Shown here piece after piece: positions 1-64,000 of a DNA stretch of 64,000 nt (position 1 is its first letter; every line of letters begins with the position of its first letter). The stretch is from Lysobacter stagni (GTDB taxonomy: Bacteria > Pseudomonadota > Gammaproteobacteria > Xanthomonadales > Xanthomonadaceae), in the NCBI RefSeq assembly GCF_030053425.1, contig NZ_JASGBI010000001.1, positions 285,001-349,000 on the forward strand. Reading direction: 5' to 3'. Both the position numbers and the translations under genes were made by a program. Below the pieces are notes generated by a model, which saw only the letters and a program-made list of their open reading frames with translations, was not told the DNA's origin and ran no database searches.

Positions 1-1
1 A

Positions 2-433
2 GTGCTGTTCGCCTTCTGCGGCCTGGCCCTTTCCGGCTGCGCCAGCGGTGCGGATTCGTGGGTCGAACTGAACGGCCAGCGCTATTCGGTGGAGATCGCC
101 GACGACGACGCCGAACGGGCGCGCGGACTGATGTTCCGCGACGAGATGGCGGCCGAACACGGAATGCTGTTCATCCACGAGCAGCAGGAGCCGCTCGCCT
201 ACTGGATGAAGAACACGAAGATCCCGCTGGACATCCTGTACTTCGACACCGACCGCAAGCTGGTGTCCCAGCAGCGCGACGTTCCGCCGTGCTCGCTGGG
301 CGACCGCTGCCCGCCCTACCCGAGCAACACGCCCGCGCGCTATGTGCTGGAGCTCAATGCCGGCGAAGCGGCACGCCTGGGACTGAAGGACGGCGCCGGG
401 CTGACGTTCGGGCCCGGCATCGCGACACCCTGA
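2..433 (+). CDS. DUF192 family lipoprotein (5' end probably outside window)
   Basis: Small envelope protein of the DUF192 family, about 143 residues visible. The first residues form a hydrophobic stretch ending in LALSGC, a lipobox, so the mature protein should be a lipoprotein anchored at its cysteine. No positively charged n-region is visible before the hydrophobic stretch, so the real start codon is probably just before the window; the GTG at position 2 is only the first in-frame candidate. The body carries the DUF192 hallmarks: a GLMFRDEM block, MLFIHEQQEPLAYWMKNTKIPLDILY, PCSLGDRCPPYPS and a C-terminal VLELNAG motif. The family has no firmly established reaction. It ends 12 bases before the convergent rubredoxin gene. 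Confidence 0.85.
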   Translation: MLFAFCGLALSGCASGADSWVELNGQRYSVEIADDDAERARGLMFRDEMAAEHGMLFIHEQQEPLAYWMKNTKIPLDILYFDTDRKLVSQQRDVPPCSLGDRCPPYPSNTPARYVLELNAGEAARLGLKDGAGLTFGPGIATP

Positions 434-445
434 GCCCCGAGGGGT

Positions 446-637
446 TCAGAGCGGCATCATCTCGAAATCGTCCTTGGTGACCCCGCAATCCGGGCACGTC
501 CAGGTGTCCGGCACGTCCTCCCACCGGGTGCCCGGGGCGATCCCCTCTTCGGGCAGTCCCAGGGCCTCGTCGTAGATGAAGCCACAGACGACGCACATCC
601 AGGTGCGGAAGGTGGTGGTCGCGGCGATCTCGGACAT
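446..637 (-). CDS. Rubredoxin
   Basis: A 63-residue one-iron electron carrier. Two CxxC knuckles, CVVCGF and CPDCGV, supply the four cysteine ligands of a rubredoxin Fe(SCys)4 site, and the spacing, acidic character and YDEALG segment fit the family. I chose the ATG at 637 because it gives the normal rubredoxin length; an in-frame ATG at 706 would add a 23-residue non-family extension. Upstream of 637 a CATTAT hexamer lies only 6 bases before the ATG, with no clear Shine-Dalgarno sequence. The gene is divergent from thiE. Its electron partner is not evident from the neighbourhood. Confidence 0.93.
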   Translation of the reverse strand: MSEIAATTTFRTWMCVVCGFIYDEALGLPEEGIAPGTRWEDVPDTWTCPDCGVTKDDFEMMPL

Positions 638-708
638 GGGCGGATAATGCGGGGGATTGCGGAACACGCATTGTCCCACCGCGCCCGCGCCCACGGAAGC
701 TTCCACCC

Positions 709-1335
709 ATGAGTCCCGCCTGGCCCCGACAGGGCCTCTATGCCATCACGCCCGACGAGCGGGACACCGCCCGTCTGCTCGCTCGCGTGGGCACGGTTCT
801 GCAGGCCGGCGCGGTCTGGCTTCAATACCGCAACAAGGACGCCGATGATGGTCTGCGCGGTGAGCAGGCGCGCGAGCTCCTGACGCTGTGCCGGCGTCAT
901 GGCGTACCGCTGATCGTCAACGACGACTGGCGGCTGGCGGCCGCCATCGGCGCCGACGGCGCGCATCTGGGCGAGGACGATGGCGAGCTCGCGTCCGCTC
1001 GGGCCGCACTTCCTGCGGGCGCGATCCTCGGCGCCTCGTGCTACGACGATCTCGCCCTCGCGCGGCGTGCCGCGGCAGCGGGCGCGGACTACATCGCTTT
1101 TGGCGCCTTCTTCCCCTCGCCCACGAAGCCCAACGCGAGACGCGCGTCGCCCGCGCTGCTGCGCGACAGCGCAGCGCTTGGCCTCCCGCGGGTAGCGATC
1201 GGGGGCATCACGCCCGACAATGCGGGCCCGCTGGTCGAAGCGGGCGCCGACCTGCTGGCGGTGATCAGCGGCGTGTTCGATGCGGACGATCCCGGCGCGG
1301 CGGTTCGACGCTACCTCGCCGCCTTCACGCACTGA
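709..1335 (+). CDS. thiE: Thiamine-phosphate synthase
   Basis: Condenses hydroxymethylpyrimidine diphosphate with thiazole phosphate to give thiamine phosphate in the cytoplasm. The 208-residue TIM-barrel protein has the QYRNKD motif (residues 39-44), a VNDD segment near 70, GAFFPSPTKP near 130 and the phosphate-binding GGITPDN loop near 162, all ThiE landmarks, and normal length. It is followed 45 bases later by hemL on the same strand, so the two may be cotranscribed. The TPP-riboswitch-controlled thiC lies 25 kb away in this window; no riboswitch was seen before thiE. Confidence 0.95.
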   Translation: MSPAWPRQGLYAITPDERDTARLLARVGTVLQAGAVWLQYRNKDADDGLRGEQARELLTLCRRHGVPLIVNDDWRLAAAIGADGAHLGEDDGELASARAALPAGAILGASCYDDLALARRAAAAGADYIAFGAFFPSPTKPNARRASPALLRDSAALGLPRVAIGGITPDNAGPLVEAGADLLAVISGVFDADDPGAAVRRYLAAFTH

Positions 1336-1380
1336 CTCCCTTTTCGCCGCGCGCCCGCGCGCCTGGACCTGGAAAATCCC

Positions 1381-2670
1381 ATGAAGCACACGCAATCGCA
1401 CGAACTGTTCACCCGCGCCCTGGACCTGATCCCGGGTGGCGTCAACTCGCCCGTGCGGGCCTTCAGGTCGGTGGGCGGCGAACCATTCTTCGCGCAGCGC
1501 GCGGAAGGCGCCTATCTGTTCGACGTGGACGGCAATCGTTACGTCGACTACGTCGGCTCGTGGGGCCCGATGATCGCCGGCCACGCGCATCCGCAGGTGC
1601 TCGCGGCGGTCGAGAAGACCATGCGCGACGGTCTCAGCTTCGGCGTGCCCAATGCGCTGGAGGTCACGATGGCCGAGGCGATCACGCGCATCGTGCCCAG
1701 TTGCGAAATGGTGCGCATGGTGAACTCCGGCACCGAGGCCACGCTGTCGGCGATCCGCGTCGCGCGAGGCGTCACGGGCCGTACGCGCATCGTGAAGTTC
1801 GAAGGCTGCTACCACGGCCATGGCGACAGCTTCCTGGTGAAGGCCGGCAGCGGCGTGATGACCCTCGGCCTTCCGAATTCGCCGGGCGTTCCATCCGCCC
1901 TGGCGGACCTCACGCTCACGCTTCCGTACAACGATTTCGACGCGGCGACGAAACTGTTCGACGAGGTCGGCGGCGACATCGCGGGCCTCATCATTGAACC
2001 CATCGTCGGCAACGCCAACTGCATCCTGCCGCGCGAGGGTTACCTGCAACACCTGCGCGAACTGTGCACGAAGCACGGCACGCTGCTGATCTTCGACGAA
2101 GTGATGACCGGCTTCCGTGTCGCGCTTGGCGGCGCACAGCAGCGTTACGGCATCACCCCGGACCTGTCGACGTTCGGCAAGATCATCGGGGGCGGCATGC
2201 CGGTGGGCGCGTACGGCGGTCGTCGTGAATACATGTCGCAGGTCGCGCCGAGCGGGCCGATCTATCAGGCCGGCACGCTCAGCGGCAATCCGGTGGCGAT
2301 GGCGGCGGGTCTGGCGACGCTGGACCTGATCCAGGCGCCGGGTTTCCACGACGCGCTCGAGCGCAGCACGCACGCGCTGTGCGACGGACTGGAAGCCGCC
2401 GCGCGCGAAGCCGGCGTGGCGTTTACCACGACGCGCGCACCGGGCATGTTCGGCCTGTATTTCCGCGAGGGCCCGGTGGAAACGTTCGAGGACGCGAAGG
2501 GCTCCGACACCGCACGCTTCAACCGCTTCTTCCACGCGATGCTGGAACGCGGCGTATATCTGGCACCGTCCGCATTCGAGGCTGGCTTCATCTCGAGCGC
2601 GCATGGCGAGGGCGAGATCGCGGCAACGGTGGCCGCTGCACGTGAGGCTTTCGCGATGGCGAAGGGCTGA
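1381..2670 (+). CDS. hemL: Glutamate-1-semialdehyde 2,1-aminomutase
   Basis: PLP-dependent enzyme that converts glutamate-1-semialdehyde to 5-aminolevulinate in the C5 route of haem synthesis. The 429-residue length is typical. The PLP lysine is K267 in [18 protein letters not shown]; other class III aminotransferase landmarks are [16 protein letters not shown] and [11 protein letters not shown]. The N-terminal [13 protein letters not shown] block is specific to HemL. The gene follows thiE and ends at a strong Rho-independent terminator. Confidence 0.97.
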
Positions 2671-2694
2671 CCGAACGCACTTGGCGGCATAAGA

Positions 2695-2720
2695 AAGCCC
2701 GGGATTTCCCGGGCTTTTTC
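2695..2720 (+). terminator. Rho-independent terminator after hemL
   Basis: Nine-pair stem AAGCCCGGG/CCCGGGCTT with an ATTT loop, followed by TTTCTGTTT. It lies between the convergent hemL and argD-like genes. The A-rich 5' flank means it may also work for the minus-strand gene. Confidence 0.85.
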
Positions 2721-2741
2721 TGTTTCATCCGATGCCGGTGA

Positions 2742-3965
2742 TCAGGCCGATGCGAACGCCCGGAGCGCAACACCCAACCGCGCCAGGCCTTCGGCAACAT
2801 CGGCATCGTCGATGTTCAGCGCCGGCACGAAGCGGAGCACATCCGGGCCGGCCTGGAGCAGCAGCAGCCCCTGTTCGACGCACAGATCGAGGATCGCCGC
2901 CGCCTTGCCTGCGTGTTCCGGCCTCAGCTGCGCACCGAGCATCAGGCCGTAACCACGGACCTCCGAGAACAGGTGCAGCTCCGCATCGAGCGCCGCGAGC
3001 GCCTCGCGGATGACCGTGGACTGTCGCGCGACGTTGGCCAGCAGCGCTTCGCTCGACAGCTCGCGCAGGGCCGCGCGCGCCACTGCGGCGCCGAGCGGAT
3101 TGCCGCCGAACGTCGTGCCGTGCGCGCCGAACTGCATCGCTTCTGCGGCACGTTCGCCCACCAGCATCGCGCCGATCGGGAAACCGCTGCCCAGCGCCTT
3201 GGCCAGCGTCACCACGTCGGGCGTGACACCGTAGGCATGGCACGCGAACAGGTGCCCCGTACGGCCCATGCCGCATTGGATCTCGTCGAGCATCAGCAAC
3301 GCGCCATGGCGATCGCACAGCGCGCGCAGGCCCAGCAGGAAGTCCGGCGTCGCCGGCGTCACGCCACCCTCGCCCTGCACCGGCTCCACCAGCACCGCGC
3401 ACACGGCGCCATCGGCCATCGCGGCCTCGGCTGCGGCCAGGTCGTTGAAGTCGCTGTAGCGGAAACCCGGAGGTAGCGGTTCGAAACCTTCGTGGTATTT
3501 CGGCTGCGCGCCGGCGGTCACGGCCGCGAGCGTGCGGCCGTGGAAGCTGCCGCGGAAGGTGAGGATGGCGCGGCGATCGGGCGTGCGCTCCTGCGATGTG
3601 GCCCACTTGCGCGCGAGCTTGATCGCCGCCTCGTTGGCCTCCGCACCGGAATTGCAGAAGAACACGCGCTGCGCGAAGCGCGATGCAGTGACCAGCTCCT
3701 CCGCCAGGCGCAGCGGCGGCTCGCTGACGAAAACGTTGCTGGTGTGCCAGAGTTTGCCGGCCTGCTCGGTCAGCGCCGCGACAAGCGTCGGATTCGCATG
3801 CCCGAGCGCATTCACTGCGATACCGGCGCCGAAGTCGACGTACTCGCGCCCTTCGCGATCCCACACGCGCGCGCCCCGGCCGTGGTCCAGCACGATCCGG
3901 CGCGGACGATAGACCGGCAGGTAGTAGCGTTCGGACAGCGAGTACAGGTCGGACGAGGGGGTCAT
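2742..3965 (-). CDS. argD: Acetylornithine/succinylornithine-type aminotransferase
   Basis: Class III PLP aminotransferase of 407 residues, expected to move the amino group between an acylated ornithine semialdehyde and glutamate. PLP-site features are NSGAEANEAAIKLAR (105-119), FHGRT (141-145), LMLDEIQCGMGRTG (224-237) with the cofactor aspartate, and the Schiff-base lysine K256 in LAKALGSGFPIG. The ATG at 3965 gives the family start (SERYYLPVYRPRR follows at once); a Met ten codons upstream is less likely. It is isolated from other arg genes here, so a catabolic role (AstC-like) cannot be excluded. Substrate assignment is therefore less certain than family assignment. Confidence 0.88.
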   Translation of the reverse strand: MTPSSDLYSLSERYYLPVYRPRRIVLDHGRGARVWDREGREYVDFGAGIAVNALGHANPTLVAALTEQAGKLWHTSNVFVSEPPLRLAEELVTASRFAQRVFFCNSGAEANEAAIKLARKWATSQERTPDRRAILTFRGSFHGRTLAAVTAGAQPKYHEGFEPLPPGFRYSDFNDLAAAEAAMADGAVCAVLVEPVQGEGGVTPATPDFLLGLRALCDRHGALLMLDEIQCGMGRTGHLFACHAYGVTPDVVTLAKALGSGFPIGAMLVGERAAEAMQFGAHGTTFGGNPLGAAVARAALRELSSEALLANVARQSTVIREALAALDAELHLFSEVRGYGLMLGAQLRPEHAGKAAAILDLCVEQGLLLLQAGPDVLRFVPALNIDDADVAEGLARLGVALRAFASA

Positions 3966-4034
3966 GGCAGCACGGTGGAGGGCGGAAACCGACATTGTCG
4001 CCGATTGCAGCGCCCTCGGCGCGCAGCCGCGGGC

Positions 4035-4883
4035 TCAGCGCGGCCTGCGTGCCAGCTGCGTTTCGGTGAGGAACAGATCCGGCAGCAGATGGTCGGCCTT
4101 CGGATCGACCGCGTACCGGCTGAAGTCGGTGACACCCGCCGCGAACAGCACGTCGTCGTCGATGAGGAAGTGGCCGAAGTAGTCGTCGGAAGGACGCACC
4201 AGCACGACGTGCGCGGCGTCGGCGACGATCTCCGGCGTGCGGCAGAGCTCCGGACGCACGCCGGGAATCATGTTGATGGCGTCGGTGGCGATGACCGTAC
4301 GCGGCCACAGCGCGTTGACCGCCACACCCTGCGGTCCGAACTCCGCCGCCAGGCCCAGCGTCACGAAACTCATGCCCATCTTCGCCAGCGTGTAGGCCGT
4401 GTGCGGCGCCCACCACTTGGGATCCAGGTTGAGCGGCGGCGCGAGCGAAAGGATGTGGGGATCGGGCGCCTTCAACAGATGGGGCAGGCAGGCCTGCGCG
4501 CACAGGAAAGTGCCGCGCGCGTTGACCTCCTGCATCAGGTCATAGCGCTTCATCGGCGTGTCCAGCGTGCTGCGCAGCCAGATCGCGCTGGCGTTGTTGA
4601 CCAGGATGTCGATGCCGCCGAACGTATCCACCGTCGCGGCGACGGCCGCCTGCACCTCTTCTTCCTCGCGGATGTCGCATTTCAGCGCCAGCGCCTTGCC
4701 GCCGGCGGCTTCGACTTCGGCCGCAACGGTGTGGATGGTGCCGGGCAGTTTCGGGTTGGGCACCGCGGACTTGGCCACGATGGCGACATTGGCCCCGTCC
4801 TGCGCGGCGCGCAGCGCGATGGCACGACCGATGCCGCGGGAGGCACCGGTGATGAAGAGAGTCTTGCCGGACAGCGTGCGCAT
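4035..4883 (-). CDS. SDR-family oxidoreductase (HSDL2-like)
   Basis: NAD(P)-dependent short-chain dehydrogenase of 282 residues. The TGASRGIG cofactor loop is at 12-19, NNAS at 96-99, and the catalytic YxxxK is Y164/K168 with S146 as the likely third member. The insert after the glycine loop (NPKLPGTIHTVAAEVEAAGG) and the WWAPHTAYTLAKMGMS region resemble the HSDL2 branch of SDRs, whose substrate is not settled. An AGGAG sequence 7 bases before the ATG at 4883 decides the start. The kinase-like gene lies 30 bases upstream on the same strand, so an operon is likely. Confidence 0.9.
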   Translation of the reverse strand: MRTLSGKTLFITGASRGIGRAIALRAAQDGANVAIVAKSAVPNPKLPGTIHTVAAEVEAAGGKALALKCDIREEEEVQAAVAATVDTFGGIDILVNNASAIWLRSTLDTPMKRYDLMQEVNARGTFLCAQACLPHLLKAPDPHILSLAPPLNLDPKWWAPHTAYTLAKMGMSFVTLGLAAEFGPQGVAVNALWPRTVIATDAINMIPGVRPELCRTPEIVADAAHVVLVRPSDDYFGHFLIDDDVLFAAGVTDFSRYAVDPKADHLLPDLFLTETQLARRPR

Positions 4884-4913
4884 GGCGCTTCTCCTTGTGT
4901 GCCGAGGCAAGCC

Positions 4914-5591
4914 CTAGGGCTTGGGCCCCTGGCCTTCGTTGTCTTCCCATTGCAGCAGCCGGCGCGTTACGAACCGGTAGACCGGTTTTCCGGTGGCGAA
5001 CCACGCCTCGCGCAGCCACGAGTGGCGCTTGAGCACGCGTCGTTCCACCGGCGTCAGCGCCTGCGGGCAGTAGGTGCGTTTGTGTTTGAGCAGGTGACGC
5101 AGGTCCTCGCGGGCCAGCAACCGCATCCAGGGCGAACGCGGGCGGCCGTGCGTGGCGAGTTGGAAGTCGATGATGCCGGGCGTTCCGTCAGCCAGGACCA
5201 GCCAGTTGGCTTCCTTGGCAAGGTCGTTGTGGGCGACTCCGCGCCGGTGGAGCTGCTGCAGCAGACGCCGGGCGCGCCGGAAATAGGCGACATCGCCGCG
5301 CGGCGGGCGCTGATACATGGCCGCACCGTCCAGATAGCTGCGATCCAGGCGACGACCATCCCAACCGCGCAACTGCGGCATGGCCGGCAGGCCGTCCACA
5401 CGCTCCAGCGCCAGCGCCTCGCGCCGCGCCAGCCACCAGGCCGGCACGCGCAGCCACGCCGGCACATGACGCAGATCGCGGCGCACGAACAGGCCCTGCT
5501 CGTCGCGCATCAGCGCGATGCGGCCGAAGCTGTCGGCCTTGAGGGCCTGGACTTCGGTGGCGTGACGTTGGACCGGCCGGGACGAGGACAT
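4914..5591 (-). CDS. Small protein-kinase-like phosphotransferase
   Basis: A 225-residue protein with the core of a kinase fold. H121-N-D123 within GVAHNDLAKEAN matches the HxDLxxxN catalytic loop (N129 as metal ligand), and D142-F143 within GIIDFQ replaces DFG. RREALALE (57-64) may supply the alpha-C glutamate. No glycine-rich loop is obvious. This resembles short RIO/lipopolysaccharide-kinase-like proteins rather than regulatory Ser/Thr kinases, and the substrate is unknown. The ATG at 5591 was chosen because residues before it are low-complexity and overlap the divergent DedA promoter. It probably shares a transcript with the downstream SDR gene. Confidence 0.75.
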   Translation of the reverse strand: MSSSRPVQRHATEVQALKADSFGRIALMRDEQGLFVRRDLRHVPAWLRVPAWWLARREALALERVDGLPAMPQLRGWDGRRLDRSYLDGAAMYQRPPRGDVAYFRRARRLLQQLHRRGVAHNDLAKEANWLVLADGTPGIIDFQLATHGRPRSPWMRLLAREDLRHLLKHKRTYCPQALTPVERRVLKRHSWLREAWFATGKPVYRFVTRRLLQWEDNEGQGPKP

Positions 5592-5677
5592 CGCATCAGT
5601 GTACGGAATCACACGGGAATCACGTCGATGCACGCCGGTCCGGGCACGCGCCATCGCACCGTCATCGACGCGCTGCC

Positions 5678-5692
5678 TATAATCGGCCGATG
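5678..5692 (+). promoter_or_regulatory. -10 element abutting the DedA-fusion start codon
   Basis: A perfect TATAAT at 5678-5683 is followed by only six bases (CGGCCG) before the ATG at 5690. Transcription starting 6-7 bases after the hexamer would begin at the start codon, giving a leaderless mRNA. No convincing -35 box or Shine-Dalgarno sequence is seen. Confidence 0.55.
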
Positions 5693-7702
5693 GACTCGGC
5701 CTGGATCGAAAGCGCGACCGCGTGGATCGCGGCAAACCCCATCGCCGCCGGCGCCGTCATTTTCCTCATCGCCTTCTGCGATGCGCTGGTCGTGCTCGGC
5801 ATCGTGGTGCCGGCACTGCCGCTGCTGTTCGCGGTGGGCGCGCTGGTGGGCCTGGGTCATATCAATGGCCCGTACGCGCTGGGTTGCGCGGCGCTCGGTG
5901 CGTTCTTCGGCGACGGACTGAGCTACTGGGTCGGCTACCGCTGGGGCCCGCAGCTGCGCACGCGCTGGCCGTTCTCGCGCTACCCGCAATGGCTGGACAG
6001 CGGCGAGGCGATGTTCCGGCGCCACGGCATGAAGAGCATCGCCATCGCGCGCTTCGTCGGCGCGGTGCGGCCGTTCGTGCCCGCCATCGCCGGCATGCTG
6101 CGCATGCCGCTGCGGCGTTACGCACTCCCCAGCCTGCTGGCCTGCATCGCGTGGGCGTTGCTGTTCCTGCTGCCGGGCTGGGTGCTGGGCAAGTCCTACG
6201 ACGCGGTGGCTGCGGTTGCCGATCGCCTGGCACTCGTACTGGGTGCACTGGTCGTTGCCGTCGCCCTGGTCTGGGCGGTGGTGCTCTACACGTGGCGATG
6301 GTTCGCGGCGCACGCCGACAACCTGCTCGCGCGCGCCCTGCGCTGGACGCGCAATCATCCGCACCTGGGCCGCTACGCCGCCGCGCTGATCGATCCAAAC
6401 CGGCCCGAGTCACCGTCGCTGCTGATGCTGGCGGTGTGCCTTCTGGCGATCAGCTGGGCGTGGTTCACCCTGCTGGCCACGCTGCTGGCCAGCGGCGGAC
6501 CACTGGCGTTGGACCACACGATCCACGAGGTGATGTGGAGCCTGCGCAATCCGCTGGCCGATCGCATGATGGCCGCGCTGGCCAGCCTGGGCGATGCCGC
6601 GGTGCTGGGTCCGGCCGCGCTGGTCGCGCTGGCCTATCTGCTGTGGCGCAAGCGCTGGATGGCGGCCGCGCACTTCGCTGCGGCGATCGTGTTCGGGTTG
6701 GCACTGACCTCGCTGCTGGAAGCGGCCATCGACATGCCGCGTCCACCGACCGCGCCGGCCGGCTTCGGTTTCCCGTCGGTGGCGGTGACGATGTGCACCA
6801 TCGTGTTCGGCTTCTTCGCCGTGCTCATCGCACGCGAACTGCCGGGACGCACCCGCGTGTGGCCCTACCTGCTCGCCGGCGTGGTCACCACGGTGGTGGG
6901 CTTCGCGCGGCTGTACCTGGGCGCGCACTGGCCCAGCGACCTGGTCGGCGGCACGCTGTTCGGCGTGCTGTGGCTGCTCGCGCTGGGCATCGCCTACCGC
7001 CGACACGTCGCGCGCTCGTTCTGGATGCGCCCGCTGGCCTGGCTGTTCTACGGCACCTTCGCCGTCGCCGCGCTGTGGCATGCGCCGCGTACGGCCGACG
7101 CATTGCTGGCTCGCTTCGCCGCCGCCACACCGACCACGGTGATGAAGCACGGCCAGTGGTGGCAGCACGACTGGTCGGACCTGCCTGCGCAGCGCAACGA
7201 GCGCGACCAGCGCCGTCGCTGGCCATTGGACGTGCAGGTCGCCGGCCCCCTGGAACCCCTGCAGGCGCGACTGGAATCCAAGGGCTGGCGCGTGCAGCCG
7301 CAGGCGGACTGGGAAGCGACGGTCGGCCTGCTCGACGACGACGCCGACATGCACGCACAGCCCGTGCTGCCGGCCACCCTCGATGCGCAGGCCGAAACGC
7401 TGCTGATGCTCCACGACGGCAGCACCGCTGACGAGCAGTACGCGCTGCGACTTTGGCGCGCGCCGGTGCTGCTGGACGACGGCACACCGTTGTGGATCGG
7501 CACCAGCCAGACCCTGCATCTGTCGCGCCCGCTCGGCGCGGCCACCTTGTGGTTGCCGATCAACGACGACGGCCGCGCGCACGCGCTGGTGCGCGAAGCG
7601 CTGACGGGCATGGATTCGGTCGAACAACCGCACCCGCACGGCCAGACGCCGGTGCTGCGCATCCGCACCACGGCGCCGCGCAGCGGGGACTCAGGGCAGT
7701 AA
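5690..7702 (+). CDS. DedA-PAP2-LssY C-terminal fusion membrane protein
   Basis: A 670-residue inner-membrane protein with three parts. Residues about 1-200 are a DedA/SNARE-associated domain (FFGDGLSYWVGYRWG; ARFVGAVRPFVPAIAGM), a family linked to lipid carrier flipping. Residues about 240-440 form a PAP2-type phosphatase bundle, and about 460-650 match an LssY C-terminal soluble domain. The third PAP2 motif is intact (R-x5-H-x3-D in ARLYLGAHWPSD). The second reads FPSVAVTM instead of FPSGHxTM, losing the catalytic histidine, and the Lys of motif 1 is Glu. Phosphatase activity is therefore doubtful. The last 12 bases overlap the convergent LON-domain gene. Confidence 0.88.
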   Translation: MDSAWIESATAWIAANPIAAGAVIFLIAFCDALVVLGIVVPALPLLFAVGALVGLGHINGPYALGCAALGAFFGDGLSYWVGYRWGPQLRTRWPFSRYPQWLDSGEAMFRRHGMKSIAIARFVGAVRPFVPAIAGMLRMPLRRYALPSLLACIAWALLFLLPGWVLGKSYDAVAAVADRLALVLGALVVAVALVWAVVLYTWRWFAAHADNLLARALRWTRNHPHLGRYAAALIDPNRPESPSLLMLAVCLLAISWAWFTLLATLLASGGPLALDHTIHEVMWSLRNPLADRMMAALASLGDAAVLGPAALVALAYLLWRKRWMAAAHFAAAIVFGLALTSLLEAAIDMPRPPTAPAGFGFPSVAVTMCTIVFGFFAVLIARELPGRTRVWPYLLAGVVTTVVGFARLYLGAHWPSDLVGGTLFGVLWLLALGIAYRRHVARSFWMRPLAWLFYGTFAVAALWHAPRTADALLARFAAATPTTVMKHGQWWQHDWSDLPAQRNERDQRRRWPLDVQVAGPLEPLQARLESKGWRVQPQADWEATVGLLDDDADMHAQPVLPATLDAQAETLLMLHDGSTADEQYALRLWRAPVLLDDGTPLWIGTSQTLHLSRPLGAATLWLPINDDGRAHALVREALTGMDSVEQPHPHGQTPVLRIRTTAPRSGDSGQ

Positions 7703-8278
7703 CGCGAGCAGGCGATCCAGCCGCGCGTGCGGATCGTCGGTCTGCAGGAGCACCTGTCGCTGCGCATCCTGCAGCGGCAACAACTCGGCCAGTCGCCAGC
7801 CCACCCACGCCGCGTCGTCGAAGTACGCATGCGGCGCTTTCGAATGTTCGCCTCCGACCTTCTCCAGGATCTGCTCGAGCAGCTTGCCGAGCAGACCGTG
7901 TTCCGGGCGCAATGTGTCGTCCGGGTCGGGATCGCACCAGGTGACATCTGCGACCTGCAGGCCGTTGTCGCGCACCCGCACACGCACCGCATGGAAGCGT
8001 CGCGTGCCGCGTACCTGCAGCGTGAGCAGCCCATCGTCGCCGCGGCCGAAATCCTCGATCACCGCTTCGGTGCCGTACGCCGCGGCGCTGGCCGGCGCGC
8101 CGGCCTCCTCGCCGTCGATGATCAGGCAGACGCCGAAGCCCTTGCCGTTGCGGCTGCAATCGCGGATGAGATCGAGGTAGCGCGGTTCGAACACGCGCAG
8201 GCCCAGCGCTGCACCGGGCAGAAGCACCGTGTGCAGCGGAAACAGGCCCAGCGGCTGGATGTCGTCGGCAACTGGCAT
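7691..8278 (-). CDS. LON substrate-binding (peptidase S16 N-terminal) domain protein
   Basis: A 195-residue stand-alone copy of the Lon protease N-terminal substrate-binding domain, without ATPase or protease parts. The FPLHTVLLPGAALGLRVFEPRYL block near residue 15, GFGVCLI and LTLQVRGTRRF are family signatures. Such proteins are common in proteobacteria and their role is not settled; binding of unfolded or signal peptides is only an analogy. The ATG at 8278 gives the usual start PVADDIQPLGLFPLH. Its 3' end overlaps the 3' end of the DedA fusion gene by 12 bases. Confidence 0.88.
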   Translation of the reverse strand: MPVADDIQPLGLFPLHTVLLPGAALGLRVFEPRYLDLIRDCSRNGKGFGVCLIIDGEEAGAPASAAAYGTEAVIEDFGRGDDGLLTLQVRGTRRFHAVRVRVRDNGLQVADVTWCDPDPDDTLRPEHGLLGKLLEQILEKVGGEHSKAPHAYFDDAAWVGWRLAELLPLQDAQRQVLLQTDDPHARLDRLLALLP

Positions 8279-8322
8279 CGATGCCAGTTTAGGCCCGAAT
8301 GCGGGCACGTGTCGCGACGGGT

Positions 8323-9765
8323 TCAGCGTCCGCCCTGTTCCTTCAACGCGGCGAGAAAGCGACGCGGCGCACCGTCGAAACCACCGTTCGACATGAACAC
8401 GACGTGGTCGCCAGCGCGCGCACGTTCGCGCAGCGCCGCGATGAGGGTATCGGCGTCCGGCACGGCAACCCCTTCGCCACGCAACGCTCCCACCACCCGG
8501 GTCGCATCCCAGGCCAGTTCGGGACGGTGCAGGAACACCACCGTATCGGCGATGTCCAGCGACGGGGCAAGCGCATCGGCGTGCGCGCCCAGGCGCATCG
8601 AATTGCTGCGCGGCTCCATCGCCACGACGATGCGCGCATCGCCCACCTTCACGCGCAATCCCGCGAGCGTGGTGGCGATGGCGGTGGGATGGTGGGCGAA
8701 GTCGTCGTACACCGTGATGCCCTGCGCCTGGCCGATCACCTCCAGCCGACGCTTCACGCTGCGGAACTGCGCCAGCGCCGGCAGCACGGAGGCGACCTCG
8801 ACACCCACCGCGTTCGCGGCGGCCAGCGCGGCCAGCGCGTTCATCACGTTATGGCGGCCGAGCAGCGGCCAGTGCACCTCACCGAGCGTTTCGCCGCGAT
8901 GGACGACGGCGAAGTGGCTGCCGTCCTCGGCGATCAGATGGGCTGTCCAGTCGAAGGACGCGCGCGCGGCAACGCTTTCGTCGCTGCGGTCGCCGTGGGC
9001 TTCACTGCGTGCGGCCGGCGGCAGCAGGCTCGCATCCAGACCGAAGGTTTCCACCGGCGTCCAGCAGCCCATCGCGAGCACTTCGGACAGGCGCTGGTCC
9101 TCGCCGTTGACGATCAGGCGTCCGCGGCGTGGCACGGTGCGCACCAGGTGGTGGAACTGGCGCTGGATCGCGGCCACGTCCGGGAAGATGTCGGCGTGGT
9201 CGTATTCCAGGTTGTTGAGGATCGCCACCAGCGGTCGGTAGTGGACGAACTTGCTGCGCTTGTCGAAGAACGCGGTGTCGTACTCGTCGGCCTCGACCAC
9301 GAATTCGCGACCCGCACCCACGCGCGCCGACACGCCGAAATCCTCGGCGACGCCGCCGATCAGGAAGCCCGGTTCGCGGCCGGCGGCCTGCAGCAGGAAG
9401 GTGAGGATGGTGGTCGTCGTGGTCTTGCCGTGCGTGCCGGCCACGGCCAGCGTGTCGCGGCCCGGCAGCAGGTTCTCGCTGAGCCACTGCGCACCGGACG
9501 TGTAGCGCCGGCCGTCATCGAGGACCTGCTCCACCGCCGCATTGCCGCGCGAAAGCGCGTTGCCGACGACGATCTGCTCGCAGTCGGCGGAAATGTGGCC
9601 GGGCGTATAGCCCTGCTTCAACGCGATGCCGAGTTGTTCCAGCTGCGTGGACATCGGCGGATACACCGCCTGGTCGCTTCCTTCGACATCAAAGCCGAGT
9701 TCGCGCGCGAGCGCGGCGACACCGCCCATGAACGTTCCGGCGATACCCAAAATATGAATCTTCAA
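8323..9765 (-). CDS. mpl: UDP-N-acetylmuramate:tripeptide ligase (peptidoglycan recycling)
   Basis: Mur-ligase-family enzyme that joins the recycled L-Ala-gamma-D-Glu-meso-DAP tripeptide to UDP-MurNAc in the cytoplasm. The ATP-binding GTHGKTTTT loop is at 110-118, EADEYDTAFFDKRSKF and NNLEYDHADIF are Mpl-specific, and the N-terminal HILGIAGTFMGGVA Rossmann loop is typical. I prefer the TTG at 9765 (protein MKIHILG..., 480 residues) because AGGAC lies about 9 bases before it; a GTG at 9774 is the alternative but has that element directly against it. Downstream of adk, separated by a repeat-bearing 199-base gap. Confidence 0.94.
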   Translation of the reverse strand: MKIHILGIAGTFMGGVAALARELGFDVEGSDQAVYPPMSTQLEQLGIALKQGYTPGHISADCEQIVVGNALSRGNAAVEQVLDDGRRYTSGAQWLSENLLPGRDTLAVAGTHGKTTTTTILTFLLQAAGREPGFLIGGVAEDFGVSARVGAGREFVVEADEYDTAFFDKRSKFVHYRPLVAILNNLEYDHADIFPDVAAIQRQFHHLVRTVPRRGRLIVNGEDQRLSEVLAMGCWTPVETFGLDASLLPPAARSEAHGDRSDESVAARASFDWTAHLIAEDGSHFAVVHRGETLGEVHWPLLGRHNVMNALAALAAANAVGVEVASVLPALAQFRSVKRRLEVIGQAQGITVYDDFAHHPTAIATTLAGLRVKVGDARIVVAMEPRSNSMRLGAHADALAPSLDIADTVVFLHRPELAWDATRVVGALRGEGVAVPDADTLIAALRERARAGDHVVFMSNGGFDGAPRRFLAALKEQGGR

Positions 9766-9830
9766 GATCAGCACGTCCTAGACGGTGGCGACACGGCAAG
9801 CCGGAGTGTGCACCGCAAGGCCATCACTCC

Positions 9831-9867
9831 CCCTCTCCCGCTCGCGGAAGAGGGCAAGGGGAGAGGG
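9831..9867. repeat. GC-rich palindromic intergenic repeat, unit 1
   Basis: Inverted repeat with arms CCCTCTCCC (9831-9839) and GGGAGAGGG (9859-9867). The same arm sequence recurs in unit 2 about 70 bases away. This CCCTCTCCC/GGGAGAGGG palindrome resembles dispersed REP-like elements of GC-rich proteobacteria; copy number in the genome cannot be judged from one window. Confidence 0.7.
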
Positions 9868-9903
9868 CGAAGCCTCGATCGCATGACCGAAGCGGCACCA
9901 GAA

Positions 9904-9958
9904 CCCCTCTCCCTGGTCGCCTTCGGCGACCTTTTCCTCTCCCGCAAGGGGAGAGGGG
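9904..9958. repeat. GC-rich palindromic intergenic repeat, unit 2
   Basis: Outer arms CCCCTCTCCC (9904-9913) and GGGAGAGGGG (9949-9958) enclose an inner hairpin GTCGCC-TTC-GGCGAC and another copy of CCTCTCCC with its partner. It ends 6 bases from the 3' end of adk, so on the minus strand it may also act as a transcript-stabilising or attenuating structure between adk and mpl. Confidence 0.7.
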
Positions 9959-9964
9959 AAAAAC

Positions 9965-10543
9965 TCACCCCACTTCCTTCGCCGGCGACAACGCCTCGAC
10001 GATGCGGGTGAACACTTCGTCCAGCGAGCCCACGCCGTTCACGACGGTGAGCTGGCCGTGCTGGCGGTAGAAGCCGATCACCGGCGCGGTCTGGTCGTCG
10101 TACACCTTCAGGCGCGTGCGCACCGATTCCGGACTGTCGTCGGCGCGGCCTTCGGCCTTGGCGCGGCCGGCGATGCGCTCGACCAGCAGTTCGGTCGGCA
10201 CTTCCAGCTGCACGGCGTAATCCATCGGCTGGCCGATCCGGCCCAGCAGCTTGTCCAGCGCATCGGCCTGCGCCAGGTTGCGCGGGTAGCCGTCGAGGAT
10301 GAAGCCGCCCTTGGTGTCGGCGCGCGAGAAGCGGTCCTCGAGCATGCCCAGCAGAATCTCGTCGCTGACCAGGTTGCCCGAAGCCATGATCTCCTTGGCC
10401 TCCAGACCCAGCTTGCTGCCGGCCGCCACTTCAGCGCGCAGCAGGTCGCCGGTCGAGATGTGCGGGACCTGCAGATGCTCCTTGAGGCGCGCGGCCTGCG
10501 TGCCCTTGCCGGAGCCGGGCGCGCCCAGAAGTACCAATCGCAT
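9965..10543 (-). CDS. adk: Adenylate kinase
   Basis: Interconverts ATP + AMP and 2 ADP. The protein starts MRLVLLGAPGSGKGTQ with the P-loop at residues 7-15. HISTGDLLR, GFILDGYPRN and the LID region AGRAKAEGRADD follow. At 192 residues it is the short form with an abbreviated LID and no zinc-binding cysteines. The ATG at 10543 is favoured over the one at 10549 because AGGAG lies 8 bases before it. It is divergent from the phosphofructokinase gene and upstream of mpl. Confidence 0.97.
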   Translation of the reverse strand: MRLVLLGAPGSGKGTQAARLKEHLQVPHISTGDLLRAEVAAGSKLGLEAKEIMASGNLVSDEILLGMLEDRFSRADTKGGFILDGYPRNLAQADALDKLLGRIGQPMDYAVQLEVPTELLVERIAGRAKAEGRADDSPESVRTRLKVYDDQTAPVIGFYRQHGQLTVVNGVGSLDEVFTRIVEALSPAKEVG

Positions 10544-10710
10544 CAACATCACTCCTAGAACGGGAAAATTCGGCGGCCGCGCGGCCGTGCGAGCGGGCCG
10601 GGGACCCGCGTCGCCTGCCCGGGGTGCGGCGCTACACTCGCAGCGCACTGCCCCGCCGGGCAAATGTTGCGGGCACTTTACCGCATCCCGGCCTCAATCC
10701 AGGAATGAAC

Positions 10711-11967
10711 ATGGCCTCAGGAACCCTGCTTTATGCGCAGTCGGGCGGTGTCACCGCCGTCATCAACGCCACCGCCTCGGCTGTGATCGAGGCGGCCCGG
10801 GCCCGCAAGGTGAAGGTACTGGCGGCCCGCAACGGCATCCTGGGCGCTCTGCGGGAGGAGTTGATCGACACCTCGAAGGAGTCCGCCGCCGCCATCCGCG
10901 CCCTCGCCCATACCCCGGGCGGTGCCTTCGGCTCCTGCCGCGTGAAGCTGAAATCGCTGCAACAGGACCGGGCCCGCTACGAGCGCCTGCTGGACGTCCT
11001 GCGCGCCCACGATGTGCGCTGGTTCCTCTACAACGGCGGCAACGACTCGGCCGACACCGCACTGAAGGTGTCGCAGCTGGCGGCGGAGTTCGGCTATCCG
11101 CTGACCTGCGTGGGCGTGCCCAAGACGGTCGACAACGACCTCGCGGTCACCGATTGCTGCCCCGGTTTCGGTTCGGCGGCGAAGTACACGGCAGTGTCGG
11201 TGCGCGAGTGCGCGCTGGATGTCGCCGCGATGGCCGACACGTCCACCAAGGTGTTCGTGTACGAGGCGATGGGCCGCCATGCCGGCTGGCTGGCCGCGGC
11301 CGCCGGCCTGGCCGGCGACGGCGAGAACGCCGCCCCGCACCTGATCCTGTTTCCCGAGCGCCCCTATGACGAAGCCGATTTCTTCGCGAAGGTGAAGGCC
11401 ACGGTCGAACGCGTGGGCTACTGCGTGGTCGTCGCCAGCGAGGGCATCCAGACGCGCGACGGCAAGTTCGTCGCAGACGCCGGTGGCGGCAAGGATTCCT
11501 TCGGCCACACGCAGCTTGGCGGCGTGGCGTCGTTCCTCGCCGGGCGGGTGAAGGATGCACTGGGTTACAAGGTCCACTGGGCCCTGCCCGACTATCTGCA
11601 ACGCTCGGCGCGTCACCTGGCATCGAAGACCGACGTCGAACAGGCGCAGGCCGTGGGACGCAAGGCGGTGGAGTTCGCTCTCAAGGGCATGAACGCGGTG
11701 ATGCCCGTCATCGTGCGCACCTCGGATGCGCCGTATCGATGGAAGGTCGAAGCGGCGCCGCTGTCGAAGATCGCCAACCACGAGAAGAAGATGCCGGCCA
11801 ACTTCCTGCGCAAGGACGGCTACGGCATCACGCCCGCCGCGCGTCGCTACCTGGAGCCGCTGATCCGAGGCGAAGCGCCGCCCCCGTTCGGTCGCGATGG
11901 CCTGCCGAAGTACGTGACGCTGAAGAACGTCGCCGTGACGAGGAAGCTGCCGCCCTTCGCCGGTTGA
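10711..11967 (+). CDS. Pyrophosphate-dependent 6-phosphofructokinase
   Basis: Phosphorylates fructose 6-phosphate, here probably with PPi instead of ATP and hence reversibly. The 418-residue protein carries PKTVDND, with the lysine that distinguishes PPi-dependent enzymes from the PGTIDND of ATP-dependent ones, and GGNDS in place of GGDGS at the phosphoryl-donor site. The substrate region EAMGRHAGWLAA is typical. The ATG at 10711 has AGGA six bases before it; an ATG at 10705 is directly against that element. PPi specificity rests on these motifs and on established knowledge of the xanthomonad enzyme. The nearby hppA and ppa genes fit a PPi-linked physiology. Confidence 0.9.
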   Translation: MASGTLLYAQSGGVTAVINATASAVIEAARARKVKVLAARNGILGALREELIDTSKESAAAIRALAHTPGGAFGSCRVKLKSLQQDRARYERLLDVLRAHDVRWFLYNGGNDSADTALKVSQLAAEFGYPLTCVGVPKTVDNDLAVTDCCPGFGSAAKYTAVSVRECALDVAAMADTSTKVFVYEAMGRHAGWLAAAAGLAGDGENAAPHLILFPERPYDEADFFAKVKATVERVGYCVVVASEGIQTRDGKFVADAGGGKDSFGHTQLGGVASFLAGRVKDALGYKVHWALPDYLQRSARHLASKTDVEQAQAVGRKAVEFALKGMNAVMPVIVRTSDAPYRWKVEAAPLSKIANHEKKMPANFLRKDGYGITPAARRYLEPLIRGEAPPPFGRDGLPKYVTLKNVAVTRKLPPFAG

Positions 11968-12141
11968 GGGCGCTTGCCAACACCCCATTGGCTTGTTCAA
12001 GCTGCCGGCACCCGGGCACACCCGGGAGCCCTCGGGGAGGGGGGTGCGGTGAACGGGAGAGATCGCCTGGGGAGGCGAGCCTGTTCGATGGCGCACGCCA
12101 TCCCCGGGTCCGGAACGAACCACAACAGGGGATGTCGAGAA

Positions 12142-12873
12142 ATGATGCGTAATCTGATGCGCGGCGCGTGTGCGACCGCGGTAATGCTGTTCGCGCTGAC
12201 CGGCTGCGTGAGCATGCCCAAGCAGCAGGCATACAACCGCGAGGCGCATGCTTCGCTGAAGACGATCGCGGTGCTCGAAACGCACCAGACCAAGCCGACG
12301 GTGTTCATGCTCAACCATCCGGGCATGAGCTTCGGCCTGATCGGCGGCCTGGTGGCCGCGAGCGATCAGGCGAGCAAGGAGAAGAAGCTCAACGCCACCT
12401 TCACCCAGGCGGGCTTCGAACCGCTGGCGTACTTCCGCGAGAGCCTGACCACGCACATGGCCGAGCGCGGCTACACGCTGGTGTGGCCGAGCACGCAGAT
12501 CGAGGCGGCGAAGATTCCGCGCGGTTCGTTCGGCCTTCGCAAGGCCTACAAGCCCGCGCAGGCCGATGCGCAGATGGACATCAATTTCGGCTTCCTGGGG
12601 TATGCCGCCGCCGGCGCCAGCGACAGCACGCCGTATCGTCCGACGGCGACGATGGCCGTGCGCCTGGTCAGCGCGGACGGCAAGGAGAACTTCTACACCG
12701 ACTACTTCGCCTACAACAACGTGTTCAACCTTGCCGACGCCGTGGCGATCAACGCCGATCCCACGCACAGCTACCCGGACTTCGACAAATTGAACTCGGC
12801 CGGTCCGCGCACGGTGGAGGGCATGAAGCTGGCGATCGATGCCATCGCCACCGAAATCGCGCGCAAGCTCTGA
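12142..12873 (+). CDS. Lipoprotein of unknown function
   Basis: A 243-residue protein with a signal peptide ending in the lipobox FALTGC, so it is probably a membrane-anchored lipoprotein. I do not recognise the family. After the cysteine come a segment with LKTIAVLE, a Gly-rich hydrophobic stretch (SFGLIGGLVAASD), and a C-terminal part rich in aromatic and Asn residues (YFAYNNVF). The start was placed at the ATG at 12142, directly before the signal sequence; the upstream in-frame region is low complexity. The next lipoprotein gene begins 10 bases after its stop, so they form an operon. Confidence 0.7.
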   Translation: MMRNLMRGACATAVMLFALTGCVSMPKQQAYNREAHASLKTIAVLETHQTKPTVFMLNHPGMSFGLIGGLVAASDQASKEKKLNATFTQAGFEPLAYFRESLTTHMAERGYTLVWPSTQIEAAKIPRGSFGLRKAYKPAQADAQMDINFGFLGYAAAGASDSTPYRPTATMAVRLVSADGKENFYTDYFAYNNVFNLADAVAINADPTHSYPDFDKLNSAGPRTVEGMKLAIDAIATEIARKL

Positions 12874-12883
12874 GGCGGCCGAC

Positions 12884-13537
12884 ATGCGTGCGATCGCACT
12901 GGCATTGTTGCTGACGGCATCGCTCACCGGCTGTTCGGGCATCGCCTACAAGGCCGCCATGCCCAACGTTTCGATGAACTGCGTGGACAGCCTTCAGGCC
13001 GTGTCCGGCATGCCGCTGAAGTTCCCCGTGCCGGGCGAGGAGCTCGACGAGCATGAAGGCTTCGTCGAGTTCGCCAGCGTGGCGCGGTGCTACCGCCCCG
13101 CGGAAGGAACACCGGTCCCGGTGGCGCTGTATCGCCTGGAATCGATCACGCCGCCGGCGGAGGTGAAGGTCTCGGTGCAGTTGTCCACGGGCGGCACGTT
13201 TGCCGCAGCGCTGGACGTCCTCGACGCCGACATGAAGCCGCTTCGTCGTTACGGATTCGAGCAGTTCACGCGACGCGGGAGTACGTACTCGCTGGACGTG
13301 TTCCTCAATCCGTCGACCACGACGCCGGCCTACGTGATGTTGTCGCCCGACCAGACGCACGTCGGAAAGAAGGACACCGCGACGGGCTCGGCGACCAACG
13401 TTTCGCCGATCCTGGCCGGCCCGGTGATGTTCATGTACCACACCGGTTCCGAGACGGTGACGGAAAACCCGCTGCTGCAGGGCGGCAAGGTGCGCGTGGT
13501 AGCCCACCCGCACCGCACTGCGATCACCGCCGACTGA
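12884..13537 (+). CDS. Lipoprotein, possibly MalM-like
   Basis: A 217-residue lipoprotein with signal peptide MRAIALALLLTASLTGC and the invariant cysteine at 17. The middle (LDVLDADMKPLRRYGFEQFTRRG, then a LNPSTTTPAYVMLSPDQ stretch) recalls the periplasmic MalM fold: a beta-sandwich, an LD-F segment and a Tyr-Thr strand. This likeness is from memory and weak, and no maltose genes are nearby. The ATG at 12884 lies ten bases after the stop of the preceding lipoprotein gene, suggesting a two-gene unit of paired envelope lipoproteins. Confidence 0.65.
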   Translation: MRAIALALLLTASLTGCSGIAYKAAMPNVSMNCVDSLQAVSGMPLKFPVPGEELDEHEGFVEFASVARCYRPAEGTPVPVALYRLESITPPAEVKVSVQLSTGGTFAAALDVLDADMKPLRRYGFEQFTRRGSTYSLDVFLNPSTTTPAYVMLSPDQTHVGKKDTATGSATNVSPILAGPVMFMYHTGSETVTENPLLQGGKVRVVAHPHRTAITAD

Positions 13538-13551
13538 TCGCTGCCTGGATC

Positions 13552-13584
13552 GACGGCGACCGGATTCCGGTCGCCGTCCTTTCC
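13552..13584. terminator. Terminator between convergent genes
   Basis: Perfect 12-pair stem GACGGCGACCGG/CCGGTCGCCGTC with loop ATT (13552-13578), followed by CTTTCC. It lies between the MalM-like lipoprotein gene and the convergent secreted-protein gene. The weak T run makes its strength uncertain. Confidence 0.65.
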
Positions 13585-13588
13585 GGCC

Positions 13589-14092
13589 TCATCCGCCGCA
13601 GGCGCGTCCCTCGACCGCCGCTTCCGCCGCGAACATCGGCACGGGCGCAACCTGTCCGGTCGCCTGCTGCTGCTTCGATTCCTGCAGGTAGATGCGCGCC
13701 TTGCCCTGCGCGTCCAGCTTCGGCGTCTTGTCCAGCGGCTTACGCCACACGCGAACCACCGCCTGCTGCGATGGGCACGCTGCGCTGGGCACGCGGATCA
13801 GATCGTTGAGCAGCCAGCCGTTCGCCGTCGCGGGCTTCACTTTCGCCGCATCGACGAAGCGCGCACGCGGCTGGCATTGCGGACTGGTGCGCACCACGGT
13901 GAACGCATAGGGATCGTTCGCCTGGCCGGTGAACATGCCTTCCAGGCGCGCGCAGGCCTCGGGGATCTGGCGCAGCGTATGGACCACGTTCTGCGCCTGG
14001 GGCTGCACGGGCCCACGGGCGATTTCCGGCTTGGGCTCCGCGGCCGCGACCTGCGCGATGAACGCGACGAGAAGAAGAGGCAACAGCCGCAT
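13589..14092 (-). CDS. Secreted protein of unknown function
   Basis: A 167-residue protein with a cleavable signal peptide (MRLLPLLLVAFIAQVAAA, likely cut after AAA). Four cysteines in the mature part (ACARLE, SPQCQP, SAACPS, GRACGG) could form two disulfides in the periplasm. The C-terminal region is rich in Gln. I do not recognise the family. The ATG at 14092 directly precedes the signal sequence. It is divergent from hppA, with about 190 bases between the starts. Confidence 0.65.
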   Translation of the reverse strand: MRLLPLLLVAFIAQVAAAEPKPEIARGPVQPQAQNVVHTLRQIPEACARLEGMFTGQANDPYAFTVVRTSPQCQPRARFVDAAKVKPATANGWLLNDLIRVPSAACPSQQAVVRVWRKPLDKTPKLDAQGKARIYLQESKQQQATGQVAPVPMFAAEAAVEGRACGG

Positions 14093-14286
14093 GACACTCG
14101 ATCTCCGTCCGTGACAGCCATCGCAGGCTGGCATGGGTGCGCTGAATGCTGCGTTCACGGCGTGCGCCCCGACGGGGCCTGTGCGATAGTCCACCCGTTG
14201 CAGCGGTGACCCACGACCCGCGCAGCTACAACTAGAAAGGTAACAACTCGAAATTCCGATGTATCCACTCTAACGGGGAGGGGTTC

Positions 14287-16317
<2,031 letters not shown>

Positions 16318-16340
16318 GCGACATCGCAGTGCGTCCGACA

Positions 16341-16369
16341 CGGCGGCCTCACGGCCGCCGTTGTCGTTT
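16341..16369 (+). terminator. Terminator after hppA
   Basis: Stem CGGCGGCC/GGCCGCCG (16341-16348 with 16353-16360) followed by TTGTCGTTT. It sits between hppA and the convergent metallo-beta-lactamase-fold gene. Confidence 0.7.
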
Positions 16370-16375
16370 GGGGCC

Positions 16376-17341
16376 TCAGGCCCGCGCAGCGACCCGCGCG
16401 CGACGCCGCCGGATCGCCCGGACGGACAACCAGACCAGCACGCCAAGCAGCAGCACGACGAGGCCCGCGACTGCCATCAGGTTGCGGATCGGATTCGTGA
16501 TGACGAAGTTCGCATGCCGCGCGTAGAAACCGTTGAATCCGTCCATCGCCGCGGGCAGCGCCAGCACGTCGGCGCGTGCGAGTTCGAGGGGACGCTCGTC
16601 CGGATGGTACGTGGCGCCGTGCGGATACAGGCGCCCCGCCCTGTCCATTTCGACGTGCCCACCCAGCACGCGCGTGACGGGGCGCTCGCGCACGAACGCG
16701 GCGACGCGATGCGCGCTGGCGCGGAACGCGTCGATGTCGGACACGGTGATGCGGCCGGGCAGCAGGAAATCGCCGGTGAACAACGTGCGCGACTCGCGGT
16801 CGTAGAACACCACGTGGTCATCGTCGTGGCCGGGCGCGGGCAGCACTTCGACGGTGCGCCCGCCCAGATCGACTTGCGCGACGCCCTCGGGCCAGCGCGC
16901 GAAGCCGTAGAAGCTGCGCACACCCGATTCGTCCGGCGGAACGATCCGGACATCCGGCTGGTTCGCGAACAGCGCGTCGCCGTCGCGATGATCGCGATGG
17001 CCATGGGTGTGCGCGACGATCAGCGGCTTTCCGCCCGACAGTTCCCGCACCTGCGCGACCAGCGGCATGCGCGCGGCATCGGAGATGGCGCCGGTGTCGA
17101 TCAGCAGCGCGCGGTCGTCGCCGACCACCAGGTACAGGAAGTTGGCCTCGAAACTCGCGCAGGGGTTCTGGCGGAAGGCGAAGGTGCGCACGTCGATGTG
17201 GCGGCGCTGCAGCGGCGACACCTGCGCCTTTGAGCAGTCGTCGGCGCCCCCATTCCATGGCGCACCCGGCAACGGCGGGGCCGGCTGGGCCTGCGCGGCG
17301 GCGGCGGCGCCGGCCAGGAGCATTCCGATCAGATGCCGCAT
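16376..17341 (-). CDS. Exported metallo-beta-lactamase-fold hydrolase with C-terminal membrane anchor
   Basis: A 321-residue protein. Residues 1-19 are a signal peptide (GMLLAGAAAAAQAQ). The core has HTHGHRDH, the HxHxDH-type dinuclear metal site with an arginine inserted, plus PAPGHDDDH, LFTGDFLLPG and GGHVEMD, matching the later metal ligands. A single helix near the C-terminus (LMAVAGLVVLLLGVLVWLSV) followed by RAIRRRRARV would anchor it with the catalytic domain in the periplasm. GGGAGG eight bases before the ATG at 17341 decides the start. The substrate is unknown; the fold alone does not imply beta-lactamase activity. Confidence 0.85.
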   Translation of the reverse strand: MRHLIGMLLAGAAAAAQAQPAPPLPGAPWNGGADDCSKAQVSPLQRRHIDVRTFAFRQNPCASFEANFLYLVVGDDRALLIDTGAISDAARMPLVAQVRELSGGKPLIVAHTHGHRDHRDGDALFANQPDVRIVPPDESGVRSFYGFARWPEGVAQVDLGGRTVEVLPAPGHDDDHVVFYDRESRTLFTGDFLLPGRITVSDIDAFRASAHRVAAFVRERPVTRVLGGHVEMDRAGRLYPHGATYHPDERPLELARADVLALPAAMDGFNGFYARHANFVITNPIRNLMAVAGLVVLLLGVLVWLSVRAIRRRRARVAARA

Positions 17342-17683
17342 GGCCGCCCTCCCGGCGTTCGGTTGCGTCCTGAGGGTACGGGCCGGAGCGCGGTGGAGGC
17401 ACGGCCGGAAGTCACCAACGGCGGACGGGCGCCGGGGCCAAGGGGCCGCCGTTGGGCCGGAGCCGCACCTGGAGAGGTCTTCGGATGCCCCGATGCCATC
17501 CATGGCGCGAAACCACCCCTCTGAACAGCCCTCCCCGCTCCCCGGCAGGCCACGCGGCCGTGCCGCGTAAGCGGCCCACCTCGCCCCTGCTGCGCCGCAG
17601 CACCCAGCCGCGTAAAATGCCCGCCCGCTTTCCCGAAAACCCGCCCCGCCTTCCGGCGAGGCCCTCAGCAGTTGGAGTTACGC
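17342..17683. other. 342-base divergent intergenic region upstream of ppa
   Basis: No convincing gene is seen; open frames here are short and lack ribosome sites or family features. It holds an imperfect inverted repeat with arms CAACGGCGG (17416-17424) and CCGCCGTTG (17446-17454), and a TAAAAT hexamer at 17613-17618 that could be the ppa -10 box, leaving a leader of about 60 bases. GGAG at 17674-17677 is the ppa ribosome site. Confidence 0.6.
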
Positions 17684-18238
17684 ATGGGTCTGGACCTCGT
17701 CCCCACCGGCAAGAACCCGCCGGATGAGATCAACGTCATCATCGAAATCCCGAAGGACGCCGAGCCGGTCAAGTACGAGGTGGACAAGGCTTCGGGCGCG
17801 ATCTTCGTCGATCGCATCCTGTCCACGCCGATGCGCTACCCGTGCAACTACGGCTACGTCCCGCACACGCTGTGCGGCGATGGCGACCCGGCCGACGTGC
17901 TGGTGATCCTGCCGCTGCCGCTGGTGCCGGGTTCGGTCATCCGCTGCGTGCCGGTCGGCGTGCTGAAGATGAGCGACGAGGCCGGCAGCGACGAGAAGCT
18001 GATCGCCGTGCCCGTTCCGAAGATCTTCGGCGGCTACGCGCACGTCACCGACATCGAGCAGGTCTCGCAGCATTGGCTCGATCGCATCGGGCACTTCTTC
18101 CAGCACTACAAGGACCTGGAGAAGGGCAAGTGGGTGAAGATCGAAGGCTGGGGCGGCGCCGCCGAGGCCAAGTCCATCCTCAACGACGCCATCGCGCGCT
18201 ACAACGCGACGTCGGAAGAAGACAAGCCGAAGTTCTGA
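17684..18238 (+). CDS. ppa: Inorganic pyrophosphatase (soluble, family I)
   Basis: Hydrolyses PPi to phosphate in the cytoplasm. At 184 residues it is near the usual bacterial family I length. The metal-binding signature DGDPADVLV is at 66-74, with IEIPKD, YPCNYGYVPHT and a C-terminal HYKDLEKGKWVKIEGW block, all standard. GGAG six bases before the ATG at 17684 supports this start over a Leu-rich extension four codons upstream. A strong terminator follows. Having a soluble PPase beside a PPi-energised pump and a PPi-using phosphofructokinase implies competition for the same pool. Confidence 0.97.
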   Translation: MGLDLVPTGKNPPDEINVIIEIPKDAEPVKYEVDKASGAIFVDRILSTPMRYPCNYGYVPHTLCGDGDPADVLVILPLPLVPGSVIRCVPVGVLKMSDEAGSDEKLIAVPVPKIFGGYAHVTDIEQVSQHWLDRIGHFFQHYKDLEKGKWVKIEGWGGAAEAKSILNDAIARYNATSEEDKPKF

Positions 18239-18259
18239 AGCACGCACCACGTTGAAATG

Positions 18260-18290
18260 AAAAAGGCCGCCCACACGGGCGGCCTTTTTC
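18260..18290 (+). terminator. Terminator after ppa
   Basis: AAAAAGGCCGCCC-ACAC-GGGCGGCCTTTTT: a long GC-rich stem flanked by A and T runs, so it can act on both strands. Confidence 0.9.
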
Positions 18291-18330
18291 GTATCTGTCG
18301 ATCGCCGCGAGTCTTCGGCGGCCACAAAGA

Positions 18331-18356
18331 ACTACGGCCCCTTGCGGGGCCGTAGT
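18331..18356 (-). terminator. Terminator after the TonB-dependent receptor
   Basis: Eleven-pair stem ACTACGGCCCC/GGGGCCGTAGT with a four-base loop. Read on the minus strand it is followed by TCTTTGTGG, a modest U-rich tail, 26 bases past the receptor stop codon. Confidence 0.65.
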
Positions 18357-18382
18357 GTGTTGCGTGTTGCCTTCGCGGCCTA

Positions 18383-21295
18383 TCAGAAGCGCTGCGAGTA
18401 CTTCAGGTAGTAGAAGCGACCGATGTCGAAGCCACCGTACGTGCCGAAGTCCGAGTTCGGGCTGGTGTACAGGTACGTGCCCTGGTGATCGAACACGTTG
18501 TTGGCACCGACGGCGACCGTCGCATTCCACGGGGTGTTGTAGCGGAACTGCACGTCGTGGAACGTGTTGGCGCCGGTCGAGTTGGTCGGCGACACCAGCG
18601 TGTACGACGAGGTGAAGTTCGGATCGCTGCACTCGTTCTCGTAGGCGCAGGCTTCCTTCAGACCGGAGTAGTAACGCGTGCTCCAGGTCGCACCGAAGTC
18701 GCCCTTCGTCCAATCCACGCTCACGTTCGAGCGGGTGCGGAAGTAGGCGTTGCCGTCCACCGACCAGCCGTTCTTCTGCTCGACCGGCGTGACGGTCTCG
18801 TTGTCGCGCTTGTATTCCCAGTAGTCGATGTACGAGGTCTTCCAGTCGATGGTGAACTGGCCGATCGAGTACTCCGGCAGGCGGTAGCGGACGTTGAAGT
18901 CGTAACCGGCCGTCTCCTGGTAACCACCGTTGACCAGGGTCACGGTCGCGTCGTAGATCTCGCCCTGCGACGTACCGATGTCGCCGGTCGTGTCACGCGA
19001 GAAGCTGCCGCACGACGAGGTGATGCCCAGCACGTAGCAGCGGTTCAGGATGGCGGTCATCGTCTCGGCGGCGATGACGTCGTCGATCTTGATCTTCCAC
19101 CAGTCCAGGCTCACGTCCAGGCCTTCGACGAAGCCCGGGCTGTACACGAAACCGAACGTGGTCGACTTCGAGGTTTCCGGCTTCAGGTTGGCGTTGGAGG
19201 TGACGGTGAACGGCCAGTCGGCCTGCTGGTTCGGACCGGCGGCCACGGTGCCGCCCGAAGCGATCTGGCGGAAGTCCACCGGAACGCCATCGGCCTGGCA
19301 GCGCGCTGCGACCGACGGGTTGCCGGCAGCTGCACCGAAGCTGGTGTCGCACGGATCGGTGTAGAACGCGAACGTCTGGCCGCTGCCGCCGTACAGGTCA
19401 CCCAGGGTCGGGGCGCGGAAGCCCGTCGCGTAGGTGCCGCGGACCAGCAGGTCGTCGATCGGACGCCACTTCAGGCCGAACTTGCCGTTGACGGTGTCGC
19501 CGAAGGTGTCGTAGTCGGAGTAACGACCGGCCACGTCGATCGACAGCTCCTTGGCGAAGGGCATGTCGGCGAGGATCGGCACGTTGAACTCGAGGTAGAC
19601 CTCGTCCAGCGAGTAGCCGCCGGCGGTGACGCCGCCCGCGAGGTCGGTGCTCAGGCCCGACTGCTTCAGCGCGTCCGGCTCGAAGCGCGCGTCTTCCTTG
19701 CGGTGCTCGTAACCCACGGCCATGTTCAGGTCACCGGCCGGCAGGGTCGCCACGGTGCCGCTGAGGTTCAGGCTGTAGATGTGCGTGGTGGCTTCGGACG
19801 TGTCATGCGTCGGCAGGAACAGGTAGTCCTGCAGCGCCTGGTTGCCGGTCAGGCCACCCGGGCCCGCCTGGCCGAAGCCCAGCGCCGGGTTCCACGGCAC
19901 GCAGCCAGCGATCACGCTGTCCGCATCGGCGCCGCAGCGCGCGACGCCGTCGGCGTCGATGAAGCTCGCGCCCAGGGCGTTGCGGGCGTTCGGGATGAAC
20001 AGGTTACCGGTACCCGTCTGCACACCCTTGTTCTGGTTGTAGACGTAGCCGGCGTCCCAGTTCCACGGCTTGTCGCCGATGTCGAACGCGCCTTCCAGCG
20101 TGGCGCTGAAGCGGTAGGTGGTCAGCTCGTTGTTGGTCTGACGCGGCACTTCCGAGGTACGGCGGATGAACTGCGCATCCTCACCGAACGGGTTGTACAC
20201 GTTGTCGGCCGTCCAGATGTTGCGGACGCCGTCGTTGCTGCTGGTGGAGCCGAACGGATAACCGGCGATCTGCTGAAGCGTCTCGCGATGCGTATACAGC
20301 GCGTCGGTGTTCAGGCGGATGTTGTCGGTGAAGTCGAAGCTGCCGTTGGCGAAGATCGAACGACGCTCGATACCCGTGCGCAGGAACATCTGCTGGTTCG
20401 GGTTGACCAGGTCGAAGTTGTCGCCATCGCCGTACGGGTGGAAGTTGGCGGTGTCGCTCGGATCGGCGCCCGGGTTCAGCACCCACTGGCCGGTCGAGGT
20501 GATGATGCGACCCTTGTCGGTGTTGCCGCTCCAGCCGTTGGCGCCTTCGTCTTCGTTCGGGAAGCGATGGAACGGGCCGGACGGGTAGGCCGAGAAGTCG
20601 CGGTCACGTGCGTAGACCGGCTCTTCCTTCGAGTACTCCATGCCCAGGGTGACCGAGCTGCGCTCGCCGGTGCTGCCCAGGAGGAAGCTGTACTGCTCGA
20701 CGTCGCCGTCGCCTTCGCCGTACTGGCCGATGTAACCGCTGGCTTCCAGACCGTCGAAGTTCTTGCGGGTGATGATGTTGATGACGCCCGCGATGGCGTC
20801 CGAACCGTAGATCGCCGAAGCGCCGTCGGTCAGCACTTCAATGCGCTCGACCACGGCGGTCGGGATCGAAGCCAGGTCGGAGTAGCCGTTCGAGCTGATG
20901 CCCAGGCGCTTGCCGTCCAGCAGGACGAGCGTGCGCTGCGGGCCGAGGTTGCGCAGGTCGACGTACTGACCGCCCACTTCTTCACCCGACGACAGGGCGT
21001 TGGCGCGGCTGATGGCCGGCGAACCCGTCGTGGTGATGTTCTGCAGGATGTCGCCGACGCTGGTGAAGCCCTGCTTCTGGATCTGCTCGCGGGTCATCAT
21101 GATGACCGGGTTTGCAGTCTCGATGCTGGCCTGGCGAATGCGCGAGCCGGTGACTTCAATGCGATCCAGGGTGGTCGCATTGGCTGCATCGGTGCCACCT
21201 TCCTGCGCGCTGGCAAACGCCGGCGCAAGCGCGATTGCGATACCGGCCGGCAGCATGCCGACGCGCATCGCCGCGCGCAAATTGCGATGGTTCAT
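18383..21295 (-). CDS. TonB-dependent outer-membrane receptor
   Basis: A 970-residue outer-membrane transporter. It has a signal peptide (cleavage probably after FASAQ), a TonB-box-like LDRIEVTGSRI, then a plug domain (MTREQIQKQGFTSVGDILQN; QRTLVLLDGKRLG; IERIEVLTDGASAIYGSDAIAGVINIITR) and a beta-barrel ending in YLKYSQRF with the terminal phenylalanine typical of outer-membrane proteins. The plug type is the large receptor class common in xanthomonads and caulobacters; the substrate is not evident. GGAGAG lies before the ATG at 21295, and a short hairpin (arms GGGCGT 21320-21325, ACGCCC 21331-21336) sits in the 5' leader. An AraC-type regulator lies just upstream on the same strand and may control it. 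Confidence 0.93.
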   Translation of the reverse strand: MNHRNLRAAMRVGMLPAGIAIALAPAFASAQEGGTDAANATTLDRIEVTGSRIRQASIETANPVIMMTREQIQKQGFTSVGDILQNITTTGSPAISRANALSSGEEVGGQYVDLRNLGPQRTLVLLDGKRLGISSNGYSDLASIPTAVVERIEVLTDGASAIYGSDAIAGVINIITRKNFDGLEASGYIGQYGEGDGDVEQYSFLLGSTGERSSVTLGMEYSKEEPVYARDRDFSAYPSGPFHRFPNEDEGANGWSGNTDKGRIITSTGQWVLNPGADPSDTANFHPYGDGDNFDLVNPNQQMFLRTGIERRSIFANGSFDFTDNIRLNTDALYTHRETLQQIAGYPFGSTSSNDGVRNIWTADNVYNPFGEDAQFIRRTSEVPRQTNNELTTYRFSATLEGAFDIGDKPWNWDAGYVYNQNKGVQTGTGNLFIPNARNALGASFIDADGVARCGADADSVIAGCVPWNPALGFGQAGPGGLTGNQALQDYLFLPTHDTSEATTHIYSLNLSGTVATLPAGDLNMAVGYEHRKEDARFEPDALKQSGLSTDLAGGVTAGGYSLDEVYLEFNVPILADMPFAKELSIDVAGRYSDYDTFGDTVNGKFGLKWRPIDDLLVRGTYATGFRAPTLGDLYGGSGQTFAFYTDPCDTSFGAAAGNPSVAARCQADGVPVDFRQIASGGTVAAGPNQQADWPFTVTSNANLKPETSKSTTFGFVYSPGFVEGLDVSLDWWKIKIDDVIAAETMTAILNRCYVLGITSSCGSFSRDTTGDIGTSQGEIYDATVTLVNGGYQETAGYDFNVRYRLPEYSIGQFTIDWKTSYIDYWEYKRDNETVTPVEQKNGWSVDGNAYFRTRSNVSVDWTKGDFGATWSTRYYSGLKEACAYENECSDPNFTSSYTLVSPTNSTGANTFHDVQFRYNTPWNATVAVGANNVFDHQGTYLYTSPNSDFGTYGGFDIGRFYYLKYSQRF

Positions 21296-21512
21296 CTATC
21301 TCTCTCCAGATACTGTTATGGGCGTGTTAAACGCCCATCAAACTTACGTTCCGGTGCGGCCCACCGCTTTGCGGGTGACGCTGAGAGACTTTGCGAATTG
21401 TGTCGGCGAGGACATGTCATGACGCTTCGGCCACGCATCGCCATCCACGCACACGCGCCTGTCGCAAAGACGTGATAACGGTCGCGCGCCGACACAAACC
21501 ACCGACTCGGCA

Positions 21513-21551
21513 AAGAAAACAAAAACGGCCGGCGATGAACGCCGGCCGTTT
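21513..21551 (-). terminator. Terminator after the AraC-type regulator
   Basis: Stem AACGGCCGGCG/CGCCGGCCGTT (21524-21550) followed on the minus strand by TTTTGTTTTCTTT. It separates the regulator from the receptor gene, so the receptor must have its own promoter in 21296-21512. Confidence 0.85.
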
Positions 21552-21589
21552 GTGCTTGCTTGCGATTGCGAGGACGACTTCGCCGTAGC

Positions 21590-22498
21590 TCAGGTTCCCG
21601 TGCGCTCGACGCGCATCGAGACAGACTTTGCCGAATCGGTCTTCGACGAGCCCGCAGCACTGCGATACCGCGTAGCGGAAACGCCGAAGCGCGCACGGAA
21701 GGCGCGTGCGAAGCTGCAGCAGTTGTCGAACCCGCTGGCGGCGGCGACCTCGCCGATCATCATCGAGGTGCTGGTCAGCAGATCGGCCGCGCGCTCCAGG
21801 CGCATGCGCGCCGACGCAGCCTGCGGGCTTTCTTCATAGAGACTGTGGAACGTCTTGGAGAAGTACCAGCTGGAGAAGCTGGTCAGCTCGGCCAACTCGC
21901 TGATGCGCACGACGCGGTCGCAGTTGCCTTCCAGATACAGACGGGCGCGTTGCAGGCGGCCGAACACCTGACGCTTGCGGCTGCGCGAGCGGCCCGGGCA
22001 ACGCGGGATACGGGCGGCCAGGTCGCGCTGGATTCCGGCCAGATGCAGCAGGATGGGACGCAGCGCAGCCAGGTCCAGACCGGCGTTGGGGTGTTCGGCC
22101 ATTCGCGCCACCGCTTCTCGCCACAGGCGCAGGGCGATCCGGGCTTCGTGGCGCGAGACGCGACCGCGACCGGCGTACAGGCCACGGTCGGCGAATCGGG
22201 TCATTTCGCGCATGGCGTCGCTGGAGAGCGTGAGACCCATCGCCGCGCCGAAGCGGTCCGCCTGGATCGTGGGCTTGGAATCCTTCTCGAAGGCGATCCA
22301 GTCGCCGCTGCGCAGCCGGAACTTGCCTTCCTTCGCCTCGACCCATGAGCTGCCGTGGAGCTGGACCCAGATCGAGAAACCGCCGCCGACCTGGACACTG
22401 CCCAGACGCGACACACCGACGCAACCACCCTGAATCGCACCGTCAGGCGCGTCGACCTGCAGCAGCTGGCCACGGTCCGCCCATTGCACTTGTTCCAC
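21590..22498 (-). CDS. AraC-family transcriptional regulator
   Basis: About 302 residues. The C-terminal third holds the double helix-turn-helix: RISELAELTSFSSWYFSKTF for the first motif, and MIGEVAAASGFDNCCSFARAFRARFG with VSATRYR for the second. The N-terminal half is a probable cupin-like sensing domain (WVQLHGSSWVEAKEG; SGDWIAFEK). I placed the start at the GTG at 22498 because GAGGTGAG lies five bases before it. An upstream TTG at 22639 would abut the preceding gene but lacks a ribosome site. The 22499-22643 stretch is clearly AT-richer than its surroundings and may hold the promoter. The TonB-dependent receptor downstream is a plausible target. Confidence 0.85.
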   Translation of the reverse strand: MEQVQWADRGQLLQVDAPDGAIQGGCVGVSRLGSVQVGGGFSIWVQLHGSSWVEAKEGKFRLRSGDWIAFEKDSKPTIQADRFGAAMGLTLSSDAMREMTRFADRGLYAGRGRVSRHEARIALRLWREAVARMAEHPNAGLDLAALRPILLHLAGIQRDLAARIPRCPGRSRSRKRQVFGRLQRARLYLEGNCDRVVRISELAELTSFSSWYFSKTFHSLYEESPQAASARMRLERAADLLTSTSMMIGEVAAASGFDNCCSFARAFRARFGVSATRYRSAAGSSKTDSAKSVSMRVERTGT

Positions 22499-22643
22499 TT
22501 GGCTCACCTCATGTGCCGAGAATGGCCAGTGGATTTGCCGGAATAGCGCCGCCCAGATCAGGAAAGTTGGCGGAGACTTATACGAATTCGCAACGAAAGC
22601 TTTGCCGAAATAGTTACGAAGGCAATTTCCCGTTTCCAATCAA

Positions 22644-24983
22644 CTACTTGACCCATCCCGGAAGTTCGGACGCCGTCTCTTTCGGAAGCTCCATGTAACC
22701 GATATCGGCCCCGTCCCACTCGATCAGGGCCAAGTAAGCCACCTCACCGCGCGGACCTGCGAGGCTGAATCCGTTCACGGCATTGCGTCGGGTCTGGTCC
22801 AGGCAGCGGCCTTCACCGGCCTCCGGCGGGCTGATCTGGCGCAGCGAGGCGGCACAGTCGTCGCGTCGCTCCAGGCTGCGGATCTCGCCCGCGGGGGTGA
22901 CGGTCCAGAGGCGGTAGCGGTCCGCGGTCGGCTCGGCGGCGTTGACCCGCCGGATGGTATTCGCCGCCAGGGTGAGGGACGCCTCCCACAGGCCGCTCTC
23001 GGTCAGCCGGGTGAACAGGATCCGGTTGCGCGGAGCGTCCACCTGGAAGTGCGAGACGCCGTCGATCTGGCCCAGCGATCGCCACGGCTTCTGGCTGCGG
23101 TCGTACAGGCGCAGCTGCGGCAGCCCCTCGTTGCTGGCCGAAAGGACCAGCAACCGCTGGGGGTTGGGGGTGTACTGGGCCTGCAACGGATCGGCATCGG
23201 GCACCTCCAGGGGGCTTACCTGCCCGCTGCCGGTACTGATCTCATAGACGGTTCCCCGACCCTGCGGGTTGGCCCCGGTCACGAGCAGGTGGCGCGAATC
23301 GGACGACCACGCCGGCGCGTAGCGGGTGCCCGCCCGGACCTCGCTGGCCATGCGCAGGGTGTCGGGCTGGTTCGGGTCGCCCCACCACAGGGCGCTGGCG
23401 CCGGAACGGTCGGACACGAAGGCCAGCTGGGTGCCATCGGGCGAAATCGACGGCAGCCAGTCGCGCGACGAGGATGGGAACAGCGGCTCGATCACATGCA
23501 CGCTGCCCTGTCCCTGCTGGGCCAGGTTGATGCGGTAGAGGCCGAAGTACGGCCGGCGCTGCACGAACGCCAGCGCGCGCGCGCCGCGCGCCACCACCGG
23601 CGACTGCGCGTCGTCGATCCCGGCCGGCACGGCTTCGCCCGTACTCGTGTCCAGGCGGAACAACCGGTAATCGCCTTCCACCATGACGCTGAAGAGCAGA
23701 CCACGGCCACCGGGCATCCAGTCCCAGCCGCGCAGGTCGGCGCGCAGGTGACTCAAGCGCTCGGCATTGCCGCCCTGCGCGGGAATGCGCCAGAAGTCGC
23801 CCAACGGCGGATTGCGCACAAACACGATCCAGCGACCGTCCGGCGAGTAGCGCGGCGCGGTATCGAGATCGTCGGGCTGGTGCGGGTACTCGATCGAACG
23901 CCAGCGGCCGCTGTCCAGGTCGAGGACGCGCAGGCCCAGGCTGCCGTTCTCGCCGGACATGCCGCCGAAAATCAGCCCGCTGCTGTCGGGCGTCCAGTCG
24001 AAGGTGGGCGGTGTGCGGCGATCACAGACACCGACCTCATGTTCGGCACGCGCGTTGGGCGTGACCACGCGGATGCTGCAGCTGTTGCTGCCCATGCGCA
24101 TGAAGGCGATCCAGCGCCCGTCCGGCGACCACGTCGGCGCGCTGTCGTCGTACCCCGGAGGCGGACGGGTCAACAGGCGCGGCTGGGTCTGCTCGGTCGT
24201 CTGCACGAGGATCGAGGTGTTGCGCTGCCCATCCGGAATGGCCACGTAGGCCACCATGCCGCCGTCGGGCGACAGCGTGGGCGAAACCTCGAAGCCGGGC
24301 ATCGAGGTGATGAGGCGGTACGGCCGTTCCGCGCGCAGGCCCTGTGCGCTGGACACGGGCGCCGGATGCTCCGGACCTGCCCGCTCCGGATTGCGGAGCA
24401 TCGTCCACGTCACCAGAGCGGCGACCAGCAGGGCCACCGTGCAGAGCACTGCGACGATCGACGTCCAGGTGCCGCGTGGCATCGACGAGTCCGGAAACGG
24501 CACCGGCGACAGCGGCTCGCTCGGGTCGGCGCCGGCGATGGCCGGGTACTTGGCGGTGGTGCGCGCCGGGTCGGCCCAGCGCTCGTCGTCCGCGACCGGG
24601 GCGCGCCCGTCGGGCTCCTCGGCATAGATCCACTGGATCGGCGCCAGCAACCGGTAACCGTTCTTGGCGATGGTCTCGATGTAGCTGGGATTGCCGCGCT
24701 CGTCGTCGAAGGCCTTGCGCAGCTGCGTGATGGCCTGGGTGACCACGTCGTTGGTCGGCAGCGTGTCGGGCCAGACTTCCGCCATCAGCATGTCGCGACT
24801 GACGACGCGGCCCGCCTGTTCCACCAGTACCAGGAGCACGCCCATCGACTTGGGCGTGATGCGCAGCGGACGACGCTTGCCGGGGGCCCGGATCTCACGC
24901 AGAGGCACATCGACCACGCACTCGCCGACGCGCAGTCGCTCTGACGGCAGGTGCGGCATGGTGGGATCGGGGGGTCTGGGCAT
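22644..24983 (-). CDS. CadC-like membrane regulator: winged helix, one TM, beta-propeller sensor
   Basis: About 779 residues. Residues roughly 15-110 are an OmpR/CadC-type winged-helix DNA-binding domain (LRITPKSMGVLLVLVEQAGR; SRDMLMAEVWP; VTQAITQLRKAFDDE; IETIAKNGYRLLAPI). A single membrane helix follows near 170-192 (SIVAVLCTVALLVAALVTW). The rest, presumably periplasmic, contains repeated PD40/TolB-like blades such as SPDGRWIAFMR, SPDGRWIVFVR and SPDGTQLAFVSDRSG. This is a one-component sensor that binds DNA from the membrane; its signal is unknown. The start is uncertain among ATG 24983, ATG 24959 and TTG 25007. It lies upstream of, and colinear with, the AraC-type regulator. Confidence 0.87.
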   Translation of the reverse strand: MPRPPDPTMPHLPSERLRVGECVVDVPLREIRAPGKRRPLRITPKSMGVLLVLVEQAGRVVSRDMLMAEVWPDTLPTNDVVTQAITQLRKAFDDERGNPSYIETIAKNGYRLLAPIQWIYAEEPDGRAPVADDERWADPARTTAKYPAIAGADPSEPLSPVPFPDSSMPRGTWTSIVAVLCTVALLVAALVTWTMLRNPERAGPEHPAPVSSAQGLRAERPYRLITSMPGFEVSPTLSPDGGMVAYVAIPDGQRNTSILVQTTEQTQPRLLTRPPPGYDDSAPTWSPDGRWIAFMRMGSNSCSIRVVTPNARAEHEVGVCDRRTPPTFDWTPDSSGLIFGGMSGENGSLGLRVLDLDSGRWRSIEYPHQPDDLDTAPRYSPDGRWIVFVRNPPLGDFWRIPAQGGNAERLSHLRADLRGWDWMPGGRGLLFSVMVEGDYRLFRLDTSTGEAVPAGIDDAQSPVVARGARALAFVQRRPYFGLYRINLAQQGQGSVHVIEPLFPSSSRDWLPSISPDGTQLAFVSDRSGASALWWGDPNQPDTLRMASEVRAGTRYAPAWSSDSRHLLVTGANPQGRGTVYEISTGSGQVSPLEVPDADPLQAQYTPNPQRLLVLSASNEGLPQLRLYDRSQKPWRSLGQIDGVSHFQVDAPRNRILFTRLTESGLWEASLTLAANTIRRVNAAEPTADRYRLWTVTPAGEIRSLERRDDCAASLRQISPPEAGEGRCLDQTRRNAVNGFSLAGPRGEVAYLALIEWDGADIGYMELPKETASELPGWVK

Positions 24984-25099
24984 GAATCCGCGAATGATGA
25001 GCGGCAAGCTGAACGGCCGTCATGTGCCGGGAGTTGGCGTCATCGATTCCGACAGGAGACGCAAACCGCACCAACGCGACGGGGAAAGCGAGGTTCCAC

Positions 25100-25220
25100 G
25101 AGACATTCTAACGTCCTGGTGGCTTAACCCCTCGATACGGGTTGGGCTTTCAGGCCCTCTCTCGCCGACGTCCTACAGAACGTTCTGTTCCAACATTCGC
25201 GCCCCGGGCGCGTTTTTTTT
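25100..25220 (+). ncRNA. Candidate small RNA ending at an orphan terminator
   Basis: No plus-strand gene precedes the strong terminator at 25198-25220, so a plus-strand transcript probably begins between the CadC-like gene and this point. The interval holds a hairpin AACCC/GGGTT near 25129-25142, a GGGC/GCCC pair just after it and a perfect 14-base palindrome ACAGAACGTTCTGT near 25175. No open reading frame with a ribosome site is convincing. The 5' end is a guess; TTCTAA near 25107 could be part of a promoter. An RNA made from read-through of antisense transcription is an alternative. Confidence 0.35.
25198..25220 (+). terminator. Orphan plus-strand Rho-independent terminator
   Basis: Six-pair stem CGCGCC-CCG-GGCGCG followed by eight T residues (25213-25220). 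The T run is on the plus strand only, so it does not serve the minus-strand ion-channel gene that ends at 25232. Confidence 0.8.
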
Positions 25221-25231
25221 GTCACGGGGCA

Positions 25232-25918
25232 TCAGCGCGAACCGTGCCGCAGCATGGTGAGCCCGATCAACCGGGACACCACCACCGCAACGTAACCCAC
25301 GCCCGCGAACTGCTCGAACATCACCAGCACGCGCGCGGCGGCCCCCAGCGGAATCACATCGCCCAGACCCACGGCCGAGAGGTTGGTGAAGCTGAGGAAC
25401 AGCAGCTCCAGCCACTTGCGCGGGCGCTCGGGCTCTACTGCGCCGGTGAAGCTGTCCGGGTACCACGCCTGGCAGACCAGGAATGCGTACGCGAAGCCCC
25501 ACGCGAGCAGCGTGAAAGTGGCTCCGGCGGCGTAAAGCTCATCGGTGGTGACGCGGTGGTCGCTCATCATGTAGGCGATGAGGCTGCCGGCGGCATAGAA
25601 GTACAGCGCCGCCTCAAGCGCGGACGAAACGACCAGCAACGTCTCGTTGTCCAGCGCCACCGCCAGCATCGACAGCACGAATGCCGGCCCTGCCAGGGCC
25701 CATGCGATCCAGTTGAACGCCGGGCTGCGGTTGACCACCCACACCGCGAGAGCAAGCACAAGGACGCCGATCGCGCCGAACACCACGCGGCCAGCGGCCA
25801 TATCGTCGAACAAGGGGTAGATCGCCAGACTCAACAGCTGTGCGACGAGCAGGAAGGCGGACGGATGCCGCCTCGCCGACACGCGCCAGCGGAGGGTACG
25901 GAAGCGGGCTTCGCTCAT
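25232..25918 (-). CDS. Potassium-channel-like two-pore-helix ion channel
   Basis: A 228-residue inner-membrane protein with about six hydrophobic segments. The last two flank a pore loop, LSFTNLSAVGLGDVIPLG, which matches a K+ channel pore (TxxTVGYGDxxP) except that the filter tyrosine is leucine (GLGD). There is no C-terminal ligand-binding domain; the protein ends soon after the final helix. The ATG at 25918 gives a basic, cytoplasmic N-terminus. Ion selectivity cannot be inferred with confidence because of the altered filter. Neighbours give no functional hint. Confidence 0.8.
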   Translation of the reverse strand: MSEARFRTLRWRVSARRHPSAFLLVAQLLSLAIYPLFDDMAAGRVVFGAIGVLVLALAVWVVNRSPAFNWIAWALAGPAFVLSMLAVALDNETLLVVSSALEAALYFYAAGSLIAYMMSDHRVTTDELYAAGATFTLLAWGFAYAFLVCQAWYPDSFTGAVEPERPRKWLELLFLSFTNLSAVGLGDVIPLGAAARVLVMFEQFAGVGYVAVVVSRLIGLTMLRHGSR

Positions 25919-26092
25919 CGCTGTGCCATCCGCTCAGCGGGCCTCGCGCCCGTGCTGGAACAAGGCGTAATAGTTGACATACCGCCACGACAGCACGCCG
26001 TGAACGATGGCCCCTGCGCTTCATCGATCATGACCACCCCCACCTGCCGTGACGGGCCGACTGTGCCGGCCCGGCCACGTGGGCGCAAGCGG

Positions 26093-27997
<1,905 letters not shown>

Positions 27998-28082
27998 TCA
28001 GGGGGAACCGGCACGGAACTCGTGCAGGCGCTGCGGAGATTCCGCATGAAAGCGGCGGCGCGCGGACGCATGGCGCGTCCGG

Positions 28083-28168
28083 CGAAGCTTCCCTACGGCG
28101 GTCTCAACCGCGTCAGGTTCGAAGGGTCTGTCTCAACCGTCGCGCCTGGCGCGCCGGTACCCCCGCTT
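28083..28168 (-). promoter_or_regulatory. TPP riboswitch (THI element) upstream of thiC
   Basis: Read on the minus strand, the region contains the conserved THI-box blocks in order: GGGGGTACC, then GGTTGAGACAG, ACCCTTCGAACCTGA, a variable stem, and CGTAGGGAAGC. These match the aptamer core (CUGAGA-like, ACCCUUUGAACCUGA, GUAGGGAA). The distance to the thiC start, about 110 bases, leaves room for an expression platform; no clear terminator is seen, so control may be on translation. Confidence 0.92.
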
Positions 28169-28206
28169 CGGCGTGCATTTCACCACGTGGCCGGGAGCGG
28201 GACAAC

Positions 28207-28863
28207 TCAGCCGCCCGCCCCGCCCAGGGTCATCGGAACGACATCGGCGAGGATGTGGGCGAACACCACCGGCCACAGCCGCCCCGTTCGCACGTAGAAC
28301 ACCGACAGCACCAGACCGAAAACCAGGATAGACACGGCGCCCGCAGGCCCCTGGTAGAGATGGGTCAACAGCCGCACCAGCAACGACAGACCGATGGCGA
28401 TGGAAGCACCCTGCTCCCTCAAGCCGCGCGTCAGCACGCCCAGCAGGAAGACTTCCTCGAACGTCCCGTTGACGATCGAGATGAGGACGGTCGAGCCGAG
28501 TGAGGCCCCGGTAAAGGAAAACCCGACGACCGCGCTTTCCAATCCGAGGACCGCGAGCACTGCCGTGCACGCGATCTCCGTCACGAGGTACAGCACGATG
28601 CCGACCACGACGCCACTCAGGTCGGGTCGCGGTATCAGCGAGTGCACGTCGAAGTCGCGCACGCGAAGGTAGAACACCGCGGCCATGGCCAGCATCAGTT
28701 CGATGAACGCGGCCCACACGTTCGAGGCGTCCGAGAAGACCTGATCGGGAAATCCCACCGCGACGGCCTCCACCGACGCCACGACGGACAGGCCGAAGCA
28801 GATCGCAGCAACCGCGAACGCTTCCCCAAACGACAGCGTGGTCCTGGCAGTCGACGTGTTCAC
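28207..28863 (-). CDS. CPBP-like integral membrane protein
   Basis: About 218 residues with six or more membrane helices. The order of motifs follows CPBP (Abi/CAAX-type) intramembrane metalloproteases: an EE pair (GTFEEVFLLG), a histidine in LTHLYQG and another in FAHILAD. The first motif should be EExxxR but reads EEVFLL, so the arginine is missing, which makes protease activity uncertain. I placed the start at the GTG at 28863, with GGGGA a few bases before it; an ATG at 28956 is possible but its extension looks non-native. Target and role are unknown. Confidence 0.7.
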   Translation of the reverse strand: MNTSTARTTLSFGEAFAVAAICFGLSVVASVEAVAVGFPDQVFSDASNVWAAFIELMLAMAAVFYLRVRDFDVHSLIPRPDLSGVVVGIVLYLVTEIACTAVLAVLGLESAVVGFSFTGASLGSTVLISIVNGTFEEVFLLGVLTRGLREQGASIAIGLSLLVRLLTHLYQGPAGAVSILVFGLVLSVFYVRTGRLWPVVFAHILADVVPMTLGGAGG

Positions 28864-29041
28864 GAATCCCCGCACTGAGCCATGCCGCGCACGCGGCAGT
28901 TGAAGTCCATCCGCTGGTTCGTACGCACCCTGCGCGCGGCTCCCCGGCCGCCGCATGCTAATGGTCGGCTCGGTGGTGGGCCACCGGCACGCACGACCGG
29001 ACCGGGACGCAAGCGCCGTTGTCCCGTTACAGATGCAACTG

Positions 29042-29070
29042 TTGACAGCCTCGGAAACCGCGTGTTCTTC
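29042..29070 (+). promoter_or_regulatory. thr operon promoter
   Basis: Consensus -35 TTGACA at 29042-29047, 17-base spacer, then TTCTTC (29065-29070) as a weak -10. A start 7-8 bases later would fall one or two bases before the ATG of the leader peptide. The ilv leader promoter has the same layout. Confidence 0.7.
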
Positions 29071-29078
29071 TCGACCGC

Positions 29079-29207
29079 ATGACGCATCGCAACATGCCTC
29101 CGCAGACCGTACGTACCGCGCCCACCGGCGTGGCGATGACGGCTGTTGCGATTACCACTGGTACCGGTACCACTCGCTTGCGGGTGCGGACGGGCGTGTC
29201 CAGGTGA
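29079..29207 (+). CDS. thrL: thr operon leader peptide
   Basis: A 42-residue peptide whose translation probably senses charged threonyl- and isoleucyl-tRNA. Residues 25-32 are ITTGTGTT, and eleven of the 42 residues are threonine. The ATG follows the promoter almost directly, and no Shine-Dalgarno sequence is visible, so it may be read from a near-leaderless mRNA. The stop at 29207 lies between the first two of four mutually pairing RNA segments, just before thrA. The first codons (Met-Thr-x-Arg-Asn) match those of the ilv leader peptide 5 kb downstream. Too small to be called by length alone; the call rests on codon content and position. Confidence 0.85.
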   Translation: MTHRNMPPQTVRTAPTGVAMTAVAITTGTGTTRLRVRTGVSR

Positions 29208-29257
29208 TCTGAAGGCCACGCCTCCGCACCCCGACCGGGTGCGCAGGCATGGCACCC
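29182..29257 (+). promoter_or_regulatory. thr attenuator: four alternative pairing segments
   Basis: Segment 1 GGGTGCGG (29182-29189, in the leader codons), segment 2 CCGCACCC (29224-29231), segment 3 GGGTGCGC (29237-29244) and segment 4 GCACCC (29252-29257). Segments 1:2, 2:3 and 3:4 can each pair. A ribosome stalled on the Thr run at 29154-29174 would mask segment 1 and favour 2:3. There is no U tract after segment 4, so termination may be weak, Rho-assisted, or replaced by control of the thrA ribosome site. Confidence 0.65.
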
Positions 29258-29290
29258 GGCGGTTGCGGAGCCCACACAGGAGCCCGCCCC

Positions 29291-31819
29291 ATGCCACCCG
29301 CAGACGCTTCACCCCGCCCGGCCCCGTCGTGCCACGTGCACAAGTTCGGCGGCAGCAGCCTGGCCGATGCTTCGTTGTACCGCGCCGCCGCCGCCCTGCT
29401 GCAGGACCCGGCGCGTCCGCGCGTCGTCGTGGTCTCGGCGATGCAGGGCGTTACCGATACGCTCATCACACTGGTCGCACTCGCCCGCGCCGGCGGTGCC
29501 TGGGCCGACGAGTGGAACACGCTGCGCGCGCGCCACCTCGCCGCTGCCGATGCCCTGCAGCGCGACGGCTCGGTGCACGCCGAGCTGGAAGCAGAGTTCG
29601 ACGCACTCGCCGACCGCCTCACCGCATTGGCCGCCGGTGACAGCGACGATTCCACCGATGCGCTTCCCGGACTGGGCGAAGTCTGGTCGTCGCGCCTGAT
29701 GCAGGCCGCATTGGGCGGAAGCGAAGCCGGCTGGCACCGGCTCGACGCGCGCGAGGTGCTGGTGGTGCATGCCGGCGAGATGGGCATGGCGGTCGACTGG
29801 GCCGACAGTCGCGCGCGCCTGGCGGCGTGGCGCGCCGGCCGCGGCGACAGCAATGTCGTGGTCACCGGCTTCGTCGCGCGCGACGCGAAAGGCCACGACA
29901 CCACGCTGGGACGCAACGGCAGCGACTACTCCGCGGCGATCTTCGCCAACCTGTTCGACGCCGACGCCTTGACCATCTGGACCGACGTGGACGGTGTGCT
30001 CTCCGCCGATCCTCGCCTGGTGCCCGAGGCCGTATGCCTGCCGTCGATGTCGTATGCCGAAGCCTGCGAACTGGCGTACTTCGGCGCGAAGGTGCTGCAT
30101 CCGCAGACCATGGCGCCGGTGCAGGAGCGCGGCATCCCGCTGTGGATCCGCAACACGCGGCGCCCGCAACTGCCCGGCACGCTGATCTCGCCGCGCAACG
30201 AACCTGGCGGTGTGCCCGTGAAGGGCCTGAGCCTGGTGCGCGACCTCGCCATCGTCGAGCTGGTCGGCAACGGCATGGTGGGCGTGCCAGGTGCGGCCGA
30301 GCGCATGTTCGGCGCACTGCGCGGCGCGGGCGTGTCGGTGACGATGATCTCGCAGGGTTCGTCCGAACATTCCATCTGCTGCGTGCTGCGCGCCGACCAG
30401 GCCGAGCGCGCGCGCGATGCGGTGGCCGCCGCGTTCGCCGACGCCATCGGCGACGGGCAGGCACAAGGCGTGACACTCACGCAGGACATCGCGGTGCTCG
30501 CGGCGGTGGGCGATGGCATGGTCGGCACACCGGGCGTGGCCGCGCGCCTGCTCGGCGGTCTCGCACAGGCGCGGGTCAACGCACGCGCCATCGCGCAGGG
30601 GGCGGGCGAACGCAACCTTTCCGTCGCCATCGGCGCCGGAGACGCCACGCGCGCACTGCGCGCCGCGCACGCCGCGTTCTGGCTGTCGCCGCAGACGCTG
30701 TCGGTCGGCGTGATCGGACCGGGACAGGTCGGCAGCGCGTTGCTGGTGCAGATGTCGGCCGCCCTGCCCTCCCTGCGCCAGCGCTCCGGCCTGGACCTGC
30801 GTCTGCGCGCCATCGCCAACAGCCGCGCGATGGTGCTGGACGAGCGCGGTGTCGAACCCGCCGACGCCGCCGCACGACTTGGAGGCGGCGCCGCCGAGGC
30901 CGTCGATCTGGACCGCTTCGGCGACCACGTGCGCGGCGAGCATCTGCCGCATGCCCTGATCGTCGACTGCAGCGCCAGCCCGACCGTGGCCGCGCACTAC
31001 CCACGCTGGCTCGCGCGCGGCATCCATGTGGTGACGCCCAACAAACTCGCCGGCAGTGGCCCGTGGGAGCGTTACGCAGCGATCCAGGACGCCAGCCGCC
31101 ACGGCGGCGGTCGTTTCCGCTACGAAGCCACCGTCGGCGCAGGCCTGCCGGTGATGCTCACCCTGCGCAACCTGCTCGACACCGGCGATGAACTGTTCGG
31201 CATCGACGGCATGCTCTCGGGCACACTGGCGTGGCTGTTCAACCGGTTCGACGGAACCGTGCCCTTCTCCCGGCTCGTCCGCGAGGCGCAGGCACTGGGC
31301 TACACCGAACCCGATCCGCGCGACGATCTCTCCGGCCTCGACGTCGCGCGCAAACTGGTGATCCTGGCGCGCGAAGCCGGTCGCGCGCTGTCGCTGGAGG
31401 ATGTGGACGTGGAGAACCTGGTGCCCGAGGCGCTGCGCGCAGTGGATCGCGACACCTTCCTCGCCCGGCTGGAGGAGATGGACGAGCCGATGCTCGCGCG
31501 GTGGCGCGAAGCGTCCGCGCAGGAGAAATCGCTGCGCCATCTCGCACAGCTGGACCGCGATGGCCGTGCCAGTGTCGGCGTCGTCGCGCTGCCGGCCGAA
31601 CACGCCTGCTGCCACACACGCCTGACCGACAACCTCGTCCAGTTCCGCACGCGCCGCTATGCCGACAACCCGCTGGTCGTGCAGGGCCCCGGCGCCGGAC
31701 CCGACGTCACCGCCGCCGGCGTGTTCGGCGACGTGCTCGGCATCGCACAGTCGCTGGGCTCGCCGTTCGGTCTCGCACATCCCTGGGCCGCCGACGCGCG
31801 CGCCGAGGTGATCGCATGA
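29291..31819 (+). CDS. thrA: Bifunctional aspartokinase / homoserine dehydrogenase
   Basis: Catalyses the first (aspartate phosphorylation) and third (aspartate semialdehyde to homoserine) steps towards threonine. The 842-residue protein starts with an aspartokinase domain (KFGGSS at 18-23; [25 protein letters not shown]), then two ACT regulatory repeats (about 310-460), then homoserine dehydrogenase with the [13 protein letters not shown] nucleotide loop near 470, [11 protein letters not shown] and [22 protein letters not shown] lies 9 bases before the ATG at 29291. The stop overlaps the thrB start as ATGA. Threonine feedback through the ACT domains is expected from the family. Confidence 0.97.
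31799..31819 (+). repeat. Junction repeat, copy 1 (thrA/thrB)
   Basis: A 21-base stretch identical to 32743-32763. Its 3' part reads GAGGTGATCGCATGA: an internal Shine-Dalgarno, the start of the next gene and the stop of the current gene. Both upstream proteins consequently end in RAEVIA. Confidence 0.9.
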
Positions 31820-32763
31820 GTGGAGACATCGAACCACAACAGGTTCGCGCGTTTGCGCCCGGCAGCGTCGGCAACATCGGCGTGGGCTTCGACCTGCTGG
31901 GGCATTCCATCGAAGGCGTGCGCGATATCGCGCAGGTGCGCCGCATCGACGAGCCCACGGTGCGCATCCGCGCCATCCGCGGCGACGTGCCCGGCGCGGA
32001 CTCGCTTCCTCTGCAGGCCGAGCGCAACACCGCCGGCCAGGCGCTGATCGCGCTGCGCGCGAAGCTGGGCATCGCGCATGGATTCGAACTGGAACTGGAG
32101 AAAGGCATCCCGCTGGGCTCCGGCCTGGGCGGCTCGGCCGCCTCGTGCGTGGCCGCACTGGTCGCCGCCAACGCGTTGCTCGACACGCCCTTGCCGCGCG
32201 AAGCGTTGTACGAATTCGCACTCGATGGCGAATCGGTGTCCAGCGGCAGCCGCCACGGCGACAACGTCGCACCGATGCTGCTGGGCGGCGTGGTCATGGC
32301 CACCGGTACGCGCATGATCCCGCTGCAGGTGCCCGAATGGCTGCATGCGGTCGTGGTGCATCCGGACCAGGTGCTGGAAACGCGCCGCGCGCGCGCCGTG
32401 CTGGCCGATCCATACCCGCTGCAGGTCATCGTCGAACAGAGCGCGCACCTCGCGCTGTTCCTCACCGGCCTGCAGCGTGGCGACGCACAGTTGCTACGCG
32501 AAGGCCTGCGTGACCTGCTGGTCGAACCGCGCCGCGCACCGCTGATTCCCGGATTCGCTCGGACCCAGCGCGCCGCACTCGACGCCGGAGCGCTGGGAGC
32601 GAGCATCTCCGGCGCCGGTCCCAGTACGTTCGCGTGGTTCGCATCGAAGGCGCAGGCCGAAGCGGCAGCGCCGGCGATGCAGGCGGCCTTCGCGGAAGCG
32701 GGCTACGACTCGCGCGCATACGTTACGCCCGTGGCGGGTCCACGCGCCGAGGTGATCGCATGA
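31816..32763 (+). CDS. thrB: Homoserine kinase
   Basis: Phosphorylates homoserine. A GHMP kinase of 315 residues. The ATP loop [14 protein letters not shown] is near residue 97, the N-terminal strand reads [17 protein letters not shown], and the C-terminal [14 protein letters not shown] is the third GHMP motif. Its ATG is inside the thrA stop (ATGA), and GAGGTGA within the thrA coding end serves as ribosome site, so translation is coupled. It ends at an identical junction sequence shared with thrC. Confidence 0.97.
32743..32763 (+). repeat. Junction repeat, copy 2 (thrB/thrC)
   Basis: Second copy of the 21-base thr operon junction. It again supplies the C-terminus RAEVIA, the ribosome site GAGGTGA and the ATGA overlap that starts thrC. 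Confidence 0.9.
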
Positions 32764-34043
32764 ACTTCACCAGCACGCGCGGCGGCACGCCGTCGACGCG
32801 CATCGATGACGCACTGGTGGCGGGCCTCGCGCCGGACGGCGGGCTGTATGTCCCCGAACGCATTCCGCAAGCGGACCTCGTCGCGGGCGAGACGCTCGCC
32901 GACACGGCGCTGAGCGTGCTCTCGCCCTTCTTCGAGGAGTCCGCACTGCGCGACGTGCTGCCCGCGTTGTGCGCGCATGCGTACGCATTCGATGCGCCAC
33001 TGCGCCCGCTTGCCGGCAACGGCGACCATCTGCTCGAGCTCTTCCACGGTCCGACCGCGGCATTCAAGGATTACGCCGCGCGATTCCTGTCCGAAGCGCT
33101 GGCGCGACTGCGCCCGCAGGACGCGCGGCCGACCACCATCCTGGTCGCCACCTCCGGCGACACCGGCGCGGCCGTGGCGTCCGCATTCCATCGACGCCCC
33201 GGCTTCAACGTGGTGATCCTGTATCCGGAAGGGCGCGTCTCGCCGCGCCAGGCCCACGGCCTGGAATGCTGGGGCGAGAACGTGCGCACCTTCCGCGTGC
33301 AGGGCACGTTCGACGATTGCCAGCGGATGGCCAAGCAGGCGTTGTCGGACGAAGCATTGCGACGCCAGGTCTCGCTCAGCTCGGCCAACAGCATCAGCCT
33401 GGGCCGCCTGTTGCCACAGGTCGCCTATTACGCGCATGCGGCGCTGAATTTCCACGCGGCGCACGCAGAGCCGCTCAACGTCATCGTGCCCACCGGCAAC
33501 CTGGGCAACGCGTGCGCGGCCTTCCTGGCGCGACGCATGGGGCTGCCGGTCGGCGAGCTGGTGCTGGCCTGCAACGCCAACGACGTGCTGCCACGCTATT
33601 TCGCCGGCGAGCCATACCTGCCGCGCCCGACGAAGGCCACGCTCGCCAACGCCATGGATGTCGGCGCGCCGAGCAATTTCGAACGCCTGCGCCATTGGCA
33701 CGACAGTGATGCCCACCTGCGCACATCGCTGTCCGCGCACGCGGTGGACGACGCCACCATCACCGATACCCTCCGCCACGCGCCCGAACGCCACGGCGTG
33801 GTGCCCTGCCCGCACACGGCAACCGGCCTGCACGTGCTGGAAGGTCTGCGCGCCGGCGGCGACATGCGCCCCTGGGCGGTAGTCGCGACCGCGCATCCGG
33901 CGAAGTTCGAGAGCATCGTCGAGCCGCTCGTCAGCCATGCCGTGCCGCCGCCACCTGCGTTGGCGGAAACCCTGTCGTGGCCAGCCTCCGCACAACGACT
34001 CGACGCCGACCCTCAGGCGCTGCGCACGGTGTTGCTGGGCTGA
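32760..34043 (+). CDS. thrC: Threonine synthase
   Basis: PLP enzyme that turns O-phosphohomoserine into threonine. The 427-residue protein begins with the N-terminal threonine synthase block ([29 protein letters not shown]); the PLP lysine is K103 in [14 protein letters not shown], followed by TSGDTGAA and [13 protein letters not shown]. The ATG overlaps the thrB stop. Its product is the substrate of IlvA, encoded in the next transcription unit, so the layout follows metabolic order. Confidence 0.97.
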
Positions 34044-34142
34044 CGCGCGCGCGGCAATACGGGTATTTCCGTTGCAGGCGAAACCATCGCCGGCGCATCG
34101 GACGACGGCGATCACGCTTGCACGCGGTTGCAGAAGAAACTG

Positions 34143-34171
34143 TTGACACGCCCGGACGGCGCATGTTTACC
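34143..34171 (+). promoter_or_regulatory. ilv-leu operon promoter
   Basis: TTGACA at 34143-34148, 17-base spacer and TTTACC at 34166-34171. The ATG of the leader peptide is 37 bases from the first T of the -35 box, exactly as in the thr promoter, and the eight bases after each -10 are nearly alike (TCGACGTC here, TCGACCGC there). The preceding AACTG is also shared. Confidence 0.72.
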
Positions 34172-34179
34172 TCGACGTC

Positions 34180-34368
34180 ATGACGCAGCGCAACAACCAC
34201 CTGCAGGCCGCATCGAACCAGGGCAAACGCCCTGTCGCGATCGCGCGTGCCGCCGCTGACGCCAATGCCCTCGCACTGCTGACCAAGGCCGCGCCCATCG
34301 CGGCCGCGCTCATTCTTGTACTCGTACTTATTACCGGGCTTGCCAGCGCGGGGTACGGGTTCGTGTAA
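34180..34368 (+). CDS. ilvL: ilv-leu operon leader peptide
   Basis: A 62-residue peptide. Residues 44-51 (34309-34332) are LILVLVLI, eight branched-chain residues in a row, the sensor for Leu, Val and Ile tRNA charging. The peptide is longer than classical ilv leaders and its N-terminal part (RNNHLQAASNQGKRP) carries no obvious signal. No Shine-Dalgarno sequence precedes the ATG. A segment just after the sensor codons, GCGCGGGG at 34346-34353, can pair with the 5' arm of the downstream terminator and so act as an antiterminator. The gene order and terminator make this an attenuation leader rather than an independent small membrane protein. Confidence 0.88.
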   Translation: MTQRNNHLQAASNQGKRPVAIARAAADANALALLTKAAPIAAALILVLVLITGLASAGYGFV

Positions 34369-34386
34369 GCAACACCACACATCCCA

Positions 34387-34435
34387 GGTCTGAACCTAGA
34401 CCCCGCGCCCGAAACGGCGCGGGGTTTTTGTTTTT
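34387..34435 (+). terminator. ilv attenuator terminator with competing hairpin
   Basis: The terminator is CCCCGCGCC-CGAAAC-GGCGCGGGG (34401-34424 or so) followed by TTTTTGTTTTT. A second hairpin GGTCT/AGACC (34387-34402) overlaps its 5' arm by two bases. The 5' arm can instead pair with 34346-34353 inside the leader gene. Located 48 bases before ilvD. Confidence 0.9.
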
Positions 34436-34482
34436 CAGGCCTGGTGGGTTCATGGATTTGCCCCATCAGAGGAACGCGGTTC

Positions 34483-36234
34483 GTGAGAAGCAACGCCATC
34501 AAGCAAGGCCCCGCTCGCGCTCCCGCCCGCGCCATGCTGCGCGCCACCGGGCTGGACGACGACGCCATCGCGAAGCCGCTGGTCGCGGTGGTGCACACCT
34601 GGTCCGACGTGTCGCCGTGCAACTTCACGCTGCGCGACCTGGCCCAGCACGTGCGCGCCGGCGTCATGGCCAATGGCGGCACGCCGATCGAGTTCAACAC
34701 CATCGCCGTCACCGACGGCATCGCGATGGGCTCGGACGGCATGCGCGCCTCGCTGGCCTCGCGCGAAACCATCGCCGACTCCATCGAGCTGGCCGTCAGC
34801 GGCCATTGCCTGGACGCGATGGTGCTGCTGGTGGGCTGCGACAAGACCATCCCCGCCGCAGCGATGGCGGCGGCGCGGCTCGATATCCCGACGGTGATCC
34901 TCTACGGCGGCACGATCATGCCCGGCCATTGCCGCAAGGACGGCGCCGACAAGGCGTTGACCGTGCAGGATGTGTTCGAAGCGGTCGGCGCGCATTCGGC
35001 CGGCCGCATCGACGACGCCGAACTCCATCGCATCGAGTCGCACGCCTGCCCGGGCGCGGGTGCTTGCGGCGGCCAGTTCACCGCCAACACGATGGCGATG
35101 GTGCTGACGTTCCTCGGCCTGTCGCCACTGCAACTCAACGACATCCCCGCCATCCACGCCGACAAGCCCGCCGCCGCGCGGGCCTGCGGCGCGCTGGTGA
35201 TGGATCGTCTGCGGAACGGCGGGCCGGGACCGCGCGACCTCCTCTCTCCCACCGCGTTGAGAAACGCGGCGCGCGCGGTCTCGGCCACGGCCGGTTCCAC
35301 CAATGCAGCACTGCACCTGCTGGCGATCGCACACGAAGCGGGCGTGCCGTTCGACCTGGAGGAATTCGAAGCCACCGCGCATACGCCGGTGATCGCCGAC
35401 CTCAAACCCGGCGGCCGTTACACCGCGGCGGAGATGTTCGAGATGGGCGGCGCCGCGCTGGTCGCGCACGAACTGCGCGCGGCCGGGTTGATCGACGACA
35501 TCCCCACGGTCACCGGTCGCTCGTTCTTCGCCGAACTCGATGCCCTGCCTGCAGCGGGCGCGCAGGACGTGGTGCGTCCCGTCGCGCAGCCGTTCAAGCC
35601 GCGCGGGGGTTACTCGATCCTCTACGGCGACCTCGCACCGGAAGGCTGCATCCTCAAGCTCGCCGGCCACGGCATCGAACACTTCGAAGGCACCGCGCGC
35701 GTGTTCGATTCGGAAGAAGCCGCATTCGCCGCGGTGCAGGCGCGCCACGTGCGCGCGGGCGACGTCGTCGTGATCCGTTTCGAAGGCCCCGCGGGCGGCC
35801 CCGGCATGCGCGAGATGCTGGCGGTGACCGCGGCGCTGGTCGGCCAGGGCCTGGGCAACGACGTCGCGCTGATCACTGACGGCCGCTTCAGCGGCGCGAC
35901 CCACGGTTTCATGGTCGGTCACATCTCACCGGAAGCCGCGCGTGGCGGTCCGATCGCGAAGCTTCGCGACGGCGACCGCATTCGCATCGACGTGCGCACG
36001 CGCCGCATCGATGTCGACGCCGACCTGCGCGCGCGCCCAACCGCGCGCATCGCGCCGCGCGTCACCACCGGCGTTCTGGCCAAGTACGCGGCGACGGTGA
36101 GCTCGGCTTCGCGCGGCGCGGTCACCGCGCCGGGGCCGCTCGACGCGGCGCAGGCGAAATCCCGCGACATCCCGTTGCACGTCGTCGCCGAGCCCGTCAC
36201 GGCCGACGAAGCGAAGGATCTGTTCCTGGTCTGA
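34483..36234 (+). CDS. ilvD: Dihydroxy-acid dehydratase
   Basis: Iron-sulfur dehydratase making the 2-keto acids of isoleucine and valine. The 583-residue protein has the cluster cysteines in [14 protein letters not shown] and [17 protein letters not shown]. The GTG at 34483 is preferred: AGAGGAAC lies about nine bases upstream and the product begins [10 protein letters not shown], the family start. First structural gene after the attenuator, 38 bases before ilvC. Confidence 0.96.
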
Positions 36235-36271
36235 CCCTCACTACCCGCCCCTCCATCCAACGGACACCACC

Positions 36272-37285
36272 ATGAGCAACCAGCAGCAAACCCGCATCGC
36301 CATCGTCGGCTACGGCAGCCAGGGCCGCGCGCATGCGCTCAACCTTCGCGACTCCGGCTTCGACGTGACCATCGGACTGCGCCCCGGCGGCCCCACCGAG
36401 ATCAAGGCCAAGGCCGATGGCTTCACCGTGAAGTCGCCCGCAGAGGCCGTGAAGGGCGCCGAGCTCGTCGCCGTGCTCACGCCCGACATGGTCCAGCCGC
36501 AGCTCTACGGCGAGGTCATCGAGCCAAACATCGCGCAGGGCGCCTGCCTGCTGTTCGCACACGGCTTCAACGTGCACTACGGCCAGATCACGCCGCGCGA
36601 CGACCTCGACGTCGTCCTCGTCGCACCGAAGGGCCCTGGCGCGCTGGTGCGCCGCGAATACGAGATCGGCCGCGGCGTGCCGTCGGTGTATGCGGTGCAT
36701 CAGGACCGCAGCGGCAACGCCGAGGCGCTGGCGCTGACCTATTGCGCGGGCATCGGCGGCGCGCGCCAGAACGCCATCAAGACCACGTTCAAGGAAGAAA
36801 CCGAGACCGACCTGTTCGGCGAGCAGGCCGTGCTCTGCGGCGGCGCGACCAAACTGGTGCAGGCCGGCTGGGAAACGCTGGTCGAAGCCGGCTACCAGCC
36901 GGAGGTCGCGTACTACGAGTGCCTGCACGAACTGAAGCTGATCGTCGACCTGTTCTACGAAGGCGGCATCACCCGCATGCACGAGTTCATCAGCGAGACC
37001 GCGCAGTACGGCGCGCTCACGCGCGGCACCTACGTGGTCGACGACAACACGCGCGCGCAGATGAAGAAGGTGCTGACGGAGATCCAGGACGGCACGTTCG
37101 CGCGCCAGTGGATCGCCGAGTACGCCGCCGGCAACGCCAACTACAAGGCGCTGAAGCAGGCCGACCTGGACCACCCCATCGAGGCCGTCGGCAAGAAGCT
37201 GCGCGCCAACATGAAGTGGCTGTCGACCGCACCGCAGGCGGCACCGGCCGCCGGAAAGCGCGAAGCGCAGACCGAGGCCGCGTGA
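36272..37285 (+). CDS. ilvC: Ketol-acid reductoisomerase (class I)
   Basis: NADPH-dependent isomeroreductase of the valine/isoleucine route. The 337-residue short (class I) form has the Rossmann loop [17 protein letters not shown] at 13-29, metal-binding [13 protein letters not shown] and the substrate residues of HGFNVHYG and APKGPG. The stop overlaps the ilvG start as TGATG, indicating coupled translation. A Pro/Ala-rich tail after residue 315 is an extension beyond the conserved core. Confidence 0.97.
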
Positions 37286-39036
37286 TGAACGGTGCCCGCT
37301 GGCTGGTGCAAGCCCTGGTCGCCGAAGGCGTCGATACGCTGTTCGGTTATCCGGGCGGTGCGATCATGCCCTTCTACGACGCATTGCACGGCGCGCAGCT
37401 CAAGCACGTGCTGGTCCGCCACGAACAGGGCGCGGCCTTCGCGGCGAACGGCTATGCGCGGGCCAGCGGGCGCGTCGGTGTATGCGTGGCGACGTCCGGT
37501 CCGGGCGCGTCCAATCTGGTCACCGGCATCGCCGACGCGATGCTGGACTCGGTGCCGATGGTGATCATCACCGGCCAGGTGGCCACGCCGCTGATGGGCA
37601 CGGACGCCTTCCAGGAACTGGACGTGTTCGGCATGACCATGCCGATCGTGAAGCACAGCTTCCTGCCGCGTCGCGTGGACGAACTGCCGCGCATCGTGGC
37701 CGAAGCGTTCCGCATCGCGCGCTCGGGCCGTCCGGGTCCGGTGCTGATCGACCTGCCCAAGGATGTGCAGATCGGCGATGCCTCGCACCTGCCGCTGCAC
37801 ATTCCGCTGGACGTCGATGATGCGCCGCCGCCGAAGGACGCCTCGCTGCACGCCGCGCTGGCCTTGATCTCGCAGGCGCAGCGGCCGGTGCTGTACGGCG
37901 GCGGCGGGATCGCGCTGGGCGATGCGGTGCAGGCGTTCCGCACCTTCGTCGACGCCACGCAGATCCCCACGGTGCTGACGCTGAAGGGCCTTGGCGCGCT
38001 GCCGTCGTCGCACCCACTCAACCTGGGCATGCTGGGCATGCACGGCAGCCGCGCGGCGAACCTCGCCGTGCAGGAAGCCGACCTGCTGATCGTGGTCGGT
38101 GCGCGCTTCGACGACCGCGCCACGGGCAAGCTGGCCGAGTTCGCACCCAATGCGCGCGTGGTCCACATGGACCTGGACGCGTGCGAGATCGGCAAGCTGC
38201 GCCATGCCGATGCCGGTGTCTGCGGCGACATCCGCCGCACGCTCACCGCACTCACCCTGCCCTGCGCCGCGCACCTGCACGGCCGCAACGGCGCGGCGCG
38301 CCGCGCCTGGCGCGCGACGTGCCAGCAACGCGCGCGCGAGTTCGCCGCGCGTTACGACGCCCCCGGCGAGACCGTGTACGCGCCCGCGCTGCTGAAGCAA
38401 CTGTCGGAACTGGCGCCCGAGTCGGTCGTCGCCTGCGATGTCGGCCAGCACCAGATGTGGGTCGCGCAGCACTGGCGATTCGCGCATCCGCGCCAGCACC
38501 TCACCAGCGGTGCACTGGGCGCGATGGGCTTCGGACTGCCGGCCGCCATCGGCGCGCAGTTGCAGGACCCCGATGCGAACGTGGTCTGCGTGAGCGGCGA
38601 TGGCTCGTTCCTGATGAACGTGCAGGAGCTGGCCACGCTGCGTCGCTACGGCCTGCCGGTGAAGATCGTGCTGCTCGACAACCAGGCGCTGGGCATGGTG
38701 CGCCAGTGGCAGGAGCTGTTCTTCGAGAAGCGCTACTCGGAAATCGACCTGTCCGACAACCCGGACTTCGGTGCGATCGCGGCCGCCTTCGGCGTGCAGG
38801 CGTTCCACGTCGATCGCGCCGACGGCGTCGGGGGCGCGCTGCAGGCGCTGCTCGATGCGAAGGGCCCGGCACTGCTGCACGTGGCCATCGACACCGCCGC
38901 CAACGTGTGGCCGCTGGTACCGCCCAACCACAACAACGCGCAGATGCTCGACCCGGACCTCGATTCCGGGGCCGAACGTCCGCGCACGTCCGTTTCCACC
39001 CCCGACGAGGATCCCCGCCATGCGATACCAGCTTGA
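37285..39036 (+). CDS. ilvG: Acetolactate synthase, catalytic subunit
   Basis: ThDP-dependent enzyme that condenses pyruvate with pyruvate or 2-ketobutyrate. The 583-residue protein has the catalytic glutamate E47 in RHEQGAAFAANGYAR, FAD-region GARFDDRATGKL and the ThDP/Mg motif GDGSFLMNVQEL with NQALGMVRQWQ. It begins in the ilvC stop and its last 17 bases overlap ilvM. The neighbouring short ACT subunit supports naming it ilvG rather than ilvB or ilvI, though the three paralogues differ little. Confidence 0.95.
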   Translation: MNGARWLVQALVAEGVDTLFGYPGGAIMPFYDALHGAQLKHVLVRHEQGAAFAANGYARASGRVGVCVATSGPGASNLVTGIADAMLDSVPMVIITGQVATPLMGTDAFQELDVFGMTMPIVKHSFLPRRVDELPRIVAEAFRIARSGRPGPVLIDLPKDVQIGDASHLPLHIPLDVDDAPPPKDASLHAALALISQAQRPVLYGGGGIALGDAVQAFRTFVDATQIPTVLTLKGLGALPSSHPLNLGMLGMHGSRAANLAVQEADLLIVVGARFDDRATGKLAEFAPNARVVHMDLDACEIGKLRHADAGVCGDIRRTLTALTLPCAAHLHGRNGAARRAWRATCQQRAREFAARYDAPGETVYAPALLKQLSELAPESVVACDVGQHQMWVAQHWRFAHPRQHLTSGALGAMGFGLPAAIGAQLQDPDANVVCVSGDGSFLMNVQELATLRRYGLPVKIVLLDNQALGMVRQWQELFFEKRYSEIDLSDNPDFGAIAAAFGVQAFHVDRADGVGGALQALLDAKGPALLHVAIDTAANVWPLVPPNHNNAQMLDPDLDSGAERPRTSVSTPDEDPRHAIPA

Positions 39037-39256
39037 TCTCACGCTCCGTCAGGCCGAAGGCGCGCTGTCGCGGGTACTGGGCGCCGCCGAGCGCCGTGGA
39101 TTCCGACCGCTCGCGGTCGACGGCGAAGCGCAGGCCGACGGCGACCGCTGGTACCTGCGGCTGACCGTCGAAGGTGACCGCGACGACGCCAACCTGCAGA
39201 ACCAGCTGTCCAAGCTCTACGACTGCCTCGAAGTGGAGGTGTCGCCATGTCAATGA
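39020..39256 (+). CDS. ilvM: Acetolactate synthase small (ACT) subunit
   Basis: A 78-residue single ACT-domain protein (LTLRQAEGALSRVLGAAERR; LQNQLSKLYDCLEVEV), the size of IlvM and half that of IlvH/IlvN. It should bind IlvG and set its activity and feedback behaviour. It starts within ilvG (17-base overlap) and its end overlaps ilvE by ten bases. Confidence 0.92.
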   Translation: MRYQLDLTLRQAEGALSRVLGAAERRGFRPLAVDGEAQADGDRWYLRLTVEGDRDDANLQNQLSKLYDCLEVEVSPCQ

Positions 39257-40203
39257 TCGCCACGCCCACGCCCACCGTGGCGCGACAACCGGCGCCGCCC
39301 ATCGAACTGCGCGATGACGCGCGCCGACCGGGCATGCCGCTGCTGTGGTTCGATGGCGAGTTGTCCAGCGCCGACACGCTGCAGGCACCGCTGACCACAC
39401 ACGCCATGCACTACGGCACCGGCGTGTTCGAAGGCATCCGCAGCTACGCCACGCGCGATGGCGCGGCGGTGTTCCGCCTGCGCGAACACCTGGAACGCAT
39501 GGGGCGCGGCGCCGACCTGCTGGGCATCGACTTCGATATCGAACAGGCCAGCGAGGCGACGCTGCAGACGCTGCGCGCGAACGGCCATCGCGATGCCTAC
39601 ATCCGCCCGCTCACGTGGCTGGGTACCGGCACGGACGGGGTGACCGTCGGCCTGGACGTGCCGGGGCTGAGCCAGCACTTCATGGTGGTCACGCTGCCCA
39701 CCGTGGTGCACCTCAACGGCAAGCGCTCGCGCCTGACCGTGTCGCCGTGGAAGCGCAACCCGGCCTCCTCGTTGCCACCGCTGAAGCTGTGCGGGGCATA
39801 CATCAACTCCATCCTCGCCAAGCGCGAGTCGCGCCTGCGCGGTTTCGACGAAGCGCTGTTCGTGGACGAACAGGGATACGTGGTCGAGTGCACCGGCGCG
39901 AACGTGTTCATGGTGCGAGGCGGCGAAGTGACCGCCGTCGAACACCGCGACGCGCTGCCCGGCATCACGCGCGACACGGTGATCGCGCTGACCGGCGCGC
40001 AATCGCGTCCGGTCACGCATCACGAGCTGCTGGATGCCGACGAGGTGTTCGTGTGCGGCACCGCGGCGGAAGTCGCACCGATCAGCGCGCTGGATCGCCG
40101 CGAGTTCGGCGACAACCCGGTGACCCGCGAGCTGCAGGCCCTGTACGCGCGTGTGGTGCGTGGCGAAGAAGCTTCGCATGCGCACTGGTTGACGTCGGTC
40201 TGA
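39247..40203 (+). CDS. ilvE: Branched-chain amino acid aminotransferase
   Basis: Fold type IV PLP aminotransferase that does the last step to Leu, Ile and Val. The 318-residue protein has MHYGTGVFEGIRSY (54-67), the PLP lysine K180 in LPPLKLCGAYINS, and ECTGANVFMV as the cofactor-contacting stretch. The N-terminal 20 residues are an unconserved Pro-rich extension; an internal start is possible. The ATG lies inside ilvM. Confidence 0.96.
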   Translation: MSMIATPTPTVARQPAPPIELRDDARRPGMPLLWFDGELSSADTLQAPLTTHAMHYGTGVFEGIRSYATRDGAAVFRLREHLERMGRGADLLGIDFDIEQASEATLQTLRANGHRDAYIRPLTWLGTGTDGVTVGLDVPGLSQHFMVVTLPTVVHLNGKRSRLTVSPWKRNPASSLPPLKLCGAYINSILAKRESRLRGFDEALFVDEQGYVVECTGANVFMVRGGEVTAVEHRDALPGITRDTVIALTGAQSRPVTHHELLDADEVFVCGTAAEVAPISALDRREFGDNPVTRELQALYARVVRGEEASHAHWLTSV

Positions 40204-40207
40204 TGCC

Positions 40208-41293
40208 ATGGACGGCGACGTAGCCACCGACGTACGTGTCACCGCCGCCGACGTGCTGGCGGCGCAGGCACGCCTGCGTCGCTACCTGCCGGCCACGCCA
40301 TTGCACCATGCCGAGCGTTTCGGCTGCTGGCTGAAGCTGGAGAACCTGCAGCGCACCGGGTCCTACAAGGTGCGCGGCGCCTTGAATGCATTGCTCGCGG
40401 CCCGCGAACGCGGCGACCACCGCACGGTGATCGCCGCTTCGGCGGGCAATCACGCTCAGGGCCTGGCATGGGCCGCATACCGCCTGGGCATCAACGCCAT
40501 CACCGTCATGCCGCGCGGCGCACCGCAGACCAAGATCGCCGGTGTGTCGCATTGGGGGGCCACCGTACGCCTGCACGGCGACAGCTACGACGAAGCCAAG
40601 GCCTTTGCGGCCGAGCTCGCCGCACAGAACGGCTATCGCGTGCTGTCCGCGTTCGATGATCCGGACGTCATCGCCGGCCAGGGCACGGTCGGCCTGGAGC
40701 TGGCCGCACTCGCGCCCGACGTCGTGCTGGTGCCGATCGGCGGCGGCGGCCTCGCCTCCGGTGTCGCGCTGGCATTGAAGTCTCAGGGCGTTCGCATCAT
40801 CGGTGCGCAGGTGGAGGGCGTGGATTCGATGCTGCGCGCCCTGCGCGGGGACCGCACGCCGCGCGAGCCGGCCGCCACGCTGGCCGATGGCGTGCGCGTG
40901 AGGCAACCCGGCGAACTGACGCAGCGTCTGCTGGCCAACCTCATCGACGACATCGTCGTCGTCCGCGAAGCCGAGCTGCGCGAGACGCTGGTGCGCCTGG
41001 CACTGGAAGAACACGTGATCGCCGAAGGTGCGGGCGCGCTGGCGCTGGCCGCCGGTCGCCGCATCGCCGGCAAACGCAAATGCGCCATCGTCTCCGGCGG
41101 AAATCTCGACGCCGGCGTGCTGGCGCAACTGCTGTCCGAGGTGCGCCCGCGCGCGCCGCGCCGGCCGCGTCGTCGCCACCGCGAGGCGTCGGCACCTGCG
41201 CTGGAGCCGGCCATCGCCACCCTGAATCCCACTCCCCCCAACCGCCCCCGCGCCGCCGCCGTCGTGCGCGTCCACGAGGAACTTTCCGCATGA
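40208..41293 (+). CDS. ilvA: Threonine ammonia-lyase, catalytic domain only
   Basis: PLP enzyme deaminating threonine to 2-ketobutyrate, the entry to isoleucine. K54 in [13 protein letters not shown] is the PLP lysine; [14 protein letters not shown] and the [10 protein letters not shown] phosphate loop follow. At 361 residues it lacks the two C-terminal ACT-like domains of the 514-residue enterobacterial enzyme. Instead, the last 45 or so residues are a low-complexity Arg/Pro/Ala tail. Feedback by isoleucine through the classical domain is therefore not expected. Context (inside the ilv-leu operon, ATGA overlap with leuA) argues for a biosynthetic role despite the TdcB-like length. Confidence 0.93.
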
Positions 41294-42870
41294 ACGATCC
41301 CGCATCGCGAGTACGCATCTTCGACACCAGCCTGCGCGACGGCGAACAGTCGCCCGGTTGCAGCATGACCGCGCCGCAGAAGCTGCGCTTCGCGCACGCG
41401 CTCGCGGAGCTGGGTGTCGATGTGATCGAAGCGGGATTCCCCGCCAGTTCGGATGCCGACATGGAAGCCGTGCGCGCCATCGCCCGCGAGGTGCGAGGCG
41501 CCACCGTCGCCACGCTGGCACGCTGCCACACTGGCGACATTGAAGCCTGCGCCCGCGCACTGGACGGCGCGATCCATCCGCGCATCCACGTCTTCATCTC
41601 CACCAGCCCGCTGCATCGCGAACACAAGCTCGGCCTGAGCCGCGAGCAGGTGCTGGAGCGCGCGGTGATGGCCGTGGAGCTGGCACGCCAGTACGCCGAC
41701 GACGTGGAGTTCTCCGCCGAGGACGCGCTGCGCACCGAGCCCGACTTCCTCGCCCAGGCCTGCATCGCCGCCGTCGCGGCAGGCGCGCGCACGCTGAACA
41801 TTCCAGACACCGTCGGTTACACCACGCCGAGCGAGATCCGCACGCTGTTCGAGTACCTGCGCGCCGCGGTGCGCGAGTCCGGCGTCACGGGCGCCGAGCA
41901 CGCCATCTTCAGCGCGCACTGCCACAACGACCTGGGCCTGGCCGTCGCCAACTCGCTGGCCGCGATCGAAGGCGGCGCGCGCCAGGTGGAGTGCACGATC
42001 AACGGCATTGGCGAGCGCGCCGGCAACTGCGCCCTGGAAGAACTGGTGATGGCGCTGCGCGTGCGCGGCGAATACTACGGCGCGCATACGCGCATCGACA
42101 CGCGCCGCCTGGTACCGACCTCGCGCCTGCTCTCGCGCATCACCGGAATGGCCGTGCAGCGCAACAAGGCCGTGGTGGGACAGAACGCCTTCGCGCACGA
42201 GTCCGGCATCCACCAGCACGGCATGCTCAAGCACCGCGGCACGTACGAGATCATGCGACCGGAAGACGTCGGCTGGTCGCAGTCGCAGATGGTGATGGGC
42301 CGTCACAGCGGCCGCGCCGCGCTGTCCGACCGCCTGCAGACGCTGGGCTTCACCCTCGACGAGGCGCAACTCAACGCCGTGTTCGCCGGCTTCAAGGCGC
42401 TTGCCGAAAAGAAGCGCGAGGTCTTCGACGCCGACCTGGAAGCGCTGGTCACCGGCAGCGATGCGCGCGCGGCGCGCGGCTATCGCCTGTCGCGTCTGCA
42501 CGTCAGCACCGGCGTCGCACAGGACAGCCTGCCCACCGCCAGCGTGCAGCTGGTGAATGCCGATGGCGTCGTGGTCAGCGAGGCCGCGGTGGGCGATGGA
42601 CCGGTGCATGCCCTGTTCGCTGCGCTGGCGCGTGCCACCGGCATCGCGCTGGAGATCGACAGCTACCAGGTATCCAGCGTCACCACCGGCGACGACGCAC
42701 AGGGCCAGGCCCAGGTCATCGCGCGTGCCGATGGCCGCGAGCTGACGGGCTCTGGCACCAGCACCGACATCCTCGAGGCCAGCGCACTGGCGTGGCTGGA
42801 CATCGCCAACCGCCTGCTGCGCACGCGCCCATCCGTGGCCGCACCTGCGCGCAGCGCCGCCATCGCCTGA
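41290..42870 (+). CDS. leuA: 2-isopropylmalate synthase
   Basis: First committed step to leucine: acetyl-CoA plus 2-ketoisovalerate. The 526-residue protein has [12 protein letters not shown] near the N-terminus, the metal-binding [25 protein letters not shown], and the regulatory C-terminal domain from about 390 ([27 protein letters not shown]-like [14 protein letters not shown]), so leucine feedback should be retained. Its ATG overlaps the ilvA stop. Confidence 0.97.
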
Positions 42871-42903
42871 CCTTCTTCAACGAACTTCCAGCCATCGATC
42901 GAC

Positions 42904-44337
42904 ATGACCGACCAGCCCAGAACCCTGTTCGACAAACTGTGGGACGCCCACGTCGTCACGCCTGAAACCGAGGCGGCGCCGGCGATCCTCTACATCGACC
43001 TTCACCTGATCCACGAAGTCACCTCGCCGCAGGCCTTCGCCGAACTCGAACTGCGCGGCCTGCCCGTGCGGCGCGCGGACCGCACCAAGGGCACGCTCGA
43101 TCATTCCACCCCCACGCTGCCGGCGGATGTCGACGGCCAGCGTCCGTACATCAACGCCGACGCGCGCGCGCAGGTCGACACACTCCGTCGTAACTGCGCG
43201 CGGTTCGGCGTCGAGCTGTTCGACTACGACAGCCCGCAACGCGGCATCGTGCATGTGATGGGGCCGGAGCTGGGCCTCACGCAGCCGGGCCAGACCATCG
43301 TCTGCGGCGACAGCCACACCGCCACCCACGGCGCGTTCGGCGCGCTCGCCTTCGGCATCGGCACCAGCGAGGTCGGGCACGTACTGGCGACGCAATGCCT
43401 GCTGCAGCGCAAGCCGAAAACGCTGTCCATCACCGTGGAGGGCGAGCTCGCGCCGGGTGTCGGTGCGAAGGACCTGATCCTGCACGTGATCGGTGTGATC
43501 GGCGTCAACGGTGGCACGGGCCATGTCATCGAGTACCGGGGCTCGGCCATCCGTTCGCTGTCGATGGAGCAGCGCATGACGGTGTGCAACATGTCGATTG
43601 AAGCGGGCGCGCGCGCCGGCCTGATCGCGCCGGACCAGACCACCTTCGACTACCTGCGCGGAAAGCCGCGCGCCCCGCAGGACTTCGATGCCGCCATCGA
43701 AGCGTGGAAGCAGTTCCATACCGATGAGGGCGCGCACTTCGATCGCGAGGTGCGCATCGACGCGCGCGACATCCAGACCACCGTCACCTGGGGCACGCAT
43801 CCGGGCCAGGTGGCCGCAATCGCCGCCAACGTTCCGAGCGGAGACGGCGACGACGCCAAGGCGCGCGACTACATGGGCTGGACCGCGGGAGCCGCGCTGG
43901 CCGGGCGGGCGGTCGACGTGGTGTTCGTCGGCAGCTGCACCAACTCGCGTCTGTCGGACCTGCGCGAAGCGGCCAGCGTGCTGCGAAACCGCCGCGTGCA
44001 TCCGCGCGTTCGCATGCTGGTGGTTCCGGGTTCGGAGCAGGTCAAGCGCGAGGCGGAAGCCGAGGGCATTGACCGCATCGTGCGCGCCGCGGGTGCGGAG
44101 TGGCGCGAGCCGGGCTGCTCGATGTGCATCGCCATGAACGGCGACATGGTCGGCCCGGGGCAGTTGGCCGTCTCCACCAGCAACCGCAATTTCGAGGGCC
44201 GGCAGGGCAAGGGGGCACGCACCGTGCTCGCTTCGCCGCTCACCGCCGCCGCGTGCGCGGTGGCTGGCGAGATCACCGACCCGCGCCCGTACCTGACCAC
44301 CGCGCCGGCGCCTGCCGCCGAGCTGGAGACCGCCTGA
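42904..44337 (+). CDS. leuC: 3-isopropylmalate dehydratase, large subunit
   Basis: Aconitase-family isomerase subunit carrying the 4Fe-4S cluster. The 477-residue protein has cluster cysteines in [11 protein letters not shown] and [11 protein letters not shown], with [20 protein letters not shown] in the N-terminal part. Works with LeuD, whose ATG is inside its TGATG stop. Separated from leuA by 33 bases. Confidence 0.97.
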
Positions 44338-44936
44338 TGCAACCGATCACCGAGATCGTCTCGCGCACCGTGGTGCTGCGTGAACGCAACATCGACACCG
44401 ACCAGATCATCCCCGCGCGCTTCCTCACCACGACCGAGCGCAAGGGGCTGGGCAAGCACGCGTTCAACGATTGGCGCAGCCTTCCCGATGGTTCGCCGAA
44501 CCCGGATTTCCCGTTCAACCGCGCCGAGAACATCGGTGCGCGCATCCTGGTCGCCGGTCGCAACTTCGGTTGCGGCTCCTCGCGCGAGCACGCGCCATGG
44601 GCACTGACCGACCTGGGCCTGCGCGCGGTGATCAGCGCCGAGATCGCCGACATCTTCCGCAGCAACGCGCTGAAGAACGGCCTGCTGCCCATCGTGCTGG
44701 ACGAGGCCGTCGTCGACGCGCTGCTCGACCAGCCCGGTGTGGAACTGCGCATCGACGTGGCACAGCGCAGCGTGACGCTTCCCGACGGCTCGGCCGTGCA
44801 GTTCCCCCTCGATGCGTTCGCCCGGACCTGCCTGCTGGAGGGCGTGGACCAGCTGGGCTATCTGCTGAAGCAGAACGACGCCATCACACGCTTTGAACAA
44901 CAACGCCAGACCCAGGAGTTCCGCCATGCAAGCTGA
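44337..44936 (+). CDS. leuD: 3-isopropylmalate dehydratase, small subunit
   Basis: The 199-residue swivelling subunit of the isomerase. [13 protein letters not shown] near residue 18 and [17 protein letters not shown] near 75 are LeuD signatures. It starts in the leuC stop and its final 11 bases overlap leuB, so the four leu genes are translated in close coupling. Confidence 0.97.
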
Positions 44937-46014
44937 GATCGTCGTGCTGCCGGGCGACGGTATCGGCCCGGAAGTCACCGCCGCCGCGGTGCAGGTGCTG
45001 GCCGCCGTCGGCCAACGTTACGGCCATGCCTTCCGCTTCGAGGAGAAGCTGATCGGTGGCGCCGCCATCGACGCCACCGGTGAGCCGCTGCCGATGGACA
45101 CGCTGGCCGCCGCGCAGCGCGCGGACGCGGTGCTGCTCGGTGCGGTGGGCGGGCCGAAGTGGTCCGACCCCAAGGCAAAGGTACGTCCCGAGCAGGGACT
45201 GCTGGCCATCCGCAAGGCGCTGGGCCTGTACGCCAACCTGCGTCCGGTGAAGCCGCATCCCGCCGCGCTCGGCGCGTCGCCGATCAAGCCGCACCTGCTC
45301 ACGGGCGTGGACCTGCTGGTGGTGCGCGAACTCACTGGCGGCATCTACTTCGGGCAGAAGCAACGCCGTGCCGACGCGGCCAGCGACCTGTGCGAGTACA
45401 CCGTCACCGAGATCGAGCGCGTGGTCCGTCGCGCGTGCGTGCTGGCGGGCGGACGTCGCGGCCACGTGACGTCGGTCGACAAGGCCAACGTCCTGGAGAC
45501 CTCGCGTCTGTGGCGCGAGGTGGCCACGCGCGTGGTACGCGACGAATTCCCGGACATCACACTCGAACACCAGCTCGTCGACTCGATGGCGATGCACCTG
45601 CTGGCCAAACCGCGTGAATACGATGTGATCGTGACCGAGAACATGTTCGGCGACATCCTCACCGACGAAGCCTCGATGCTGGCCGGCTCGCTGGGACTGC
45701 TGCCCTCGGCTTCGCTCGGCGAGGGTCGCGTGGGGCTGTACGAACCCATCCACGGCTCCGCCCCCGACATCGCTGGTCGCGACATCGCCAACCCGTACGC
45801 GACGATCCTCAGCGCGGCCATGCTGCTGCGTCATTCACTGGGACTGGAGTCGGAAGCGCGCTGCGTGGAGAAGGCCGTCGATGGCGCGCTCGACCACGCG
45901 GTCTTCACATCCGATCTCGCTCCGGCAGGACGGGGCGTGGGCACGCGTGCGGCGACGGCCGCCGTCCTCGAGCAGCTTCAGCTGGAATGTCACCCAGTGG
46001 TCATGCGCGACTGA
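44926..46014 (+). CDS. leuB: 3-isopropylmalate dehydrogenase
   Basis: Oxidatively decarboxylates 3-isopropylmalate. The 362-residue protein starts at the ATG at 44926 with AGGAG seven bases before it (within leuD). [12 protein letters not shown] opens the Rossmann-like fold; [21 protein letters not shown] and the metal/substrate signature [19 protein letters not shown] follow. Last gene of the 11.5-kb ilv-leu unit; no strong terminator is seen directly after it. Confidence 0.97.
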
Positions 46015-46071
46015 CGCACCAACGGGTTCGTCGCATTGCGCGACGGCCCGCCAACGGCTAGCGTGCGCGCC

Positions 46072-46701
46072 ATGACCTCCGCGCGCGCGCTCGCCGTCCT
46101 GTTGATCCCGCTGGCCCTGGTTGCCTGCCGTTCCGACCCCGCGGTCGCGTCCGGCGCCGCGAATGCCGTCCCGATGGGCGAGCCGGCCGACGCCTTCTTC
46201 CGCAATCTCTCCACGCTGTGCGGCAAGGCATTCGCCGGACGCGTGGAGGTGGACCGCCCGACGCCGGCCGGTATGAGTCCCTTCGCCGGCAAGCGGCTGA
46301 TCATGCACGTGCGCGAATGCACGGCCGACACCATTCGCATTCCGCTGGTGGTCGGCGACGACCGCTCGCGAACCTGGGTGCTGACGCGCACGCAACAGGG
46401 CCTGCGCCTGGAACACGATCACCGCCATTCCGACGGCCGCGAAGATCCGGTATCGATGTACGGCGGCGACAGCACGAGCGACGGCACCGCCGTGCGGCAG
46501 GTGTTTCCCGCCGACGAAGCCTCCAAAGCGATGTTCGCGCGCGAAGACCGCGCGGTGTCGATCACCAACGTGTGGGCGATGGAGATCGAACCGGGGGATC
46601 GCTTCGTCTACGAGCTCTCGCGCCCCGGTCGACTGTTCCGCGTGGAGTTCGACCTGACCAAACCAGTGAAGCCGCCACCGCCCCCATGGGGCTGGCGCTG
46701 A
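46072..46701 (+). CDS. Lipoprotein of unknown function
   Basis: A 209-residue lipoprotein: the signal peptide ends in LALVAC. The mature part has a conserved-looking C-terminal region (ITNVWAMEIEPGDRFVYELSRPGRLFRVEFDL) and ends in a Pro-rich PPPPPWGWR tail. I do not recognise a named family. The ATG at 46072 directly precedes the signal sequence. It follows leuB by 57 bases and could be read through from the leucine genes. It ends at a shared terminator with the convergent efflux operon. Confidence 0.72.
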   Translation: MTSARALAVLLIPLALVACRSDPAVASGAANAVPMGEPADAFFRNLSTLCGKAFAGRVEVDRPTPAGMSPFAGKRLIMHVRECTADTIRIPLVVGDDRSRTWVLTRTQQGLRLEHDHRHSDGREDPVSMYGGDSTSDGTAVRQVFPADEASKAMFAREDRAVSITNVWAMEIEPGDRFVYELSRPGRLFRVEFDLTKPVKPPPPPWGWR

Positions 46702-46712
46702 GCGGATGAACG

Positions 46713-46739
46713 AAAAGGGCGCCGCGAGGCGCCCTTCTC
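46713..46739. terminator. Bidirectional terminator between lipoprotein and efflux operon
   Basis: Stem AAAGGGCGCC/GGCGCCCTT with a GCGA-type loop. It has A residues before it and CTTCTCGTT after it, so it can act for the plus-strand lipoprotein gene and, on the minus strand (TTTTCGTTC tail), for the RND operon. Confidence 0.75.
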
Positions 46740-46745
46740 GTTGCA

Positions 46746-49700
46746 TCACGCCGTCTGCGGCGCCTTCACGCGGAACCACGCCGCGTACAGCGCGGGCAGG
46801 AACAGCAGCGTCAGGAACGTGGCCACGGTCAGGCCGCCCATGATCGCCACCGCCATCGGACCGAAGAACGCGCTGCGCGAGAGCGGGATCATCGCCAGGA
46901 TCGCGGCGAGCGCGGTCAGCACGATGGGGCGGAAACGCCGTACCGTTGCTTCGACGATCGCTTCCCACGGTGTCGCGCCTTCGCCGATGTCGTGCTCGAT
47001 CTGGTCCACCAGGATGACCGAGTTGCGCATGATCATGCCCGCCAGCGCGATCGTACCGAGCATCGCGACGAAGCCGAACGGCACGCGGAAGACCAGCAGG
47101 AACAACGTGACGCCGATCAGGCCCAGCGGTGCGGTCAGCAGCACCATGAAGCTGCGCGTGAAACTGCGCAGCTGCAGCATCAGCAGCGTGAACACCACGA
47201 ACAGGAACAGCGGCATGCCGGCGACGATCGACCGTTGGCCGCGCCCGGAGTCTTCCACGCTGCCGCCGACGTCGATCGAATAGCCGTACGGCAGCTGCGC
47301 GCGCAGGTCGTCCAGGGTCGGCGAGATCTGCGCGGTCACCGTGGCCGGCTGCGTACCGTCGTAGATGTCGGCGCGCACGGTCATCGTGGGCTGGCGATCG
47401 CGGTGCCAGATGATGCCTTCCTCGAAACCATAGTCGAGCGTGGCGATCTGCGTGAGGGGCACGCTCTTGCCGCTTTCGGTGGGCACCATCAGGCTGCCGA
47501 GCATGTCCAGGCGCAGGCGTTCCTCAGCCGGGCCGCGCAGGAGCATTTCGATCAGCTCGTTGCCTTCACGGTAGGTGCTGATGTGCGAGCCCGACAGCGA
47601 GCTGGACAGGAACTGCGCCAGCCGCGCCGAACTCACGCCCAGTGCGCGGGCGCGCTCCTGATCGACGACCAGCCTCACGACCTTGTTCGGCTCGTCCCAG
47701 TCCAGGTTCACGTTGGCGACGTGCGGGTTCTCGCGGAACTTCTTCTGCACCTGGTAGGCGATCTGGCGCACCTTGTCGATGTGCTCGCCGGACACGCGGA
47801 ACTGCACCGGATAACCGACCGGCGGACCGTTCTCCAGGCGCGTCACGCGCATCTGCAGTTCGGGGAAGCGCTTGAAGACATCCTCGATCAGCCAGGTGCG
47901 GATCTCCTCGCGCGCTTCCAGGTCCTTCGGCGTCAGCACGAACTGCGCGAAGTTGGCCGCCGGCAGTTGCTGGTCGAGCGGCAGGTAATAGCGCGGCGAA
48001 CCGGTTCCGACGTAGGCGACGTAGTTGGCCAGGTCCTTGCGCGACGCCAGGATCTTCTCCAGCCGCTGCGCCTGGGTCGTGGTGGCGCGCAGGGAGCTGC
48101 CTTCGGCCAGTTCGATGTCGACCATCAGTTCCGGACGCGTGGAATCCGGGAAGAACTGCTGGGGCACGAAACGGAACAGGAACAACGCGGCGACGAACGA
48201 CGCGGCCGTGATCGCGATGACCAGCCAGCGGCGACGCACGCAGAACGTCACCCATTCGCGGAACCGCACGTAGAACTTCGTCGCGTACGGATCGTGCGCA
48301 TGGCCGTCGATCGGCGGCTTGGGCGCGATGTAGTCGTGCAGCGCGGGGAAGCGGCTGGCGATGCGCTCGCGGAACGCATGCCAACGCGCCGGCAGCGAGC
48401 CGGGCTTCGGTGGCGCTGCGGCGTGACCGTAGTCGGGAAGCAGCTTGTCGCCCAGGTAGGGAATGAACGCCACCGCGGCGATCCACGACACCAGCAGTGC
48501 GATGGTCACCACTTCGAACAGCGAGCGCGTGTACTCGCCCGTGCTCGACTTGGCCGTGGCGATCGGCAGGAAGCCGGCGGCGGTGATGAGCGTGCCGGTC
48601 AACATCGGGAACGCGGTGGAATCCCACGCGAACGCGGCGGCCTTCAGGCGACTGAAGCCCTGCTCCATCTTGATGGCCATCATCTCCACCGCGATGATCG
48701 CGTCGTCGACGAGCAGGCCCAGCGCCAGCACCAGCGCACCCAGCGAGATCTTGTGCAGGCCCACGCCGAACAGGTCCATCACGGCGAACGTCATCGCCAG
48801 CACCAGCGGGATGGACAGCGCGACCACGAACCCGGTGCGCAGGCCCAGCGAGAAGAAGCTCACCAGCAGCACGATGGCCACCGCCTCGGACAGCACGCGC
48901 ACGAACTCGCCGACGGATTCCGTCACGGCAGCGGGCTGGTCGGCGACCTTGCGCAGCTCCATGCCGGCCGGCAACGTCTTCTGCAGCGCGGCGAATTCGG
49001 TCTCGAGCGTCTTGCCGAGCTTGAGGATGTCGCCACCTTCCTTCATCGCCACGCCGATGCCGATGGCGTCCTCTCCCATGAAGCGCATGCGGGGCGCAGG
49101 CGGATCGGAGAAGCCGCGACGCACGTCGGCCACGTCGGCCAGGCGGAAGGTGCGGTCGCCCACGCGGATGGGGAATTCGCGGATCTCGTCGACGGACTTG
49201 AACTTTCCGCCCACGCGCAACGGCACGCGCGTGCTTCCGGTTTCGAAGAAGCCGGCCGGCACCATCGCGTTCTGTTCGTCCAGCGCCTGCTGCACGGCCG
49301 CGGCCGGCACGCCCAGCGTGGACAGCTTCACGTTGGACAGCTCGACCCAGACCTTTTCGTCCTGCACGCCGAACAGCTCGATCTTGCCCACGTCGGGCAG
49401 CTTCTGCAGCTGCAGCTGCACGCGGTCGGCGTAGTCCTTGAGGACCGCGTAATCGAAACCCTTGCCGGTGAGCGCGTAGATGTTGCCGAAGGTATCGCCG
49501 AACTCATCGTTGAAGAACGGACCGACGACGTCGCTGGGCAACGTGGGCCGGATGTCGCCGATCTTCTTGCGCACCTGGTACCAAAGCGGCGGGATGTCCT
49601 TCGAACGCAGCGAATCCTTGGCGACGAACATCACCTGCGATTCGCCGGCGCGCGAGTACGAGCGGATGAACTCGTACTGCCCGGTCTCCATCAGTTTCTT

Positions 49701-49910
49701 CTCGACGCGCTCGGTGACCTGTCGCGAGACCTCCTCGGCGGTGGCGCCCGGCCACAGCGTGCGGATCACCATCACCTTGAAGGTGAATGACGGGTCTTCG
49801 CTGCGTCCCAGGCGCAGGTACGAGAACGTGCCGGCGATGGCCATCACCAGCATCGCGTAGACGATCAGGCTGCGATGGCGCAGCGCCCATTCGGAGAGGT
49901 TGAAGCGCAT
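46746..49910 (-). CDS. RND efflux transporter, inner-membrane pump
   Basis: A 1054-residue proton-driven exporter of the AcrB/HAE1 type: 12 membrane helices with two large periplasmic loops. The N-terminal helix is followed by PGATAEEVSRQVTERVE; TM4 has GLLVDDAIIAVEMMA with the proton-relay aspartates, and TM10-12 regions (MIMRNSVILVDQIEHD; RRFRPIVLTALAAILAMIPL) are typical. It lies 7 bases after its adaptor gene; no outer-membrane factor is in the operon, but tolC is 2.8 kb upstream. Substrates are unknown. The divergent TetR gene probably controls it. Confidence 0.95.
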   Translation of the reverse strand: MRFNLSEWALRHRSLIVYAMLVMAIAGTFSYLRLGRSEDPSFTFKVMVIRTLWPGATAEEVSRQVTERVEKKLMETGQYEFIRSYSRAGESQVMFVAKDSLRSKDIPPLWYQVRKKIGDIRPTLPSDVVGPFFNDEFGDTFGNIYALTGKGFDYAVLKDYADRVQLQLQKLPDVGKIELFGVQDEKVWVELSNVKLSTLGVPAAAVQQALDEQNAMVPAGFFETGSTRVPLRVGGKFKSVDEIREFPIRVGDRTFRLADVADVRRGFSDPPAPRMRFMGEDAIGIGVAMKEGGDILKLGKTLETEFAALQKTLPAGMELRKVADQPAAVTESVGEFVRVLSEAVAIVLLVSFFSLGLRTGFVVALSIPLVLAMTFAVMDLFGVGLHKISLGALVLALGLLVDDAIIAVEMMAIKMEQGFSRLKAAAFAWDSTAFPMLTGTLITAAGFLPIATAKSSTGEYTRSLFEVVTIALLVSWIAAVAFIPYLGDKLLPDYGHAAAPPKPGSLPARWHAFRERIASRFPALHDYIAPKPPIDGHAHDPYATKFYVRFREWVTFCVRRRWLVIAITAASFVAALFLFRFVPQQFFPDSTRPELMVDIELAEGSSLRATTTQAQRLEKILASRKDLANYVAYVGTGSPRYYLPLDQQLPAANFAQFVLTPKDLEAREEIRTWLIEDVFKRFPELQMRVTRLENGPPVGYPVQFRVSGEHIDKVRQIAYQVQKKFRENPHVANVNLDWDEPNKVVRLVVDQERARALGVSSARLAQFLSSSLSGSHISTYREGNELIEMLLRGPAEERLRLDMLGSLMVPTESGKSVPLTQIATLDYGFEEGIIWHRDRQPTMTVRADIYDGTQPATVTAQISPTLDDLRAQLPYGYSIDVGGSVEDSGRGQRSIVAGMPLFLFVVFTLLMLQLRSFTRSFMVLLTAPLGLIGVTLFLLVFRVPFGFVAMLGTIALAGMIMRNSVILVDQIEHDIGEGATPWEAIVEATVRRFRPIVLTALAAILAMIPLSRSAFFGPMAVAIMGGLTVATFLTLLFLPALYAAWFRVKAPQTA

Positions 49911-49917
49911 GGCGGCC

Positions 49918-51048
49918 TCAGCGCGCCATCGCCGAGGCGGCAGCGGTCACCGGACGGTTGTCCCGGTCAACCGGCTGCACTTTCTGTCCGGCGCGCAGCA
50001 GGTGCCCGCCCGCGGCCACCACCCAGTCGCCTGCGACAAGACCGCCGCGCACGGGTACGCGGTCCTCGCCGAAGGCACCGATCTCCACCGGCTTCAGCGC
50101 GAGAGTGGAGGTCTTCATGTCGACCACGAACACAGCGGTGCGCCCGTTGTCGCGCTGCACGGCGGCGATGGGGACACTGAGTCCACCGTTGCCCGGCGTG
50201 GGCAGGAACACCCGCGCGCTCTGTCCCAGTTCAAGTGCGCCGGCCGGCGCGTCGACGGTGACGCGCGCGGCGAAAGTACGCGACGCGGGGTCGGCTGCGG
50301 GCGAGATCTCGCGGATGCGGCCGTTCCAGCGCTCGCCGGTACGCGACCACGATTCCACCTGCACCGGCTGGCCGGCACGGATCGACGACACCATGCCTTC
50401 CGGCAACGCGAAAGCGACTTCGCGCACACCGTCGGCGGCCAGCGAGAAGACCGTCTGGCCCGCGGCCACGACCTGACCTGCCTCGGCCTGCCGCGCAGCG
50501 ATCACACCATCGCGCAGCGCGCGCAGTTGCGAGTACTCGGCCTGGTTGCGCGCGACTTCCAGTTCGGCGCGCGCGGCATTCACCTGGCCCTGCGCGGCGG
50601 TGGCGGCGGCGTTCTGCGCGTCCAGCGTGGACCGGCTGACCAGCTGGTCGTTGGCCAGCTTGGAGAAGCGCGCCTGATCGGCACGCGCGCGGCCCAGTTC
50701 GGCCTCGGCGGCCGCCAGCTGCGCCTGCGCGGCGCGTGCCTGTGCCTGCAGGTCGCCCGGGTCGAGCACCGCCAGCACCTGGCCGCGGCGCACGTGGTCG
50801 CCGACATCGACCCGGCGCTCGATCAGCTTGCCGCCGACGCGGAACGACAACGGGCTTTCCTCGCGTGCACGCACTTCGCCGGCGAAGGCGGTGGCGGCAT
50901 GGTCGGCCGCGACGGGATGGATCACCAGGACCGGACGGGCCGCTTCCTCGTGCGCGGACTTGTCGCTGCACGCCGCGAGGACGAGGAGCGAAAGGCCAGA
51001 CAGCGCAAAGACGACGCGGCGTACGGCAGCAGGGGGGCGGCTGCGCAT
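49918..51048 (-). CDS. RND efflux periplasmic adaptor (membrane fusion lipoprotein)
   Basis: A 376-residue adaptor with signal peptide ending in LLVLAAC (lipobox), then a barrel-sandwich half (SFRVGGKLIERRVDVGDHVRRGQVLAVLD), an Ala-rich coiled hairpin (about 95-160), and beta-barrel and membrane-proximal domains (VDAPAGALELGQSARVFLP; VPIAAVQRDNGRTAVFVVD). It links the inner pump to an outer-membrane channel such as TolC. First gene of the operon, starting 77 bases from the divergent TetR gene. Confidence 0.94.
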   Translation of the reverse strand: MRSRPPAAVRRVVFALSGLSLLVLAACSDKSAHEEAARPVLVIHPVAADHAATAFAGEVRAREESPLSFRVGGKLIERRVDVGDHVRRGQVLAVLDPGDLQAQARAAQAQLAAAEAELGRARADQARFSKLANDQLVSRSTLDAQNAAATAAQGQVNAARAELEVARNQAEYSQLRALRDGVIAARQAEAGQVVAAGQTVFSLAADGVREVAFALPEGMVSSIRAGQPVQVESWSRTGERWNGRIREISPAADPASRTFAARVTVDAPAGALELGQSARVFLPTPGNGGLSVPIAAVQRDNGRTAVFVVDMKTSTLALKPVEIGAFGEDRVPVRGGLVAGDWVVAAGGHLLRAGQKVQPVDRDNRPVTAAASAMAR

Positions 51049-51125
51049 TGCGGGTGACCTCGGGGTTAATTAATGTACCTTGCGGTACTGTATAAATATC
51101 AAACTCGGTAGTCTAGTATTCCAGC
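51049..51125. promoter_or_regulatory. Divergent promoter/operator region of the RND pump and TetR gene
   Basis: A 77-base AT-rich gap between divergent start codons. It holds an inverted repeat GTACC-TTGC-GGTAC (51075-51088), a good candidate TetR operator, directly beside TATAAAT (51091-51097). Its position would let one bound dimer block both promoters. The pairing is direct sequence observation; the role is inferred from context. Confidence 0.6.
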
Positions 51126-51842
51126 ATGACCGCTTCACGCCAGCCTGCAATTCCGCCCTCTCCGGCTGCCTCCAGCCCCACCCGGTCAGCCGGTCCCGGC
51201 CGTCCCAAGGACCTGGGAAAGCGCCTGGCCATCCTGGAGGCGGCCAAGCGGATGTTCACCCAGAACGGGTTCGACGGCGCCAGCATGGATCAGATCGCCG
51301 CCGAAGCCGGCGTCTCGAAGCTGACCGTCTACAGCCATTTCGGCGACAAGGAGACCCTGTTCGTCGCCGCCGTGGAATCGCACTGCGACCTGTCGCTGCC
51401 CTCTTCGCTGTTCGAGCCGGCGCCCACCTTGCCGCTGGACCAGCGCCTGATGGAGATCGCCCGCGCGTTCTACACGATGATCACCGCGCCGGAGGCCGTG
51501 GCCGGGCACCGCATGCTGTGTTCGCCGCAGATGGCGCACTCGGGCCTGCCCAAGCTGTTCTGGGAAGCCGGCCCGATGCGCGTGCAGGGCGATTTCGCCG
51601 CGCTGCTGGAGCGCCGCATCGCCGCGGGCGAGCTGGACATCCCCGACGTGCCACGCGCCGCCGGCCAGTTCTTCGCGCTGCTCAAGGGCGAGCCGCACGC
51701 CTGCCTGGTGTTCGGCGGCCCGACGCCGCCGGCGGAGGAGATCGACGCGCACCTGGCTGCGGCGGTGGACCTGTTCCTGCGGGCCTATCGCACGCACGAC
51801 GACGCAGCCGCCCGGACCGGCAAACCGCCGGCACGCCGATGA
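51126..51842 (+). CDS. TetR/AcrR-family repressor
   Basis: A 238-residue regulator. After a Pro/Ser-rich basic N-terminal tail of about 28 residues comes the TetR DNA-binding domain (ILEAAKRMFTQNGFDGASMD then IAAEAGVSKLTVYSHFGDKETLF). The C-terminal ligand domain resembles the AcrR-type C-terminal family (GHRMLCSPQMAHSGLPKLFWEAGP). Divergent from the RND pump operon, so most likely its local repressor, relieved by a pump substrate. Confidence 0.9.
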   Translation: MTASRQPAIPPSPAASSPTRSAGPGRPKDLGKRLAILEAAKRMFTQNGFDGASMDQIAAEAGVSKLTVYSHFGDKETLFVAAVESHCDLSLPSSLFEPAPTLPLDQRLMEIARAFYTMITAPEAVAGHRMLCSPQMAHSGLPKLFWEAGPMRVQGDFAALLERRIAAGELDIPDVPRAAGQFFALLKGEPHACLVFGGPTPPAEEIDAHLAAAVDLFLRAYRTHDDAAARTGKPPARR

Positions 51843-51971
51843 CATCCGTCTTGGTTACTTCTGGCACTCAGCCCTCCCCGCGCGGCGCCGCCATCCTGTG
51901 CGCCGCGCCCGCGACGGCCGGTTAGGCCGGACCCGTTACAATTCGCGGTCTTCCGCGCGAGATTCCCCCCG

Positions 51972-52628
51972 ATGAGCACCATGGATTACAGCAAGGCACG
52001 CGAACTGATGGTCGAACAGCAGGTACGTCCGTGGGACGTGCTCGACCTGCGCGTGCTCGAGGTGATGGCGACGCTGCCGCGCGAGGCCTTCGTGCCCGCC
52101 GCGCACCGCGCCCTGGCCTATGGCGATCTGTCGCTGCCGCTGGGCCATGGCGAGTTCACTCTGAAGCCCGTGGTCGAAGGCCGCGCGTTGCAGGCGCTGT
52201 TGCTGGAGCCGGGCGACGACGTGCTGGTGCTGGGCGATGCCAGCGGCTACCTCACCGCCTGCGCCGGCCGCCTCGCCCGCGAGGTGCTCGCCGTGGAGCG
52301 CAACGAGGCCTTCGCGCACGCCGCGCGCGCCGCACTGGCCGAACAGGCCATCGGCAACGCGCAGATCGTCGTCGCCGACCCGCTGCAGTGGACCACCGAG
52401 CGCCGCTTCAGCGCGATCCTCGTGGCCGGCGCGGTCGACACCATCCCGGAACGCTTCGTCGATTGGCTGCAACCGGGCGGGCGCATGTTCGTCGTGCGCG
52501 GCCGTTCACCGGCGATGGAAGCGGTGCTGGTGCGCAACGATGTCAACGGTTCGCGCATCCAATCGTTGTTCGAAACCGACCTGCCTTACCTCGCCGGTGC
52601 GGCCCCCGCACCGACGTTCCAGTTCTGA
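51972..52628 (+). CDS. PCMT-like SAM methyltransferase homologue upstream of tolC
   Basis: A 218-residue relative of protein-L-isoaspartate O-methyltransferase. The N-terminal EQQVRPWDVLD block and LPREAFVP are kept, and the SAM-binding loop reads VLVLGDASGYLTA instead of LGxGSGY. The substrate motif GQTISQP is replaced by GEFTLKP (60-66), losing the key Ser/Gln. This branch is commonly annotated as pcm and commonly found before tolC, but repair activity is doubtful. A TTACAAT hexamer lies about 30 bases before the start. tolC follows 73 bases later on the same strand. Confidence 0.82.
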   Translation: MSTMDYSKARELMVEQQVRPWDVLDLRVLEVMATLPREAFVPAAHRALAYGDLSLPLGHGEFTLKPVVEGRALQALLLEPGDDVLVLGDASGYLTACAGRLAREVLAVERNEAFAHAARAALAEQAIGNAQIVVADPLQWTTERRFSAILVAGAVDTIPERFVDWLQPGGRMFVVRGRSPAMEAVLVRNDVNGSRIQSLFETDLPYLAGAAPAPTFQF

Positions 52629-52701
52629 CGCGCCTCCCCTCGCACGCCCGCTCTGCCACGCGGGCGGCTCAACAAGAAAGTAAAACGGACAAGGACCTCG
52701 C

Positions 52702-54120
52702 ATGATCCGCCGCCCGCTCGTCATCGCCCTCGCTGCCGCCGTGAGTGTCTCGGCCCTGTTGCCGGCCACGGCCTCCGCCGAAGACCTCCTGCAGACCTAC
52801 GAGCTGGCACGCGGAGCCGATCCGCAACTTTCCGCCGCCGAAGCCAACCGCCTGGCCATCAAGGAAGGCGCCGTGCAGACGCGCGCCGCCATGCTCCCGC
52901 AGATCGACGGCACCGCCTCAATCACCCGCGCACGCAACTACGAGCGCGGCGACGCCGTCATCAACGCCGACGGCACGATCAGCGGCGGCAACAGCGAGTC
53001 GGAGACCACCTCGCGCGGCACCGAAGCGCGCCTGTCGCAGATGGTCTACGACCGCGGCAACTTCACCCGCCACAAGAGCGCCAAGGCGCTCAGCTCGGCC
53101 GCTGACTTCCAGCTCAGCGCGGCCGGCAACGACCTGATCACGCGCACGTCGGCGGCGTACTTCAACGTGCTGATCGGCCTGGAGTCGCTGGCCGCGGCCG
53201 AGGCGGCCGAGACCGCGCTGAAGAAGCAGTTCGACTACGCGTCCAAGCGCCTGGAAGTCGGCCTGGCACCGATCACCGACGTGCACGAGGCCCGCGCCCA
53301 GTACGACAGCGCGCGCGCCAACACCATCCTGGCCCGCAACGTGGTCGAGGACGCGTACCAGGCGCTGGCGGAAATCACCGGCCAGCCCATCAGCAACATC
53401 AAGGGCCTGCCGAAGGACTACCAGCCGTCGCTGCCAGAAACCCGCGACGCCGAGGGCTGGGTGCAGACAGCCATCGACAACAACCCGGGACTGCGTGCGA
53501 AAGAACTGCAGGTGACGTCCACCGAGGCCGACGTCGAGACCGCACGCGCCGGCCACTGGCCGCGCCTGTACCTCAACGGCAGCTACGGCGACAACGAAAG
53601 CTGGGGCGACAGCCAGGTGCGCAACATCTCGCGCGATATCGACAGCCGCAGTTATGGCCCGTCGGTTGGCCTGGTCCTGTCGGTGCCGATCTACTCCGGC
53701 GGCGCGACCCAGTCGGGCGTGCGCCAGGCGCTGGCGCGCCGCGACGTCGCGCAGGACGAACTGGAACAGCAGAAGCGCCTGCTCGTGCGCAACACGCGCA
53801 ATGCCTACCAGACGCTGGTGGCGAGCATCAGCGAGGTCGAGGCACGCCGCCTGGCGCTGGTCTCGGCGCAGAGCGCGTACGACGCCTCGCAGGTCGGACT
53901 GGAAGTCGGCACGCGCACCGTGCTGGACGTCCTGCAGAACCAGAACAACCTGTTCACCGCGAAGCTCGAGTTCGCCCGCGCCCGTTACAACCACCTGCAG
54001 AGCCGCCTGCTGCTCGAACAGGCCGCCGGCACGCTGGACGTGTCCGACGTGCAGGACGTCAACCGCCTGCTCACCGCCGATACCGAAGCACAGCTGCCGG
54101 CGGGCGACGTGACGCGCTGA
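52702..54120 (+). CDS. tolC: TolC-type outer-membrane channel
   Basis: A 472-residue outer-membrane efflux and type I secretion channel. A cleavable signal peptide (to about ATASA-E) is followed by two repeats of the outer-membrane efflux domain: LLQTYELARGADPQLSAAEAN opening the first, and GWVQTAIDNNPGLRAKELQV opening the second, with long helical hairpins and NLFTAKLEFARARYNHLQSRLLLEQAAGTL near the end. AAGGA lies 7 bases before the ATG. It may supply the outer channel for the RND pump encoded nearby. A strong terminator follows. Confidence 0.95.
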   Translation: MIRRPLVIALAAAVSVSALLPATASAEDLLQTYELARGADPQLSAAEANRLAIKEGAVQTRAAMLPQIDGTASITRARNYERGDAVINADGTISGGNSESETTSRGTEARLSQMVYDRGNFTRHKSAKALSSAADFQLSAAGNDLITRTSAAYFNVLIGLESLAAAEAAETALKKQFDYASKRLEVGLAPITDVHEARAQYDSARANTILARNVVEDAYQALAEITGQPISNIKGLPKDYQPSLPETRDAEGWVQTAIDNNPGLRAKELQVTSTEADVETARAGHWPRLYLNGSYGDNESWGDSQVRNISRDIDSRSYGPSVGLVLSVPIYSGGATQSGVRQALARRDVAQDELEQQKRLLVRNTRNAYQTLVASISEVEARRLALVSAQSAYDASQVGLEVGTRTVLDVLQNQNNLFTAKLEFARARYNHLQSRLLLEQAAGTLDVSDVQDVNRLLTADTEAQLPAGDVTR

Positions 54121-54148
54121 TCGCACGCGACATCGCGACGCACCAGGA

Positions 54149-54174
54149 ACCGCCGGCTTCCCGGCGGTTTTTTT
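54149..54174 (+). terminator. Terminator after tolC
   Basis: ACCGCCGG-CTTC-CCGGCGGT followed by TTTTTT. The cytosine-rich tetraloop stem and T run are clear. Confidence 0.9.
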
Positions 54175-54205
54175 ATGCGCGCAGGAAAGTGAAGCGTGGC
54201 GCGGG

Positions 54206-55498
54206 TTACTGCACCGGCAGGAGCGGCTCCAGCAACGCCATCGTGCGCGCCAGTGCGCCACGGCCGGTTTCGACCAGCGCGCGGCCGGCGGTGGTCATGC
54301 GTTCGCGCTTGTGCGGGTCGGACAGCAGATCGGCCAGCGCGTCGCGCACGGCATCGGCGTCGGGTTCCACGAGCAGCGCACCGGCGTCCTGCAGGCGCTG
54401 CGCGATCTCGACGAAGTTGTGCAGGTGCGGGCCGGTGACGATGGCGGTACCGGTCGCGGCGGGTTCGAGCAGGTTGTGGCCGCCGATGGCCTGCAGACTG
54501 CCGCCGACGAAGGCGACGTCGGCACAGGCGTAGAAGTTCATCAGCTCGCCCATCGTGTCGACCACGAAGACGGCGTCGGCCGGTTGCGGCCAGGGTTGGC
54601 GCGAACGCGTCGAGACGGTCCAGCCCGAGGCGCGCGCGAGGTCGGCGACCATGCGGAAGCGCTCCGGGTGGCGCGGCACCCACAGCAGCAGCAGGTCGGG
54701 AAACTTCGCACGCAGGCGACGGTGGATCGCCAGCACCGCGGGTTCCTCTTCCTCGTGCGTGCTCGCGGCGATCCATACCGGTCGCTCGCCGCACTGCCGG
54801 CGGCACTGCGCGGCGAAGTCGGCCAGATGTTCGGGAACGGCAACGTCGAACTTGAGGTTGCCCACTTCCTTCACCTGTTCCGGGCGCGCACCCAGGCGGA
54901 TGAAGCGTTCGGCATCGGCACGCGACTGCGCGGCCACGGCATGCACGGTGCGCAGGGCCCGCGCCACCAGCGGCGCCAGCACCCGGTAGCCGCGCAGCGA
55001 ACGTTCGGACAACCGCGCGTTGAGGATCACCGCGGGCACGCCCTGCTCGCGGCAACCGAACAACAGGCTGGGCCACAGTTCGGTTTCCATGATCAGCGCC
55101 GCGTACGGACGGTAGTGGCGCAGGAACCGCGTGACGGCGCCGGGCAGGTCGTAGGGCAGGTAGACATGCTCCACCGCATCGCCCCACAGCGCCTGCACGC
55201 GCTCGGAGCCGGTGGGGGTGATGGTGGTGACCAGCACGCGCTGGCCCGGGTAGGCGCGGCGCAACGCGTTCACCACCGGCACCGCGGCATTGACCTCGCC
55301 CAGCGACACCGCGTGCACCCACAGCGTGCGCATCGCGGGGCGGTCGCCATAGAACGCATAGCGCTCCTGCCAGCGCAGGAAGTACGCCGGCTGGCGCAGG
55401 CCGCGCCAGATCAGGTGGTACACGGTGATGGGAGCCAACAGGTACAGGGCGACCGAGTACAGGCCGCGCAACAGTCGCTCGATAGGGTCCGTCGGCAT
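54206..55498 (-). CDS. waaA: Kdo transferase (3-deoxy-D-manno-octulosonate transferase)
   Basis: Adds Kdo to lipid IVA at the inner membrane. The 430-residue GT30 enzyme begins with one membrane anchor (LLRGLYSVALYLLAPITVYHLIW), then WVHAVSLGEVNA with the catalytic glutamate, PYDLPGAVTRFL, ETELWPSLL and, in the C-terminal half, GGHNLLEPAATGTAIVTGPHLHNF. The ATG at 55498 is preceded by TATCCT seven bases upstream and no ribosome site, so an alternative ATG at 55546 or a near-leaderless mRNA should be considered. Divergent from the acyltransferase gene. Confidence 0.95.
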   Translation of the reverse strand: MPTDPIERLLRGLYSVALYLLAPITVYHLIWRGLRQPAYFLRWQERYAFYGDRPAMRTLWVHAVSLGEVNAAVPVVNALRRAYPGQRVLVTTITPTGSERVQALWGDAVEHVYLPYDLPGAVTRFLRHYRPYAALIMETELWPSLLFGCREQGVPAVILNARLSERSLRGYRVLAPLVARALRTVHAVAAQSRADAERFIRLGARPEQVKEVGNLKFDVAVPEHLADFAAQCRRQCGERPVWIAASTHEEEEPAVLAIHRRLRAKFPDLLLLWVPRHPERFRMVADLARASGWTVSTRSRQPWPQPADAVFVVDTMGELMNFYACADVAFVGGSLQAIGGHNLLEPAATGTAIVTGPHLHNFVEIAQRLQDAGALLVEPDADAVRDALADLLSDPHKRERMTTAGRALVETGRGALARTMALLEPLLPVQ

Positions 55499-55604
55499 CG
55501 CGAATAGGATAACGAAGGCCGTGACGGACGGGCGAAGGCGATGCATCGAAGACCAGCACGGCGCCGGCCTATTGCATCGGCGAGCGCGGCCATAGAATTC
55601 CCGG

Positions 55605-56537
55605 ATGCCCAAGGCCGTCGAGTCCCCCACTTCTCCGCCCCCGCCGCCGTTCGGTCCGCGCCACTGGCCCATGTGGATCGCCTACGGCGTGATGTGCTTC
55701 GGCGCGCGCCTGCCGTGGTCGCTCCAGCGCGCGCTGGGCGGCCTGACCGGCGCGTTCGCCCTGCGCGTGGCCGGCGCTCGCCGTCGCGCGGCGCAGATCA
55801 ACCTGGCGCTGTGCTTCCCGGAGAAGACGCCGGCCGAGCGCGAGCGCCTGCTGCGCGACAGCTTCCGCGACTTCGGCATCGGCCTGTTCGAATTCTCGCG
55901 CGCCTGGTGGGGCTCGGCCGAACCGATGCGGCGCACGGTGCGGATCGAGGGACTGGAGCTGCTGGACGACATCCGCGCGCAGGGTCGCGGCGTGCTGATG
56001 GTGTCGGGCCACTTCATGACCCTGGAGATGTGCGGGCGCCTGATGTGCGACCACCTGCCGCTGGCCGGCATGTACCGCCGCCATCGCAGCCCGGTGATGG
56101 AATGGGCGGTCAAGCGCGGCCGCCTGCGCTATGCCAGCGCGATGTTCACCAACGAGGAGATCCGCGCGGCGATGCGCCACCTCAAGCAGGGCGGTTTCCT
56201 GTGGTACGCGCCAGACCAGGACATGCGCGGCAAGGACACGGTGTTCGCACCGTTCTTCGGCGTGCCGGCGGCGACGATCACCGCCACGCACCAGTTCGCG
56301 CGCCTGAGTGGCTGCGCGGTGGTGCCGTTCTTCCATCGCCGCGAGGGTGCCGACTATGTGCTGCGCGTGGGCGCGCCGCTGGAGGACTTCCCATCCACCG
56401 ACGCGGCCGTGGACAGCGCCCGCGTCAACGCTTCCATCGAAGCGATGGTGCGCGAGGCGCCCAGCCAGTACCTGTGGATCCACCGCCGCTTCAAGCGCCG
56501 CCCCCCCGGCATGAGTTCGCCTTACGGCAAGCGGTGA
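55605..56537 (+). CDS. lpxL: Lipid A lauroyl-type acyltransferase
   Basis: A 310-residue late acyltransferase of lipid A synthesis. One N-terminal membrane segment is followed by the HX4E catalytic motif H136-F-M-T-L-E141 in VSGHFMTLEMCGR, then WYAPDQDMRGKDTVFAPFFG and YLWIHRRFKRRP, which are LpxL/HtrB/LpxM signatures. Which acyl position is served cannot be told from sequence alone. TAGAAT at 55593-55598 lies six bases before the ATG, hinting at leaderless transcription. It ends 4 bases from the convergent ligase gene. Confidence 0.9.
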   Translation: MPKAVESPTSPPPPPFGPRHWPMWIAYGVMCFGARLPWSLQRALGGLTGAFALRVAGARRRAAQINLALCFPEKTPAERERLLRDSFRDFGIGLFEFSRAWWGSAEPMRRTVRIEGLELLDDIRAQGRGVLMVSGHFMTLEMCGRLMCDHLPLAGMYRRHRSPVMEWAVKRGRLRYASAMFTNEEIRAAMRHLKQGGFLWYAPDQDMRGKDTVFAPFFGVPAATITATHQFARLSGCAVVPFFHRREGADYVLRVGAPLEDFPSTDAAVDSARVNASIEAMVREAPSQYLWIHRRFKRRPPGMSSPYGKR

Positions 56538-56541
56538 GCGC

Positions 56542-57843
56542 CTATTCGCGCGCGAGCAGGCTGCCCGCGTAGAGGGCGGCGAGCATCAGCGTCAGTCCAC
56601 CCCAGAAGGTGGAATAGAACGCCAGGTGCGTGTTGATGGGGAACAGAGTGGCCACCAGGGCCCACATCGCCGGGCGCGCGCGTTCGCGGGCGGATTCCTC
56701 GGCGAAATGCCAGGCGCGCCAGGCCAGTGCCAGCCCCGCCAGCCACAGCAGCACGCCGAATGCGCCGGTCTCGCTCAGCACTTCCAGCACGATCTGGTGC
56801 GCGTGCAGCGCCGGGCCTTCGCCCCAGGCGGCCACTTGCCCCGGCGCCGGATCGCAGGCGGGGAACGCCTCGCGGAAGCCGCGCGCGCCGACGCCATTCA
56901 AGGGATGCTCGCGCGCCATGCACGCTGCCGCTTCCCAGATGCGCGCGCGACCCGACAGCGCACTGTCGACGCCTTCGACATCCGCGGTGAGCGCATGCCC
57001 GGTGCGCGCGATGCGATCGCGTACCTGCGGCACCACCACCGTCAGCAGGCCGACGCTGACCACACCGGCGAGGAACACACCCGCCAGCTTCTTCCAGCCC
57101 AGCAGCCGCCAACCCGACAGGGCCAGCGCGACGGCGTAGGTGATCCACGACGCACGCGAGCCCGCAAGTACCAGCACCACACCGAGCGCCGCCGCGGCGA
57201 GCAACCAGCCCACCGTGCCGATCCGCCTTCCGCCTGCGAACAGCAGGAACGGCGACAGGCTGGCCAGCACCGGACCCAGTTTGAGATTGCACGGACCCAG
57301 CACACCGCTGAGCCGATCGAGCAGCGCCAGCTCTTCCGGTGTGCACATGCCATGGCCGCTGATGGCGTGCTTGATGCCGTCGATGGCGGCGAACAGCGGA
57401 CTGGTGCCGGTCACGGCCTGCACCAGCGCGTCGAGTGTCCAGATCGCGACGATCACCGCCAGGCCGGTGAACGTCGTGCGCCGCCCGGCCGGTTCGGCGA
57501 CCGCGGCCGCGACGAGCCACAGGAACGGCAGGTAGCGCAGGTCGACCGCTGCCTCGCGCAGCGCGCGCGCGGGATCGACCGCGTCGATGGCGGAGACCAG
57601 CTCCGGCATCCAGTAGGCGAAGAACAACACGCTGGTGAGCGCCCATGCCGGATGGCTGAGCAGCTTGGAACCGCCGCGGAAACGCGACTGCGCAAGGCGG
57701 ATGATCGCCGCCAGCGCGCCCAGCACGAGCACGCCTTCCGCATAACCGGGTGCGGGCCACAGCGCGACATAGGTGAGCACCCACGCCGGCGCCCAACGCC
57801 AGCCGTGCGCATTGGCGTCCGCCGCGTCAGTGGCGGTGTTCAT
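56542..57843 (-). CDS. O-antigen ligase family membrane protein
   Basis: A 433-residue polytopic protein with about 11 helices and a large periplasmic loop containing GVDSALSGRARIWEAA and HPLNGVGARGFREAF, then ALHAHQIVLEVLSETG, the WaaL/Wzy_C pattern with the catalytic histidine region (HAHQ) used in ligating O-antigen to lipid A-core. AGSRASW fits the family arginine. The ATG at 57843 is inside the end of the glycosyltransferase gene (17-base overlap), so the two are translationally coupled. It could be a ligase or a related polymerase. Confidence 0.85.
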   Translation of the reverse strand: MNTATDAADANAHGWRWAPAWVLTYVALWPAPGYAEGVLVLGALAAIIRLAQSRFRGGSKLLSHPAWALTSVLFFAYWMPELVSAIDAVDPARALREAAVDLRYLPFLWLVAAAVAEPAGRRTTFTGLAVIVAIWTLDALVQAVTGTSPLFAAIDGIKHAISGHGMCTPEELALLDRLSGVLGPCNLKLGPVLASLSPFLLFAGGRRIGTVGWLLAAAALGVVLVLAGSRASWITYAVALALSGWRLLGWKKLAGVFLAGVVSVGLLTVVVPQVRDRIARTGHALTADVEGVDSALSGRARIWEAAACMAREHPLNGVGARGFREAFPACDPAPGQVAAWGEGPALHAHQIVLEVLSETGAFGVLLWLAGLALAWRAWHFAEESARERARPAMWALVATLFPINTHLAFYSTFWGGLTLMLAALYAGSLLARE

Positions 57844-58951
57844 CGACGAGCTCGGCGTAGACGGCAAGCGAGGCCTCCTGCATCGCACGCAAGGAATCGG
57901 GAATCCTAGCCGGTGATAACGCAGGATGCGTAAGAAGTTCGTAGGAGATGCGACGCAGTGCATCGATATCGAACGTCGGCACCGCGCCCTGCGGCTGGTA
58001 CTGCGCCAGAAGCTCGCCCACGCCACCGTGGTCCCATCCCACCACGGGTCGCCCCACGGACAAGGCCTCCACCACGGTACGACCGAAGGCCTCGGGCTTG
58101 CGCGAGAGCTGCAGCACCAGGTCGCTGGCCGCATAGGCCTGCGCGACGGCGTCGGTCGGCGCGGTGAAGGCGACCGATCCGGCAATGCCTGCCTGCACCG
58201 CCTCCTGTTCCAGCGTGGCGATGTACGCCTCGCGGCCGGCCTCGCGCGCGCCGGGCAACCACAGCCGCGCGTCCAGACCGTCCGCGCGCAGGCGCGCCAG
58301 CAGCACCAATGCATCGGCGTGGCCTTTCAGGCGCGTGCCACGGCCCGGCAGCAGCAGCAGCGGCCCATTGCCTCCCAGCGCCGGATGCAGCGCGGCGACG
58401 CATTCGCGCGCGGCGCGGTCGGGCATCGGCGCGCGCGGGAATGCAGTGGGGTCGATGCCGCGCGGGATCACGCGCAGCTTCGCGGCATCGACGTGCGGGT
58501 AATGGCGCAGGACGAAATCGCGCACCGTGCTCGACACACAGATGACCCGTTCGCCACGGGTCATCACGGCGCTGTAGCGCGAAGGCGAGTTGAGCCCGTG
58601 CACGGTGGTGACCCAACGCGGTCGCGTCGCGTCGGGAAGGCCGCGCAGCGCCAGTTCGCCAACCCACGCCGGCAGGCGCGAACGCGCGTGCACGACATCC
58701 ACCCCTTCGCGCACGAACAGACGGCGCAGGGCGATGGCGTGACGGAAAGTCAGTAGTGATTTGCGGCCGATGTCGAGCGTGATGTGTTCGGCGCCCATCG
58801 CCTGCAGTCGCGGCACCAGACGACCGCCGCGCGAGACGACGATGGCGCGATGCCCCGCCTCGACCAGGGCCTGGGCGATCTCCAGCGTGGAACGCTCGAC
58901 GCCGCCGGATTCCAGCGCCGGCAGCAGCTGGACGACGGTCAGGCGCGGCAT
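57827..58951 (-). CDS. Glycosyltransferase family 4 protein
   Basis: A 374-residue GT-B enzyme. The N-terminal half opens with LLPALESGGVERSTLEIAQAL, and the C-terminal half has LLLPGRGTRLKGHADAL and the donor-binding SRKPEAFGRTVVEALSVGRPVVGWDHGGVGE with the E-x7-E motif. It probably adds a sugar to the LPS core or O-chain, given the overlapping ligase gene and nearby waaA and lpxL. The exact sugar is unknown. Confidence 0.88.
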   Translation of the reverse strand: MPRLTVVQLLPALESGGVERSTLEIAQALVEAGHRAIVVSRGGRLVPRLQAMGAEHITLDIGRKSLLTFRHAIALRRLFVREGVDVVHARSRLPAWVGELALRGLPDATRPRWVTTVHGLNSPSRYSAVMTRGERVICVSSTVRDFVLRHYPHVDAAKLRVIPRGIDPTAFPRAPMPDRAARECVAALHPALGGNGPLLLLPGRGTRLKGHADALVLLARLRADGLDARLWLPGAREAGREAYIATLEQEAVQAGIAGSVAFTAPTDAVAQAYAASDLVLQLSRKPEAFGRTVVEALSVGRPVVGWDHGGVGELLAQYQPQGAVPTFDIDALRRISYELLTHPALSPARIPDSLRAMQEASLAVYAELVDEHRH

Positions 58952-58999
58952 GGGCGGCTCCCGGGCGGCCTCATGCGCGGGTCGTCCGGTGAGGGCCGG

Positions 59000-59200
59000 T
59001 CAGTCTTCGAGGACGAAGTGCGAGCCGCAGTACGGGCACTGCGCTTCCCCGCCTTCGGCCTCGATCGGCAGATACACGCGCGGATGCGAGTTCCACAGCG
59101 CCATGGAGGGCAGCGGGCAGCTCAGCGGCAGGTCGGAGCGATGCACGACGTAGCGCTGCTCGGCGTTGGCCTGGGTCGGATGGGCGTTGGCTGCGGTCAT
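59000..59200 (-). CDS. Small zinc-finger (CHCC-type) protein
   Basis: A 66-residue protein of the zf-CHCC type, related to the zinc-binding NDUFS6 subunit of complex I in eukaryotes. The likely ligands are the Cys of LSCPLP, the His of NSHPRVYLP and the pair in AQCPYCGSHF. In bacteria this small protein is conserved but its role is not established. The ATG at 59200 was chosen because upstream sequence loses conservation; no ribosome site is obvious. It lies 48 bases upstream of the glycosyltransferase on the same strand. Confidence 0.85.
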   Translation of the reverse strand: MTAANAHPTQANAEQRYVVHRSDLPLSCPLPSMALWNSHPRVYLPIEAEGGEAQCPYCGSHFVLED

Positions 59201-59270
59201 GGGAAGGGACGGGTGGCGACGCGGGGACGCAAGTTTACCAGCCCGCGTGCATGCACCGGGCCGCGGAAGC

Positions 59271-59972
59271 TCAGCGCGGCAGGTCGAACAGCAGCGCGAG
59301 CGCCGGCTTGTCGCTGCCGCCCTGCAGCGCGAGGACGCCCGATTCGTCCCGCAAGCCCAGCGCATCGCCGGCCTGCAGGGTCATGGCGCCGTTCACCGTC
59401 GCCTCGCCGCGCACCAGGTGCAGCCAGTACAGGCGGGAAGGATCGAGCGGGTGATGGACTTCCTCTCCACGCGCCAGACGCGCCTGGGACAGGCCGATGT
59501 CCTGACGGATGGCCAGGCTGTCATCGCGGCCATCGCCGGAGGCCAGCAGTACCCAGCCGCGCACATCGTCCGGCACGGCACCACGGCGTGCGGCCGCCGG
59601 TTCGTGGTTCAGGCGCGAGGGCTGGATCCAGATCTCCAGCACGTGCGCCGGCGTGTCGGCGGACGCATTGGCCTGCGCGTGCTGCACCCCGTGGCCGGCA
59701 CTGAGCCATTGCAGTTCGCCGGCACCGACCACGCTGTCGCCGCCCACGCCATCGTGGTGCGCCAGCGCGCCATCGACCACGTAGGCGAGGATTTCCATGT
59801 TGGCGCGACGTTGCACGTCCAGCGCCGCGCCGGGCGCGATGTGCCGCTCGTTGAGCACGCGCAACGGGCCGAAGCCCATCCACGCCGCGTCGTAATGCCC
59901 GCCGAAGGAAAAGGTCTGGCGGCTGTCGTGGCCGGAACGGCCGCGTGCGTCGGAGGGTCGTTGAAGGATCAT
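59271..59972 (-). CDS. Pirin-family bicupin protein with altered metal site
   Basis: A 233-residue bicupin. The N-terminal cupin follows pirin/YhhW (SFGGHYDAAWMGFGPLRVLNE; MEILAYVVDGALAHHDGVG; AGHGVQHAQAN). Where YhhW-type pirins have HPHRDMEI, with two metal-binding histidines, this protein has VQRRANMEI (residues 53-61), and the later His-x-Glu pair is His-x-Gln. Three of four expected ligands are therefore gone, so a quercetinase-like metal reaction is unlikely. The ATG at 59972 gives the family start MILQRPSDARG. Role unknown. Confidence 0.85.
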   Translation of the reverse strand: MILQRPSDARGRSGHDSRQTFSFGGHYDAAWMGFGPLRVLNERHIAPGAALDVQRRANMEILAYVVDGALAHHDGVGGDSVVGAGELQWLSAGHGVQHAQANASADTPAHVLEIWIQPSRLNHEPAAARRGAVPDDVRGWVLLASGDGRDDSLAIRQDIGLSQARLARGEEVHHPLDPSRLYWLHLVRGEATVNGAMTLQAGDALGLRDESGVLALQGGSDKPALALLFDLPR

Positions 59973-60046
59973 GTGCGGCGGGAAAGCGGGAACGGGCACA
60001 TTGTCCCCGTTCCCGCGTCGATTTTCCGCCTTGTTTCCGTCCGGCC

Positions 60047-60628
60047 TTACTCGGCCTTCGGCACCACGGCTTCGGTGGTGATGCGCAGGGTGACGTTGTC
60101 GCTCACGTTCGGCGCGAACTTGTCGACACCGAAATCGCTGCGCTTGATGGTGGTGGTGGCGTCGAAGCCGGCGGCCGCGCGCTTGGCCATCGGCTGCTCG
60201 CCGATCTTGTTGATCGTGGTGTCGAGCACGACCTGGCGGGTGACGCCCTTGATGGTCAGGTCGCCGAACACGCGCAGCTTCTTGTCGCCGGCGGCTTCGA
60301 CCTTGGTGCTCTTGAAGGTAATGTTCGGGTACTTCTCGGCGTCGAAGAAGTCGGCGCTGCGCAGGTGCTCGTCGAACTTCTGCACGTGCGAGTCCAGGCC
60401 CGACAGCGGCAGGGTCACTTCGACCTTCGAGGTGCCGACGTTGGACGGATCGTAGGTGATCGTGCCTTCCGCGCCGCCGAAGTTGGCGATCGGATTGGAG
60501 AAGCCGAAGTGGCTCCAGCTGGCGACCACGGAGGTGTGGTTCGGATCGATCTTGTACGTCACCGGTGCAGCGAAAGTGGCGGAACTGGCGACAGCGAGGG
60601 CCGCGACGAGGGCAAGGCGCTTGAACAT
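60047..60628 (-). CDS. YceI-family periplasmic lipid-binding-like protein
   Basis: A 193-residue secreted protein with signal peptide MFKRLALVAALAVASSATFA. The mature lipocalin-like fold shows the YceI pattern: YKIDPNHTSVVASWSHFGFSN, the VEVTLPLSGLDSHVQKFDEHLRS region and a KGVTRQVVLDTTI strand. Members bind polyprenoid lipids, and the ligand here is not known. GGAG eight bases before the ATG at 60628 supports the start. The RutE-like gene lies 24 bases upstream on the same strand, so cotranscription is likely. Confidence 0.93.
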   Translation of the reverse strand: MFKRLALVAALAVASSATFAAPVTYKIDPNHTSVVASWSHFGFSNPIANFGGAEGTITYDPSNVGTSKVEVTLPLSGLDSHVQKFDEHLRSADFFDAEKYPNITFKSTKVEAAGDKKLRVFGDLTIKGVTRQVVLDTTINKIGEQPMAKRAAAGFDATTTIKRSDFGVDKFAPNVSDNVTLRITTEAVVPKAE

Positions 60629-60652
60629 GGGCGTTCTCCGGAACGGGTGGGG

Positions 60653-61261
60653 TTACAGGATGGCCGCGGCTTCGTCGAACGACAGGCGCGGAGAGCGTGG
60701 GAACAGCTTGGCCGTGTCGCCGTGGCCGAGATTGATGAGGAAGTTCGACTTCACCTTCGTGCCGGCGAAGAAGGTCTCGTCGACCAGCGCGTTGTTGAAG
60801 CCGGACATCGGGCCGCAATCCAGGCCCAGCGCGCGTGCCGCCATGAGCACATAGGCGCCCTGCAGGCTGCCGTTGCGCAGGGCGATGGTGTGCAGCGCAT
60901 CCTCGGGCTTGGTGTCGAACCAGCCGCGCGCGTCGGTGTGCGGGAACAGGTACGGCAGCTTCTCGTAGAAAGCCATGTCGAAAGCGACGATGGCTGTGAC
61001 CGGCGCGGCCAGGGTCTTGGCGTAGTTGCCCTGGTCCAGGGCCGGGCCCAGCTTGGCCTTGGCTTCGGCGGACTTCACGAACACCAGCCGCAGCGGCGAC
61101 ATGTTGGCGCTGGTGGGACCCCATTTGGCCAGCTCGTACAGCTGGTGCAGGGTCTCGTCGCTCACCTCGCCCGCCAGTTCATTGTGGGTGCGGGCGGTGC
61201 GGAACAACTGGTCCAGCGCCGCATCGGACAGGGGCGTGGACGGGGAAACGGTGTGCGACAT
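60653..61261 (-). CDS. Nitroreductase-family malonic semialdehyde reductase (RutE/HadB-like)
   Basis: A 202-residue FMN-dependent reductase. Family landmarks are [43 protein letters not shown] and [20 protein letters not shown]. RutE reduces malonic semialdehyde in pyrimidine breakdown, but no other rut genes are nearby, so it may act on other aldehydes or nitro compounds. The ATG at 61261 is the family start; one at 61273 is in frame. It is divergent from the ELM1-like gene and upstream of the YceI gene. Confidence 0.87.
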
Positions 61262-61367
61262 CGAAAACTCCATGGAACGCCGCACTGCCACCGCGGCTGA
61301 GGAACGGAAGTGTAGAGTCTGGCACGATCGCAACAGCCGACTGATCCGGAACGGATTAATCACAAAC

Positions 61368-62378
61368 GTGCAACGAACGAGCCCCGATTTCCCCGCGCAG
61401 GCCGCGGTCTGGACCGTCACCGACGGCCATGCCGGCAACGTGCGCCAGGCCGAGGCGCTCGCGGTCGCTCTGGCCGGATCGTTCCACGCCTGGACATTGC
61501 AACCGCGCGCGCCGTGGCGCTGGCTCGCTCCGCGACGCCTGCCCGGCGCGACGCAGGCCTTCGGGGTCGACTTCGCGACCGCCTCGACGCGCCCGTCGCT
61601 GGCGATCGGCTGTGGACGGCAAGCCGCGCTGGCCACGCGCCTGCTGCGCGACCGCGGCGCACGAACCGTGCAGATCCTCGATCCGCGCATCGACCTGCGC
61701 CACTGGGATCTGGTGATCGCACCCGAACACGACGGGCTTTCCGGCGAGAACGTCATCCCCGTGATCGGCAGCCTGCATCCGGTGGACGACCTGTGGCTGG
61801 CGACCGCGCGGGGTGCATTCCCCGGTCTCGGCAACCTGCCCGGCCCGCGCACCGCGATACTGCTGGGCGGCGAAAGCGCACACGCGCGTTTTACCGATGA
61901 CGACTACGACGGCTGGTTGCGCGCCATCGCCCGCATCGTGCGAGCCGAAGGTGGCAGCGCGCTCGCCACGACTTCGCGCCGCACGCCACGGTCAGCGCGT
62001 GCGCGACTGCAGCAACGCCTTGGCGACCTGCCCGGCGTGCGCTGGACGGGCGAAGCGGATGGACCGAACCCGTACGCCGGACTGCTCGCATGGGCGGATC
62101 GCATCGTATGCACGGCCGACTCGGTGAACATGGTGTCCGAAGCGTCGGCGACGCTGGCGCCGGTGTTCGTCGCCGGACACGACCGCGTGAGCGGCCGGCC
62201 GCGTCGTTTCCTCGATGGCCTGCTGCGCAGCGGACGGGTGCGCCCCCTCGACGCCACCCTGACGCCGTACGCAGTCACGCCGCTTCGCGAAACCGCGCGC
62301 GTGGCGGCGGAAGTCCGGGCATGGCTGGATGACCGCGCGTCGCGATCCAACGCAACGCAGACCGCGCTCGGGTACTAA
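61368..62378 (+). CDS. ELM1/GtrOC1-family protein
   Basis: About 336 residues, matching the family named after plant mitochondrial fission protein ELM1: [18 protein letters not shown] at the N-terminus, [14 protein letters not shown], a [26 protein letters not shown] block, [15 protein letters not shown] and [20 protein letters not shown]. The GT-B-like fold and bacterial context suggest a nucleotide-sugar glycosyltransferase, perhaps for LPS, but no reaction is established. The GTG at 61368 is the best start seen; the ribosome site is weak, so the exact start is uncertain. Confidence 0.82.
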
Positions 62379-62405
62379 GCGCGCACGATCGCGTCGCGCT
62401 GACGC

Positions 62406-64000
62406 TCAGCCGGTCGTACCTACCGACGGCGTGTCGAATACCAGCCCGTGCCGGTGCGCGGACGCGGTGATCGCGGCGCGCGATCGTGCGATCGCCTCGT
62501 CAATCGGCAAGCGTCGCGGACGACGGTCCAGGGTGCACGCCAGGCCGCGTTCGAGCAGCACCGCGTGCGCGTCCACCAGTGCCGCCGCTTCACCCGCATC
62601 GAGCCAGCCGTCTACGGCGGCCGCTTCGACCAGCGCCGGGGTGTTGCGCGGCACCAGCCACGACACGTGCTGCGCCGAATGCGCCAGCACGGCGTACTGC
62701 AGCAGGAACTCCAGATCCACCAGCCCGCCTTCGCCCTGCTTCAGGTCGAACGCGGCCGCGTCGCTGCGGTCGAGCTCGGCGCGCATGCGGCGACGCATCG
62801 AGACCACGTCGGTGCACACCGCCTGCGGATCCCGCTCGCGCGAGAGGGTCTGCGCGCGCACCGATTCGAAATCGTCGCCCAGCGATTCGTCGCCCGCGAC
62901 GAACCGCGCACGTACCAGCGCCTGGTGCTCCCACGTCCACGCGCGTTCGCGCTGGTAATCGCGGTAGCTGGCCAAGCTGGACACCAGCAGGCCCTTCGCA
63001 CCGTCGGGGCGAAGGCGCACATCGACGTCGTACAGCCGGCCCGCGCCGGTCACCGCGCCCAGCAGTGCGACCACCTTCTGCGCCACGCGTGCGAACCAGC
63101 GCGTCGCCTCGATCGTGCGGGCACCGTCGGAATGCGCGTGCTCGCCGCCCGGCGCGTCGTACAGGAACACCAGGTCCAGGTCCGAGCCGAACCCCAGCTC
63201 CTCGCCGCCGAGGCTGCCGTAGCCGATCACCGCGAAGCGGGCGCCCGGAACGCGACCGTGGGCACCGGCGACTTCGTGCTCGGCCAAGCGCAGCACGCGC
63301 AACACCACGCCGTCGGCCAGCCACGCCAGTTGCTGCGCGCACTCCGTCGCACTCTGGCGTCCGTCTCGCAGCGCCATCGCGATGCGGAAGCTCAGCGCCT
63401 GTCGCACTTCGTTGAGCGCCTGCAGCACTGCCTCGGCATCGTCGTCCTGGCCTTCTGCGACGGCGGCGCAGGCGGCGTGCAACTCGTCGCGTCCGGGCAG
63501 TGGCCCGGCCACGCGCGCGTCCAGGAGCTCATCCAGCAGCAGCGGATAGGCGGCCAGTCGCTCGGCGAGCAGCGCGCTGTGGCTCACCACCTCCACCAAC
63601 CGGGCGAGCGCGACGGGCTGCTCGTCCAGCAGCGCGAGGTAGGCACTTCGACGCAACACGTTGTGCAACAGCGCCAGCAACCGGCGTAGCGCGAGCATCG
63701 GCTCGCTGGACGCGGCCGCGGCCTGGAGCAATGCGGGCATCACGCGGTCCAGCCTGCCGCGCGCGGCATCGGACAGGCCACGGACCCCGGGGCTGCGTGC
63801 GAAGTCGCGCAGCGCGGCGTCGGCGTTGCCGGCCTCGACGAAGCCTGCGTCGGCGAGCACGGCGCTGTCGCCGCCCTCAGGCAGCGCGCGCCAATAGCTG
63901 GTGAGCGCGTCGGGTGCATTGCGTTTGCGACGCGGCGCGAGCAGCGCCTCGAATTCGGAGGTCACCAGCGCACGCTGTGCATCGAGCGCGACGCGAAGCG
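62406..64000 (-). CDS. glnE: Glutamine synthetase adenylyltransferase/adenylyl-removing enzyme, 3' part
   Basis: Only the C-terminal portion is in the window; the reading frame stays open to 64000 and upstream codons ([12 protein letters not shown] before [10 protein letters not shown]) continue the GlnE pattern, so the GTG at 63965 is not the true start. About 530 residues are visible. They contain the C-terminal adenylyltransferase nucleotidyltransferase site [23 protein letters not shown], the DVRLRPDG block and [12 protein letters not shown]. The missing N-terminal half should hold the deadenylylating domain. It modifies glutamine synthetase in response to nitrogen supply. It ends 28 bases from the convergent ELM1-like gene. 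Confidence 0.96.

Follow-up and report, generated by a model that had tools for sequence, protein, structure and literature searches.

Leader peptide genes of the thr and ilv operons in Lysobacter stagni share a conserved promoter and start arrangement that suggests amino-acid sensing without the usual ribosome landing site

Why do the leaders of two neighbouring amino-acid operons begin with nearly the same sequence, and how does a ribosome start on their sensor genes, which lack a Shine-Dalgarno sequence? The question arises from a window of 64,000 nucleotides of Lysobacter stagni (contig NZ_JASGBI010000001.1, positions 285,001 to 349,000), in which all features discussed here lie on the forward strand. 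The first operon starts with a leader peptide gene of 42 codons (29079..29207), followed by a gene that we take to be thrA, of the aspartokinase-homoserine dehydrogenase type (29291..31819), an assignment supported by conservation in relatives. The second starts with a leader peptide gene of 62 codons (34180..34368), followed by a first structural gene presumably of the ilvD type (34444..36234; putative start position) and a second one presumably of the ilvC type (36272..37285). We propose that both operons are under ribosome-mediated attenuation through sensor peptides on predicted leaderless or near-leaderless transcripts, and put the probability of this reading at roughly 0.7. It builds on the observed sequence, its conservation, the promoter spacing, the absence of Shine-Dalgarno cores and the complementarity of RNA segments.

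The 11-mer AACTGTTGACA has exactly two copies in the 3.93 Mb genome, one per leader (29037-29047 in thr, 34138-34148 in ilv), and none in the reversed control. Across 74 aligned positions, the thr and ilv leaders are 76% identical, compared to 27% for shuffles. TTGACA starts at 29042 and 34143 and the ATG at 29079 and 34180, respectively, hence the distance from the -35 start to the ATG is exactly 37 in both. The stretches before the start read TCGACCGC-ATG and TCGACGTC-ATG, and the peptides begin with MTHRN and MTQRN. The initial annotation of this DNA had pointed to the shared box, the 37-base distance, the pre-start match and the common Met-Thr-x-Arg-Asn, all of which read as it claimed. 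Missing from its list is a pseudopalindrome, GTTnC-N4-GnAAC, which both leaders carry directly upstream of the -35 (29026..29039 in thr, 34127..34140 in ilv) and which also occurs in relatives.

Judged by their sequence, both leaders look like attenuator leaders. A sensor-codon ORF occurs at 58 out of 59 ilv loci and 54 out of 60 thr loci, the content of the codon run being itself a search criterion. In the ilv leader, the regulatory codons LILVLVLI (34309..34332) precede a putative antiterminator stretch within the ORF, GCGCGGGGT (34346..34354), which can pair with the 5' arm of an intrinsic terminator with U-run (34398..34435) that is present in 58/58 ilv leaders. Complementarity of at least 7 nt between leader tail and terminator arm is found in 44/58 leaders (3.2% of shuffles), the pairs GGCGCGGG/CGCGCC and GGTGCGGG/CGCACC change together among ilv leaders, and the antiterminator and terminator pairings are mutually exclusive. 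Were a ribosome to wait at the codons for Leu, Ile or Val, GGCGCGGG at the end of the sensor ORF would be free to pair with the terminator 5' arm, and transcription would continue; a ribosome reading through would cover GGCGCGGG, and the terminator would form. In the thr leader, the regulatory codons ITTGTGTT (29151..29174) are followed by segment 1 inside the leader ORF (29182..29198), segment 2 (29217..29231), which may pair with segment 1 or segment 3, and segment 3 itself (29237..29243), after which no U-run terminator follows. Segments 1 and 2 show complementarity of at least 7 nt in 50/54 thr leaders (18% of shuffles). Alternative pairings are present, but no intrinsic terminator before thrA was found in any of the 54 thr leaders, a point against classical attenuation for thr. 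A ribosome waiting at the Thr/Ile codons may switch between the 1:2 and 2:3 pairings and, with an output other than an intrinsic terminator, this switch would act on thrA translation or through Rho. The folds of the two whole leaders are just mildly better than those of shuffles (z of -1.57 and -2.07). Rfam gave no match at the curated cut-off across the whole window; with Thr_leader (RF00506), the ilv leader reached a sub-threshold 19.3 bits against a cut-off of 55 (E = 0.25), and the thr leader had no match at E up to 1.

The way in which these sensor genes would be started is suggested by their relatives. The -35 start lies 35-38 nt before the ATG at 58/59 ilv loci and 36-39 nt at 53/60 thr loci, figures that are conditional on a leader search that accepted ATG starts only, with TTGAC within 31-41 nt. 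The exceptions comprise six thr loci and one ilv locus without a qualifying leader, and one thr leader at 32 nt. Within 200 nt upstream of these ATGs, the sole other TTGAC[AG] is one at -180, in ilv. A Shine-Dalgarno core of at least 4 nt occurs in 3/112 leaders (2/58 ilv and 1/54 thr) and is as rare as in shuffles (6.1%), whereas 90/117 control starts carry one (37/57 ilvC and 53/60 thrA, including AGGAG at 29278..29282 in the window), bearing in mind that taking the best of nearby start codons favours the controls. Both sensor ATGs in the window lie at the predicted transcript start, a promoter position that would suit leaderless mRNAs. The near-leaderless start proposed in the initial annotation thus gains support from this comparison, through the locked promoter-ATG distance and the shuffle-level Shine-Dalgarno cores. 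That relatives keep this arrangement of promoter and start suggests amino-acid sensing without the usual ribosome landing site.

The promoters consist of a -35 TTGACA (29042..29047 in thr, 34143..34148 in ilv) and an extended -10 (29063..29071 and 34164..34172), composed of TG at 29063-29064, one base and TCTTCT at 29066-29071 in thr, and of TG at 34164-34165, one base and TTACCT at 34167-34172 in ilv, with either hexamer 7 nt before the ATG. The phase follows from relatives, which conserve the frame TTGACA-N15-TG-n-TYnnCT with its 18-nt spacer; the initial annotation had read the -10s as TTCTTC and TTTACC behind a 17-nt spacer, and was right that they are poor but not in their phase. The extended -10 TG is present in 72/74 leaders (56/58 ilv and 16/16 thr leaders of an ilv-like form). 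Across 72 scored leaders, the hexamer has T at position 1 in all, T at position 6 in 70 and C at position 5 in 68, and it ends 6-9 nt before the ATG in 72/72. A at position 2 occurs in none. Compared to a sigma-70 promoter, the -35 TTGACA (partly built into the leader search) and the TG are in place and the A at -10 position 2 is absent. A generic sigma-70 scan that requires this A reported no promoter in 28900-34600, where 0.2 is expected by chance; a -10 so poor that such a scan misses it is a counter-point to the leaderless reading. The promoter element with CTCG is found almost exclusively at these leaders (44 out of 45 matches in 149 genomes, against 4 in the reversed control), as is the upstream box (29/29 matches; control 0). 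The box is hence conserved in relatives, a point on which the initial annotation had staked its proposal. Above-background conservation is confined to the promoter block and the start, with no position above 0.38 bit from -60 to -44. We infer from these patterns the start site, the behaviour of the ribosome and the response to amino acids: a dedicated promoter (TTGACA, 15 nt, TG-n, TYnnCT without A at position 2) would start the RNA at most about 2 nt from the sensor AUG, so that an assembled ribosome would have to start on a bare 5' end. A promoter of the heat-shock type (TTGAA, CCCCATnT) was also weighed, owing to CCCATG-like stretches, and rejected, since these leaders have TTGACA as their -35 and vary in the C and A.

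The shared block may instead act chiefly as an operator through which a single regulator controls both thr and ilv, with transcription starting upstream or inside the leader and a sensor that is not leaderless. GTTnC-N4-GnAAC occurs in both window leaders and tracks the ilv-like thr form, being present in 15/16 ilv-like thr leaders versus 0/38 other thr leaders, and in the ilv leaders of 11/15 genomes with an ilv-like thr leader versus 1/43 others. The lack of the key A in the -10 (0/72) and the conserved leader start TGnnGCnnnGCnnCA, which is a dyad, point in the same direction. However, only 12/58 ilv leaders carry the palindrome, and the distance from -35 to ATG is locked with or without it (46/58 ilv leaders are without). 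Moreover, nothing resembling a conserved promoter is present further upstream, and a transcription start upstream of the block would still give a sensor without Shine-Dalgarno. We regard this operator account as unlikely compared to the attenuation of both operons through near-leaderless sensors.

Concerning the origin of the shared front end, the initial annotation proposed the duplication of one regulatory cassette, after which the sensor codons diverged. A recent duplication or conversion between the neighbouring operons would agree with the 76% identity in the window, where the own ilv leader ranks 1 of 58 in closeness to the thr leader, and with the gene order, as every genome with an ilv-like thr leader and both loci fetched has thrA before ilv, the two reading in the same direction. 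Yet the other thr form is also found in genomes with this gene order. The ilv-like form, present in 16/54 thr leaders, is scattered on the ThrA tree with four label changes, at least three of which are forced by well-supported branches. Across genomes, the own ilv leader ranks from 1 to 26 of 58 and is not the closest in most, which is not what one recent duplication or ongoing conversion would show; ongoing gene conversion is rejected on this ground. A recent event thus appears improbable, and one simple duplication is not supported, so that the earlier account of the origin holds only in part. The ilv promoter and start occur order-wide and are, on this comparative evidence, old; thr may have taken over the ilv-type front end more than once, or the sharing may be old with later losses, and both would fit. 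Chance convergence of two unrelated leaders on a strong-promoter box would explain some of the match, as TTGACA is the sigma-70 -35 consensus, but is rejected as its source and is extremely improbable given that the element and the upstream box are almost confined to thr and ilv leaders; the likeness is real.

In a test on ilv leaders, the first codons, nnG-CAn-CGC, proved to be conserved at the nucleotide level; the G-CAn-CGC part reads GCATCGC in thr (29084..29090) and GCAGCGC in ilv (34185..34191). A bolder reading, which we offer tentatively as possible rather than probable, is a dedicated Xanthomonadales initiation module in place of an ordinary promoter and gene, whose promoter (TG-n-TYnnCT) may have been selected to lack the -11 A and is perhaps factor-dependent. 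It would be fused to a 5' RNA element acting as nucleotides, A(+1)UG-nnG-CAn-CGC, that allows 70S loading on a bare 5' end or else works as an operator, with the dyad TGnnGCnnnGCnnCA spanning the start site. Old in ilv, the module would have passed repeatedly to the thr leader next to it, mostly with the upstream palindrome, linking threonine and branched-chain control. A genome-wide search for the start dyad as operator (WTGACGCnnCGCAnCA) was non-specific, with matches in at least 133/149 genomes and many in the reversed control, so the dyad is kept only within this bolder reading. Among the matches listed, TTGACGCCGCGCA[CG]CA recurs.

The thrL/thrABC and ilv attenuators of E. coli concern the same operons, with the same kind of sensor codons and an ilv terminator, but their sensor genes have leaders with ribosome sites. 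We know of no common promoter box for them. In a comparative survey, Vitreschak et al. (2004) reportedly predicted threonine and branched-chain attenuators in Proteobacteria. The initial annotation generalised too far in ascribing normal ribosome sites to most attenuation leaders, because leaderless ones have been published for Streptomyces, Corynebacterium and Sinorhizobium; leaderless attenuators are thus already known elsewhere. According to the accessible part of the report, the sensor peptide of the Sinorhizobium meliloti trpL attenuator is leaderless, the RNA 5' end coinciding with its ATG as predicted here, though trpL is a single leader for tryptophan in an alphaproteobacterium (PMC7298713). 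In the sections available, leuL, trpL, ilvL and thrL of Streptomyces lividans (PMC8079986) and the ilvBNC attenuator of Corynebacterium (PMC11857589) likewise have leaderless sensor peptides, covering branched-chain amino acids and threonine as predicted here, and some S. lividans leaders have no clear terminator, like thr (PMC8079986). These are Actinobacteria, S. lividans thrL precedes thrS instead of thrABC (PMC8079986), and the same sections describe no shared promoter and start module (PMC8079986; PMC11857589). A published account of leaderless leaders of the present thr/ilv type was not found in the open-licence literature, which is weak evidence of absence.

If transcription starts at the AUGs, a gammaproteobacterial order would use leaderless translation to sense starvation in two of its central amino-acid operons. 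Leaderless translation responds differently from normal initiation, e.g., to stress or to the balance of initiation factors, and the sensing of amino acids would in that case also reflect the state of initiation. Short, conserved in many genera and nearly private to two genes in each genome, the module may thus serve as a compact natural model for the DNA and RNA requirements of a leaderless start, as well as for asking how a neighbouring operon captures a regulatory front end. As to other leaders in the genus, a partial test with the filter used gave no His-rich short ORF at six hisG loci, and a candidate trp leader was found.

The thr and ilv leaders, short sensor ORFs before thrA and before the ilvD/ilvC operon (gene names compatible with the sequences), begin with paired blocks, and the initial annotation's observation of them is confirmed. 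As it had stated, TTGACA lies at 29042 and 34143 and the ATG at 29079 and 34180 (a spacing of 37 bases in each), preceded by TCGACCGC and TCGACGTC, and the peptides start with MTHRN and MTQRN. Across a 30-base stretch at the -35 plus 44 bases at the ATG, the two leaders share 76% identity, compared with 27% in shuffled sequences. AACTGTTGACA occurs in exactly two copies in the 3,926,621-base genome (reversed-pattern control: 0). In a genome search for GTTNCNNNNGNAACTGTTGACA with up to three mismatches over 22 positions, the sole perfect copies are these two leaders; the remaining 13 matches carry three mismatches each, and the reversed control yields nine such matches.

Searches of 149 family genomes matched ThrA in 149, with many of the matches partial, and IlvC in 107. 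The comparison used stretches from 62 thr loci and 59 ilv loci, the window's included; thr loci G133 and G009, where no aspartokinase start motif turned up, were left out, giving 60. The nearest named ThrA relatives are Lysobacter, Vulcaniibacterium and Lysobacteraceae records in 10 out of 13 loci (71-86% identity), the other three being partial matches of 33-38% identity. Leaders were searched with ATG starts only and with TTGAC sought 31-41 nt upstream, so that the evidence on spacing lies in how tightly the distances cluster and how many loci passed. An ilv leader was obtained in 58 of 59 loci (the exception, G004, is a cut contig) and a thr leader in 54 of 60, six being without. From -35 start to ATG, the ilv distance is 35 (n = 2), 36 (n = 24), 37 (n = 29) or 38 nt (n = 3) and the thr distance 36 (n = 25), 37 (n = 16), 38 (n = 10), 39 (n = 2) or 32 nt (n = 1). 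Only one further TTGAC[AG] occurs within 200 nt upstream of the leaders, at -180 of an ilv leader. A Shine-Dalgarno core of at least 4 nt is present in two of 58 ilv leaders and one of 54 thr leaders, compared with 6.1% of shuffled leaders and with 37/57 ilvC and 53/60 thrA starts, although these controls were scored by the best of neighbouring starts, a bias in their favour. This locked spacing and the rarity of Shine-Dalgarno sites make the proposed near-leaderless sensor start well supported by comparison, the start site itself being a prediction.

Generic rules return no sigma-70 promoter. The -10, rightly called poor in the initial annotation, is poor in the same manner everywhere among the relatives, which keep the phase TTGACA, 15 nt (sometimes 14), TG, one base and TYnnCT. 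This form comprises the ilv leaders and 16 of the 54 thr leaders, hereafter ilv-like. TG is found in 56/58 ilv and 16/16 ilv-like thr leaders, and the hexamer has T first in 72/72, A second in 0/72, C fifth in 68/72 and T sixth in 70/72. Its end lies 6-9 nt from the ATG, and a transcription start 7 or 8 nt past it would be at or just 5' of the A of the ATG. The remaining 38 thr leaders have a different -10, with TATCAC, TATTGC or TTTAAA right before the ATG in several. By eye, several ilv promoters have an inverted repeat as their -35/-10 spacer (e.g., same-genus leaders L061, L064 and L065; ACATGCCCGTGCCGGGCATGT in G129); the window's version (34145-34165) is imperfect.

Conservation of the box in relatives, raised earlier as a check, is borne out by pattern searches across the family and order, which place it at thr and ilv leaders. 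TTGACA-N15-TGnTYnnCTCG matches at 45 sites spread over 37 of the 149 genomes, versus four in the reversed control; by position, 44 of the 45 are at these leaders (the exception is in G129), and all 30 fetched loci that were opened hold a leader ORF. All 29 matches of GnAACTGTTGACA-N13-CnTG (20 genomes; control: 0) and 53 of 56 matches of TTGAC-N27-33-ATGACGCAnCGC (42 genomes; control: 2) are at thr/ilv leaders, the three others (G129, G010, G131) looking like chance. Order-wide, TTGACA-N13-15-TG-N11-14-ATGnnGCAnCGC gives 83 matches, distributed over 76 of the 398 genomes, and none in the control; 30 opened loci comprise 23 ilv and seven thr leaders, and the four matches in other families of the order are all ilv leaders. 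Among 271 genomes from elsewhere in the class, beyond the family, none matched.

The first codons appear constrained as nucleotides. Codon 2 of the 58 ilv leaders varies (Thr, Leu, Ser, Pro, Lys and others) and ends in G in 54, against 24.4 predicted from codon usage, or in 29 of 33 against 15.5 when counted by genus and codon, kinship being handled to genus level only in these statistics. Codon 4, when Arg, is CGC in 51/51 (usage 66%). The conserved positions are compatible with a putative dyad, TGnnGCnnnGCnnCA; a related pattern, searched for across the genomes, lacked specificity. Separately, the -35 region TTGACGCnnCGCAnCA of thr leaders in genera g16, g29 and g33 (e.g., L039-L043, L052) resembles the ilv sensor start ATGACGCAnCGCAnCA. 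Among the matches listed for the related pattern, TTGACGCCGCGCA[CG]CA occurs about once per genome family-wide and is often separated from the ilv leader by tens of kb (e.g., G116:C31:14325, G090:C17:508027, G062:C4:119276), probably inside a conserved gene.

The duplication of one cassette that had been put forward to explain the match is only partly supported: the paired blocks are alike, but the ilv-like thr form needs four changes on a 37-protein ThrA tree, at least three forced by well-supported branches. The other thr promoter, TTGACGCnnCGCA..TATTGC, is by eye common to genus g16 and to g33/g29, which flank the clade of the window on the tree, so the ilv-like form is probably derived there. 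A palindrome upstream of the -35 (GTTnC-N4-GnAAC) occurs in 15/16 ilv-like thr, 0/38 other thr and 12/58 ilv leaders, the latter in 11 of 15 genomes with an ilv-like thr leader versus one of 43 others (Fisher p 7e-8, kinship not corrected). Such a distribution would be expected if one front end had been captured jointly, or if a single regulator were shared, in those lineages.

Downstream, the leaders differ. The ilv ORF (34180-34368, 62 codons) carries the regulatory run LILVLVLI (34309-34332) and is followed by an intrinsic terminator (34398-34427 plus U-run) from a scan that proves nothing on its own (two terminator-like sites versus 2.0 in shuffles); the same terminator lies 3' of the leader in 58/58 ilv loci. 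The ORF tail is complementary to the terminator's 5' arm over 9 nt in the window and over at least 7 nt in 44/58 leaders versus 3.2% of shuffles, and the pairs co-vary between groups (GGCGCGGG with CGCGCC, GGTGCGGG with CGCACC), which is what a predicted antiterminator requires. The thr ORF (29079-29207, 42 codons) carries ITTGTGTT (29151-29174). Its tail (29182-29198) pairs with segment 2 (29217-29231), whose alternative partner is 29237-29243; the first pairing reaches at least 7 nt in 50/54 leaders versus 18% of shuffles, and the later hairpin has a median of eight base pairs versus five. The terminator scan gave an intrinsic terminator in 0/54 thr leaders; the conserved alternative pairings constitute a predicted switch. 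Whole-leader fold z-scores relative to shuffles are modest (-1.57 for thr, -2.07 for ilv). thrA has an AGGAG of its own, and GCGGAG (29265-29270), 5' of this Shine-Dalgarno site, might base-pair with segment 2, a hint of possible translational control of thrA.

Leaderless attenuator sensors like those predicted here have been reported for Sinorhizobium meliloti trpL (PMC7298713), Streptomyces leuL, trpL, ilvL, metL and thrL (PMC8079986) and Corynebacterium ilvBNC (PMC11857589), so the principle is not new. As far as we can tell from open-licence literature, predicted leaderless leaders in this gammaproteobacterial order are new, as are their occurrence as twins, a private promoter that lacks the -11 A and a start element conserved at the nucleotide level. 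A TSS map of a related Xanthomonas is mentioned in a paper on Xcc.

Across the whole window, no Rfam riboswitch reaches the cut-off. The minus-strand ORF at 26093-27970 looks thiC-like by its sequence. A candidate trp leader precedes a TrpE-type gene in L180 (the window's genome, ~C1:1588879), L177 and L178: in these 3/7 loci, a short ORF with WRWR has TACAGT 6-7 nt 5' of its ATG. TACAGT stands right before an ATG in 5/7 trp loci, alone in L179 and L182. The promoter differs, having no TTGACA box, and this candidate leader looks near-leaderless too.
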